A stretch of 64,000 nucleotides of DNA from Muricea muricata (Eukaryota; Cnidaria; Anthozoa; Malacalcyonacea; Plexauridae): assembly GCA_963855995.1 (NCBI GenBank), contig OY979720.1, forward strand, positions 4,528,501 through 4,592,500, written 5' to 3'. The notes under the pieces were generated by a model, which worked only from the letters and a program-made list of their open reading frames with translations, made no database searches and was not told where the DNA came from. A program made the translations under genes and the position numbers. Every line of letters starts with the position of its first letter. The first letter of the stretch is position 1. Positions 1 to 64,000 of the stretch are shown here, in pieces.

Positions 1-444
1 GGTGACTGCGAATAGTGATATTTTAGACTCTGCGTATGGTGATATGATATTAGTTCCCCATATATTATGGTTGCCCAACCCTATGTAGGTAGGAGTTCTC
101 TGGGTGCCCCAGTTCCACCCGTATAAAATTAACACATATTGGCACACTCATGCACCTAACACACGAGTCTCTGGCTTGCATGATTTGCGCAACCAATCAC
201 ATCCCGTGCCTACGACTTAGTGTGTTGCAGTTTTTCAGTTCTTGAAAGTACGTAAAACTGTTCAAAGAAGGAAACTTCCCCAAAAGATGTATAGGAAACA
301 ATGATGTCATATGTTATGACGTCAGGTACATCACCCAATATGGGTGACATCACCCAATATAAGTGAACCCAGCATTGCCACCCTGCATGGGGAAATTTTA
401 AGTACACAAAAGTGAATGGCAGGAAAGCCCAGCCCGCGCACATG

Positions 445-557
445 TTTCTAAGTAATATTTAAAACACGCGCAGGAGTGCTTTATCAGATATACAACGCGA
501 GGCGAAGACGAGCGTTGTATATCTGATAAAGCGCGAATTGCGAGTGTTTTAAATGAC
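445..557. repeat. Foldback element with perfect 21-bp inner arms
   Basis: Positions 478-498 and 512-532 are perfect reverse complements around a 13-bp GC-rich spacer (gaggcgaagacga). The pairing continues less perfectly outward to matching ATTTAAAACAC stretches near 457 and 547. The GTTTAGAAGTAATATT-type end is seen again, inverted, near 742, so the element may extend to about 760. It is probably a palindromic MITE; no coding capacity. Confidence 0.75.
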
Positions 558-850
558 TTCTAAACCGATTCATTTTATACCCATCTTGTCTGTTTGTATA
601 TAAAAGAATTTTCAATATAGATGTTGTATAAGCCGAGAAAATCGAAGTAAAAGATGCGTGAAAATCGACATGTGTTTTATCTCATATATAGACTCTAGTC
701 ACGGCTATGATTTCCTTTGTGTTTTTTCATGAATTATTAATGAGGTTTAGAAGTAATATTAATATCATAGTCACCTCGAAACCCTTTGTTTTACTAGTGA
801 CGATTAACAACTAAATAACCCGATGAATATACACCAGGTAGGATTACTAA

Positions 851-906
851 CTAATCGTACCTAATATTTATGAATTAGGTACGATTACTAGCTAATCGTA
901 CCTAAT
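851..906. repeat. Small inverted plus direct repeat
   Basis: The 15-mer ctaatcgtacctaat occurs at 851-865 and 892-906, and its near-complete reverse complement lies between them at 874-887. This gives a short hairpin-forming cluster. Confidence 0.7.
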
Positions 907-997
907 GTTTATGCCAAACACCTGCGCTTATTAGTTATGCAAGACAGACATGAGCATACTCAAGCGTTTCTATTGTCTCGGTGACAATAATATTACA

Positions 998-1155
998 AAG
1001 TAATAACATGGCTTTGCGGTTGCTGAGTGATTAAATGCCCCTCAAGCCTCGGGAGGTTTAGTAAAAGTCTCTCGGCGCTGCGGGCTTTTACTAAACCTCC
1101 CTCGGCTTTCGGGTACATTTAATCACTAAGCAACTTCAAAGCCATGTTATTACTT
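998..1155. repeat. 158-bp foldback element
   Basis: The ends 998-1016 and 1137-1155 are exact reverse complements (aagtaataacatggctttg). Pairing continues inward through the gtgattaaatg and ggtttagtaaaag blocks to a GC-rich centre near 1075. It looks like a non-autonomous foldback transposon copy of the same general style as the one at 445-557. Confidence 0.8.
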
Positions 1156-2646
1156 ATAAATATATGCCAAGAACTTTAATTAAAGCCTGATCATCCCTTC
1201 ATTTCGTGACGTTTGTAAGGGCTGCATGTGGCGTTGAGATCTTCAAAACAAAGCCACAAACTTGTTATAAATTTTCATAATTATAAAGGGGCTTTTATAA
1301 TTGTGCCCATATTGGCCCTATCGGCCTTCACAATCGCACAATTTCCTTGTTTTTATTGTATTCTTATAAGACAATTAAAAACTCTTTATATCTGTAATGG
1401 GCTGCCCCAGCACCAATTTACTTGTATATCAGTAAATTAAATCGTCTAGCATGCATGAATACATGCAGATTTTACTCTATTTTTTATCCATACATATTTT
1501 TTATAGTTTGTAGAAAAGTAGAAACGTTAATATCGAGTCTGGGTTGCGGTAAAACACCCACGCAAAATAGATTTTCTCCCAAAACATGCAAAGTGCTCAG
1601 ACTAATGAAAGACACCATTTCATCAAATAATACTGTTTTTTCTACACTTTTACGTACTTCCCTAATAAGGGACATTCACACGCTGCCAATTGTCAGGCTA
1701 TTAGTTTCAAGTCTTGCTCAAAGCAAATAGTGACATATTTTGTAATGAAGACATATTATACTTCATGCATATTTTGAGTGTTTTATACACTTCTCAATAC
1801 TTTGCTAATAAGGAGGGACGCTCTCAAGCCTATTTCATGCGGGTTTTACCTGAATGTCAATACAAATATGAAGCTTTCAGTTTTCAAAACATAGTTTTCA
1901 TTAATAGTGTGTGTAATTATCGTCTTCTATTAAAGGTTTTTATTATGCTATTGATGTTACACATTGTATTTTTACGTAAAGCTTTAGTAAAGATTGCGCT
2001 AGCAGCTAGCTCCAAGACCCAGCCTAATATTAGGCGTGCAAGAGCTGGGTAAATATGGTCCTATACATATTTGATGAAAGGATATAATTTCGTGCGCTTA
2101 ACCTGCTGTTACGTAAAACATTAAGTGCTTAAGCTTAACAACTACATGCCCCCTCAGTCTTCAATTGTAATCATAATATTTAATTTTTTTATTAAGTTCT
2201 TCTGATATGGACACGCAATATACAGATAATGTGAGTTTTTTGTCCCAAAGTAAAATCATCTAATATTTCTTAACCTTCGTTCCCGATGTTGCTAAGGGGA
2301 GATGAAATTTGTGAGGTCGTTTTACGTTTGCTGTTTGTATCGGTTCTTTTGTGCAACAAACAGTTTCTTATGTTTTGAAATTATAATAATGTCGCATCCT
2401 TTGGCACTTTACTCCGTCACCTGATGGTCATTCAATGGCAGTTTGTTTCCATAGAGACAGCAGTAATAGCGCTCCTTCGATCGTTTACAAAAGGGACCCC
2501 AAATACCTTACGCTCCATTCACGACAGTGCAACCTTGCACTCAGAACTTAAAAGGAATATTTAAAAAAAACAACGCGATCATTCGTACAACTAACATTTC
2601 GAACACAAAATTTTAGCTTCTATTTTCAAAATAGGGCAGTTTTTCT

Positions 2647-5600
2647 ATGATGAATTATGGAATTTTTTTTGTGATCTGTATCTTGTTTTCAAGCGTACTC
2701 TATCTCGTCAACGCAGCCCACCACGATAATCAAGGATTGCGATGTAAAGGCAAGGCCTACTATACGTTGACGTTTCAAGCAGAATGGAGCAACGAGACGC
2801 ATCCATCACCAGTATTCCCGACAAACGCGATGTTTTCACCGCTTGTTGCGGCCACGCACAGTTCCGCGTACGAAATGTGGAGTAGAGGAAAGAGTGCTTC
2901 GCTTGGCGTTCAGCAAGTAGCCGAAACAGGTGAGACTTTACGGTACTTTTGCGAATTTACCTGAGCTCTTCGCCTAAGCTGTCTAGCCCTGTCTGCATGC
3001 CAGATACTTCCTTGTTGATAGTAACTTATGTAGACCCGTTTATCAATCATCGTGTCTTCCATTCAGTGCCAAAAAGAAACAGGTTGTGAAGTCCTTCATC
3101 AGGCAAATAATAATTTTTTGTCCTTAATTTTTCGTGCAGTTACAGATAGTACATGGACACTTGCGTTAAGTTAATTTACTCCTTAGCTCGCGTGGGTTTA
3201 GTTACGTAACTTTTTGAAGTTCATATTTAATACTTTAAAATAGACATTAGTGTATACTTAAAACACACAGAAATGATCCTAGTGTTGATTCAGACGAAAT
3301 TCAGTTTAAATTCAGTTTAGGCCAGTAAGCCAGTTAGATCTCATAGGACATAATGGGTCAATCCGTACAGTGCGTGGTAGACCTATATCTTTAACGTCAG
3401 TTCGTGCCCCAGGATAAGACGGTCTTGTACCTTTGTCCACTTGAGATCGTCGCTTAAGCCCATGCAGGAAATATGACTGTACTCTAAAACCACAAGCTCT
3501 AAAACTTTTGGTGAAAAAAGCGACCCAGTCTCATATTTACTGCTAAAAAATGTGGAATATATTTTCTAAATTTTCCTCAAAGGAAATTATATACTTAGTA
3601 TTCTGAACAGTACAGATCTTTTCAAGTTCCTCAGGTATTTAACCATAGCTGAGGTAACTAAATTTTGTGTAGTTAAAAAATATTTAAGAAAACAAAGACA
3701 GACGTTTTAGGGCTCATAATTGACATGGCGGTATTTATGTGTATCCGTTTTTTATCATGACGTGCGAGGGTTAATGATGCAAATTTTCCGTGTGATGGGT
3801 TTTAATTGTTGGCACTAAAAACGCAAATGAGATCATTTTGGTTGGCATTTACTTTGTTACGAGAAGATAATTACCGATAATTACCAACAACACACTCTAG
3901 GATAAAGTATCCTTATGTCATTCAAGTTCACCTAACAGTGAAGGGTCATTAACAACATTTCATTCGACTTCAACCAACAACTGAATAGATAATACACTTC
4001 CTTACTTTAGATTACCTTACTTTAGCTTAGCTTAGCTTAGCTTAGCTTAGCTTAGCTTAGCTCACCTTACCTCACCTCACCTCACCTTAACTTACCTTAA
4101 CTTACATTACCTTACTTTACCTTACTTTACCTTACTTCACCTTACATCACCTCACCTCACCTCACCTCACCTCACCTCACCTCACCTCACCTCACCTCAC
4201 CTCACCTCACCTCACCTCACCTCACCTCACCTCACCTCACCTCACCTCACCTCACCTCACCTCACCTCACCTCACCTCACCTCACCTCACCTCACCTCAC
4301 CTCACCTCACCTCACCTCACCTCACCTCACCTCACCTCACCTCACCTCACCTCACCTCACCTCACCTCACCTCACCTCACCTCACCTCACCTCACCTCAC
4401 CTCACCTCACCTCACCTCACCTCACCTCACCTCACCTCACCTCACCTCACCTCACCTCACCTCACCTCACCTCACCTCACCTCACCTCACCTCACCTCAC
4501 CTCACCTCACCTCACCTCACCTCACCTCACCTCACCTCACCTTCCTGGCCTTGCCTTGCCTTTTATTTTACTTGTATTTTTTATTTTAGGAAACGTTTCT
4601 ATCATTTACAAGGAGTTGTACCGCCAGCAACGCTATGGCAGCGTAAAATCACTCATCAAGTCTGATGGTCCAACCAGGACACCAGGAAACAGAACGTTAA
4701 TGGATCTTCATGTTGATGAAGATCGTTCATTAGTTTCTGTGATAACGATGATCTTCCCATCACCAGATTGGTTTCTGGGAGTTTCAAATGTTGATATGTG
4801 TGATCCAGTGACAGGTGAGTGGAGAGAAGAGTACAGTCGTGACTTGTTTCCCTACGATTCCGGTACTGATGATGGAACCTCGTTTGAAAGCCCAGATGCT
4901 TCTTCCGATCCCCGGGGAAACATAACTCTCATCAGTAAGAACGATGATACAAATTTCAAGACAGATTCTTCAATCAGACGTCTCGGCACCTTCAAGTTCA
5001 CCAAAGTTCCGACCAAGAAGTGCAAAGGAAAGGCTTATTACACTTTAACATTTAATGCGGAATGGAGCAACGAGACACATCCGTCTCCAGTATTCCCGAC
5101 GAACGCAATGTTTTCACCACTTATTGGAGCAACACACAACCTGTATTACGAAATGTGGCGTCGAGGAAAAATGGCATCGTCTGGAGTTCAACTTGTTGCT
5201 GAGACAGGTAGATATCTTTCTTGTTTTCTTTCTTCAAACAAAATCGTATTAACAAAATTAATTTTTCAGTATTATAATACTCTCTTATTCGTAGTATTTA
5301 AGTTGCCTCAAGGCCTTCAATGGCTAGTCAAGAAACATTTTCCAAAGATTATGTTTCACTTTTTTTACTGTACCTTCAAAAGTAATTTTGTGTTTTTAAA
5401 ATCAAATATTCAATATTTTTTGCGTTGTATCTCTTAGGAAATGTAAGTATTCTTGCTGAAGAACTCTATCGTCAAAAAAGGTATGGAACCGTCAAGTCAC
5501 TTATCAAAGGAAATGGTACCGTGGCAACTCCGGGAGACGAAACATTAATGGGTCTTCATGTTGATGAAGATCGTTCATTAGTTTCTGTGATAACGATGAT

Positions 5601-8600
5601 CTTCCCATCACCAGATTGGTTCGTGGGAGTTTCAAACGTTGATATGTGTGATCCAATGACAGGAGAGTGGAGAGAAGAGTATAATCGTGACTTGTTTCCC
5701 TACGATTCCGGCACTGATGATGGAACCTCGTTTGATAGCCCAGATGCTCCTACAATGCCTAAAAAGAATATCTTCCTGATTGGAAATGAAGATGATACCA
5801 ACTTCAAAAGTGATTCTTCAATCAGACGTCTCGGAACCTTCAAGTTCACCAAAGTTCCCACCAAGAAGTGCAAAGGAAAGGCTTATTACACATTAAAATT
5901 TAATGCGGAATGGAGCAACGAGACACATCCGTCGCCAGTATTCCCGACGAACGCAATGTTTTCACCACTTATTGGAGCAACACACAACCTGTATTACGAA
6001 ATGTGGCGTCGAGGAAAAATGGCATCGTCTGGAGTTCAACTTGTTGCTGAGACAGGTAGATATCTTTCTTGTTTTCTTTCTTCAAACAAAATCGTATTAA
6101 CCAAATTAATTTTTCAGTATTATAATACTCTCTTCTTCACAGCTTTTAAGTTGCCTCAAAGCCTTCAATGGCTAGTGAAGAAAATTTTTCCAAAGATTAT
6201 GTTTCACTTTTTTCTTTGTAGCTTGAAAAGTAATTTTTTGTTTTATGAAAAATGAAATATTCAATATCTATTACGTTGTATCTCTTAGGAAATGTAAGCA
6301 TTCTTGCTAAAGAACTCTACCGTCAAAAAAGGTATGGAACCGTCAAGTCACTTGTCAAAGGAAATGGTACCGTGGCAACTCCGGGAGACGAAACATTAAT
6401 GGGTCTTCATGTTGATGAAGATCGTTCATTAGTTTCTGTGATAACGATGATCTTCCCATCACCAGATTGGTTCGTGGGAGTTTCAAATGTTGATATGTGT
6501 GATCCAATGACAGGAGAGTGGAGAGAAGAGTACAGTCGTGACTTGTTTCCCTACGATTCCGGCACTGATGATGGAACTTCGTTTGATAGCCCAGATGCTC
6601 CTACAATGCCTAAAAAGAATATCTTCCTGATTGGAAATGAAGATGATACCAACTTCAAAAGTGATTCTTCAATCAGACGTCTCGGAACCTTCAAGTTCAC
6701 CAAAGTTCCAACCAAGAAGTGCAAAGGAAAGGCTTATTACACTTTAACATTTAATGCGGAATGGAGCAACGAGACACATCCGTCGCCAGTATTCCCGACG
6801 AACGCAATGTTTTCACCACTTATTGGAGCAACACACAACCTGTATTACGAAATGTGGCGTCGAGGAAAAATGGCATCGTCTGGAGTTCAACTTGTTGCTG
6901 AGACAGGTAGATATCTTTCTTGTTTTCTTTCTTCAAACAAAATCGTATTAACCAAATTAATTTTTCAGTATTATAATACTCTCTTCTTCACAGCTTTTAA
7001 GTTGCCTCAAAGCCTTCAATGGCTAGTGAAGAAAATTTTTCCAAAGATTATGTTTCACTTTTTTCTTTGTAGCTTGAAAAGTAATTTTTTGTTTTATGAA
7101 AAATGAAATATTCAATATCTATTACGTTGTATCTCTTAGGAAATGTAAGCATTCTTGCTAAAGAACTCTACCGTCAAAAAAGGTATGGAACCGTCAAGTC
7201 ACTTGTCAAAGGAAATGGTACCGTGGCAACTCCGGGAGACGAAACATTAATGGGTCTTCATGTTGATGAAGATCGTTCATTAGTTTCTGTGATAACGATG
7301 ATCTTCCCATCACCAGATTGGTTCGTGGGAGTTTCAAATGTTGATATGTGTGATCCAATGACAGGAGAGTGGAGAGAAGAGTATAATCGTAACTTGTTTC
7401 CCTACGATTCCGGCACTGATGATGGAACCTCGTTTGATAGCCCAGATGCTCCTACAATGCCTAAAAAGAATATCTTCCTGATTGGAAATGAAGATGATAC
7501 CAACTTCAAAAGTGATTCTTCAATCAGACGTCTCGGAACCTTCAAGTTCACCAAAGTTCCAACCAAGAAGTGCAAAGGAAAGGCTTATTACACTTTAACA
7601 TTTAATGCGGAATGGAGCAACGAGACACATCCGTCGCCAGTATTCCCGACGAACGCAATGTTTTCACCACTTATTGGAGCAACACACAACCTGTATTACG
7701 AAATGTGGCGTCGAGGAAAAATGGCATCGTCTGGAGTTCAACTTGTTGCTGAGACAGGTAGATATCTTTCTTGTTTTCTTTCTTCAAACAAAATCGTATT
7801 AACCAAATTAATTTTTCAGTATTATGATACTCTCTTCTTCACAGCTTTTAAGTTGCCTCAAAGCCTTCAATCGCTAGTGAAGAAAATTTTTCTAAAGATT
7901 ATGTTTCACTTTTTTCTCTGTAGCTTGAAAAGTAATTTTTTGTTTTATGAAAAATGAAATATTCAATATCTATTACGTTGTATCTCTTAGGAAATGTAAG
8001 TATTCTTGCTAAAGAACTCTACCGTCAAAAAAGGTATGGAACCGTCAAGTCACTTATCAAAGGAAATGGTACCGTGGCAACTCCGGGAGACGAAACATTA
8101 ATGGGTCTTCATGTTGATGAAGATCGTTCATTAGTTTCTGTGATAACGATGATCTTCCCATCACCAGATTGGTTCCTGGGAGTTTCAAATGTTGATATGT
8201 GTGATCCAATGACAGGAGAGTGGAGAGAAGAGTATAATCGTGACTTGTTTCCTTACGATTCCGGCACTGATGATGGAACCTCGTTTGATAGCCCAGATTC
8301 TCCCACGATACCTAAAAAGAATATTTTCCTGATCAGAAATGAGGATGATACGAACTTTGAAAGTGATTCTGAAATTGAACGTCTCGGCACCTTCAAGTTC
8401 AGCAAAGTTCCAACTAAGAAGTGCAAAGGAAAGGCTTATTACACTTTAGCATTTAATGCGGAATGGAGCAACGAGACACATCCGTCGCCGGTATTCCCGA
8501 CGAACGCAATGTTTTCGCCAGTTATTGGAGCAACACACAACCTGTATTACGAAATGTGGCGTCGAGGAAAAATGGCCTCAACTTCTATACGGCATGTTGC

Positions 8601-10923
8601 TGAAACAGGTATGGGTCACATTTCTCGCTTTTTTAATTTGGAAAACACTTCGAGTGATTACGACCTTAAATTCCTTATACAATTCCTCTACAAACTTTCA
8701 GGCAATGCGGCTAATAGAGATGCTTGAAATGTTTCCCAGAATATGTAACGAGAATCTGGAATTTCTGATTTTTCTTAGGTTAGAAGTATGAGCTAAAAAC
8801 CTTATATTAACACCAAATCCTGGGTTCTCTCTTTTAAATTGCGTTAGTCGCACAAACTGTTTGACATCGAAAATTCTGGTATTTTTGTCTGGCGTTCTCG
8901 AAAGCTAAATCAAGCATCTTGAAAACTGAACTTCTGTTATGATCTTTTTTAGGCCTTTCTAAACTTTGAGTTGTTTCTTATATTAACAGTATTGAGTATT
9001 GTCTCCTTATTGTTCAGTCCTCATTGTTCACTCAAAAAATTTCATCATTTTTTAGTTTCTTGTTTCATCTTTCTTGATTTTCCTATGTTTGTCTTATGCC
9101 TTTATCTTTTTACTTGCAGTCCTCAGCCTTTCTTGTTAATATAACTTTTCCTGCTGTTCTTTTTTATTCGTGCATCTTCTTTGGTTTTCTATCATTTTTC
9201 CATCACATCTTTCCTTTATGCTACCTTCGATCGTTCCAGTCAATTATTGCTTGCTTAATTCTTGCCAGAATATCAAATAGTTCTCGATGTAAATAGTTGT
9301 TTTTAATGCGGCTATTATTTCTACATTTCTTGCTTTCTGTCATATTTTTATGTTGGGAAGATTGAAATAAAATTTAAAAACGTAATAACAAAATTATTTT
9401 AGTAATTCTTCTAATACAAAGTTAATAAGAATGCATTTCCTTTGAAATTTGTAGGGAGTGAATGTCTACTGGTGGGAGAAATACAGAAACAGAAACGATA
9501 TGGAAACGCCTACTCCCTCATAAAAGCTGATGGTTCCACTATGACACCAGGACGAAGAGTATTCTCTAACATTCACGTTGACGAAGATCGTTCGCTAGTT
9601 TCCTTGATAACCATGATCTTTCCGTCACCAGATTGGTTCCTAGGAGTTTCAAATGTTGATATGTGTGATCCAATGACAGGAGAGTGGAGAGAAGAGTATG
9701 ATCGGGACTTGTTTCCCTACGATTCCGGCACTGATGATGGAACTTCGTTTGAAAGCCCCGACGCTCCTACAATGCCTAAAAAGAATATCTTCCTGATTGG
9801 AAATGAAGATGATACCAACTTCAAAAGTGATTCTTCAATCAGACGTCTCGGAACCTTCAAGTTCACCAAAGTTCCAACCAAGAAGTGCAAAGGAAAGGCT
9901 TATTACACTTTAACATTTAATGCGGAATGGAGCAACGAGACACATCCGTCGCCAGTATTCCCGACCAACGCAATGTTTTCACCACTTATTGGAGCAACAC
10001 ACAACCTGTATTACGAAATGTGGCGTCGAGGAAAAATGGCATCGCCTGGAGTTCAACTTGTTGCTGAGACAGGTACTCTATTGTTCTTTAATATACAATG
10101 CGTCCCAGAAGTAATTTCATTAAGAAAGAAAATCAATTTTTATAAAAAAAAAGACGAAAGATTAGATGAGACAAAAAGCGGTCGATGTTCAGTGTTATTT
10201 CGGTAAATATCAGCTGGTTTCCTTTGGATACGACGGCGAAATGCGGAATTTTATCTGTGCTTCGAATCATAAAGTGTTCAGTTCATTGAAAATGCTTCTT
10301 ACATAAAATGAAAAAATCAAACTTGAGGCTTATGCAAATCAAAAGAATTCTGTATTACATATTTTTACTTAAACATGATTGTTTAATTTCTAACAGGTAA
10401 TGTTACGATTCTTAACAATGAGATTTATCGCCAAGAGAAATATGGCAATGTATTGTCCCGATTCAGGGCCACAGGAGCAACGAAGACGCCAGGAATGACT
10501 AAATTTGACAAAATTCTGGTCAATGAAACTCATTCGCTGATTTCACTGGTCACCATGATTTTCCCCTCTCCTGATTGGTTCCTTGGTATTTCAAGTATGG
10601 ACATGTGTAACAAAGTCACAGGAGAATGGCGAGAGAGCTATACCAGAGATTTGTTGCCTTACGATTCTGGAACAGATGATGGAACCTCATTTGAAAGTCC
10701 AAACTCGGTCACAAAACCAAGAAAGAATATTTTCTTAATTGGTAAAGGAGACAAAACGAACTTCAAGAGCGACTCTGATATAAGGCGTCTGGGTGTCTTA
10801 GTGATGCAGAGATTTGAAGAAAAAGAAGTTGATATTGTTAATAATAACAGTGCTGCGTCCACCTTCATGATAAGTTCTATTCTTGTTGCATTTACTACTA
10901 CTATATTTACTGTTATTATTTAA
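2647..10923 (+). CDS. Poly-Spondin_N secreted or surface protein, seven tandem domains
   Basis: Coding exons: 2647-2929, 4590-5207, 5438-6055, 6289-6906, 7140-7757, 7991-8608, 9455-10072 and 10397-10923. They join in phase 1 and give 4518 bp, about 1505 aa. Residues 1-24 are a signal peptide ending near VNAA. Seven Spondin_N domains follow, starting near residues 33, 239, 445, 651, 857, 1063 and 1269, at an exact 206-aa period. Each has a front half from C-K/G-K-AYYTL to AETG and a back half carrying the family motif PSPDWF-x-G, then a Cys and PYDSGTDDG. In F-spondin and mindin this domain is a calcium-binding beta-sandwich found once per protein. The C-terminus (SAASTFM, then about 20 hydrophobic residues) fits a GPI-anchor signal or a membrane tail. 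Every internal exon runs from mid-domain to mid-domain. Exons 3-5 are almost identical. The ligand and function are unknown. Identification of the domain is firm; transcript structure is inferred from splice sites. Confidence 0.9.
4001..4540 (+). repeat. Pentanucleotide minisatellite, (CTCAC)n with (CTTAG)n edge
   Basis: From 4151 to 4540 the sequence is an uninterrupted CTCAC pentamer, about 78 copies. Upstream, from about 4001, are degenerate related pentamers (TTAGC, CTTAC and CTCAC variants). The array fills the 3' part of intron 1 of the poly-Spondin_N gene and stops 49 bp before the exon 2 acceptor. Confidence 0.98.
5438..7990 (+). repeat. Three tandem 851-bp exon-plus-intron units
   Basis: Acceptors lie at 5438, 6289, 7140 and 7991, an exact 851-bp spacing. 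Each unit holds one 618-bp exon and a 233-bp intron, and the three copies differ at only a handful of bases even in the intron. This is a very recent in-gene tandem amplification, or strong homogenisation. The flanking intron 2 (230 bp) is a more diverged relative. Confidence 0.95.
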
Positions 10924-12606
10924 ACTTAATTCACCAAATGTAATCTTACAAAGTAATTGTGACAATTGATAATTGTATCTGCTTGTAGAGAACGAATAGA
11001 GCTCCTGCCGCTTCTTGCACTCTTGTCCTGAATTGCCTCGTTTCCTTGTAATTTAGACAACTTATAGAGAAATGTAATGAGTGAACTGATTACACACAAA
11101 TACAATAATAATTACAGAACAGGCCATGCACCGAACGATGCGTCGAACAGAACCTCGTAAAATTAAGGGATTTATTATATCATTCTACTGAGATAATTTA
11201 ATTGTTATTTAAATATAATGGAAGAATGTAAACAAATAAAAAGTGGTATGATATTATATTTGAGGATTATTGTAGAATTATCTAATTAGATCTAGAAGGC
11301 GAAATCTTTTAAGGGTAGTCGCGTACTTATACGAACAGGCACTCTAATTATTGACTGATGAACAAAATAAAAGACAACTATAAACTACATTTCTAAACAA
11401 CGAATCATAAACTAATAAAGACTGATCAATGTTGTTTCAGAAAGCCAATCAGAAAATATATTCATACCAGGTACGTATTTACTGCCTTTCAGTTATTTTT
11501 ATCCCTATCATTTTTTAAAAAAGTAACTCAAAATGAACAAGATAAAAGCTTTTCCACTTTCATTTATGAAGAAGTAACTAAAACGGACCGAAAATCAAAG
11601 CTTTGCTCATTTTGACGACTTTCGAAATTTTAGATGGATAAAATCAGCGAAAACAGGATCCTGGGGCCACTGGGCGGGCAGAGATAAAACGCGGATCCGT
11701 ATACGGATGAGAAATTTCGGATGGGGGGCAAAACGGAGATACGAAAAAACGGATGGGAGATAAACTGAAGGCGAATGGGTATAACTATGACATGCGGATA
11801 GGGGATAAAACGCGGTTGAAAATCTGCTACCGAAATGGGAATTCAATCTAAGTATATGGGTGGAGGAGAGGGAGCAAAGTAGATTAGTGTGGGGGGGGGG
11901 AAAGATAGGGGTGTGTTGGGGGACTGCAAGAAAAAAAGGACATCTGGATTCTGGATTGTTGCAGAAAAGGTAAAGTCGAGTTATCTTTGGTAGCCAAACA
12001 TACGTGGGAGAAAGACCACACACTCCTGTGAGAAGATTGGGCCCTCTTTCCTCCAGTCAACAACTACTATTCAAGAAAAGTCAGAGAATATGTAGAAATC
12101 TTGAAGCAAGAGTCAATCCAACCAAAAGGAAAGCCTGTCAGTGAAATTTGGTCTACTCCATTTCGTCATTAAATCTAATCATAAGTTTAGAACAGTTTAG
12201 AGTCTTAAGAATTTTTAAATTGTGACTTCCTCGTGCTAGTTAACTTAAACGTTTGTACTTCTCTGAATATGGTCCGAGTAACGAAACGAAAGCTCAGAAA
12301 TGTTTTAATTTAGTGGGCTAGGGGGGTTAAGTAAGCCTATAGAGATTAAGAGTAAAATCAGATTTAAGAAATTTTTATCAAATTTAAAAGTAAATTTATG
12401 GAAGTTTAAGTCCACATTGGAGATGTAAATATATGATAAGCAATAATACGTTACGTACGCTACAATGATACATTACAATGAGGGCTCACATAAAGTATTT
12501 CCTCGTAGCAATATCGACCGCTGCAACGTATGCTTGTAGGTTCAAATTTGCACATGGAGAAGAAAAGAATTATTTACAAAATATAGGTTTCTAAATATTG
12601 TTAAAA
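10924..12606. other. Intergenic region between the poly-Spondin_N gene and RRP12
   Basis: No gene recognised. An AATAAA at 11235-11240 could serve the poly-Spondin_N transcript. From about 11690 to 11820 there is a purine-rich, CGGAT-containing degenerate repeat stretch with two GATAAAACGCGG copies. A poly-G run lies near 11891. The rest is plain AT-rich DNA, including the presumed RRP12 promoter. Confidence 0.5.
11235..11240 (+). promoter_or_regulatory. Candidate polyadenylation signal
   Basis: This is a canonical AATAAA about 310 bp after the stop codon at 10923. It is the first canonical hexamer I see downstream, but cleavage cannot be confirmed from sequence. Confidence 0.35.
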
Positions 12607-15600
12607 ATGGTGAAAATACGAAAAGTAAAGAAGAAAAACTGGGCTAAACGGCAAAGTTGTTCATCTAATCCCTCGATTAGATCACACCGAGATGCCGCGA
12701 GGCGTGGATTCAGACACGAGAGACAGGCAGGATCAAGTCTCACGGTCGAAGCGGTGGCAAAACACAACGAAAACATTGACGACGAAGACATTGTTTTGGA
12801 CGATGCAGAGACCACAGGAAGGTCTATGGCTACTGTCAGTATTAGTGGATTGACAGATTGTTCTAATCCAACATTTTCTGGTGTTCTGAAGAGGTTTTGG
12901 CAATCACCTGGAGCTAATCATCAGGAGGTGAGAATTTAGTAATGGTGCTCCTAGTCACAATTTATGTTTATATGCACCAGTCAATAGTTCACCACAGTGA
13001 TGGGTATCAGGTGAACCCACTGGATTTGACATTTTTGCTACAATTTCCCTAGCGGTCAAATGCCTCTCTGCGCGGCAAACCACTGACTGGTGCGCTACGT
13101 CTCGGATATCCCATGTTGTATTCCAGAGTGAAAAGTTGCACTGCACAACCAAGCAATATCGTAGCCAGCCTGATGATTTAGTCCTGCTGTGCAAATATTT
13201 AGCAGGACTAAATAGCTGGGCTGGCTATAAAGTGTGCAATTTTGGTGCCTTTTATATATTTTCTATTACATTATGAGAATCTTGGGCGCGCAATTTTAAA
13301 CTTGCCAGTCTCGGTTTGATGATGTTGACAAGGAATTTTGGTTATTTGCATCTCGCCCCCACCATTCCAACAGGTTAATAGCCAAAAATGTATGTTTTCA
13401 TCCCATTTTATTTGTATTCACTCCCCTACCCAAAGCGTTTTTGCTGTTATGTTGGTGAGTTAACTTATTTGTTAATCAAACTATATCAAATTCTTACATA
13501 TTCTTGGGGGGGGGGGAAGTAGGTGTTTACATTGAGTCACATATGAATACAGTCCACATACATGTATGTGTGCGTAGGTTGCTCTGATGTTGGGATTTTG
13601 GAGCAAAAAAATTAAAGATTTATTCTTGAACTATTGTACAGTGTTGCTAGCTTGCATCAAGGTGTGAATTCACATGCATCATTGAATGTAAAATCTCTAA
13701 CATTAATGCTTGCCCTCATTCAAAGCTTTTTCTAGAATGTAATCTGTGTGACATGACTGATGTATTTTTGGCTAGGGATTGATATAATAGCCAAATAATA
13801 AGCTGTAAGGCTTTTGGGTGCAACTACCAACCATGAGCTCAAAATCTAAATACAATTGAATAGATATCTACCTGAATGTTTTCAACATTGCACTGAAGTA
13901 TCTTGGCCACCAAGTGAAAGCATACATTCAGTGAGGCCGGGGGCTGGGACACTGCAAAATGTAGCAGACTACAATCTTGGCCATAAAGTGTCGAGTGATT
14001 AATAATTTTGTGCATTTTTAAAGCCCCCCCCCCCTCCCCTATTCAATGCTGCTGCAAAATAAATATTTTGGTAGTGAAATTGGTAGTGGTTATCTGAGAA
14101 AACTGTGAATTTGCAGTTCAGATGTTCCACAGACTTTTGGTTGAGATTGTAGTTCCACTTAACACATACAACATCCTGTTTCTAAACCATACTGTATGTC
14201 AATTCTGCCAAAACTAAGATTGACTATTGACATGAAAGATAGAAGCTGTGTATTGAAAAGAATAAAACTGCATTAGTCGGCCAATTATTTATGCCAATTA
14301 GCTCAGACATAAATGACCCAATTAATTGGCAATTTTTAATGATGGCTGCAAGATGGCTGCAAATTGTGCATCCAACATGGGCCTAAAAAATTGATGTACA
14401 ATTTCTGAGTTTGTATTCTTTTGAAGTATACTGAAAGCCCTCAAACACTGCGATCAGTGATGGTCCAAAGTACGACACAATGTTGATAATGATTAGAGCA
14501 TTAGCGATCACATGGCATAGCCAGTACCTCATCCACACCTTTTGCATTGGAATGTCGTAATGGTGGATTTGAGTAAAAACTGAAATCAGATTAAATGTGA
14601 AGTCTAAAGCCAAACCTATGGCTATTCTGGTTAAAGATCTTTGTATGATTTGCCAGGGTGGAACAGAGAAGCTTGTTATTAGATAATAGGCCAAGTATGC
14701 TTGACCACAGATGATAGCTGTGTATTCAAATAAGATGTTCTGAATTTCCAGATCTGCATTAAGTCGACGGATACGTGGTGTATTTAAGGCGTGCACCTGC
14801 AATCTTACCCCGCAGCAAGTGTTGTCAAGGCATTTCATGAAGGCCTTCCATATCTTTATGCGAAGTTTGAGCGTCGCCTTACTGACAACGTTCGAGACAC
14901 CATGTAACAGCGACAAACCAATGAAAAGCCAGATATTTTGAAAATCCGATTGCATCGTTCGGTAGAGTACAATGGACGCTCCGCGGCTGAAATAGCACAG
15001 TACGAAAGCACGATCGGGTGTTATTATCTCTGAGCTCTTTCTCAGCACAACGTATTTTGCAAATGCTGTCAAAGGTAGAAGCAGGCCAGGCATGAGTGCA
15101 GCAATTAATGCTTTCTTGAACTTGCCTTTCGTTTCCTTGTAATATTTTATGATAATGTAGCTGTACATGTAAGAAGCTGCACAGGAGGCAATAAAAGTGA
15201 ACGAGAGGGTAAAAAATATACGGAAAAAGCCGTATGTTGTTGTTGGATTGACTTGCTTAAATTTACGAGTCACCAGGAAGGCACAACAGATGATGGAGAT
15301 CATAAATAAGATGTTTAATGGTAACCTAAAGAAAAGAAAAATGTATATTGAATGAAATACGAAGTGATGAATTGACATACATGTTTCGTATAAGTGGATT
15401 TTTGTCTTTCAGTATGAGCTTATTATCAATCAATCGCATAAAGTGTTGTAAAACTTACTTCAAATAATAAAACGGCCATCTTGGACTTAATAGGTAATAG
15501 CTCTTAGTGATGTTTTGAATTCATGAAAGTACGGAACTTTATTAGAGGTATATATGTTTGAAGGCCAACACAGACCGGACGCGATTTTTCCCAAAAGCAA

Positions 15601-18600
15601 GTAAAGTTTTCAACGGAAAGAAATTATGCAAAATATTTACACCAAATAACTTTAATTGCCCAAGTGCCTCCAAAGATTGGAGAAAGATGGAAAAAGGTTA
15701 ATGTTAAAAGATGCAATCTAATCTCAGATTCTCTCTGCCTTCTCTGCAACCATTTGATATATTCAAGTTTTATGCCTAGGTGTGCTGTGCCGAGCGCGGC
15801 AACGAAATAAGCATCTTGAGTTCTGAAGCGCCTGATGCTATGACGTCACACCAAGACCCGAGTCATGTACAGGGTGTCCCAAAAAACCCCAAAAACTATT
15901 GAAAATGATCTATTGTTAGAATTTCAATGCCTAGCACTAAATTGAACCACGAGTAGATAAAGTATTGACATAACCGTCATAATTAATAGTAATTCTCAGT
16001 GTTAACCCTTTTTATGCCAGACAAAAAAACTACGAGTACATATTAAAAATGCAATCAAATTTTATGCATGGGTTATTTTAGCCTATTCAATTTGGTTCTT
16101 GTCAATATTCCCATGAGAAAAACAAACGTACTTTACCGGGAAATTTTCCGTGTTGACATAGAGTTATATCAACACGGCTCTTAGCCAATCAGCGTTCAGA
16201 ATTTACAAATGCTATATTATAAATTATGATTGACAAGATTGCCGATAACTTTTGAAGTGTGTTTCTTTCTAAGTGTTCGAGTTAATTATAAAATATCAAC
16301 TATCAGACCGGATTTCTTTTCGGGTATCCGGCCTGCAAATATATTTAGCTATACGGTGGCCAGTGCCCCTCTAGACTATAGAGCTGACATTATCTCTATA
16401 TACTAACCTGCATTTGGTAACAATATCGGTAACAATATCGGTGCAAACTTCATTGAACATGATGACTCTATAAACACACGAGATAGATCCTATGACCAAC
16501 TGGCAGACAAGCAAACATGAGAAATAATTCCTTTTGAACTCCTGAAAACCCCACAACATAGCAACACATGCTGGAAACCATGAAAACAGGGGAAGTAATG
16601 TGATGCACCAACCAGCAAGCCGCAAGATCTTTATGTTTTTTGGAATACTGTGATTATGATGCTCCCAATGCACGCACACATCGCTTGTATTCAAATCCGC
16701 GAACACCGCAAAAATCGTGAGCACGCTGAGTACAGAAACAACCGCTGTTATAAATCCAACGTTAGCTCTTAAACTTCGAAAAAGCGATTGGCTAAAATGC
16801 CGGCTAGGTTGTACGAGGTCGGTTTGTACTGAAGCGGAGATACCGTCGTCATAACAAGGCAACTCTGGCTGTGTACTTTGCTCGAACGCTCGGTGTATGA
16901 GTCCTTCGTGAGCGTCATCCTGGTCATCAGTTTCTTCAAATGTTAATTTCAATCGTCTTTGCTGTCGAGATATTGGTGGTGTCTGTGTTATCAAGCTTGA
17001 GCAAACAGATAAAAAGCTGCCAAACAGCTCCTCTAGAATCATTCTGGTTAATCGTTGTTCTTCTTTGTGTAAACTCAATCACTATTTAGCTTGTAATACT
17101 GAAACTATAGGACTACCCCCCTAAGCGTGCTTCGCCGTGCTACTTTAATAATATCAGCAGAGCGCGTTTATATCAAATCAAAGGGGGGAGACAAACCAGA
17201 CCCCTCGAAGTTCGACAGACCATGCAATCTTATTAAATATTCTTCGCTAAAAGAAAGGCTCTTTTTTGTAACATTGTGATTTGGCAGTCTAAAACTCTAT
17301 ACTTTCCAGAGTTAATAAATACATATTATTGTTCGCAGTTGGTGCTATTTCCTATTGCAAATATATCTTTGTTTAAGCTTATGATAATGTGACTATTCTA
17401 TCTACCTTAATATTTTTTGTACGTTGACATAATATATTTTTTCACAGATATGTGCAGTTCTTGCTGCTGTCACGGAGGTAACTATTCTTAGAAATAATAT
17501 GAAATGATTTTCCAAATATAAAACAATTTATCGTAGCAAAAAATGGCAAAATTAACGTTGTGGCGATAAAATTTCAATCCATTAGCTTTGCTTCTTGTCA
17601 TCTTTTCCCAGGTATTCTTACTTGATACCCGCAATGCATTCTGGTAAAATCGGCATGTCGCCTTCTTTTTTGCTAAGGTGAATTGCAAAAAAATGTCGAT
17701 TATACGATTAGGAATTTTAAATGTACTGTATTTATTTTGTTTACTATATTAGCTACAAATTTTAAATTTTACTTTCTTGTTTATATGTAAATTTACTTGT
17801 TTGCTTTCTTTTTACGATCTTTGGTGTTCACACAAAGTTTCAATTTCCAGATCATCGCCATAATTTTACGACAAAACTAAGGACAACAACATGTCTATTT
17901 CACCATGGAAAAAATACACATCGCTTTGCTGGGATTAGAATTTATTAAAAACAAGTTATCCAATCTTCCCTTGTAAAATCCACATCAAATATGTTTAGTT
18001 ATGCCATCTTTAACTATGTTAAGTTCGTATTAAGAACTCTTTTGCACAAACAAACTACGCCATAATTTTTATGGGCAATTGTGAGATTTTATTCATTTAT
18101 CGAAAATTAGGTGATTAGAAAGAATGGCGGCAAAGAAACAGAAACAGAATATTTTGCTGCCTTGGTAGGTGCTTCTTGCTTGTATTGTTTCCTTTACTGT
18201 TGTAGGGAAAGACTAAATTAGTTTTTTTAAGCTAGTATGGTATCATGCCAAATGCTTTTTATCTTCTGTCCGTGTCCTCACCCTGTGTTATGTTTGCAGA
18301 TGACAGCTTTGGAGACGACAGAGGATGACAAGTCATTAGCTGCCGTTGCCTTTCTTCTAGCTCTTGTTATAAAAAGGTGATAAGTTTTTTTCCTGTGGTA
18401 CTTAACAGAGCAGCTTTGTTAAAACCTTTGCTGCATCAGGCAAGTAGTGGCACTATGACATTTACTATCACCGTATTACATACGGTGTATTTTCATTTCG
18501 TAGAGTTCCGCAGTCAGTTTTACAAGTAAAGTTTTCCGCTATTTGTCAAGTCCTTTTGAATATCATGGCGGCCAAACCAGATACACAATCAACAGCGCTT

Positions 18601-21600
18601 TTAAAATCTGTAAGTTATAATTGTTTTTTTTTGCATTTGTTGAATGGGATGAAATTTGAAGAAGAGATTACCTTTGTCTACCTTATTACCTAGTTTCCAT
18701 CGTAGTTCTTTACAATTTTGATCATTTTTATCTTACTTTTCCCCACAATGTATTATTGCCTTCTAGTTGTATAGATATCTTCACTGCTTTGTTAGCCAGT
18801 TCAGCGTGCGTCGATGTTATCCAGTCTTAAAGTAGAATATTTCATTTAGCTTGTCACGTGTTTGTCAACCGCGTTTAAGGCGCAGGAAACGACAGTGTGG
18901 TCGGAATCGTCCACCTTGAAATCATATCAAGGATTGCTGAGCTTTACTGTTCATTCAAAACCGAAGGTTTGAAATTTACTTTAGCGATTCAGAGAATTTA
19001 TCTGCATGTACATATTTGTGTCGTGTGTGTTTGCCTTTGTTGTTCTTATAAAGAGTTTCAGCCTAGGTGACTGGACAGAAATCTGTGTTGGGATGTGTTT
19101 GAACCTAAAGACCCTAAGAGCATATTAATAGTGTTGAACTCATGTATACAATGATTTTGGTATCTTAAATTTTTGAGTTTTAGAGATTTTTAAAATTTTC
19201 ATTTAGTCCTCTTGTGCTGTTTGTCAAGGAAAATCAGCTCATGTACGTTTAGACAAAATCAACATTATACTATAATACCGCCAGTTTTAAATTCTCGTCC
19301 AATGTATGCATTTTAAAGGTGCGGAAATGTTCACAAGAGTCCGTTGCTGCAATCCTCAAGTGCCGTCCTAGTGATTCTGATTTTCACCCTGCATGTCAGG
19401 CAACGACCAAATTTTGCAACCTAGAACTCGAGAAATATAAAGGTATGGCTAGCGAATCAACAGAGATTGGTACTATGAATAACCAAAACTGCATACGATA
19501 CTTCCGCTTCGTCAAATTTATGCCAACGTAGTAGACTTGATAATAGGGACTTTAAGATACTGACAACGGACTACCAGAACATGTAAGATATAAAATTCAA
19601 TATCTGAAGACAAAAAGTGTTACTTACTATCGTAAACTTTACACGAATGCTTTCATACTGATTTCTTTTGTCAAAGTGTCGTTACTTCAGTCTTAAAAAG
19701 GCTGTTCAAAGCTAAAAATTATCGATTAAGTTGCGTAGTTAGTTTGCACGCTACCGTTCTCCATTCGCTTTGAGGACACAAAATACTGGATTTTCAGTCG
19801 TAGTCCTGGCTACGACGGTTAAAAGTATGCTCAAGGGGGCATGTAAATTCCTTAAGCATCAATACTGTCAACATAAAAAGTACAAATGCATAAACGGAAG
19901 CATATAAAAACACCATAATCTTGTGTTGTGAACGAACTTTTGGAAGGGAATTATTTGCATTTAGTCGTCCATATAGTGTTCCGTAGAGTTTGAGCGTGCT
20001 CGTAGTCTGTTGTCAGTATCTTAAAGTCCCTATTACCGCATATAGTTGGTAAGCTTTCATTAAGTCGTTGCTGTCTTAGGTCGAATGATCTTCATATTTT
20101 ATGTTCTAGGCTCCGCTCAATCTGTCTCCGTTCTTCATATCCTTGGATTGCTAAAGACTATAATGACGTCATTGTCTAGCCAGGTACATAAGAACTACCG
20201 TAGCAATATATGTTATTACTGTTGCTATAGCAATGTTATAATGAATTACTGAGTGTGGTATTCTTTTATTTAGCAAGTGAAGTCTCTCAGCGAGACAATG
20301 CTGAAATTGATGACATTTGGAAATATCGTATGTATACATACAGTACTGGGAATTTGCGTCACGCTATTTAGAGAAAGAAATTAGGAAGTGCACAAAACAA
20401 GACTGGTTGTATGCTTCCTAATTGAGTTTGGAAGCAATTCTTTGTCGAGGAAAATCACTTACTTATTTCTAAGCTATTGTTTAATTTGCTCATGCAAAGT
20501 CCGTAAATGTGAACGACCATCAATAACTTTGTTTGTTACCTGTGTGTTCAGATTTTGTCAATGAATTGTATGCAAGTTTTACACAACATGTTTCAAGGGA
20601 ACCCACAATCAATAACGGTGACGTCAGAGCTTAATGGACAACTAATTAATGTAAGCGAAATACCCTTGGTTTTCATGAAATGTGACGAATTTTCAAAACA
20701 TTTGTATATTTTAGCGCATCTAGATCGTTTCATGCAATTAAAAGCGACACATGTTAATATTTCCTGTCTCAAGCATATCTTGTGTTATTTCAGGCCCTAT
20801 TTGACTATCAACCCAATGCTGTTGATGAGCAGCAAGCAGTCGCATGGTTGACGTTAATGGAGAAAGCTTACTGCAATTTTCAAAGGTACAGGAAGCGAAA
20901 CGAAAATGATGTATGGGATAAAATTGGATGGGCAGGAGGGGGGGGGGTAGAGATAATCGATCTCATGCAGAGTATAAGGTGCAGTCGCAGATGAGTGTTC
21001 CTTGTGATTTCATATATCTTATTCATCATTTCAGTTTGGACGCAGAGTTGTGTGCAGAATCATGTGTCAAGTTTTTTGCATCATGTATGGCATTTCTACT
21101 ATCTCATCATGCCGCTGTCAAGAAAACAGCTGCGAACGCAATGAAGGTTGGTGAATAAGACGCGGTGAATAAGTGTTTGAAGTGAAGTAATGTAAAGTAG
21201 CATGAAATGAAGTGGAATGTATTGATTGTAATATTCGCCTGGAATTATATTTAATAATCGATCGTTACCTTGGATGCTCACTTTAAACTATATGCACCTT
21301 CTTTTAGCGCTTACTCGAAGAGTGCATTTCCCCGAAAGCCGAAAAGTTATGCGCAGGATTAGAAAACAAAAATGCCACCACATCGCCCGTACTGGTCATA
21401 CTGGGGTAAGTGTGGAGTAAATGCCATTTGATCATTTTGAACTAAGTTTGATTCATTCAGATTATATATTGGAAAAAGTTCAGCTAACATCACGGCAATA
21501 TTTCCCGAAAAGGGACTCAACGGTTATTTATGTTTATTCTTTTGGCCGCATACATGCAGTACAATAGTCGGTCAGAGCTGCTTTAGAGGTTTTCTGTGAA

Positions 21601-24600
21601 TGTTAATAATTGAAATCTACTATTGTAGATGCTCCCAGTGCTAGAATTGTTCGCTTTGCAAGGCGCGCAAAATAATCGGCTTCAGAACATTCTGATTGTC
21701 CTCCATAGATAGTGTATTCTAAATTAAAAAAACAGGTGTTCTACAAGTTTTTTCTTGTTTAATTGAGTGACGTCACAGACAAAAATCTATCAATTAGTAT
21801 CCCACAATCCTTTTCTTTTGGCGCGAGCTATAAAAGGCTGTGATGTCATAATGTTGATTGTCATAATTAATTGACTGCGCGAGTGAACACTTGTGTGTAT
21901 TTCGCTGCGATTTTTGCAAACATTTTTTGCAATACTGAAAAAATATGGCGGAGGCAAATCCACCAGACGACGCTTTACAGTTAGAAGAAATTCGAAAAGG
22001 AATGGCACAGGAGTTGTCAAGATTCAGGGAAAGTTTAAGTGAAGCAAAAGCTCAAATCGAAGAGCTGCAAACTTTGTATGACGAGAGCAAAACTCAGCTT
22101 GAAGAACTGACTTCGACAGACGGCATAAAAGGTGAATATGAATTACATATTTTAGATTTCATTTGTTTACTTTGCTTTAGACAACTTTGCATTAATTTGG
22201 TTTTGCAGCCTCCTTCATTCAAGTTTGTTCTTTTCATTAGGCGAACTTATGCGTCCTAAAAATAATCTGGAGGATGAAAACACTTCTGAAAATAAGGACA
22301 CGACGTCAGATGATCTTCTTGGTGTAATATCGGAAACAGCAACGACAGTTCATGAAGATAAAGACGTTAAGACAACAAAACTTGCCATTGATGATTCAGC
22401 TAAACCTGTAGACGAGGATTTACAGTCAGAGGAGAATAAAGATGGCATGGCACAGGAATTGTCAAATGTCAGGGAAAATTTAAATGAAACTAAAGCTCAA
22501 ATCCAGGAGTTTCAAGATGCCTTTGACGATGGACAGAACGACGCTAACAAAGGTGAGAATACAGGATGAACTAGGATTATATTTTTTTAATAACGTTATA
22601 GCAATGTTTTTTAATTTGCATTTCGTGCACGAATTATGCGATGAGTACGTTTCCGCTATGACGTCATAAACATTGTGTTTACTTCCGGTTTTGATTTGGG
22701 ACGGCATTTTTTTTTTGAACTTTTTCTTTTTCCGTGCCGTTATTCCCCTTTTGGTTGCTCATACACGTTTCGTTGTCAATCTACTAGCAGTTATGTTCAT
22801 GAAAATGGTTAAAACGTTATGAATCTGTCGTGGTGAATTTCTGTAAATCTTCGACAACCTTTTTTTTTTGGAAAATATGTTCAAAAGATGCAGGTAACTT
22901 TTTCAAAGTGAAATTGCGAAATTAAAAAAGTCTAATTTTACTTTACCTCACTTTTTAATTTTAATTTTCAATTTGTTTTACTGATTTTTTTGCTGCATCC
23001 ATACGTAGTTATCGTTTTTATAATTTAATGTTGTTTAACGTATTACGATTATTTCATGACTGTCTAAAACTGTCGACAATGTTTACAGTTGTGTTGTTTT
23101 ATGTTGATAAAAGTATTTGTGTAAATCAGTGCAGGAACAGTACCATATTAACTATAAAATTTGAAAAGAGGAAGATCCTGGTGATGTAACGATGTCCCAA
23201 ATCAAAGCAGATGTAAAGCTGTTTTGTTACGCCATTTTTATGCCGTATTCCCATGAATACGCTTTGCAATTTAGAACAAAAGTACACTGAATGTTTCGTT
23301 CATTGTTTTTCATCAATAACTACATTCGTTCTATTGAAATTTTAGGTAACAGTCAACTCGATGTTGTGTCAGGACCTACTTCAAGTACTTCGGATGAAAC
23401 TAAAACGACAAAAGCAAAGCCAGATGTGGTTTACGAACCTGAAATAAAAATCGAAAAAAAATTATTGAAGAGACTAGTAAAAATAAAAATCTATAAAGAC
23501 TGCAAAACGTTTGATGATATACTTGAAACCCAAAGAAAAAATTTAGAGGAGGCCATGGCTAACTATGGGAGTACACAAAACGAAGGTAAGATGCAGTACA
23601 GTTTGAATCTATTTTACAACTAATATAAATTACTTTTACCGCTTTCGACTTGCGTTTTGAGTGAAAAAGTTTTAGGTGATTTGCTGGTGATTTTTTGTAG
23701 CTTTTGTGCAATATAATAATGCTGTCCAGTGTATAAATAAGTACTGATTACAAACAGATACAAAGTTTTTTAAAATTCCATATTTTTATGGACATTTAGG
23801 CGAAAATCAACTTAATGTTGTGTCCTCTTCAAACACTGAAGTATTAACTGACAGTAATGTTGAAGAAACAACCGTGGAACTGGAAGTTAAATCTAAAGAC
23901 GTGGAAGAGAGTAACCTGGACGCAGAAAAGGAGTTATTGAAAACAGATAACAGCGCAAAAGAACAAAGTTTCCAAGGTATAATTGGAGCCGCAGAGAAAA
24001 GTTTAGGCGAAAGCAAAACTCAGCTGGTGAATGTAAAAGAAGGTAAGAATTACGAAAAAGGCTTGTAACAAGTCGGTCCTTGTACTGCTTGTCTCAATTT
24101 GTCAACAAGTTTAAAACAAGTTGTTTAAAACGACTCGTAACAAACTTGATGGGATTATCAGACTTGTTGCAAGGTTGTCCTAACAACCTGTTGCAGCATT
24201 GATATAAAAAAATTTGTTATATATCCTTGGGTTGTCTGCTCACTGATAATCCCTCGTACTTGGTACAAGTTGTTATCAACTTGTTCCAAACTTGTTCCAA
24301 CAACTTGATATTCAAGCACTGAGAAGACAACCTGTCAAGAGCTTGGGAACAGACTTGTTGCAACATGCCTTTACATGTCTGGAAAAACGCACGTTTTTTA
24401 CGTGTGTACATTTTGAAATTGTTTTGTTCGAATGACATTGGGCCTTTCCGACTCCCATTTTTTGCAACCTTGCTTTAGCGTTGCTGCAGCCACCTTAATT
24501 CAAATTTATATTTTCACTAGGCGCACATGCTAGTCCCGAGACTAATGTAGACAATGAAAATACTTCTGAAAATAAGGACGCGACGTCAGATGATCTTCCT

Positions 24601-27600
24601 GGTGTAACCACGGAAACAACAACGACAGTTCATGAAGATGAAAACGTTGAGACAACACAACTCATTGCTGATTGCTCAACTAAAGATAACGGAATTTCAC
24701 CGACGCTAGTTAGTGACGACTCGAAGTCCATCCCAACGCTGCAAGCGGCATTGAATCCTGACGAAGGTTCAGATATCGATGTAGCGAACGAGATCAAATT
24801 TGGTTATTCAAATGACGTGGACGATAAGTCTCTTAGTGGTCAACTGGACACCAATGTTGAAGAAGAAGCCAGTTGTGAAGAATCTACGACAGAAGTTCTT
24901 GATGAACCTGGGACTGGACCAGTTTTCGTACAAGACAACCCAGACCAAGTTAAGCTAGCGGAGATAAAGCAACTCGGTACAGACGTTGATGATTCCGCCA
25001 CAAATGTATCGGGAACTGACGGAGACAACCAATCTACAGTTGTTGTTGATATCTCTGCCAAGTTGGTTCAACTAGGTGACAATGTTGTTGATGATGTCGA
25101 GGCTGAAAAATGTGGTGCAGATGTTCTTGGTGAAGCTGCGACAGAGCCTGTCTCCATACCAGACGATCATGTCGAAAATGAATTGTGCCTCACAGACATT
25201 GCTGAATCTGTTACAAAGGTATCGAAGGAAGAAGGAGACAACCAAAGTGCAGTTGTTGCTGATATTGCTTCGAATTTGGTTTTTGGCGACAATGTCGTTG
25301 ATACACGTGAGAATGAAGCTCATACCCCAGACTTTGATGAATCCACCGTAAATGTTTCGGAAGCAGGAGACAGCCAGTCTCTAGTTATTCCTGATGTTCA
25401 TATGACGTTTGTTCCTGATGACAATGTTGTTGATCAAGTCCAGAGAGAACAGTCAACAACAGAGGCTCTAGATGACTCTACAACCGAACCGGATGTTTCC
25501 AACCTTGTTGATCAAGTTGATTTTGTCGAAGGTGAAACATCGGCGATGAGTGAACCAGTCAAAAATAGCGATGATGATGCCAAGAAAGACGGTGCTTCCA
25601 TTTTGGAAAAACAAGAATCTAATGATGTTCAGGCTGTCTCTGGGACAGAAGAAGATGATGTACCTGTTATTCTCAACGTTTCAACAAAGTTGGTTCCTGA
25701 TGATAAAGTTGTTGATCTACCACCCAGTGGACGTACTTGTTCTGATTGTCTGATAACTGAAGATGTCCACTCTTCTGGGGCAGAGGCCACTTTCGCTCGG
25801 GCGTTGAGTGCCGGGTCTCCGACCGAGTGTGAAGAGCCTTGCTCTGGATACGTGGACATCGACAGTGTGAAGATAGCAGAACAAGTTAGTAATGTTCCAT
25901 CTACACATGTTGCAAATGTTTTTGGGAAGGAAGGATTTTCACAACCTCCAAACAAAGTCGAAGGTAGGGAGTTTGATAACAATTGAAGGCGAAAAGAAAC
26001 TGTAAACGTCCGACTGGATAAACTAGAGACAGATCGATTCGATAAACTAGATATATGAATCTTTAATCAAGCGAAATATTGATTCATTCACTTGTTTTCT
26101 AGATATCGAAATTGCAGTGACTGGTAGCAGCCTGGTGTCTAACCCTGAACCTGAAGACGTTCAAGAAAGCGAGAAAGTCAAACCAAAGAACAAGAAAGAG
26201 AAGAAAAAGACGAAAGTTCAAAAGAAAGACAAACGTGGAAAGAACGAAAATGCTGAGAAAACAAAGCCCAAGGGATTTTGTCGACGATTTCTTTCGCTGT
26301 TCTGCTGTTGTTTTAAAAGTCAAGAAAAGGACGATAAAAATTGCGAAATGGAGCAGTCGACACCGCAGAAGAGTACCGCCCTTGTTGAAGATGCGTCGGA
26401 AAGCTCGTTTGAAACGATTGATTTGAACGAATGAAAGAGATTTGCCTTGAAAGAGATTTCTGCTGTTAGTTATGAGATATTCCATATTTATACATATTAT
26501 GTATAACACATTGTACATTATATATTTTTTTAAATATTAATTAATATTGTTATATAACACGTGTTTGATTTTGTTTCTTCCGATTGGATGCAACTATCTC
26601 ACATGCACTGCGATGCGTGCTTCCACAAAGCGCATGTACTCCGGTATTCTCCCTCAGGGTAATTTGAAAGGGTAGGTTGGATAATATATAAGTGGGAAGA
26701 GGGGGACACAATGATCTCCATATGCTGTTGCCGTCAATACCGATATAAGACAATATCTTGGTCAAATGGCGGCTATCTGGCCTGTTTACTCCACTCAAAT
26801 TTGTGATGCCTCGCTGTTTATTGACGAAGCTTGACTGTGCGGCTAAAGTGAACCAGTGAGCAGCAAAAAATTGGTGTTGATTTTTCACTCTTACCTTGTA
26901 ATTGTCAACTCAAATACGGAAATAGTGTTGAAATATAATTTGTGTCTTGTTTTTAACAGTGGCGAAGCCAGCCCGACATTTGGTCATGCAAATGCAAATT
27001 TTTCTGTGTTTATAGACCGTATAAGGAATTAATTATAAAGAAATAAATTCTGTCCATAATGCAATCGGTCCATTATGATAATGATTTGAATTTAAATAGC
27101 ATGACGAAGTTGTCGGGCTGGCTTCGCTAATGCTTTTTAAAAGTACAAGTTTTAATTTTGAGTTGGAGTATTTTTTTTGTAATTGCATTATTTTCCGATA
27201 AACTATTTTAACCCTCAGTTTTAAGTGTAAGTAACTCTTGTGTTGTTTCGCAGATGTCTTGAGTCTGGTCTGAAATTGCGATATCAGGAATCGTGGAAGC
27301 TGATCCTTGATGTCATAAGTAAATTTTTCGAAGTAAGTTTACAGACTGTCTGATTATCCGAGATAAACAAAACTGAGATGAGTAAATATATTTAACAATT
27401 AGTCGAAGGCGAAGTGAATATAGGCTTGTAATCACCGAGCCTGAGGCGACTAATTGTTTTAGTATAAATTTCCAGGTGTTTACGAATAATAATCAACTAA
27501 GCTTTACAAAAATTAACTTCAAATTCGTTACTGTATAAAAAAGTAGAAATCAAAAAGCTATAGTCACTGGTCAGTTACTATCACTTCAGAGATAGCGAAT

Positions 27601-30600
27601 CTTGACCAATCAGAATGCAAGAAAATCGATAGTCACGTGGAAATTTATACTAATATGTAGTTATTTGGCAACATACGCATTCTATATCGATTGTTCCACA
27701 AAAAAAATACAAACCCAGCGATGTATCCTTCAGATTTTTGGCAAGCTGTGTCCAGAAAAGTTAAAGAAATGTCTTGTGTCGTTATGCAACCTGCACAACA
27801 GCCATGGGATAAAATGTCGTAGGGAACTGGAAAAAACAGTTGGAATGGCATTTCAAACGATGGGACCCAAGTAAATACATTTGTATATATGTTAGAAATA
27901 AATAGCGAGACTACCATCTTCATTAAGAACAATGACTTTCAGATAGATGTAACTTATGACAATTCCATTTCTTGTTTGGTTTTACTAACACATGTGGATA
28001 TGTTTAGGTTTGTTCTAGGAGTTGTTCCTTTGGGCTTAGAGAAGGAAACGTAAGTGAAATTGAGTTGCTAGGCAGAGTATTGCTGGGGAGTGGAAATTTT
28101 TTAAGCAATTAAAGATTTCGATGGAGAAGCTGTTATCCTTGTGATCGTGCCTGCTATATTATCTACCATCGTATTTTTTTCTGTGAAAACTGTTGTCTCA
28201 GGATTGCATTTAATTTTTGTAGTAATGCGTGTGAGTTTCCACGAAGTTGGTTGTTGCCTGTCATGAGAGACCATGTTCGTGGAACAGAAATGATGTTCTT
28301 TTTCGAATATTTTGTTCCTCTTGCTGATAAATTGCGAGGAAAAGGTGAATATTTTCATTCCATAAATTTCCTTTTCTGGTGAAAACAGTCATAGATTTCA
28401 ATGGGTATGAACTCTGGCCTTGTGATTGCCAGCAAAAAGGTGCGATTTCGCTATATCATTTGCTCACGCCAGTGCAGCTTACGCATCAGTACAGTTGAGG
28501 TTTCTCCTAAGGCAGGGCAACGACGTTCTGCAATAAGGCAACACTTTAGTCGTGTTATGCTCAACTTGTAAATACTGTTGTTTCTTATATTAGTTTTCAC
28601 TTTCTGTCCACAGCTGAAAGATTAAAGTCCAGTGGTAGCGAACTAGAAGCGAAAGTTTTTGACACTTTATATATGCAGGTATAATTGCTCGATGCTAGTG
28701 TGGTATTGGTGGAACATAAACAGAGGGCTTTGATTAACTTGAAAACCAATTGAAGTTTGCAATAATCATGTTATGAATGTATTATCGAATATTCTTATTT
28801 TGCATGTGTTTAGATTTGGGATCTGTTACCGTCGTTTTGTTCAGAGCCAATAGATCTGTGTCAGGTATAAGAACAAGTTAATGCTCTTAATCCTTAACAT
28901 TTCATGTAAATTATCCGTCTGTCATTTAAAGCATAAAATTCGTTCGTTCTTATTCGTAATTAAGTTAATAGTTTTATTCTGTTTTATAGAACTTTAAATC
29001 TGTGGCCAAAACGCTAGGTTCTATGTTGAATGAAAGAACAGAGCTGCGACCAAAAATTTGCCATTCCATTCGAACTCTTATTTCCAAAAATCTTGATAAT
29101 GGTTTGTATTACTGTGTATTTGTTCCTTGGACTTCAAGGGTGGTTTGAGTTGACTGCTAACTTCCTTGTTAACACTTAGATGATTCTTGGATTCATAGTA
29201 GATATACCGAATCCTGACCGAATGCTACCGTCCAAGGTTGAATTACCCTACGGGAATGAAAAATACCCCGTTTTTGAGCGTTTATATCGAAGAGATTTAG
29301 CGTAGATCGACAATATTACTATACTTACATTGTAGATGAGAATACAAAAGAGCTGGCAAGATTTGCAAAGAACTATCTCCCAATTCTGTTCAATATTTAC
29401 ACGGCGTGTGACGAGAAGAACGACTCAATTTCTCTGCCCATCTTACAAACCTTGAAATGTTATCTCCAAATCGCAGACCAACAGGTTGGTTCAGTCACCA
29501 TCTTTCGTAATATAGGTAGCACGGTGGTGGGGGACGTTACGTTAATTACTCTGCTGATCTGGCAGGACGGTGCTTATGGCTCTTTGTGCGTCCTCCGCCG
29601 AAGAGGAAGAGAAGTTAGATCGTGTTTAGTTTATGGGCAGCGCGGTTAGCACACCCAGCTAAAGAGCTGTTCTTGAGATAAGTCTGTTTCTGAAGAACAA
29701 AGACATGGTGTGCCATAGGGTTATCAACTAGGGTTGGGCGATATTTAAAAAATCAACTCACGATTATTGTCATGGAAAATATCGTGATAATCGATAATAT
29801 CGCGATAAATGAAATAGAAAAAATGACCATATTTTTCAAGTACAATTAATATCAAAGCATGTATAAACTTGTATATAATCTTATTAAAGACAAATCAACA
29901 ACAGATTAAAGTAATATGAAGGCTTTTTCTTCTCTAATATTTACTGTTCATAACTGTTGTAATATAACGTGTACTGTTCAATTTTATTCCATGATTTGTG
30001 GAAGGAAAACTAAATTATGAACATGCAGTACAACTACTACGAAAAGCATTTACAATAATCGATGTCTTGCTAATACACTTTTTGAGGGTATATTTGTTGC
30101 TGGAATGCAAAGATACTTTCAACTTGTTTAGGATTCTGCAAGCTATATACATATTTCTAAGCAATATCACGATAGTCATTGAACATGACGGTAATTTCGA
30201 TAAATCGTCACTCAAGTTTTTAGCTTCGATACGATAATCGCGATTGGAAATATCACGATAAATCAAAATATCGAAATATCGCCCGACCCTATTATCAACG
30301 TCTGAACGCAGCACTGCAAGGAGTAGTTCAGATGGTGAAACTATGAGAGTTTCTATTTTGACAGAGCTCTCTAATTTTACATAAGTAAGTATATCATGAC
30401 TTTTGCATTCTTATATAACATGTCTGTATTTCATTTTAGCTTGTTACACAGTTCTTCCAAAAAGCTGTTGCTAAAGCACAATCGAATGAGACACCTCGAG
30501 AGAAAAAGTGAGTTTCTTATAAAAATAACCTCTTAGTATGTTATTTATAGACCTGTCTAAGTTTATTTGTCCATATGATTTGTCTTTGTAAGATGACCGG

Positions 30601-33600
30601 TCTAATGGTCTGGTTTAATTTTTCACAGGCACATGCTCATGGACCTTGTGATAGCAATGGTTCAGTATTTAGATACAGAAGCTGTTGAAGGTTTATATCA
30701 AAATATATTACCGTGGTTGAAGGTTAGTGTAACTTATGTTCATCGTTGGTTATGATTATGGTGTTCGGTATGGGGCAGTGTGATGTAATGTGGATGGTAC
30801 GGTATGATTTGGAATAGTGAAAAATGGGATGGAATCGAGTGGAGTATATGATGGCATACAGGATGTGTCTCAGGGGACACTAGTATAATTTTCTTTTGCT
30901 TCTTATGATCTTTATAGTCAAAAGATTCAAGGCTTCAAAAGAAATCTTACAGAGTCTTAGAAGAAATTTGTAGTTCTAAAGCAATCGAAGAATTTATTTC
31001 GAGTAATATCACGGAAATTCAAGATGTTCTGGCAAAAAATCTAACAACAGCGTCTTCCGTTTCTAAAGCGGTAATACAAAAACTACTTTTGTCAAGGACA
31101 ACATACTGTATGATCTGTTGTGGGATATTGCTGAATTGCCGAATCTTGACTGTTTTCGTCCGCAAACGTTCCTCCTTCTCCCCCCCCCCCCCCCCCAGGG
31201 AAATGTGACCAAAGAATGTACTTTTTAGAGCTGTATGGAAAACGTGGTAGAAAGCTTCGATATAACTATCCACTTTAAAAATATCAGTAGAAATTTTAAT
31301 TTTCTATGATACCAAATTGTATAAACAGGAATTGCACACGATGTCAAGATCTTCATGTATTGTTTTTGCCTAATGCAGCCACGTCTTCGATGTTTGATAC
31401 AAGTTGTAAAGAAACTTCTGCCAGGACAAGAAATGTTTCTCAAGACAATCACACCAGAGGTAATTATCCACAGAAATCTGTATGATTTTTGAAATTGATC
31501 GACAGTTGTACCGTGAACCGTCCATTGATGAAAACCAGTCCGACTATCGTTCTCTGAAAATGTCGATGTGATTTATAGTCTTATCCAAACTGATTTCTTT
31601 TCCTTTGCTCTTCTAGGTCATTTTGTCGGTAAAAGAAGTGAATTCAAAAGCGCGAACTGCCTCTCTGAAATTATTGGTCGAAATTGGAGAAGCATTTATT
31701 CGTTGTTCAGGCCTTAGTAAACAAGGTAGGAAGAACTAAAGCAATTAGGCAACGGAAGAAAAGACTGAGAAACCTTGGGAAATGAGAAAGTATTTTTCTC
31801 GCGGTGAAGGCATGATGGTTATCAACGTAATACGCTTCAATCACTCGTCACAATTTGGGTAGTAGGAGTGGCGATTTTGAGTGTATTCACGTGGATTATT
31901 GTGCGTATTTTTTTAAAGAGATTTTTGCGACTGTGCTTTACTTTTTTACTTTTATACTTTTCTAGCTTGTATCGAAACCTATTTAGAAACTTTGCTTGCT
32001 GGATTTGGAGGCTCACCCAATATGGTCAGCGGAACTATTATAGCAATTTCAAAAATTGTTTACGAGTACAGAGGTATATGACGATTTTTTGTATATATGT
32101 ATTTCTGAAGTTTATCTATTTAAAAGTTTGTTGCATGCATATGTTTTTAGGGTCGTACTCGATGCACGTTCTGGGACAGCTTATCAAAACAATGACCAAC
32201 CTTCTCATGTCAAGTGAAAGAGAAATTGTTAAATCAGCTCTTGGTTTTTTCAAGGTGTGTCCCGTCATAGTGTCCACAGATAGCGCATGTTCAAGGTTTT
32301 GAAATGTAAATTCAATCAAGTAGATGGGGTTTTGACACATTAAAATGATCTGGTGGAAGTAATTTTATGAATGAGACAAAAAATATGCACAATCTTAGGA
32401 GCTGCTCACTCGCTGAATTCGTGAATTAGTTGGTTTGAATCTTTATGACGTTGGTCCAGTATATATGGGATCAGTTATAATAATATCATTTTTTCAGGTT
32501 GCCATAAGTGTAACAAGTGCAGACGAGTTTTCACCGTTTCTTCAAGATTTAGTAAGTAATCTGGCGTAGGAATGAGCGATAAACAACGCGGTTTTGGAAG
32601 AGATGAAGAGAAAACCAATATTATATCTTGTGTTCTCAGATCTCAGGACTTGTTAACTGGAATGAAGACAGCAGAAATAAGTTTCGTTTTAAAGCTCAGG
32701 TGTTGTTCGAAAGGCTCTTAAGAAAATTTGGGTAAGTCGAATATGAGACCTGGACCTTTTCAATGCATAACCCCCCCCCCCCCCCCATTAGCTGAACGTT
32801 ACTATGTTTTAGTAAAACAAGAGTTTGCATTGCATGGCAGTTCTTGCAGCTCCTGTTCTCTGGTTAGCGTTTAATTGTAACACGAGTTATGTTGATATAC
32901 AACCTCATTCCTCCTTTAAAAAGGCCCTGGGAACAAGTTTGGTGGATATTGCAAAGTGATGTATCAAAAGTACAAGGAATCTGCACCAACTCTCATCAAA
33001 GTTTGAACAAGCTTTGATATATAACGAGAATCGAGGCTTCTTTCACCCTACCACAGAGCATACAGGGGCCGGTTGTATAAAAAAGTGATTAAAGTTAACT
33101 ATAATTAGTAGAAACGTTGACCAATCAGAACAACGTATTTTGTATTTAATCATTATTTAACTTCGAAACAGTGATTAAAAAAGCGATTAAGAGTTTTATA
33201 CAACCGGCCCCAGATGTTCAACTTGTCATAGCTTGGCCAGTGCGCTAAGGAGAGAGACCTTGCGCCCCCTGGCCATTTTTAATAGTCATGATGAGTATTT
33301 TCATGGGGGAGAATGCCTCTGTTTAGCACACTGGCTAAGCCGGGGGTACGCATAATTAATGAGAAGTTGAGCTTCTGTATGCTCTATGACCTTACTAACA
33401 CGCCTTCTCCCTTAGTCAATGTTTCAGTCGTGGAACGTGGTACTCAAGCATTATGAGCTGTTTGACCTCGGCTAGGAGGATGCATTATTAGCATTTTCTA
33501 TATCTTTGTCGTTCAAATTTTTATTTTTATTTTAGATTTCAAACAATTCATGGTTTGATGCCTGAGAAACATCGAAAGTTCATACGGAATATTCACAAGC

Positions 33601-36600
33601 GGGTTGAGAGGGGCAAACGCAAGAAGATGGAAAATTACAGCCATAAAACTGTAAGATGTGTTTGCCATATAGTATTTTATCATTTATAGACTCGGACCTT
33701 GGACCGAGGGGAATTGAATAAAATATTCCCCCTAAAATTTGAAGATTAATGGACTAATCACGCGGTACAAATTAAAGTGTCTGGCCTATTTCAAATGGAG
33801 CAATAATATTATCATTAGTAACATGCCTTGTTACTCCAGTTCCACTTGCAATTGCTCCCTAGTTAACACAACAAAATTAGGAATATTCTGTTTCAAATTT
33901 TTTGTAGAAGCAAAATGAAAAGAACTCGCAGATTGACAGGTTTGACACCTTAAATTTTCACGGTAAAACAACATATGTAGGTCATATACTATTGTATATC
34001 CTACAATGTGATTAGCTCTTTCGTGGGATATTAGCGCATGATTTTTTGAGAACTGTATTTATATTGTTTGTGTCGTCGTAGGCGAGTATACTCACCGCTA
34101 GCGTTTATTCTTCTGCTAGTTACGAAGATCTTATGTTTGGCTCTGATGAAGAAGATGGTGATAATGATGACACATCTTTTGCAACGGGAAAGGTGATGTA
34201 GTTAATTTTATGAAACTTTAGTGAAGATATTTGGCTATAACTGATGAGATTTTAGGAGAGTCGCAGAGATATTAAATTTAATTCATTTCCCAGGATCACA
34301 AAAAGAGTCCTCTTTCTAAAGCTTTCATCCGTGAGAACGAACCTGATGAACCTCTGGATTTACTCAGTTCAAGTATTTCTCAGCATGTTACTGGTGTGTA
34401 TATTGTTGTTCTTGTATGAGTGTTGTTTGTTGTTGTTGTTGTTGTTTATTGTTGTTGTTGTTTGTTGTTGATTGTGGTGATGGTGCATGGTAGAAGTGGC
34501 GGTGATGCTTATGTTGTTAACAGTCTCTAAACAGTCTCTGTTCTTGTGGTTGTTGCTGTTGTCAGCGTTTGCTGAGTGGGTCTGAAGTGGAGTAATGAGT
34601 AGGCTCAGAAGGAACACGCCGATGTACTTATTGGTTCTTTTCGCAGGAACAAAATATTAAAGTTATTATGAAACAACGCTGCTATATATTATTACTATAT
34701 GTTATATATCTTGTAGCAACTGCGCCAGTCCAAAAGCGTGCAAGAGATTCCGGATTTGAAGTAGCTGATGATGGTCGTTTGGTTATAACCGAAGAAGAAG
34801 GCAATTCAAAGAAATCAGAAAAAGCTTCTGGTATGTGAAGTTAAGAATGTTATTAATTGAAAAGGTTTCTTTTCTATGGATTTTTGCCTGGCGAGTAATG
34901 CGCCTAGGACGCCCTTCTTGATAAAATCCAGTAATCTGGTCATACATGTACAATAATTGTTTTAACGTAAATTTACACTAGGTTTGTCAATATTGAGCGA
35001 AAACACAGAAATGGAGCTCTCACTTAAGGTAAATTTTAGATATTTTTTATTTAATAATGATGACGAGCAACAGAATATTACGTAACAATGATCTTATATT
35101 ATTGACTAATCAGTGACTTATATTATTGACTAATAGACGTATCAGGTTCATGTTGGTGGTTGACCTGTCTGTTGACCAGCGTCCCTTAAAGTTTTGTCAT
35201 GCGCACGTCTCCTCGACATGCAAAGATCGTGACGATTCGTGCGACAAAACTTGCACTGATAGGGCGCATTTTTTGGACCGAGTTTACGATTCGGAGTGTG
35301 ATTACTTGAGTCTTGTACCAAATTGTTTTGCTGATCTTTTTCCTGCCTATTTGTCTCATCTTTCGGTAGTACGTGATATTGCTCTAAGACCGTTCTTGTT
35401 TTAAACAACATTCGCACACGTAAGCATCGTAATGCGAGGTACAATCTCCGTACGGCATAAAATACCATGGTGACAGCTGTTGCGATACAAATTGGTCCAA
35501 CTAGAGTAGTTGCTATCCCGGCAAAAGTTACAGCTAAAACGGTACCCTGAAGTAGTATAAACGCTGAACCCAGAACCAATGAAATATAGAGGACAATGCT
35601 TGTGAGGATAGTTATCGGTAGCGATCCGAGGAATAATATCGTACCCAGAAATAGACTGGTCTTGGGGCGGTTGGCGATGAACTGTGTAGCGCGTTGTTTT
35701 GCTTGCCACATTGTCGCTAGAAGATTAACGTTTCTGTTTTGAACTAGATTAAAGTTATAAACTAAAATAAATTACCGTAGAATATTTTTATAAAAGACAA
35801 AGCTATTGAAACTCCTTAATTTGTCAGCATTTTTATTCTACAGACTATATGGTTCGATATGTAATACAAGTCATCTACTGAAGTTATTCTACTCGTGTTA
35901 TTATTCTACTAAAGATGACTTGTGTTACATGTCGAAACGTGGAGAATATAATGTTGACAAACTAGATTCACATTAATCTGACACTGAAGAGAACAACGAA
36001 AAATTCGTTTCTCGAGCGGGATTCGAGCTCGCATCTTCGTGTTTCTAGGCCGCCGCGCTACCAATTGAGCTACCGAGCCAACTGGGATTGGTAGCGAGTC
36101 TTATCTATTTAAGTGCACGAAATATTTTCGTGACGACTTGACGCTTGTCTTTGAGGCCGTGCAGTGTTTTAATTCTATTTCAAATAGAAATAAAATATTG
36201 ACAATGTAGAGAGTTTCAATGGTTTTGTGTCGCGACTATATTGACTAATTTTCAGGATAAAATATAATGCAATATCTGGTTAATATTGGATTAATATCAT
36301 TAACCGTCTTACTCGTACTGAAAATATTAAACAGAAATTTTTTAAACCAAATTTGTCAATAAACATTGTTTAAAAAAGGCATTTTAATGATACCTACCGT
36401 TAACGGTTTGCTCGTATCGTGTTATGACATGTCCTTCTCAAGCAGTCTTACTTTTTCAGTTTTCCCCCCTATTGTACATATTTAAAGCAACAAAAACCTG
36501 AAAATCTGAAATAGTCAGTCTCTAGAGAGGTCATCCACCATTTTATTACGTCATGTAATTACTTTCGTGACTGCACGTACGCTTGCGGCTGAGGCATCTT

Positions 36601-37896
36601 CGCCGTCATCCGCGCCGTCATCCGCGCCTGCATTACTTAGTGTGCTCTAAAGGTCCTCAAAATGTTTTGCTAGGTTGATGTATAAGATGCTAAAGTCAAA
36701 GCTGAATAAATGTATAATATATTATATGTCATACTCTGCATAGTTCTCAGTTAATTATACATCATGCAGGAAAGAATGTATATGAAATAAAAACTCAAAA
36801 TGCTGAGTTTGTTACAATAAAATTTAGCCGGTAATCTCTATGAGTGAACTCTGTAATCGAAGGAAGATTGAAGTTGGTGACATTTTACTATAGATGTAGG
36901 ATAAATCTACGAGATTAATGTGTCTAAATCTCGCTTGGAAATCATACATGTGTCAAACAGAGCAGTGAACCAGCATCGGCACAGGCTTAGGTTCGATTTG
37001 TTCTGATTTTTTCATTCTGCTTAATAGGGAGGCAAAAGAAAAATGACGGATGAAGATGATATGGAGGAAACGTCCGGTAAAAGATCAAAACATGGCGGAG
37101 ACTTTGGGGAAGAATATCGCGCAAAGGTAGAGTTTACAAATAACTTTCACATTGTCAATGACTGCAGCCGTGATCTTTCAAGAAAATAAGGAACGGAAGG
37201 AAACTTAAGGCCCCTTCTCTCCATAGAATGATTCATACTGTAAAGAAAGTGTTTGCCCCTCAACTTCGCCTGCTCGGGGTCACCCTCTTGTAATAACAAT
37301 GATTATTGCAAACAATTCGGTAAATTTCTTTACAGAAAGCTGGCGGAGATGTGAAGAAAAAAGGAAAACCAGATCCATACGCCTATCTTCCTTTAAATAC
37401 ACAGACTTTGAATAAACGGTAAGATTTGTTGTCTATACTGGAAGTGGCGTGAGAGAGGTTGAGCTAGAATTTCCCGAGTGCTTCAACAACCCAACACTTG
37501 ATTAATATTGGATCACGGAGCCCAGAGGGGGGCTTTCAAGTGAGTTTTTTAAACTCACTAAGGATTCGTGCTTCGTGTCTACACAGGAAGGAAATTAGCG
37601 GTGTTCATTTCTTTGATGCCGTACTAAAATCTACAATTAAACCGATTTATTCTCCTAGATACTAATTTGTTTAAGGATGATACCGTTTACCAAACTTTAC
37701 CTAAATATCTTCTTTTTTGTCGGTTATTGTCACATTTGCCTTGAATGGATTCAATCCATCGTATTTTGCTTGAAATTATAGTCCTAATAATTTCCTTTAC
37801 AGAAAACGTGCTAAACTATCTGGACAGTTCAAAGGAATTGTGAAAGGTGCAAAGAAAGGCGCACAAAAAACGAAGAAGGCACACAAGAGGAAATGA
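12607..37896 (+). CDS. RRP12: RRP12-like ribosome biogenesis HEAT-repeat protein
   Basis: Coding exons (38): 12607-12927, 17448-17477, 18111-18164, 18300-18376, 18504-18609, 18850-18966, 19319-19442, 20110-20183, 20274-20327, 20552-20650, 20794-20885, 21035-21146, 21308-21405, 27254-27332, 27734-27870, 28008-28049, 28223-28344, 28614-28678, 28814-28864, 28990-29101, 29336-29484, 30440-30507, 30629-30722, 30918-31070, 31379-31459, 31617-31725, 31966-32073, 32151-32254, 32498-32551, 32640-32731, 33536-33650, 34082-34192, 34294-34393, 34717-34830, 34982-35028, 37028-37126, 37336-37418, 37803-37896. They sum to 3741 bp, one open frame of about 1246 aa, close to the human protein's length. Family marks: the N-terminal SNP-x-I-x-x-HR-x-AAR block, the '[13 protein letters not shown]' block, 'KSALGF-KVA', an acidic segment, and the C-terminal [14 protein letters not shown] and GQFKG blocks. 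The family acts in nucleolar and nuclear maturation and export of pre-ribosomal particles. Exon 2 is a 30-bp microexon. Three introns host other genes. A small extra exon near 33909 was considered and left out. Confidence 0.93.
13162..13227. repeat. Short palindromic element in RRP12 intron 1
   Basis: The arms 13176-13188 and 13201-13213 (atttagtcctgct) are perfect reverse complements, and an outer pair lies at 13162-13170 and 13219-13227. A broken pairing of cagtca/tgactg blocks at about 12980 and 13085 suggests a larger decayed element. Confidence 0.65.
14383..17078 (-). CDS. Polytopic membrane protein of unknown family, nested in RRP12 intron 1
   Basis: Two coding exons on the minus strand, 17078-16408 and 15325-14383, join in phase 2 (GTTAGT donor, CTTTAG acceptor) for 1614 bp, about 537 aa. 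The first ~100 residues are polar, with an acidic patch ([11 protein letters not shown]). About ten hydrophobic segments follow: three in exon 1 (near [36 protein letters not shown]) and about seven in exon 2. I do not recognise the family; the early GPCR-like look of the first three helices is not backed by any motif. It is antisense to and wholly inside RRP12 intron 1. Its own intron carries a decayed MITE (15561-15720). Coding status rests on the long frames and clean splice join; function unknown. Confidence 0.7.
15561..15720. mobile_element. Decayed MITE copy, related to 52298-52529
   Basis: The left end (ACACAGACCGGACGCGATTTTT) and the interior (AAGCAA, then TCAACGGAAAGAAAT, then GATTGGAGAAA) match the element at 52298-52529. 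The right inverted end is missing here. The copy lies in the intron of the minus-strand nested gene. Confidence 0.6.
19546..20030. mobile_element. MITE with ~30-bp inverted ends and TA flanks
   Basis: The left end, starting GGGACTTTAAGATACTGACA, is the reverse complement of the right end near 20001-20030, with one mismatch over about 30 bp. TA dinucleotides flank both ends (19544-19545 and 20031-20032), as in Tc1/mariner-type insertions. About 485 bp, non-coding, in RRP12 intron 7. Confidence 0.8.
21829..21836 (+). promoter_or_regulatory. TATA box of the nested acidic-repeat gene
   Basis: TATAAAAG sits about 115 bp upstream of the ATG at 21945, and a TGATGTCA-like element lies just downstream of it. 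This indicates an independent promoter inside RRP12 intron 13. Confidence 0.55.
21945..26434 (+). CDS. Acidic repeat protein with Cys-rich basic C-terminus, nested in RRP12 intron 13
   Basis: Coding exons: 21945-22131, 22241-22552, 23346-23585, 23800-24042, 24521-25963 and 26103-26434. All introns are phase 1; the total is 2757 bp, about 918 aa. No signal peptide. Exons 1, 2 and 4 carry related coiled-coil units ([38 protein letters not shown] and [14 protein letters not shown]). Exons 2 and 5 share an ENTSENKD-x-TSDDL block. Exon 5 (481 codons) is highly acidic with four loose repeats around DNVVD or DKVVD. The last ~100 residues switch to Lys-rich ([16 protein letters not shown]) and then [12 protein letters not shown], a plausible palmitoylated membrane-binding cluster. 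I do not recognise a family. It is probably cytoplasmic, disordered and membrane-tethered; this is inference. Coding support: six symmetric exons that keep frame, internal homology and a TATA box. Confidence 0.75.
24070..24400. repeat. CTTGTTGCAA-rich degenerate repeat in an intron
   Basis: Many copies of aacaagtt, acttgttgcaa and acttgttcca appear in both orientations, including ttgttgcaaggttgtcc near 24160 and gacttgttgcaacatg near 24353. The stretch lies in intron 4 of the nested acidic-repeat gene and has no coding potential. It is probably a dispersed repeat. Confidence 0.6.
27381..27653. mobile_element. Composite foldback in RRP12 intron 14
   Basis: A small foldback at 27393-27456 has arms aacaattagtcg and cgactaattgtt around a GC-rich centre. 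A second inverted pair of about 20 bp, ttagtataaatttccaggtg (27459) and cacgtggaaatttatactaa (27633-27652), overlaps its right edge. This suggests two nested or adjoining MITEs. Confidence 0.6.
29729..30291. mobile_element. hAT-type MITE with 8-bp target duplication
   Basis: The left end TAGGGTTGGGCGATATTT and right end AAATATCGCCCGACCCTA are inverted repeats with one mismatch. TTATCAAC is directly repeated on both sides (29721-29728 and 30292-30299), the 8-bp duplication expected for the hAT superfamily. The interior is 563 bp, AT-rich and rich in GATAATCG motifs, without a transposase frame. It lies in RRP12 intron 21. Confidence 0.92.
33065..33211. mobile_element. 147-bp MITE with GGGGCCGGTTGTATAAAA ends
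   Basis: The terminal GGGGCCGGTTGTATAAAA is exactly inverted at the right end (TTTATACAACCGGCCCC). The interior contains an ACCAATCAGA motif also seen in other repeats of this window. A related, more diverged copy is at 42322-42558. It lies in RRP12 intron 30. Confidence 0.85.
34421..34470 (+). repeat. (TTG)n microsatellite
   Basis: Nearly pure TTG triplets with a few interruptions, in RRP12 intron 33. The minus-strand open frame across it (His/Asn/Thr-rich) is a repeat artefact. Confidence 0.9.
35148..35711 (-). CDS. Promethin/LDAF1-like hydrophobic hairpin protein, nested in RRP12 intron 35
   Basis: One uninterrupted frame of 187 aa. Residues ~1-18 are basic and polar. Residues ~19-90 are almost continuously hydrophobic, with helix-breaking Pro and Gly at spacings like those of promethin (LDAF1/TMEM159): [10 protein letters not shown], then SLPITILTS, a central LLQGTVLA and [10 protein letters not shown] polar C-terminus follows with a Cys cluster (C-x-x-C ... 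C). LDAF1 partners seipin at lipid-droplet assembly sites in the ER. The match is by pattern, not by a diagnostic motif, so other hairpin proteins remain possible. It is intronless and antisense within RRP12. Confidence 0.6.
   Translation of the reverse strand: MWQAKQRATQFIANRPKTSLFLGTILFLGSLPITILTSIVLYISLVLGSAFILLQGTVLAVTFAGIATTLVGPICIATAVTMVFYAVRRLYLALRCLRVRMLFKTRTVLEQYHVLPKDETNRQEKDQQNNLVQDSSNHTPNRKLGPKNAPYQCKFCRTNRHDLCMSRRRAHDKTLRDAGQQTGQPPT
35821..35960. repeat. Imperfect palindrome beside a tRNA-like sequence
   Basis: Positions 35821-35876 and 35912-35960 are diverged reverse complements (ttgtcagcatttttattct against agaatataatgttgacaa, and ttcgatatgtaatacaagtcatct against agatgacttgtgttacatgtcgaa). 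Together with the tRNA-like block at 36010-36079 it may form one composite element in RRP12 intron 35. Confidence 0.65.
36010..36079 (-). mobile_element. tRNA-like sequence, probable head of a tRNA-derived SINE
   Basis: On the minus strand, TAGCTCAATTGG (36072-36061) matches the polymerase III A box and GCTCGAATCC (36029-36020) the B box, at normal tRNA spacing. The 5' GGCTCGG resembles an acceptor strand, but the anticodon stem does not pair and the 3' acceptor strand is missing. I therefore read it as a tRNA-derived repeat rather than a functional tRNA gene. Confidence 0.6.
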
Positions 37897-39176
37897 ACAT
37901 AATAATATATGTTGATATACTCTCGACTGGAATGATATAATCATGATTATGAATATTCTCTTAGCTTTGATATATTTATTATGGTGAAGGTGTATGGTTT
38001 TGAGTCAATTGATGTTTGTAACCAGCCTTGTTTCGAGTGATCAGTGTGTGTGTATTTTCTCCTGTTGTTACAGTGTGTCTGCTATAAGTGGGGCCACTTA
38101 AACAACACCAAGCAATCACATTGAAGAACGAAAATAGAAACTCACTCAAAATGGCACGTTGACCAATCAGCGCAGCGGAGAAACAATGTCAACTTCACAA
38201 AAAACGAACTAGTAATAAGCGTGAAATTTGAAGAAGTCAACGAGTGAACAATAATCGCAAACTATAATCGTCATACACTGATACACACCCTTTATTTAGC
38301 TATTACACGACATGCTACCGTATCTAAACCTCGTTATATCAGCAATTGTGGTGGATAATATGCGAGTGTTGTCTAAGTGGTCCAACTTTTAGTAGGAGCA
38401 CTGTAATTTGTTTCACAAAGATACAGATACGAGAACCTCTGGTAACGCCCCCCTCGCAACCAACAGATTTTGCTATGTAAAGGCGCGTGTTTTGTAGCAC
38501 ATATAGTTTGGGACGGTATAGATATTGCTTTTGGTGTGGTTGACTGATGCACAAAGAAACAGGAAGAGCCGTAAATTAATCAAGTACGTGCATGCCATTG
38601 GTCGACAATTTCCCCGTAGAAATTAGTTCGTTTGAGCCAGACATAAACTGAAAAAGTATTCGGGGTACAGTCCCATCGTTACTATTGAAAAGTAATAAAC
38701 TTGCTTAACATCTATCCGATATAAAATCGCAAAGGGTCAGGACAAAAAGTTGGTAAACCGGATATGTTTAAAAGTACAGTTGCGTCTGTCGCCGTGGAGA
38801 ACTATAATTGTTACAGTATAGTTTGGTATTTCTATAAGAGTATGATTAAAATTTTCGACTTTCTGTTCGTAATTTTACATACCAGAAAGCTTATGTTGGA
38901 AAGGTATGGTTAGGAATTAAAATATTGCGACATCATTGTTTGGGGTGTGTAATATATTTTGAATATTTTTGTGCCCTGACGACCAGCTTGACGGAAATGT
39001 TATGACGTCATAGTTTGTCACAGTTCGAAGGTTACTGCGGTTACTGCCAGTTTATAGTCCGCCATTTTGATTATTTCGCAAAGGGAAGCTACTTAAATCC
39101 CTTTGCATCTGCCATTATAACAACAACTATAAGACATTTACATTTATCATATTTATAACGTACTTATAGCAAAACA
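37897..39176. other. Intergenic spacer between RRP12 and CLINT1
   Basis: No gene recognised. It holds the RRP12 3' UTR and presumably the CLINT1 promoter and 5' UTR. A 71-aa minus-strand frame near 38339-38554 has no features that support coding. Confidence 0.5.
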
Positions 39177-42100
39177 ATGTGGAAAATTCGTGAGATCCAA
39201 GACAAAGTGTAAGTACCAAAATCGTAGTGTTTTCTGAACGTAGTAATTTTTAATACCGGCTTTGCCTTCTCGTTTGTTTGTTATTGTTTTGTAGCTGCTA
39301 TAGTGCTTAAATTGATTCGTTTCTAGGACCAATATGGTCATGAACTATTCTGAAGTCGAGTCGAAAGTAAGGGAAGCAACGAACGATGACACTTGGGGAC
39401 CTCACGGCTCTATAATGAGTGAAATAGCAAAATACACTTTTACGTATGAGCATTTTCCCGAAGTAATGTCAATGCTTTGGAAGAGGCTGCTTCAGGAGAA
39501 GAAGAATTGGCGTAGAGTATATAAGGTGTGTAGATATTAAGGAAGCTTTTTATCGTTTAAAACGGCCTTTTATTGCCCAAATTCTAGAGGAAGTACTCAG
39601 AGATCTTGCATTGTTTATATGACAGTGTTTGTTGTATTTCAGTCGCTACTTTTGTTGTCGTATTTGCTTCGCAATGGCTCTGAACGTGTCGTGACTAGTG
39701 CTAGGGACCATATATATGATATGAGACAGCTAGAAGATTATCAACATATAGACGAACACGGCAGAGACCAAGGCATAAACAGTGAGTAAAAAATTTATAT
39801 ATGCATGCCATAGTCCATTTCAAAATTTTCGCATACAATCGGCATTTTCATACATTCTCGACGCCACAGATGAAGTGTCAAATTTCGACAGCCTCCAGTT
39901 GAAATCTTGGAATTTGACAAAGAAAATTGACACTTCTATATGATAACAAGTCATTTAATTTTTTACTGAATTTGAGGAATTTGTAACATGCATATATTTT
40001 ATTAAACAAAAAATTTCATAACATTTCGCCGGTTTAAATATTGTGACACAAGAGTAAAGCATTGTACATACAAGCCGCTGTAAAAAGTTATTCTTTATGC
40101 TTACATTTTCTAGTGAAAAAGCTATAAATTTCTCGCGTTATAAAATATTAATGATTTGTTTGCTTTTTGAAAAAATCATGAGTATTATGTTGACAGTTTT
40201 TATAGAAATTTCATAGAATACTTTGGGTATTACTACAGGCTTCAATATTGCCCTTATAGCTGTATTGTATTGCACTAGAATTACATATTACTTGAAATCA
40301 GAGCAGTTGACAAAAAGTTAACAAGTGTGCTTGATGAACAAGCGCACTGAACAAAATTGACCAATTTATTTCCTCAAGTTGAGCAATCCTTGGTCAATTT
40401 TTTTCCTGAATGGCGCAATGGGCTTGTTGTGTATTTTATATGTGTTTGAACCCTATCAAAATACAGACATGTTTGGAAAGTAATGACAATTTAAGAAAGT
40501 GATTAAAGTACAAAACATAATCTAAACAAAGATAACATCTTGAACATCTTAATTCAATTAGTATGTTAAAAAGTATTCATCATATTTCAGTAAAGATAAT
40601 TAAAAAGCCGTTTATATAGTTTTTAGTTAAGAGGTAGGATTTAGTTTTACTACATTTGACAAGGTGCGTGTTGGAATTTTAAACATGTGCAAAAATGTTT
40701 TTAGTTCGACATAAGGTTAAAGAATTGATAGAAATTGTACAAGATGATCAAAGATTACGAGATGAAAGGAAGAAAGCAAAGAAATCACGGGACAAATACA
40801 AAGGTGTTTCCAGTGAGGAAGTTTCGCGTAAATATGATTACAGTAAGTTTATACTTCAAAAACATTTTACCTGGTTTGGGTTGTTCCAGAAAAGATATAT
40901 TCCCCCATAGAGAAAATTAAGAATACCCTCTCCCCCCCTCTCTGGAAATCCTATAACATTGAGTAACATCTGATAACATTGAGTTAGATCTTCTCTGACC
41001 CATATATTGATTGATTTCATATTTGCTATTTTCCAGGTGATAGATACAGTGCAGAGCCAAAAAATTTTGATGATGCTTTTGATGAATTTGATGAGAAAAC
41101 AAACAGGAGAAGTTCATTCCGAAAGTTCAAAGAAAGAGCATATTCTGGAGCAAAGGGTGGAGAATATAAAGATGACGTGTCAAGTAATAAGAGGTACTGA
41201 ATAATAGTTAAAAATTTCTACGAGGTGGCATCATGCTGGTTTGGAATGCATAGGGTTTGAACTGTTTTACCAACATTTTTGTTTTTGATGTTTTGCGATG
41301 GGATTTTGCAAACAAGATGGCGGTGCAGTGATTGCGTTCAGGTAGCTTAATGTTTTGATATTAACAAAGATTAGATTTTTTCACAAAGGTAGGTAAGTCA
41401 GGGTGTTAGTTAAAAAAACATTTTTCTAATCTCATAAGTAATTAACTATATTGCTTTGTTATAATGCATACCGTTATGGTTCCGAGCATCCCCACATATA
41501 AATATGAGATCCCTGATTTTCTTAGCCAACTATATCTGTAAAATAATGCTGCAATTATATTAAAACAAATGTGTTGTTGTTGTGTTAGCTGTATGCAGTT
41601 GTTCTTGCTGTAGTATTTCAATCTTACAAACCCTCTCTTACAACAGTGATGAGGAAGAAGGCCAGGATACACTTGAGACAAAACAACGTATACCAGAGAA
41701 AGAGGAAAGCCCAGTGGTAAAGAAAACTGTACGTAAAGTGGACCTTGGAGCTGCTGCCACTTATGCTCAAGTTCAAAAAGATAATAACAAAGCAGAGCAG
41801 ACGACATTAAAAGAATGTGCTCAAACTACACAGACCTCTAGTAATGAACTTGTTGACTTATTCTCGTCCACAGAAAGCCGACCTGTTGCAAGCATTCCCC
41901 CATTTCAATCCGACTCCAGCAATGATGCTGGTTTTGGCAGTTTTGAGTCTGCTAAACAGCAGAATGGAAATGATTTTGCAGATTTTAGTGCATTTACTGA
42001 AGCAAAACCTGCTTCACCTAAAGATGACTTTGCAGATTTTCAATCTTCGAGTAGAACGCAACAAAATGGTGATGCAGATTTATTTCATGATTTTGCCTCA

Positions 42101-44170
42101 GCATCAACATCAAATCAAGATCTTTTGTCTAAACCTAGCATGGCGAGCAATACTTCCGTGGCATTTCAAGGCCCAGCAGGAGTTACCATGCAACCTGTGG
42201 TAGGCAAATACTTTAAATGATAGACATGACTGCAGTTCTTGTTTTGTAACAGGAAAGAGTGTTATGCTGGCATTCAGGAAAATCTTAGACAAGATTTATT
42301 ATGAGAATCTTTATTAAAGCTTGACGGTCAGTTGTAGAAAAAGTGGATAGCTTTATCCACCAGGTAGTGATTTTTTAAAAAAATTTGACACATGTTCATT
42401 AACTGGTAAAACTTATATTATATTTTGAGTTGAAGTCACTTGTTACCTCTTGCAAGTTCAATATCCCTGGTGTTATTCCATTTTATGCACTTTAGTGGCA
42501 GTTTAAAAAAATCACTATCCGATGGATAGCACTATCTGCCTTTTATACAACCGACCCCAGAAAACTATCTCACATGCTTTGGTTTTCAGCGGGGTTCTGA
42601 CTTAATAATTTGCGTTTAAAAAGAACCCAAAACCTACTGGACAGTAGATTGAACATAAGTAGATAAAAATACACAATTGAAAAAGTTTGATTTAAATATT
42701 TCTTAAGTGATTCTGAGCAATTTTTATGCCATGATAATTCACCATAAGTTTGTCATTATTGGATGGTTGTTAAAGGAACAATTATCGGCCGTGTGGCAAA
42801 TTTTAAACAGAGTTTTCTGTTCAATCCATCAGTCAAGTTCCAGGCACTTTGTATGGAAGTACCATGGACATAACTGTAAATTTTTGTTTCTTGTCAAGGG
42901 TATGTCTGCTTCTATGCAACCCATGATGCCGGCATCGAACATGTCACCTATGATGATGGCTAACACAACAGTGATGAGTAATAGTTCAACGATAACTGGA
43001 GGTCAAATGATGGGAGGTACATCTATGATGGCAGGCAACATAGGTGTTGGATCCATGGTGGGAGGTGTACCAACATTAGCTGGTGGAAATCCTGCAATGG
43101 GCGGCACTCCAACAATGGGTGGAACTCCCACGATGGGTGGAACACCAACAATGGGGGGAGCATCCACTATGGTTGGGCAACCTATCATGGGTGGAACACC
43201 AATGATGGGTGGGGCAACTACCATGGTTGGGCAGCCTATGATGGGTGGCGCTGGAATAATGGGTGGTGGCTCTCCTAATATGATGAGTGGTGGAATGACA
43301 ATGGCTCCATCACCTATGATGGGGAATATGATGTCATCGCAACAAGGTATGATGTCGTCACAACAAGGCATGATGTCATCTCAACAAGGCATGATGTCAA
43401 CACAGTTGACAGCTAATGTTCCCAAGTCGTCAAGTGGGAATAGCAAGAGTCAACAACAGGTATGTAGAAGGTGCTTGGTTTTTTATAAAATAAGGTACAG
43501 GCAGGGCCTGCATGGCTTAATTCTTGGCACAAGGCACTTAATATAGAGGTTTACATATTAATACATTTATTATGTATACAATCTCTTCAAACATTCTTTC
43601 CTAGATAACTTTTTTCAATTACAATTAGTTGTGCAAGCCCTGGGTCCATTATCAAGATTTAGGTGAAATGTTTCCAGAATTCTCTGTCTTTGTGGAGTGA
43701 TTTTTTCTGTGATGAACCAAAAGATGGATGAGAATAATGCTGATGAATTATGGTAATGATTATGATTATTTTATGCTTTCCAGGTGTCAAGTGCAACATC
43801 GAAGACAACAACATGGTCAAACAGTGGTGGTGTAGATATTAGTCTTGACAACTTGGCTCCAATCTCCCCAAAGGAAAAACCTCATCAACCCAGCATGAAC
43901 CAGCTTTACATGCAGAACACGATGCCAACACAAATGTCTTCACCAGGCATGAGTTACTATGGAAATACTGGTATGCAACCTATGTACACTGGAAATCAAA
44001 TGGGGATGTCTATGAACATGATGGGTAATGGCATTGCGCAAATGAACATTTCCACTCCTCCTGGAATGGTCAACAGAGGAATGATGTCACAGGGGGGTGC
44101 GGTCAATATGCAGCAACCTGGCATGGTTGGTGCTAATCAAAATTTTGGCAGAGTTATGCAATACAAGTAA
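39177..44170 (+). CDS. CLINT1: Clathrin interactor 1 (epsinR), ENTH-domain adaptor
   Basis: Coding exons: 39177-39208, 39327-39525, 39643-39781, 40705-40842, 41037-41193, 41647-42199, 42899-43459 and 43784-44170; 2166 bp, about 721 aa. Residues 1-~150 are an ENTH domain with near-invariant family blocks (MNYSEVESKVREATNDD, NWRRVYKSLLLL, RNGSERVVTSAR, DEHGRDQGINIR). The family binds PtdIns4P and works with clathrin, AP-1 and SNAREs at the trans-Golgi and endosomes. The middle part has adaptor and clathrin peptides: VDLFSS, DFADF (two similar copies) and DADLFHDF. The C-terminal part retains a TWSNS...ISLDNL block typical of CLINT1. Exon 7 carries Met/Gly-rich tandem repeats that make the protein longer than the ~625-aa human one. 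The start at 39177 matches the MWK-x-RE start of the family. Confidence 0.95.
42322..42558. mobile_element. Diverged MITE related to 33065-33211
   Basis: The left end gacggtcagttgtagaaaaa and the right end ttttatacaaccgacccc are imperfect inverted repeats matching the GGTTGTATAAAA termini at 33065. The inner gtggatagc/gctatcc blocks also pair. It lies in CLINT1 intron 6. Confidence 0.65.
43097..43398 (+). repeat. In-frame coding repeats in CLINT1 exon 7
   Basis: At 43097-43270 there are repeated MGGTPT or MGGAxT units, and at 43329-43398 three to four copies of MMSSQQG. Both are in the CLINT1 reading frame and have low-complexity nucleotide sequence prone to length change. Confidence 0.85.
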
Positions 44171-44190
44171 TTTATTCTCATCTTCATATA

Positions 44191-44196
44191 AATAAA
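44191..44196 (+). promoter_or_regulatory. Candidate CLINT1 polyadenylation signal
   Basis: An AATAAA lies 20 bp after the stop at 44170. That would imply a very short 3' UTR; it may not be the signal used. Confidence 0.35.
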
Positions 44197-46016
44197 TTTG
44201 ACAATGTTTTTTTGGTATGTGATCAAAAAAATCTTTGACACAGATTTTAAAAATCAGTGAAGTTTGAAATAGGATTCTCACGGGTACAGTTATGTTATTT
44301 GTGCGCGAAATTCTTGTCAGATTTGCGTATCAATTTGCACGAAAGACTTATTTTAAATTGTTTGATATGATAAAACTGATGAGAATCTATCACATAATGA
44401 TTATCTGTACCACGTAATCCCACTGATCACTGAAGCACTTTGCTGAGGTAAAGACACACGCGTGGCAGTTTGTTCACCTACATTCTCTTATGCACTCATT
44501 GTTTTTTTTTGCTGAGAGTTGACTCTACTGTTTATTGCTTTCAAAGAGAAAGAGAGAGAGAGGAAAATGGAAACGAGAACTTTGGACAAAAATTGCCCTT
44601 AACTGTATACTGTCCATCGCAATCCAATGAGACTTACGGTTTATTGTAGTTTATAACCTAAAGAACATACCACGTGGAGCCTTTGTTTCAGTAAAGTGCC
44701 TAAGTTGAGAGTCACGTTTAAACTCTTGATTATTTCCGCACGAAAAATTGTTTGCTGGCATTGTTATTCATTGTGGTCTTGCGAAACTAGCACGAACCAG
44801 AAATCATTTTATAACAAAACTGTTTCCCATATGAGAGCAGTGTTTTTTATCTCAAAGTTGGGAAAGCTGGGAACATTTACAGAGTAAACAGGCGGCTAGT
44901 ACTGTTTTCCGTATTAGAATTGTCCAATAAGACTAGTCTTCAAGCTTAGTGTAGGACAATTACTCGTGTGTTTTTATGCGTTGACATATCGGAGCAGCAA
45001 AAATCGTAGGAGATATTTTCTATTGCATATGAAAAGCCTATGATCTCAGCACATGTATTCTGACTTCAATTCTGCAAGTAAACTATGTTTCCTGACAATG
45101 TCTAGCTCATACACTTTCGTCAGTTCCATAACCGGTTTTAGTTGTTATGGAGAAGAGAAAAAAACAACCATCGCCGTCAAAAATAAATTGAACTATCAGC
45201 CATTTCCTAATCGAGCATGCATGGATTGTTTAGAGGGACAGTCAACCTCGTTTCCAAGGTCTTTCCTGGGGCGGAATGAAAAACGAGGTTGAGGGACAGT
45301 GTGGTAGAGAGCACGAGTCATGAGACATGGGACGAGTATTGCAAACAACCTTGAGGCCTTTTCTTAGAGATGTGACGCATCTTGCTTTGCTCCAATGTTA
45401 ACTTTAAAGCTTCCTGCCTCTTTGTATTGTCCCCCTCCAAAGAATCTGTACATGCTTTGCGGTTAGGAAATGGCTAGTTGAAAAATTAATGTAGTAAATT
45501 CTTCTAAATCAGATAATCCCAGCCACTTGTACCGCACGCTATAACTTATAATTACCATTTGAAAGCAAGGGCGTATCGAGTCGGTGGGGTAGGGGTATGG
45601 GAGAGGTGGGACACCTCCCACGTCGGTTTAAATAGGAAATCGTCTGGAAAATTTTTCAACAATTAATATAATGGTAAATTGAAAAGTTTGTATATTGAGG
45701 AACACCCCCCCTCCAAACAGATGAATCTCACCACGTCCTTGTTTAAAAGTGTATTTGTACCACAGAAATAAAATATATGAGACTGTTAGTCGTGTAAATT
45801 AGTTAGGTTAATTGACAACAAGTATTCTAAGTCATGAAATAATTATAAATGACCCGCGATATGCCTACTGTCGTAGGTCCGTGTAATTATGAGCATTCAT
45901 TATTTTGTAAAATAATTGTTGACAAAAATGATGAAATATCATTATACTCGTGTTTGCTATCATTATATGTATACGATAGATGCTTCAATCCTTTTCCGGC
46001 TGATAATTTCAGCAAA

Positions 46017-46270
46017 TATAAAATGAATGTAATTCCGAATAAGGAGTGCATATAATTATACACAAGTTTGAATTAAACTGTATATTTCGAATCAAATCAG
46101 GTTCATCTTCAGCATCTTCTTCAAAACTCTGCTGAAGATGTATCTGATTTGATTCGAAGTTTTGAAGACGATGCTGAAGATGAAACTGATTTGATTCGAA
46201 ATACACAGTTTAATTCAAACTTGTGTATTATAGATATGTACTCCTTATTCGGTATTACATTCATTTTACA
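46017..46270. repeat. Long inverted repeat, ~110-bp arms
   Basis: Arms 46017-46127 and 46160-46270 pair with scattered mismatches. The outer blocks are aaaatgaatgtaat and attacattcatttt, then cacaagtttgaattaaactg, and the inner block is ttcgaatcaaatcag with tcttcagcat. A ~30-bp centre carries a further copy of the gctgaagatg motif. It is probably a foldback MITE. Confidence 0.8.
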
Positions 46271-46832
46271 TAGGTGCTTTACAACTACAATTCTTGGGTT
46301 TCACTGGAACCTTTTTCAGTAATTCTGAGTTGGGGTCAACCCAAAATGTATTGATGATTGTACTGCACTGGAGCAAGCAAATCTCACGAAATTGCACACA
46401 TTTGCTGCCAAAGACAAGGTCAACGCATACAGTGAAATTTTTTCAGTCTGATGACAGTGTATCGATTTGGAGTTGACCCCCAGTGAAATTTATGACGTCA
46501 CGTGACACCCAAGAATATGTTGTTGGTAAATACAAACCTAAGTGATCAGGCTTTGTAATTGGCCTTTTGAAACAAAAGTCGTCATTGTTTTTTATTCAAT
46601 CTTTAGGAAATCAATTTTTATAGTTTTTTGTCTTTCGTTATAATCAGCCACTCACAAATCCCTTTCGCAATGTTGCTGGTAAGTCGCAAAGATTTTACTA
46701 CGATTAACTATGTCTAACGGGATGTCTCCCCTTGTTTTCTACCTCGTTTTCTATAGCGAGATTGTCGCCGCTAAATGACTATAGTCTAAACTGCAGTTTC
46801 GTTCTGTACATAAGAAACATTTCTAAAAGAAA

Positions 46833-48762
46833 TCACAAAAAGTACTTTACAATAATAGCAAAGACCACATAGAAAAAGCCATGTTGTTTCAGAGAACATG
46901 CCGCACTAGTTGGGGTAGTTGTTGTCTGGGTGCTTGCTGACGCGGTTAATGTGCTTGTTGGGTCTGGTGTTTGATTTGGGACGTTGGGTGTTGTACTAGG
47001 GATGCTTTTCGTGTTCAGTTTTTGTGTAGAACTTTCTTTTGTTATACTCGTGGTATAACTTTCAATGATGACATTTGTGCTTGGTTGGATTCCAACACTT
47101 GAAGATGGATTTATACTCGGTTTCGATTCATGGGTCTTTTCAAACGTAAGTGTCCCAAATCTCTTCAGAGGTTTATCGGTTTTAAGTGAGCCTTCTGTGT
47201 TATTTGTTATTAGTTCGATATCTTCAGATGGATTTGTTAGTTTATCAAGGCTAGTGAAGTCAGTTCCACTGTCAGTGCCCGCATCATAAAGTGGCAAATC
47301 TCTTCCTCTCGAGTCTTCCCATTCTCCTGTTGTCGTGTTGCATAAGTCGAAGTCGTGCACACCAACGAACCAGTCAGGTGAGGGTGCGATCATGGTAATA
47401 AAGGACACAAGGGGAAATTCTGAATTGACTTCGATGTTAGTTATGCTACTAGTTCCAGTAGGTGAGATGAAAGAGTTGCTACCCTCGTATTTATTGAAGG
47501 CTTTTTTGTTACTTATCTGAGCATCCATCTCGCTGTTAAGCGCTCCTGTTTGACCTGAAAAATAAACCAGTGTATATCCGCTCAGCCAAAAGCATCCTTC
47601 GGGGGTGAAGCTGGTGGGTTATTTAGGAGGGGGGGGGGCAAAATTTTCGTGTTTTCAAATCAACCTTATTTTAGTCTTGGGGGCAGATTGTTGCATTTAG
47701 ATCAGCGGCTACATTAGAATGCGACAGAGCGCAACTTCATGTAAAAACCAGCAGTGAAAACGCCTGATAACTACCTTGAGACTACTATCGGGACTACCTT
47801 GAGAGGTGGTCTTTATGGGTTCGAAGTTTAGACCAATCTGTCTCTTTGTTTAGCACGCTATTAGTAGCTTTCAGGTAGTTCCTCGATAAACGCCTTGAGA
47901 CAGAGGGAAATACATAAATTATTTTCTTTAATGTACTTTAGATGTGGTTGCCCCGTTATTCATGTTGACGCATACAACCGTCTGTTTTAGTGTAATGTAG
48001 ATCGTTGCTACATAAGAGTCTTTAAATGCGGTAAAATTTAAGAGCGATAACAAAGACGTAGATACGAGGTTGGCATGATTACTGTGTTGGATTTTGGGTA
48101 TAATGCTAAATTGCTAATTCAAACAGGAGAACTTTCATTTAGGCGACTCGATAACAAACGGTATAACGGTCCACTTTCGCTCTAGATTCCTTCCACGTCG
48201 TTGAAAGTAAGTGTGTCTAGGTGGCAACAAAACGTCTGGATCATGCTGCTCCGTTTTGAACACGACCAAACCAATTACACACGTTAACTATATATTCATT
48301 TTGAAGCTTGTATTATGTATATTGTATTTAAATAGTATTGTTTGTCGTATTATATCATATTGGTATGAAGCAGCAGTTCCAGCTATCAAGTATATAGCGC
48401 CTATATGTTGTCAATCGCTATGCTTCTGGAAATACAAAGGCCCATTCAAATTATGAAATTATTAAAGAAAAGCAATTATTCATACCCCTTTCTGCCACAT
48501 CTTTAACTCCTGTGGTCGCCTTAATTCCTGGTGCCCACATCACATAGTCAGCTTTATGACTACAACCTACGACTGCTGAGAAATGAGGTCCGGATACGCT
48601 TGGAAAATCAGGATGACTTTGGCTTGTCCATTCCGCTTGAAACTTTAAGATATATTTCGCTGTTCCTTGGCATTGAATAGCTTGAGTAAACGCCACTGTA
48701 CTTACGAGACACACCACGCTATACCACAATACGAAGGCTGACATCTTTAAACTGGGTTTCAC
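46833..48762 (-). CDS. Single-domain Spondin_N surface protein 1
   Basis: Coding exons 48762-48486 and 47554-46833 join in phase 1 for 999 bp, about 332 aa. The signal peptide ends near VAFTQA. The front half of the domain runs IQCQGTAKYILKFQAEW to AERG, and the back half has APSPDWFVGV, a Cys and LPLYDAGTDSGTDF. A Ser/Thr/Pro-rich mucin-like stalk of about 70 residues follows, then a C-terminal hydrophobic stretch (FFYVVFAIIVKYFL) that fits a GPI-anchor signal. The intron position is identical to that in all other Spondin_N genes here. A Met at residue 7 is an alternative start matching the neighbouring gene's start. Confidence 0.88.
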
Positions 48763-49400
48763 AGAGTATTTGATTTGTCACTGTAGCACTGTAACAGTTT
48801 TAATTGATAATAGCCAAAAACAAGAATGTCGCAGGTGTATTATCTGTTTCAATATGAATGCGGAACTCGATCAAATATCACCATGCAATTGCGGCACTGC
48901 ATTGATATTTTTTATAAAGAATGACATGTCAACTACGTACTGCTAGGCGAGGCGCCAAAGAATTGTTTACGAAGAATGACATCAAAAAGCAATACAAAGC
49001 GGGTGTGGATAATTGAGGGGGAAAACAAACTCATGTCACGTCTTCATCTAATACGAGTTTCTCTCTTTATACATTAATTTGTATGGGCAAAAACTATGCA
49101 AATAAGTGCGTTATGATTACTTGTGTGACTTTTTTTAAGAAACCATAGAAACAAATTTGGAAAAAATTGTTTACTAAGATAATATATAGATAATAGTTAA
49201 AAATGACAAAGCTCTTTAATAGAGAAGTTACTGAGAGAAAATTCTGGAGATAACTTTTGTCAAAGATAAGCCATGTTATTTGCAAGTCATACAAGACAAA
49301 ATCGTGGTTTAGTAATGTCTAGAACAACAATCTACAATCTAGTCTACACAATTTCCCAATCTATAGTTGGATATATAGTTGGGGAACTAGTTACAATTAC

Positions 49401-49591
49401 AATACAAAATAAAACATATTTCGAAGAAATACATCTTGTAAACTCAATACTCGAGTTAAAAACAAGAAACGGTTTAGATGATGGTTTTGAAATAAAACCG
49501 AAATATTACAGTCTTAATCGTTTCTTGTTTTTAACTCGAGTATTGAATTAACAAGATGTATTTCTTAGGAATATGTTTTATTTTGTATTTT
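49401..49591. repeat. Inverted repeat with ~70-bp arms
   Basis: The left arm 49401-49470 (aatacaaaataaaacatatt ... ctcgagttaaaaacaagaaac) is the reverse complement of 49520-49591 with few mismatches, around a 49-bp centre. It is probably a foldback MITE. Confidence 0.85.
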
Positions 49592-50477
49592 ATTAAATTG
49601 TCGTCCGGTCAAGGTTTACGATACATATAGGTCGTTTATGGACACGTTATACGTGCTTATTGTATTCTTATGCAACAAACCAACAGCAACGTTTTAGGAA
49701 AGCTAGATATCCATCATTTAAGCAATTAAAGAATAGTTATCGGTAGATTTGGGAAAATTACAATATACACAGGTGACGATGAAAAACCATGTGCAATCAT
49801 ATTAAAGCTTACTCTGACAGGTGCATAAGATACCTCACGTCCAGTATATACAACATATACCTTGGCGGTCAGAGCGCTTCCTGCACAGTGAGAAGTCAAG
49901 GCTTCGAATTCCGGTTTGAATGTTTTGTTTTTTGGCAAATCTTTTAGCCTAATTTGGACATTGCAGGACCAAGTCGTAGGTGTGTCTTGTCATTTTTCAT
50001 TGTAATTCGTTAGGGAGGCGTCACAGCTTGAGAAAAGCGAAATTGTTTGCTGCAACTTTATCACTGTTGGCTTCAAACTCATTTTTTATCTTTTTGAAAG
50101 TGAAAGCCTTGCCTTCAAATGAAATGTACGTTGCTACAGTTTTGTGTCTTTATTTAGCAATAGAAAAATTGCCATTTAAGGTGGCTCGACACAGTTTTGA
50201 AAAAATCAAGTTATAGCCTACTTAGCACTCTTATTTTCGCGCTGTTAAGTTTAAGTGAGTCTGTATTGAATTGTTAATGTCTTTTAACATATTCTCTTTC
50301 AAATTATGGCAGTTTTGCCGACGAATGCGCAAGTCAAAAAGAAGCACGGTGACCCCCAATGTTTTCTTCGCAATATATTACAAACACCATAGACTAAGAT
50401 TGTGCGAACGTTTAAAAAAACCTGTAACGCCAGCTTTTTCAAACTGCGAAAATGCCGTTTTTTTGAAGAACATTTTC

Positions 50478-50548
50478 CAACCTCGTTCCCAGGGCTATTT
50501 CCCCTTTTTAAGGAAATGGCCCTGGGAACGTGGTTGAACATTTTCCAC
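50478..50548. repeat. Short palindrome with CCTCGTTCCCAGGG arms
   Basis: ttccaacctcgttcccaggg at the left pairs with ccctgggaacgtggttgaa at the right, across a T/A-rich centre. A diverged copy lies at about 32909-32950 in RRP12 intron 30, and a related aacctcgttt foldback at 45247-45292. Confidence 0.75.
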
Positions 50549-51376
50549 ATTACGTATCTTTTTTATTTTTTGTATAACGCAAGATTTTTGTGTTGCAATA
50601 CTGCAAATGTGAAGATAGGTCACCGTGCGAAAACAGGAGATACAGCACATTCATTTTTAAAAATTGAATTTTTTAGAAATACAGATTCGGTCTGCATTTT
50701 TACGCGCGAAATGGCGTCAGTATCTCACATGACATGAAATTTTCGATGTTTTACATATTTATTTGTTGTAAAGGTGATATATAAGGGGATTTGTGTAAGT
50801 AACATTAATTTTGGCGCATGCCGTCTTTATTTGTGAGCATTACTATATCGAGTCACTTTAAATTACTATATGCAGCGCGTATAATTGTTATTATGAAATT
50901 TATTTGAAAAACACTCTAGCCTCACACAACAATATGCTGGTTTACAGGGGGGGGGGGGCGTGTAGATGCAATAAAGAAAAAAAATACCTAGAAATATAAA
51001 ACTAAGAAATACAATACAGCGGAAACTCCGAAAATTGACAACATGATAAACTTTTATTTCTACGTTTTCACTATTCTTTGGTCATCATCAGGAAGGAAAT
51101 GATGATCTCATTACATACTACAGTTACATTTAAATCAACATGATTCTAAAAAACGGCAACTCGCAATACTATATACTATACATGACGCTTCGCCCTTAGA
51201 TCGATCATCTTTACAACATGACCAAACTTTTATTGTATTGGTATCGGTATGTTATATAGAATCTAAATAAATCAATCTAAGTTTTAAGTAAAATCATGTT
51301 CATGTTCTAAGTGCTATACTAAGTCAGTGTTGTTGCCTAGAAGTTTGCTCTTTCACTGTTTCACAGAAGGTAATAA

Positions 51377-52873
51377 TTAACGATACATGTTGAAGATGCA
51401 CATCATTAGGACAAGAATCACATTTAAGTTTATGCTTTGGTTAGCTGTGCCTGTCGGAGTTGTTCTTGTCGGAGTTGTTCTTGTCGGAGTTGTTCTTGTC
51501 GGAGTTGTTCTTGTCGGAGTTGTTCTTCTCAAGGATGCCCTTGTCGAAGTTGGCGTAGATCCGGTGATCGACCGAGATGTCGAGATTGACACAGATAATG
51601 ACGTCATCGTTGCATTGCTTTCTGATGTTTTCTCAAAGGTGAACGTGCCAAACCTTTTCAGAGGTTTATCGCTTTTAAGTGAGCCTTCTGTGTTGTTTGT
51701 AAGTAGTTCGATATCTTCAGGTGGATTTGTTACTTTATCAGGGCTAGTGAAGTCAGTTCCACTGTCAGTGCCCGCATCATAAAGTGGCAAATCTCTTCTT
51801 CTCGAATCTTCCCATTCTCCTGTTGTCGTGTTGCATAAGTCGAAGTCGTGTACACCAACGAACCAGTCAGGTGAGGGTGCGATCATGGTAATAAAGGACA
51901 CAAGCGGAAATTCTGAATTGACTTCGATGTTAGCTATGCTACTAGTTCCAGTTGGTGAGATGGAAAAGCTGCTACCCTCGTACTTCTTAAAGGCTTTTTT
52001 CTTACTTATCTGAGTGTCCATCTCGCTGTTAAGTGCGTTTGTCGTACCTCAAAAACAAACCAGTGTACATCCGTTTAGGTGACGTTATTAAAATATAGAT
52101 ATTGTGAGTGTGTCATGTATTGTTACACAATATTCAACATTTGAAAAACCTGAACTGATAGAAACGGACTATTAATTTCTGGACGAATGGGTTATGATGG
52201 GACTTCGCTAGAAAGGTCCTATGTTTTTTGTGATTTTCATTGCACTACTAACGCCAACTGGCCACGTTATTTCGAGATATTATCAAGTATACTTTTCAGG
52301 CTCACACAGACCGAACGCGATTGGCCAACGCGACGCGATTTTTCGATTTTTAAAAGCAAATAAAACCATCAACAAAAAGAAATTTGGTTAGATGTGTGCA
52401 CTAAATAGCTTAAATTGCTGATGTCCTTCCGACGATTGGAGAAAAATAAAAAAGGATTAAAGTTAAAGGACGTTGAAAATGGAAAATTCGCGTCACGCTG
52501 TCAAATCGCGTCCTGTCTGTCTCGACCTTTAGCCTATGTCATTTGACAGCGCTGCGCGTCCATAAACAACAAATTAAGATATTCGTGTAAATAGGGAAAA
52601 TTGATTATCCATACCCCTTTCTGCCACATCTTTAACTCCTGTAGTCGCCTTAATTCCGGGTTTCCACATCACATAGTCAGCTTTATGACTACACCCTACG
52701 AGAACAGAGAAATGAGGTCCGGATCCGCTTGGAAAACCAGGATGACTTTGGCTTGTCCATTCCGCTTGAAACTTTAAGGTATATTTCGCCGTTCCCTGAC
52801 ATTGAATAGCTTGAGTAAACGCTACTGTACTTACGAGACACACCACGCTATACCACAATACAAAGGTTGACAT
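51377..52873 (-). CDS. Single-domain Spondin_N surface protein 2, TTPTR stalk
   Basis: Coding exons 52873-52615 and 52047-51377 (phase 1) give 930 bp, about 309 aa. The signal peptide and domain are very close to those of Spondin_N gene 1 (VSTVAFTQAIQCQGTAKY; APSPDWFVGV; LPLYDAGTDSGTDF). The domain is followed by a stalk with five tandem T-T-P-T-R units and a hydrophobic tail (NVILVLMMCIF) fitting a GPI signal. The intron carries the MITE at 52298-52529. Genes 1 and 2 are recent duplicates that differ mainly in the stalk. Confidence 0.88.
51451..51528. repeat. 15-bp coding minisatellite (TTPTR units)
   Basis: Five nearly identical 15-bp units (gtcggagttgttctt on the plus strand) encode Thr-Thr-Pro-Thr-Arg repeats on the minus strand in the stalk of Spondin_N gene 2. 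The related fragment at 58561-58773 has a single unit, so the array expanded after duplication. Confidence 0.9.
52298..52529. mobile_element. MITE with ACAGACCG-ACGCGATT ends
   Basis: The left end (aggctcacacagaccgaacg) and right end (cgtcctgtctgtctcgacct) are imperfect inverted repeats, each next to GCGATT or AATCGC. About 232 bp, in the intron of Spondin_N gene 2. A partial copy lies at 15561-15720. Confidence 0.7.
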
Positions 52874-53082
52874 TTTTAGTCAAAACTAAAAAAAATCACT
52901 TTGTAGTTGAGTTAAACCATAAACGATTGTGTCTGTGTCCGATACTGAAATCGGACACCATTATATTTACTTTTGGAAGTATCACGCTATTGGTTCGTGG
53001 AAGGATTGATCCGTGGGCAGCAAAACGAAATAGGCTATCATCAATTTTAATTTCAGTTTATCAATCGAAATATCAACAATTT

Positions 53083-53985
53083 TATATTGAGCACCTGTCG
53101 TGCATTTATTAGTATAATTATGCTCTTTTATGTGAAAGGGGATTTGTTTTGTTTTCTGGTACAGGCGGAATATTATTTGTAATTAATGTTTAACTCAAGT
53201 ACTTTTCGTATAATCTTTATTAAATGTAAGTTATATAACTTTCAATATTACTAATGACAAAGACTTTGAAAGCTTTTGCTCAAAAACGTCGATTTCATTT
53301 ACTTTCTTCAACGTTTCAATTGGTGAAAGAACCTATTCCTTTTTTATGCACCAAAATCATGTAAATAATATGTCTAATCATTTACTATCGTTTGCAATAA
53401 GCCTATAAGATTAAGTAATCTTTAAAACAAAAGGTATACATTACGTCATAAACATGTAAATATTGATCGGTTGCCTTGGATAAATTACACCAGCACTACA
53501 GATTTCTGCTTTCTTGCGTTTAAAACTTCCTGGAATCAAACTAGACAATTAACGTTTGTCTTTTTTAGCTCAGGCAGATAATTTTTTCTTTTTTCAACTT
53601 TAACGACTGCGGAAACACTTACAATAAGAAGTGATTAAAGGCATGGAAGATACGATTGGCCAGTTGCATACAATATTATCTTATCGGCATGAGATCATAG
53701 GGTTGGAGGTTAGAACGAGGCAGAGCGTTTTTGATGTTTATAAGCCAGTTTCCTGTGCATGGAGTTACATCTGCATGCTTAGTCACGGTTGACCTATATA
53801 TACTCGATTTTACATTCAAAGCGTGAACGGCAAAATTCTATATGTACGTAGTTCTGTCAGTTTATAATTGAAGATGATATATTGACATCTATATTATAGG
53901 AGACAAGAATCACATTTAAGTTTATGCTCTGGTTAGCTGTGCCTGTCGGAGTTGCCTTTGTCGAGCTTGGCGTAGAATAAAACTT
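53083..53985. repeat. Duplicated spacer, copy A
   Basis: This spacer upstream of Spondin_N gene 2 matches 56581-57218 and then 58229 onward. Shared blocks include attagtataattatgctctt, gactttgaaagcttttgctc, atgagatcatagggttggag and gtgcatggagttacatctgc. It is part of the unit duplicated with the Spondin_N genes. It contains no gene, only a fragment at 53905-53985. Confidence 0.85.
53905..53985 (-). pseudogene. Fragment of a Spondin_N stalk/tail exon
   Basis: About 80 bp match the 3' coding end of Spondin_N gene 2 (tail and stalk, around 51411-51550), from aagaatcacatttaagttta to ggcgtaga. The spondin domain is gone. It is a remnant exon end left by duplication, shorter than the copy at 58561. 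Confidence 0.75.
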
Positions 53986-54095
53986 TCACCCATGAATACA
54001 TAATGTTAGTGCATAGTGTTACGTAATTTGATTATACTTACTGTAGTTACACAAGTAAACGTTCTAATTGATTGGAAATGAGCAAGTTGTTGTTC

Positions 54096-56484
54096 TTAAT
54101 AAAAGAGAATGTTCATAATGCATAAGATCATGCAAGCAGTTATACTGAAGCTTTTGCCCAGATTAGCCGTGCCTGTCGGGTTTGCTGGTGGTAACGTCAC
54201 CCTAATGCCATTTTCCGACGTCTTCACGAAGGTAAACGTTCCAAATCTCTTGATGGCTTCGTCTCCTTTGAGTGAGCCTTCAATGTCTTTTGTCAGACGG
54301 TGAATATTCTCCTGGGGAGTAGTAGGCTGATTATCAGGATCACTCACAAATGTTTTCCCGTCGTCAGTCCCAGAATCGTATGGAAACAAATCTCTCTTTA
54401 CTGAGTCTTGCCATTTTCCTGTTGTCGTGTCACATAAATTTAAATCACGCACACCAAGAAACCAATCTGGTGAGGGAGCTATCATGGTAATGAATGATAC
54501 CAGAGGATATTCAGAGGTGACTGCGATATTAGAGATGGAATCACTTGCTGTTCCGCCGAAGATCAACTTTCCTTGGTATCTTATAGAAGCATTCTTTGCC
54601 GTTATTTGAGCGTCCATTTCACTGTTTATTGTCCCCGTGTTGCCTAAAAATTAATATAGTTGTGTTTAGCCTAGACTTGTTTGTACCTTTTCTTATGTAC
54701 TGTGTACAACCAGCCTGAAACAATTCATAATTTGGCCATGTACAAGTAAAATTGTCATAGCCGGAAGAAAATTGGAAGACGGAGACGCGAAAAAACATCT
54801 TGATTATTGTTCGTGTCTCGCTAAATTTTGATATTGAGCCCTTAACAATAGCGTGAACTTTGGCAATCCTCTGACCAATATTCAAATAGTGGTAACATGG
54901 CTTCGCTGTATCAAAGTTTTTGTGATCATTGTCAAAATTTTACATATGGAAAATAAAAGTCAGAAATCTTTTCGAAACTAAATCGGCGATTAATTTAAAT
55001 ACTCGATCAGTCAGTTTCTCGAAGAAAAACATACAAACTCTTTAAACCACTCCAAACTAAAAAAAAAACAACAACAAAAAAATGCAGTTAAGTGTACGTG
55101 CATCGACATAAGCACAAGCATAAAACCCCGTACTGACGAGCAAGTTTTCCTTGACAATTAAGTTTCTTGCCGAGTTCATTTACGCGTCTGTACGACTGAC
55201 AAGTTTTCCTTGACAGGCTTTTTTAGTTCCTGCATGTGTGCGAAAATTATGCTTGTGCATGATCCTTGTTGAAAAGCTTTTAAACCAGGTTCCTTGTCAA
55301 GGAAAAAAATGTCAAGGAAAACTTGCTCGTCTGCACGGGGCTTAAGACTACGAGCATAAGCTGTGGTAGACCAAAGCAAATTCAAAAGAAAATTCTTTCT
55401 GCTTTGTCCTCGTAAGCCTCTGGAAAACAGACTACGTACGCGAATCTATACAGTTTTGTATAATAATCATTCTGGATTTTTATTGGTCGAGAACTGTGAT
55501 CAATACAGACGCACGCTGACGCCATTTCAGCGACAAGCGAATCGGCGAATCACAACAATTTTAGAATTATCGACAGCCAATGGCGTGCTTTGTTTTGTAT
55601 AGATCATCACACATCAAATGGCGTGCTAAAGTCTTTTTGTCGCGCTACAAAGTTTATTTTGGAAAAATTTTTCATATTTTTATTATATAAAACAAATAGA
55701 TAACATTTTGCCGTTGTTTGTTTAGTTATAGATACACGGTAGACGTCATAATGTGGTAAGAACATCAGTGACCCACTCGCCTAGGCGGCTCGTGGGCCAC
55801 TTTTTTGTTCTTACCACTCTATGACGTCATACCGTGTATCTATAACTGAACAGACAACGGAAAAATATTATCTATTTGTTAAATAATATGACCAATTTAA
55901 ATACCGACCACAAAAGAAAAGCTAAGTGCAGAGCATTCCACATCGTCGAATAGTGGGAGTGACTTTGCTACGACAGTTGCGTAACATTTATTGATTTACC
56001 CAAACTATTTTACCTATGCCACCTCCTTCTGTGTCGATGGAAACTTGACATTATAATATAGAGTCAGTTAAGATCACAGAAATCATCTCAATACGATACA
56101 TTGATAAGGCGTTAGAAGTGCTTAATACGCTAGCTAACAAGCAAACTTCATTTCAGCTATATAATTATACGGTCGTGTTTTAAGTTTTAAATCAACATAA
56201 ATGCCTTCAAAATATACTGAACTATTCATACCACTTTCTGCCACAGCCTCAACTCCTGGACTGGCTTTTGTCCCTGGTGCCCACATGACATAGGCAGCTT
56301 TATGACTACAACCGACGAGCGGTGAAAAATGAGGGTTTGAAGGGAAGTCTTTGTGCGTCTGATTTGTCCATTCTCCTTGGAATGTGAGCGTGTATTTTGC
56401 AGTACCGTTGCATGACTTGGCAGCTTGTGTAGTATACACGAACAAAACAGCTGTAAACACAAGCTTTGGCAAACAGTTATACAT
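54096..56484 (-). CDS. Single-domain Spondin_N surface protein 3
   Basis: Coding exons 56484-56232 and 54643-54096 (phase 1) give 801 bp, about 266 aa. The signal peptide ends near VYTTQA. The domain runs from KSCNGTAKYTLTFQGEW to AESG, then APSPDWFLGV, a Cys and LFPYDSGTDDGKTF. There is a very short linker (PPANPTGTANLG) and a hydrophobic end (SITACMILCIMNILFY) fitting a GPI signal. It lacks the long stalk of genes 1 and 2. The 1.6-kb intron holds two MITE-like repeats (55105-55362, 55689-55880). Confidence 0.88.
55105..55362. mobile_element. MITE with ~50-bp inverted ends
   Basis: The left end (acataagcacaagc, then ccccgtactgacgagcaag and ttttccttgaca) is inverted at the right end (tgtcaaggaaaacttgctcg, then cacggggc and gagcataagc). 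Extra copies of the caagttttccttgaca motif lie inside, near 55199. About 258 bp, non-coding, in the intron of Spondin_N gene 3. Confidence 0.8.
55689..55880. mobile_element. 192-bp foldback element
   Basis: Arms from 55689 (aacaaatagataa) and to 55880 (ttatctatttgtt) pair through gttatagatacacgg, gacgtcat and gtggtaagaac, about 75-85 bp each. The centre is GC-rich with a gcctaggc palindrome. It is in the intron of Spondin_N gene 3. Confidence 0.85.
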
Positions 56485-59212
56485 GTTTGGAGAATGGCAC
56501 GAACCCGATACTGAATGATACGGTCTTTTCGTGACAAACGCCCGACCAAATATGATGCAGGTAATTGTTCTTGCTGCTAAATATCGAGCACCTGTGGTGC
56601 ATGTATTAGTATAATTATGCTCTTTTATGTTGGGAGGGAATTTGTTTTGTTTTCTGGTACAGGTGGAATGTTATTTGTAATGTTTAACTCAAGTACTTTT
56701 CGTATAGTCTTTATCTAATGTAATATACTTTCAATATTACTAGTGACGAAGACTTTGAAAGCTTTTGCTCGAAACGTTGATTTCATTTACTTTCTTTAAC
56801 GTTTCAAATAGTGAAAGAACCTTTTCCTTTTCTATACACTAAAATCGTTTAAATAATGTATCGAATCATTTACTATCGTTTGCAATAAGTCTAAGATTAA
56901 ATAATCTTCAAAACAAAAAGGTATACATTATGTCATAAACATGTAAATATTGATCGGTCGCCTTGGATAAATTGCACCTGAACCGATATGCTTTGTTGCG
57001 TTTAAACTTTCTGGCTTCAAAGTAGACAAACGGTTTTTTTTAATAAAATTCTTTAGGCTCAGGCAGATAATTTTTTTTTTAACTTCAACGAATCCGGAAA
57101 CACTTACAGTAAGAAGTCATTAATTAAAGGCATAGAAGACACGATTGGCCAGTTGCATACAATATATTATCTTATCGGCATGAGATCATAGGGTTGGAGG
57201 TTAGAACGAGGCAGAGCGAAGTTAAAAGCCAGGGTACGAGGTTGCGAAGCAAACAGAGAGTTTACAGGATGAAAACTGATTTTGACTAGACCTTCTAAAT
57301 TTTGCATTAGCAATAAACATGCTCAGTTTTTTAAATGCAAAAGACAACAAAAATTTGATTCGTCTCAATTTAAAGAGATTCAAAAACAATATATCGTCTA
57401 TTACGGAAGTCTATTACAAAACTTTTATATTTTTTTACTACCGGATATATTCTCACCTAAATCAACGAAGTGTCCGTCAACCTGGATTAGTTTTTACCCT
57501 CAAAATTAAATTATCTTACGAAATAAGGCAGATATAAAAATTTTGTTATAACCTTTTGGAGTCTCTTTCAAATAAGACGATGAAAAAATTTGTTGTCATT
57601 TTCCTCTTTAACTTTACTGTCTAAGCAAGCTGGTACTGCTTCTACTAAGCCTCGTGTGTTATAGGTATTAATGCCCTAGCTCGAACAAGGGCAATAAGTA
57701 ATCAGATATATTGCCCTTGAAACCAAGGGCAATTATATGATGATATATAGACTATAATGATATATAATATAGACTTCACGTCTTCAAGATTTTTCGATAA
57801 TTCTTCAAAAGTTTCATCCGATTATTTATTTGAAGGCAATATAACGGAAGTATTGACCGCGGTACATCATAGAAAACCGACTCAACAGTGAAATAAAAGC
57901 ACGTATTTATGAAGGTGAGTGGATGTATGGAGGCGGAGATGGGTGAAATTTCAGGCGTCGGTTTATTATTCTTTAAAAAGGGAGTGTAGCGGAACCACGT
58001 GGTGTGAGGTAGTTACCTTTTCACTTTTGCTTGTTTAGGGATCGATATCGAGTATTAGCTAGACATGCAGACCCTATTACGAATGTTTTGCTGGTAAAAA
58101 TTATGAACAACTTTTGAACAATATTGAGTCTGATCTGGGTGTAACCCTGTGTAACGGGGTTGCATGACAGTTATGATCAATGTGGGCAACAAAACATTGT
58201 TAAATCCTTTATTTATTAATAAGTTGATCCGTTTTTTATGCTTATAAGCTAGTTTCCTGTGCATGGAGTTACATCTGCATGCTTAGTCACGGTTGACCTA
58301 TATACTCGATTTTTCATTCAAAGCGCGAACGGCAAAATTGGCTGTATGTACGTAGTTCTGTCAGTTTATAAATGAAGATGATATATTGACATCTATATTA
58401 TATTATCTTGTGATTGTTTAAAGAAGAATGTTTAAGATGCATAAAATTTTGATTAAAGTTATGCTCAGTTTTGTGCCGAGATTAGCTGTACCATTATGTT
58501 CATGGTAAATACTATAGCAAGCTCTGCGGTGGTAGTACTTAGTTATACTTTAGACTTGTTCACAGAAGATAATAATTAACGATACATGTTGAAGATGCAC
58601 ATCATTAGTACGAGAATCACATTTAAGTTTATGCTTTGGTTAGCTGTGCCTGTCGGAGTTGCTGTTGTCGTGTTTGGCGTAGATCCCGTGATCGACCGAG
58701 ATGTCGAGTTGACACAGATGATGACGTCATCATTGGATTGCTTTCTGATGTTTTCTCAAAGGTGAACGTACCCACAGACACAAGCATATAGTTTACATTT
58801 ATTGTGAAACTTGCACCCATGAATATATTGAAATTACGGCAGTAAATCGAATACTAGCCCATTTTAAGTAATCATATTTATATTATAAATGTAACCCTTT
58901 ACAAACCAAGTATGGAAATTATAACAATAAAAACTATAGTGTTCCCAAACTATAGTGTAACAGTGTCACTTGAACAATAATAAACCAATCATATGTTTAT
59001 GGACTTTAAATCTCAAATTTTCTTTGACCTGTAATCCTGTGATTAAAGTGTGATAATTACGTGCAATACATTTAAATTAACTTAATATGAAGTAATCACT
59101 TCTTAACAGAATACATAATGGTGGATAGTCTTACATAATTTGATTACTGTATATTTACTGTAGTTAGACAAGTAAACGTTCTAATTGATTGGAAATGAGC
59201 AAGTTGTGGTTC
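56485..59212. other. Spacer between Spondin_N genes 3 and 4, duplicated and interrupted
   Basis: Positions 56581-57218 and 58229 to ~58430 are a second copy of spacer 53083-53985. Between them lies about 1 kb (57219-58228) absent from the other copy, with a small ttgcccttg/caagggcaa inverted repeat at 57688-57734 and no recognised gene. The exon fragment at 58561-58773 follows. The part from 59110 matches the 3' flank of gene 3. Confidence 0.75.
58561..58773 (-). pseudogene. Truncated copy of the 3' part of a Spondin_N exon 2
   Basis: It matches the 3' end of Spondin_N gene 2 (about 51363-51650), including the tail, one TTPTR-type unit and the start of the KRFGTFTFEK region read backward. 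It then stops abruptly at about 58773. The main part of the domain, including PSPDW, is absent, so it cannot encode a spondin domain. It is a duplication remnant. Confidence 0.85.
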
Positions 59213-60926
59213 TTAATAAAAGAGAATGTTCATAATGCATAAAATCATGCAAGCAGTTATACTGAAGCTTTTGCCCAGATTAGCCGTGCCAGTCGGGTTT
59301 GTTGGTGGTATCGTCACCATAATGCCATTTTCTGAGGTCTTCACGAAGGTAAACGTTCCAAAGCTCTTGATGGCTTCGTCTCCTTTAAGTGAACCTTCAA
59401 TGCCTTTTGTCAGACGGTGAATATTCCCCTGGGGATTCGTGATCACGTTAGAACTCTCAAAGTTAGTGCCGTTATCAGTACCAGCATCGTAGGGAAACAA
59501 GACTCTTACTACTCTGTCTTGCCATTTTCCCGTTGTCGTGTCACATAAGTTTAAATCACGCACACCAAGAAACCAATCTGGTGAGGGAGCTATCATGAGA
59601 ATGAATGATACCAGAGGATATTCAGAGGTGACTGCGATATCAGAGACAGAATTATTTGCTCTCCCGCCGAAGATCAACTTTCCTTGGTATTTGATGGAAG
59701 CATTCTTCGCTGCTATTTGAGCGTTTATTTCACTGTTTATTGTTCTTGTGCTACCTAAAAATAATATACTTCTGTTTAGCTTTATCTTAACTTCTTTCTC
59801 ACTTCAACAAAAATTTAACTTCATAGTCTGGTGTTTGAAAAACGTAAAATTGCAGTAGTTGGCAGTTGAGGGGTTGAGATACAGTGAAGGAAATGTCAGG
59901 AATGCGAGACAGGACCGACAAACGATATGCGGCTTGCTCCCAGCATCACTGATTGTAAGAAAAAGGTATCAGCAGAATTCATTGTCTACCATCCTTGACA
60001 TCCTTATCAGTGCAATTTTTTGACACAAGTTAAATGCTGTTGGTAAATTTGGAGTTCGTACATTGGTCAAGGCTTTGTAGCGGTTTAATGGTGTGTCATT
60101 ATTTTATTACTCGGATATAAAGTAAAAGTACAAGAAAAAGTCAGGTTTAAATATTTAAATCTGAAATGTTTTTGTAGAAATTTTGCATGGTAAATTAAAT
60201 ATGCTGCAATTAAACTTTGACAGTCATGGTGCCACAACCAGCCTTAATCCTGTGATAACACGGAAGTAGTGCATGAGATTAAGATATGCAGTGTGTATAT
60301 TTATATCGGGAATATAAAATAAAAAGGTGGCACATTTAACACAACAGCTGTATTTATTTTCACTAGTGAAGATATGAGAAAATATGAAACCGCGGGATTT
60401 ATATGTTGTCTGTTAGTTTGTTCCGAATTCTGACCATATCCATGTTTTCACCTCTCGAAAATAATATTTATATCTTTGCGTAATATCCTCTATGTATATG
60501 GTACCTAAGATATGCTTTTTAAACGGCTAAACGCTTGGTACAGCGTCAGAAATGTTCGAAAGAGTCCACCTTATATCAACAATATGGTCGTGTTTTCAAC
60601 TGTGTTTAGTCCATGTTTTGGCCTTTACTTTAGTCCAAAATTATTTTGACCTAATATACTGAACTATTCATACCAGTTTCTGCCACATTCTTAACTCCTG
60701 GACTGGCTTTTGTCCCTGGTGCCCACATCACGTAGGCAGCTTTATGACTACAACCGACGAGCGGTGAGAAATGAGGATTTGAAGGGAAATCTTTGTGCCT
60801 CTGACTTGTCCATTCTCCTTGGAATGTGATCGTATATTTTGCAGTACCGTTGCATGACTTGGCAGCTTGTGCAGAATACACGAACAAAACAGCTGTAAAC
60901 ACAAGCTTTAGCAAACAGTTATACAT
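59213..60926 (-). CDS. Single-domain Spondin_N surface protein 4
   Basis: Coding exons 60926-60674 and 59754-59213 (phase 1) give 795 bp, about 264 aa. It is nearly identical to Spondin_N gene 3 in signal peptide (TAVLFVYSAQAA), domain and hydrophobic tail. The back half has IAPSPDWFLGV, a Cys and LFPYDAGTDNGTNF. Gene 3 differs mainly between the PYD motif and the HRLTK block. The intron (59755-60673) shows no repeat I recognise. Confidence 0.88.
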
Positions 60927-62005
60927 GTTTCAAATCATACAGATGAAACCAAATGACCTGATTTAGTCAAACTTTTCCTCTTAAATGCCGACCCGATAGA
61001 ACACGAGTGTATCCAATCGAGTCGTCTTGGATGACTAAGCTAAGCACTTGTATTGTTTTGTCAGTAAGTGGGTGGGAATATTTTTAAATACAGAAACGAA
61101 ATTTACTTGAAGAACTTAATCTAATGTTCTTCCCAAAGACTTTGAAGCCTGCATACCAAAATCACATGCATGTTTATTGTGAGTTCCGGGGTGAATTTAG
61201 TATGATTTGCAAGGTTTCGAAACCAAATACGTGTTCGCAAACAAGTTAATATCACAGGTCAATATTGACTGGTCAACAACTAAAATGCAGGGGTGCCTTT
61301 TTTGTACTCAAAATCAGTTCTAGCATATTTAAGATAGACTCACTTTTTTATTAATCTCCAAGTTTCTAATCGTTACTTTCTTGATTTTCTTAATTTTAAA
61401 GGTGCATACAGTAACAATTTGTAAGGGTGGCCAATATGATGGGGATTTAGACAGAGTCACACTGAAGTCATGCCGTGACAGTAGCTTACATATTTATATT
61501 TAAGTATTATGATTAAGTGTCACGAAAGCCGACGTTTCACTATCTAATAAAAAAATCGACATTTTAGGTGGTGGGTAGTGTAGTCGAGTGTCTGTGGGCG
61601 AGCCGTCTTGCTCCAGAGGCAGGATATAGTCTCTGAATCTCTGGGAAATTCGAAATTATAGGAAATATTCAGAATTTTCTAATTCTGCGTCTTAGGAGCG
61701 CTGTAGGAAACTTCGTTTGCAGAAAAAGCTGTGGCAAAAGTGTGCGTGTGTGAGGGTAGCGTGGGGGATCTCTGGCTCCCAACTTACTCCGCTGTCGTAT
61801 GGAGGACATCATCATTCAAGCATACCAAGCTGTCTTGTGGCATATATAGATCAGTGCAAATTCCCGAATAAATTAGATTACATAATTAGCTATTAGAAAT
61901 TCCTTTTTCTAAAATTGCGACATAATTATACACATCGATCAACAACTTTACTACAAAATAGTTGTTTAAGTTTTGTAAAAGTACATAATTTTGTCTGGAA
62001 AAAGC
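60927..62005. other. Intergenic region between divergent Spondin_N genes 4 and 5
   Basis: The two genes are transcribed away from each other, so this ~1.1 kb should hold both promoters. I see no clear TATA box and no gene. A stretch at about 61568-61640 has weak tRNA-like look but does not fold as a tRNA. Confidence 0.5.
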
Positions 62006-63130
62006 ATGTTTAAACTTCAAGATGTTCTATGTCTGTTTATTGTCTTTTTTCAATGTGTTTCTCTCGCGAGAAGCGTACCATGTAGAGGATCAGCGTCCTA
62101 TAAGCTGCAATTTCAAGCGGAATGGGGAAATTCATCTGGTATACAACGGCCAAATGGGGCTCAATTTTCAGGCCTAATCGGCTGCAGTCACAATAAATGC
62201 TACCGAATGTGGAGACCGGGCTCAAAAGCATCGCTTGGGGTGAAAAATGTTGCTGAGAAAGGTTCGTGTTTCAATGTCAGTGTGTATTAAATATAAACTG
62301 ACTTAAGTTTGTTATTACGATTTGGTTCTATATTGTTAGTTTATAGACATGCATCAGTAAAGTTTAAGAATTTTCATATCATTTATGCAATTTGATAGAT
62401 AACAATTAATTTGACAGATGTAACAATTAGCTTTTGCTGGCCTTGAAAAGCAAATGATTGACATGCAGGAGCGTACATACACACATTTTGGAAGCTGCTT
62501 TCTTTGATGAATTAAAAGTAATGGTGTTATTCTTTGCTAGGGGATGACACAGAACTTTACAAAGTGATCCAGAAACACTTTGACACATGGAAAACTGTGT
62601 TGGAAAGACTCCAATCAAAGAATAACACCATTGGTCCTGAAGATCACATTGCACTGCCAGAAACTATTGATAATGATAAACATAAGGGTGGCTTCAGGGT
62701 AGACAGTTCCCATCCACTGGTATCCATCATTGCTAGAATAATACCCTCTCCAGATTGGTTTATTGGTGTGCATGATGTCAGTTTGTGTAATAACTCAGGG
62801 TATTGGATTGACGAGAAAGTTATTCCTCTCTTTCCCTATGATGCTGGCACTGCTCAAAAGTCTGCGGACAATGATTCTAATGTTGTACCGACAAGCCCAC
62901 CTAAGAACATTGATCGAGCACAAGAAGTCATCAGTGATCCTCTTAGAGGAATAGGTTATATGAGATTTTATTTGCTTGCAAAATTTGACTCTGGTTCACC
63001 TGTTGTGGCCATTGATGAAGAGAATTGCCCTAATCTGGCCTCAGTAAGAGAAGTCTCTTTGTTAATGTGGTTTGTCGCAATTGCAACAATAGATCTTATT
63101 TTTAGCAATATGCAATTTGGGACATTGTAA
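62006..63130 (+). CDS. Divergent single-domain Spondin_N surface protein 5
   Basis: Coding exons 62006-62261 and 62541-63130 (phase 1) give 846 bp, about 281 aa. The signal peptide ends near VSLARS. The front half runs VPCRGSASYKLQFQAEW to AEKG with a GCSHNKCYRMW block. The back half has IPSPDWFIGVHDVSLC and FPYDAGT, but the usual TDDG after PYDAGT is replaced by AQKSADND. The C-terminal ~25 residues are hydrophobic (LLMWFVAIATIDLIF). It is the most diverged member and the only single-domain copy on the plus strand. The intron position is the same as in the others. Confidence 0.87.
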
Positions 63131-64000
63131 CTGCCACTAAGAGACATGTGAGATTTTTAAAACTAATCATTTTACATAGTTCACTTTGATATTTATTCCA
63201 TTAAATAGTAGCATTCAGGCATTCATTTCCATGACTGTGTTTTAAATGATCTGTTATAGAAATAGATTGAAATTAGACTCAGGCACATAAATGTTTAACA
63301 TCAATACATGACTGTATATAGATAATCTATATGTATATGTTATGATTGTTGAAACAGTGAAAAAATCCTGCTAAAAATCCTGTCTCGCTCAAATAGTATC
63401 AGACGAGTTTTCATATTACCCTGGCTAATTACTGGCATATAGGTACACTGCACTAAAAGGCACATGTGCTTATATCAGAATATAAACACATGCACCTTTA
63501 AACCATCAATAAATGTAAGTTAGAAAGACATGAACAAATAGACAATTCCCATGATAGACTAAATTTTGATCCAGGCAATATGGACAAAATCTGTCACAAC
63601 TATTACAGTCAAAATACATGAACCTTCCCACTTCCGGTTCTGTAACTTGTTGTTAATTACTGTAATTTGTTCTGTTTTCTGATATGCGAGGGTGATAAAA
63701 TTAAAACTTTGCTTCTGCTATGCTCTAAATTCAATGAAGAACGGATCCTTTGCAACCAGTTAATATTTAAAAGAAATAAAACCTAAATATATTGTGATAT
63801 TTCCTTTAAATTTGGTAATTGCTACAGAAATTGGAACAAATTACAGTGATTCACAACAAGTTACAGAACCGAAAGTGGGAAGGTTCATGTATTTTGACTG
63901 TAAAAAATTAGTAAATACGGAAAATATAGCCCTAAGAAGTTTGCGAATTTTGTGTATATACTTGTATTACGCACGGCAAAGCCTACCACATTTGAGACAA
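63131..64000. other. 3' flank of Spondin_N gene 5
   Basis: No gene recognised. An AATAAA near 63508 could be the polyadenylation signal. A MITE occupies 63606-63900. Confidence 0.5.
63606..63900. mobile_element. 295-bp mariner-type MITE
   Basis: The ends CAGTCAAAATACATGAACC and its complement are inverted over about 65-70 bp with few mismatches. TA dinucleotides flank both ends (63604-63605 and 63901-63902). The interior is AT-rich without coding capacity. The TA duplication and CAGT start fit Tc1/mariner-derived elements. Confidence 0.88.

Follow-up and report, generated by a model that had tools for sequence, protein, structure and literature searches.

An eight-exon gene and its single-domain neighbours

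The window, a 64,000-nucleotide stretch of Muricea muricata contig OY979720.1, holds at 2647-10923 on the forward strand a gene whose eight exons splice into a 1505-aa frame with no internal stops, exactly the chain and the coordinates proposed in an earlier note on this DNA, and whose seven introns are all GT-AG and all in phase 1. That the host is an octocoral follows from mtMutS on its mitochondrial contig of 19.3 kb. Exon 1 (2647-2929) encodes the signal peptide and the N-half of domain 1 (Spondin_N profile positions 1-59), and its first ATG is directly preceded by a stop in an ORF beginning at 2635. The six internal exons form a uniform set of 618-bp modules, each joining the C-half of one domain to the N-half of the next, so that each domain is split in two: exon 2 (4590-5207; domains 1 and 2), exon 3 (5438-6055; domains 2 and 3), exon 4 (6289-6906; domains 3 and 4), exon 5 (7140-7757; domains 4 and 5), exon 6 (7991-8608; domains 5 and 6) and exon 7 (9455-10072; domains 6 and 7). 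Exon 8 (10397-10923) runs from the C-half of domain 7 through a hydrophobic tail, GPI-like by a home-made rule, to the stop. The signal peptide occurs in exon 1 only and the stop and hydrophobic tail in exon 8 only, in agreement with the two ends described earlier, and each of exons 1-7, when read past its donor, reaches a stop within 32-227 nt. One transcript per exon was rejected in view of the single signal peptide, the single stop and phase 1 throughout. A hydrophobic stretch before exons 4-6 (MKYSISITLYLL) comes from in-frame reading through the 3′ end of the intron and was not accepted as a start. Within intron 1 lies a CTCAC repeat of ~96 copies (4061-4542, forward strand).

Three exon+intron units of 851 bp (5438-7990, forward strand) are 98.5-99.1% identical to one another; introns 3 and 4 match at every position, exons 3-5 show 4-11 differences, and domains 1, 2, 6 and 7 are clearly distinct from each other. 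The dN/dS ratio lies at 0.16-0.35 in 15 of 15 exon pairs, values uncorrected for gene conversion and in one pair based on only 2 + 2 changes; the internal exons are under purifying selection, and a pseudogene was rejected on these ratios. The internal exons are also mosaics, in which domain residues 64-108 form a variable block that comes in four types, with 42-73% identity, beside homogenised sequence. Across 40 comparisons of this block pN never exceeded pS, and positive selection on it was rejected on that ground. In the smallest block some counts exceed 1, a sign of how rough estimates from such short blocks are.

Six single-domain Spondin_N loci lie 36-54 kb downstream of the array gene, and the five that we modelled all have a two-exon plan. 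Four are on the reverse strand: S1 (46833-48744; exons 48486-48744 and 46833-47554), which has the same phase-1 intron as the array, S2 (51377-52873; exons 52615-52873 and 51377-52047), S3 (54096-56484; exons 56232-56484 and 54096-54643) and S4 (59213-60926; exons 60674-60926 and 59213-59754). The diverged relative S5 (62006-63130; exons 62006-62261 and 62541-63130) is on the forward strand.

Domain content and likeness to mindin

The Spondin_N domains start at aa 33, 239, 445, 651, 857, 1063 and 1269, which gives the 206-aa period of the earlier description in six of six intervals, and the Pfam profile PF06468 (Spondin_N) matches the chain in seven stretches, scoring 1139 bits where the curated cut-off is 24. 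Neither a reelin nor a thrombospondin domain was found in the Pfam scan of the 1505-aa protein, which returned Spondin_N only; a DDAH line (26 bits, 0 stretches) was taken as spurious. Spondin_N is known chiefly as a single module in matrix, axon-guidance and innate-immunity proteins, and mindin consists of one FS domain and a thrombospondin type 1 repeat. Among solved structures the best match is mindin (spondin-2, 3D34) at 116.8 bits, with F-spondin (spondin-1, 3Q13) behind at 104.6 bits, and the predicted model of a two-domain homologue fits 3D34 with a TM score of 0.91. Structure prediction for a single exon module gave a poor result (pLDDT 45, from an alignment of 14 rows), a hint that the module, being two half-domains, may not be a folding unit.

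The motifs PSPDW and DSGTD, putative calcium sites, are both present in all seven domains; in human F-spondin the published text describes PSPDW and D[AS]GTD as holding calcium, and it gives C1 and C4 only as the cysteine pattern of the mindin FS domain (PMC3117680). Six of the seven domains here carry just these two cysteines, and domain 6 has a third at position 66; each domain probably holds one disulfide. The array shares with F-spondin the FS domain and its calcium motifs, but F-spondin combines reelin, FS and thrombospondin repeats and has six FS cysteines, whereas the array is without reelin or thrombospondin domains and without cysteines 2, 3, 5 and 6. With mindin the likeness extends to domain fold, sequence and, in six of seven domains, the C1 and C4 cysteines, and by these marks all seven domains read as mindin-like. 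Mindin differs in turn from this chain, which has seven FS domains, a membrane-type tail, no thrombospondin repeat and no LEV triplet: neither the LEV integrin triplet of mammalian mindins nor RGD occurs anywhere in the 1505 aa. Perhaps the protein works like mindin, but it is no mindin.

The tail was judged by our home-made GPI rule, which asks for a signal peptide together with an omega site, a spacer and an uncharged hydrophobic C-terminus. The C-terminus fits it, with SAA at aa 1482 and a 14-residue tail, as do four of the five modelled single-domain neighbours; among 312 other proteins fetched as background, 12 fit. Neighbour S5 and P0174, an octocoral protein, fail it. The protein may thus be held on the outer cell membrane, most likely by a GPI anchor. 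The surface location suggested earlier gains support from the ends that are GPI-like by this home-made rule, here and in four of the five neighbours.

Spondin_N repeats in other records

Nine open frames around the same 618-bp composite exon were found in other records, and three frames in other records closely resemble units of the window without being identical to any of them. P0127 starts six residues inside the module, so that its apparent module length is not real. Pattern scans for the module in genome contigs and viral contigs gave 32 and 2 matches, none of which was confirmed. The 13 matches of a Reeler search were confined to C3 and C15; C6, whose gene had been labelled 'F-spondin-like' from its letters alone, gave none.

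The contrast drawn in the earlier note, that the domain occurs once in well-known proteins, stands for the textbook members F-spondin and mindin and fails for other homologues: among those listed, animals (sponges and other cnidarians) have two to four copies, and the bacterial-looking P0241 (3704 aa) has eight. The octocoral Dendronephthya gigantea protein P0129 (621 aa) shares with the array repeated Spondin_N domains, a signal peptide and a GPI-like tail, and differs in having two domains only and an S/T-rich linker. In a tree built from C-halves only, in which 18 of the 40 inner branches are left open and several of the long ones are uncertain, its two domains group together and apart from the window array, and the P0129 pair is best read as a separate duplication. 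The sponge proteins P0001 of Corticium candelabrum (four domains) and P0134 of Oscarella lobularis (three) carry several Spondin_N per chain, as the array does, yet both fail the GPI rule and are 30-35% identical to it, and P0001, unlike the array, has TIL, pacifastin and VWC domains mixed in. P0241 likewise has its eight domains in one chain, but they are spaced out by long spacers behind a lipoprotein-like start, as read from the letters, at 28% identity. Repeated Spondin_N is already known to databases and the array is not unique in repetition; its seven domains in direct succession are the longest uninterrupted Spondin_N array found. In the portions of the open-licence literature covered, no protein exceeded two Spondin_N domains, and no characterised repeat protein was found; the refuting case named in the earlier note, repeats both common and already characterised, was not borne out.

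A possible tethered recognition or adhesion protein and its alternatives

We tentatively favor, at slightly less than an even chance, a mindin-like protein for recognition or adhesion, tethered to the membrane and multivalent, with seven Spondin_N in a row that grew from a single-domain ancestor. The secreted protein would display on the outer cell membrane seven mindin-type FS domains in series, and the short linkers would make one molecule seven copies of a binding surface, which might therefore bind repetitive targets by avidity. Candidate targets are sugars on microbial surfaces, which mindin is reported to bind, or polyanions of the matrix or of cell surfaces. The multivalent adhesin of the earlier note would fit here, with ligand trap and matrix protein as its alternatives. 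The ancestor may have resembled the downstream genes in having two exons, one domain and a membrane tail; fusion of one copy's C-half exon with the N-half exon of the next may then have given the 618-bp phase-1 composite exon, which would have multiplied in tandem and been partly homogenised by gene conversion. Because all introns interrupt their domains at one and the same position and phase, whole internal exons could be gained, lost or skipped without breaking a domain, and this exon design would account for harmless growth or shrinkage of the array. A seven-domain array on a probable membrane tether would show that Spondin_N can be used by itself, in polymer form. Should microbes or matrix prove to be bound, the array would be a simple case of avidity reached via exon duplication in an early-branching animal, for which the single-domain relatives next door offer a comparison. 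The absent LEV triplet and a GPI call that comes from a home-made rule weigh against mindin-like recognition.

A structural role in the matrix of the octocoral skeleton or mesoglea, in which a calcium-loaded, acidic and glycosylated repeat protein would organise sclerite mineral or matrix with no recognition of microbes, is unlikely, though several points favor it: seven putative calcium sites, a pI of 5.7 and 21 N-glycosylation sequons. In published work spondin 2 stands in a list of octocoral skeletal-protein domains associated with immunity (PMC11959691), which speaks for recognition as well; spondin-2 is placed in the Stylophora skeletal matrix, with enrichment in settlers (PMC12960093), and a protein with two spondin domains in a sponge skeletal proteome (PMC4633127). 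These papers treat other proteins, the array protein being named in none of the cited parts, and those on skeletal proteomes fit a skeletal role equally well. Against the matrix role stand the membrane-type tail, which most modelled neighbours share, and the only mildly acidic composition (185 D+E versus 164 K+R).

The four block types beside homogenised sequence invite comparison with a self/non-self or microbe receptor that sets the variable block on a constant scaffold and varies in copy number between colonies, which we consider improbable. The near-identical 851-bp units could expand or contract, none of the three close frames from other records is identical to a window unit, and cluster P0121 represents 38 member sequences and P0127 four, counts of ambiguous meaning; however, the relation of pN to pS gives no sign of positive selection, and the differences between blocks could be ancient ones that have simply escaped conversion. 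A shade less probable again is a length-variable combinatorial surface receptor for microbes or self, driven by gene conversion, in which colonies would differ in the types and number of variable helix-strand blocks on a constant calcium-binding scaffold. That exons of several transcripts were joined, or that units 3-5 were misassembled and the real protein has fewer domains, is highly improbable: the near identity of these units and the identity of introns 3 and 4 speak for such an error, but the one signal peptide, one stop and uniform phase, the differences among exons 3-5 and the recurrence of the composite exon in other records argue against it. Even if units 3-5 were wrong an array would remain, because domains 1, 2, 6 and 7 differ clearly.

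Gene model and Spondin_N repetition

In the spliced model, the eight plus-strand exons of the seven-domain gene (exon 1, 2647-2929; exon 2, 4590-5207; exon 3, 5438-6055; exon 4, 6289-6906; exon 5, 7140-7757; exon 6, 7991-8608; exon 7, 9455-10072; exon 8, 10397-10923) are joined across seven introns, all GT-AG and all phase 1, to give a product of 1505 aa (169 kDa, pI 5.7) with no internal stops. Each of the six internal exons is exactly 618 bp, and the domain-to-domain spacing is 206 aa in all six intervals. This splice and the Pfam assignment of seven Spondin_N domains (1139 bits) bear out the earlier note's observation of such a protein, with its coordinates and length. Intron 1 contains ~96 copies of CTCAC (window 4000-4562), with related TTAGC-type repeats ahead of them.

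Homologues were collected in three protein searches (length windows ~828-2634, 244-777 and 1560-4963 aa), each of which scored ~8000 candidates sharing most words and listed the best 120, a scheme that may miss cases. The matches listed comprise 319 different proteins, in which SPDW is absent from 3, single in 274, double in 36, triple in 4, fourfold in 1 and eightfold in 1. Pfam, applied to 18 of the 319, placed four Spondin_N stretches in P0001 (Corticium candelabrum) and P0242, three in P0122, P0123, P0134 (Oscarella) and P0136, two in P0129, P0133, P0144, P0156, P0164, P0002 and P0003, one in P0006, P0018 and P0048, and two half-domains in P0121. Eight, with spacers between them, occur in the bacterial-looking P0241 (3704 aa, from a contig of 824,660 bases), which is a parallel multiplication of the domain. 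Repetition of Spondin_N as such is therefore not new, whereas seven directly successive domains were found in none of the 319 proteins listed, nor was such a protein described in the portions of the literature covered by our search. Within the reach of these searches, the novelty lies in seven directly successive Spondin_N domains with no other domain, encoded by exons that would allow their number to vary.

Exon design and history of the array

Each intron lies inside a domain, between two helices after strand 2, as mapped on the predicted model of P0137, a two-domain homologue with 39% identity to two domains of the seven-domain protein. This model (pLDDT 82) finds its best solved match in the mindin FS domain 3D34 (TM 0.91 over the target); the predicted fold of a lone exon module reached pLDDT 45, weak evidence from an alignment of only 14 rows. 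Because an internal exon encodes the C-half of a domain together with the N-half of its successor, its skipping or gain would, from the frame, still leave whole domains.

In all 15 internal-exon pairs dN/dS is 0.16-0.35 (uncorrected for gene conversion), and the repeats have therefore been kept as protein. Block-by-block comparison reveals the seven domains as mosaics. The variable block, residues 64-108, exists in four types (42-73% identical). Synonymous differences there are high (0.59-0.84) in every comparison among domains 1, 2, 6 and 7, whereas elsewhere the internal exons are mostly much closer (0.00-0.29 for domains 2 and 6, for example), the strongly diverged exceptions being residues 163-178 of domain 1, its N-half (exon 1) and the C-half of domain 7 (exon 8). 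Exons 3-5, each taken with its intron, form three 851-bp units that are 98.5-99.1% identical; between the first two, 11 positions differ in the exon and none in the intron. Unequal crossing-over together with gene conversion best explains both the mosaics and the near-identical units. A 242-bp probe has six sites in the genome, all within this gene.

Nine of the proteins listed (P0121, P0124-P0128, P0130-P0132; 244-324 aa) resemble open frames enclosing the array's composite exon, not whole genes. Eight span the entire module; in seven of these it is as long as in the window, and in P0131 it is longer by one residue. P0127 starts six residues inside it. In the variable block, P0121, P0124 and P0127 each match a window unit at 97-100%, but the window has no exact copy of any of these frames, as would be expected if they came from a different assembly or individual. 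The remaining six (P0125, P0126, P0128, P0130-P0132) are 69-82% identical to exon 5, and the block of P0132 is closest to domain 6 (60% vs 42-47%), hinting that the block types are old. In a C-half tree of 43 rows, the seven domains and nine frames form one group (94/85, narrowly missing the tool's star). Both domains of P0129 from Dendronephthya instead pair with each other among single-domain genes and are a separate duplication. P0121 represents a cluster of 38 member sequences and P0127 one of 4, counts of uncertain meaning; longer arrays elsewhere are possible.

Domain chemistry and possible function

PSPDW and DSGTD are kept in all seven domains; in human F-spondin, three aspartates, one in PSPDW and two in DAGTD, bind calcium (PMC3117680). 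Six domains share with mindin a pattern of two cysteines (positions 1 and 133), and domain 6 has a third. The 1505-aa protein carries 21 N-glycosylation sequons and neither LEV nor RGD. Its C-terminus, VNNNSAASTFMISSILVAFTTTIFTVII, matches a simple GPI rule, as do four of the five modelled neighbouring single-domain genes and five of seven chosen cnidarian-type proteins (P0129, P0161, P0156, P0137 and P0172; P0174 and P0173 fail), against a background of 12 in 312 other fetched proteins.

We tentatively favor a role in recognition or adhesion, in which seven mindin-like domains, strung together and tethered to the membrane, would bind repetitive targets by avidity. A skeletal or matrix role is rather unlikely. 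Mindin is described as integrin-binding and pattern-recognizing (PMC3117680), spondin 2 appears in a list of immunity-associated domains from skeletal proteins of octocorals (PMC11959691), and enrichment of a spondin-2-like protein is reported for coral settlers (PMC12960093); these passages concern other proteins and fit recognition and skeleton equally. That the protein serves as a variable receptor for self or microbes is improbable; pN exceeds pS in none of 40 block comparisons. An artefact is very improbable. Functions other than these take up the remainder.

Relatives in the host genome

A Spondin_N search of the 453-Mb host assembly (74 contigs) returned 32 exon-level matches, among them the seven-domain gene and six loci 36-54 kb downstream of it. 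Five of the six were modelled, each with two exons and a GT-AG intron of phase 1. At the sixth (L010 619-1161, contig C5 ~4593113) only a C-half exon is present, the first exon is not visible, and no N-half motif was seen in the interval that separates it from gene S5 (62006-63130, +), which precedes it; this exon may be a broken copy, or S5 may use it as an alternative last exon. Contigs C3 and C1 hold single-domain genes, and C6 a gene with differing exon borders. One locus on C1 near 122.85 Mb (L012 3-2618, minus strand) encodes a single Spondin_N followed by very long Ser/Thr-rich repeats of the NQPSTSMNYDRSTVMDGPLAISASPSTV type, resembling a mucin stalk. Reeler-domain exon matches on C3 fall into two groups (34.24-34.31 and 47.42-47.56 Mb), which suggests that this genome has Reeler genes in tandem.

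Among named organisms, the closest relatives of the neighbouring genes come from Dendronephthya, an octocoral, and Paramuricea, likewise an octocoral. Genes of mitochondrial type and a MutS homologue of 985 aa lie on contig C74 (19,292 bp); these labels are our reading of the sequence, as is the HNH-like end of the homologue. Mitochondrial MutS with a C-terminal endonuclease domain is an octocoral mark absent from hexacorals (PMC3166940). Elsewhere in the window, an open frame with Met/Gly-rich repeats of the MGGTPTMGG type (42707-43546, +) has no Pfam match, and another (35148-35771, minus strand) matches Pfam Promethin at 32 bits.
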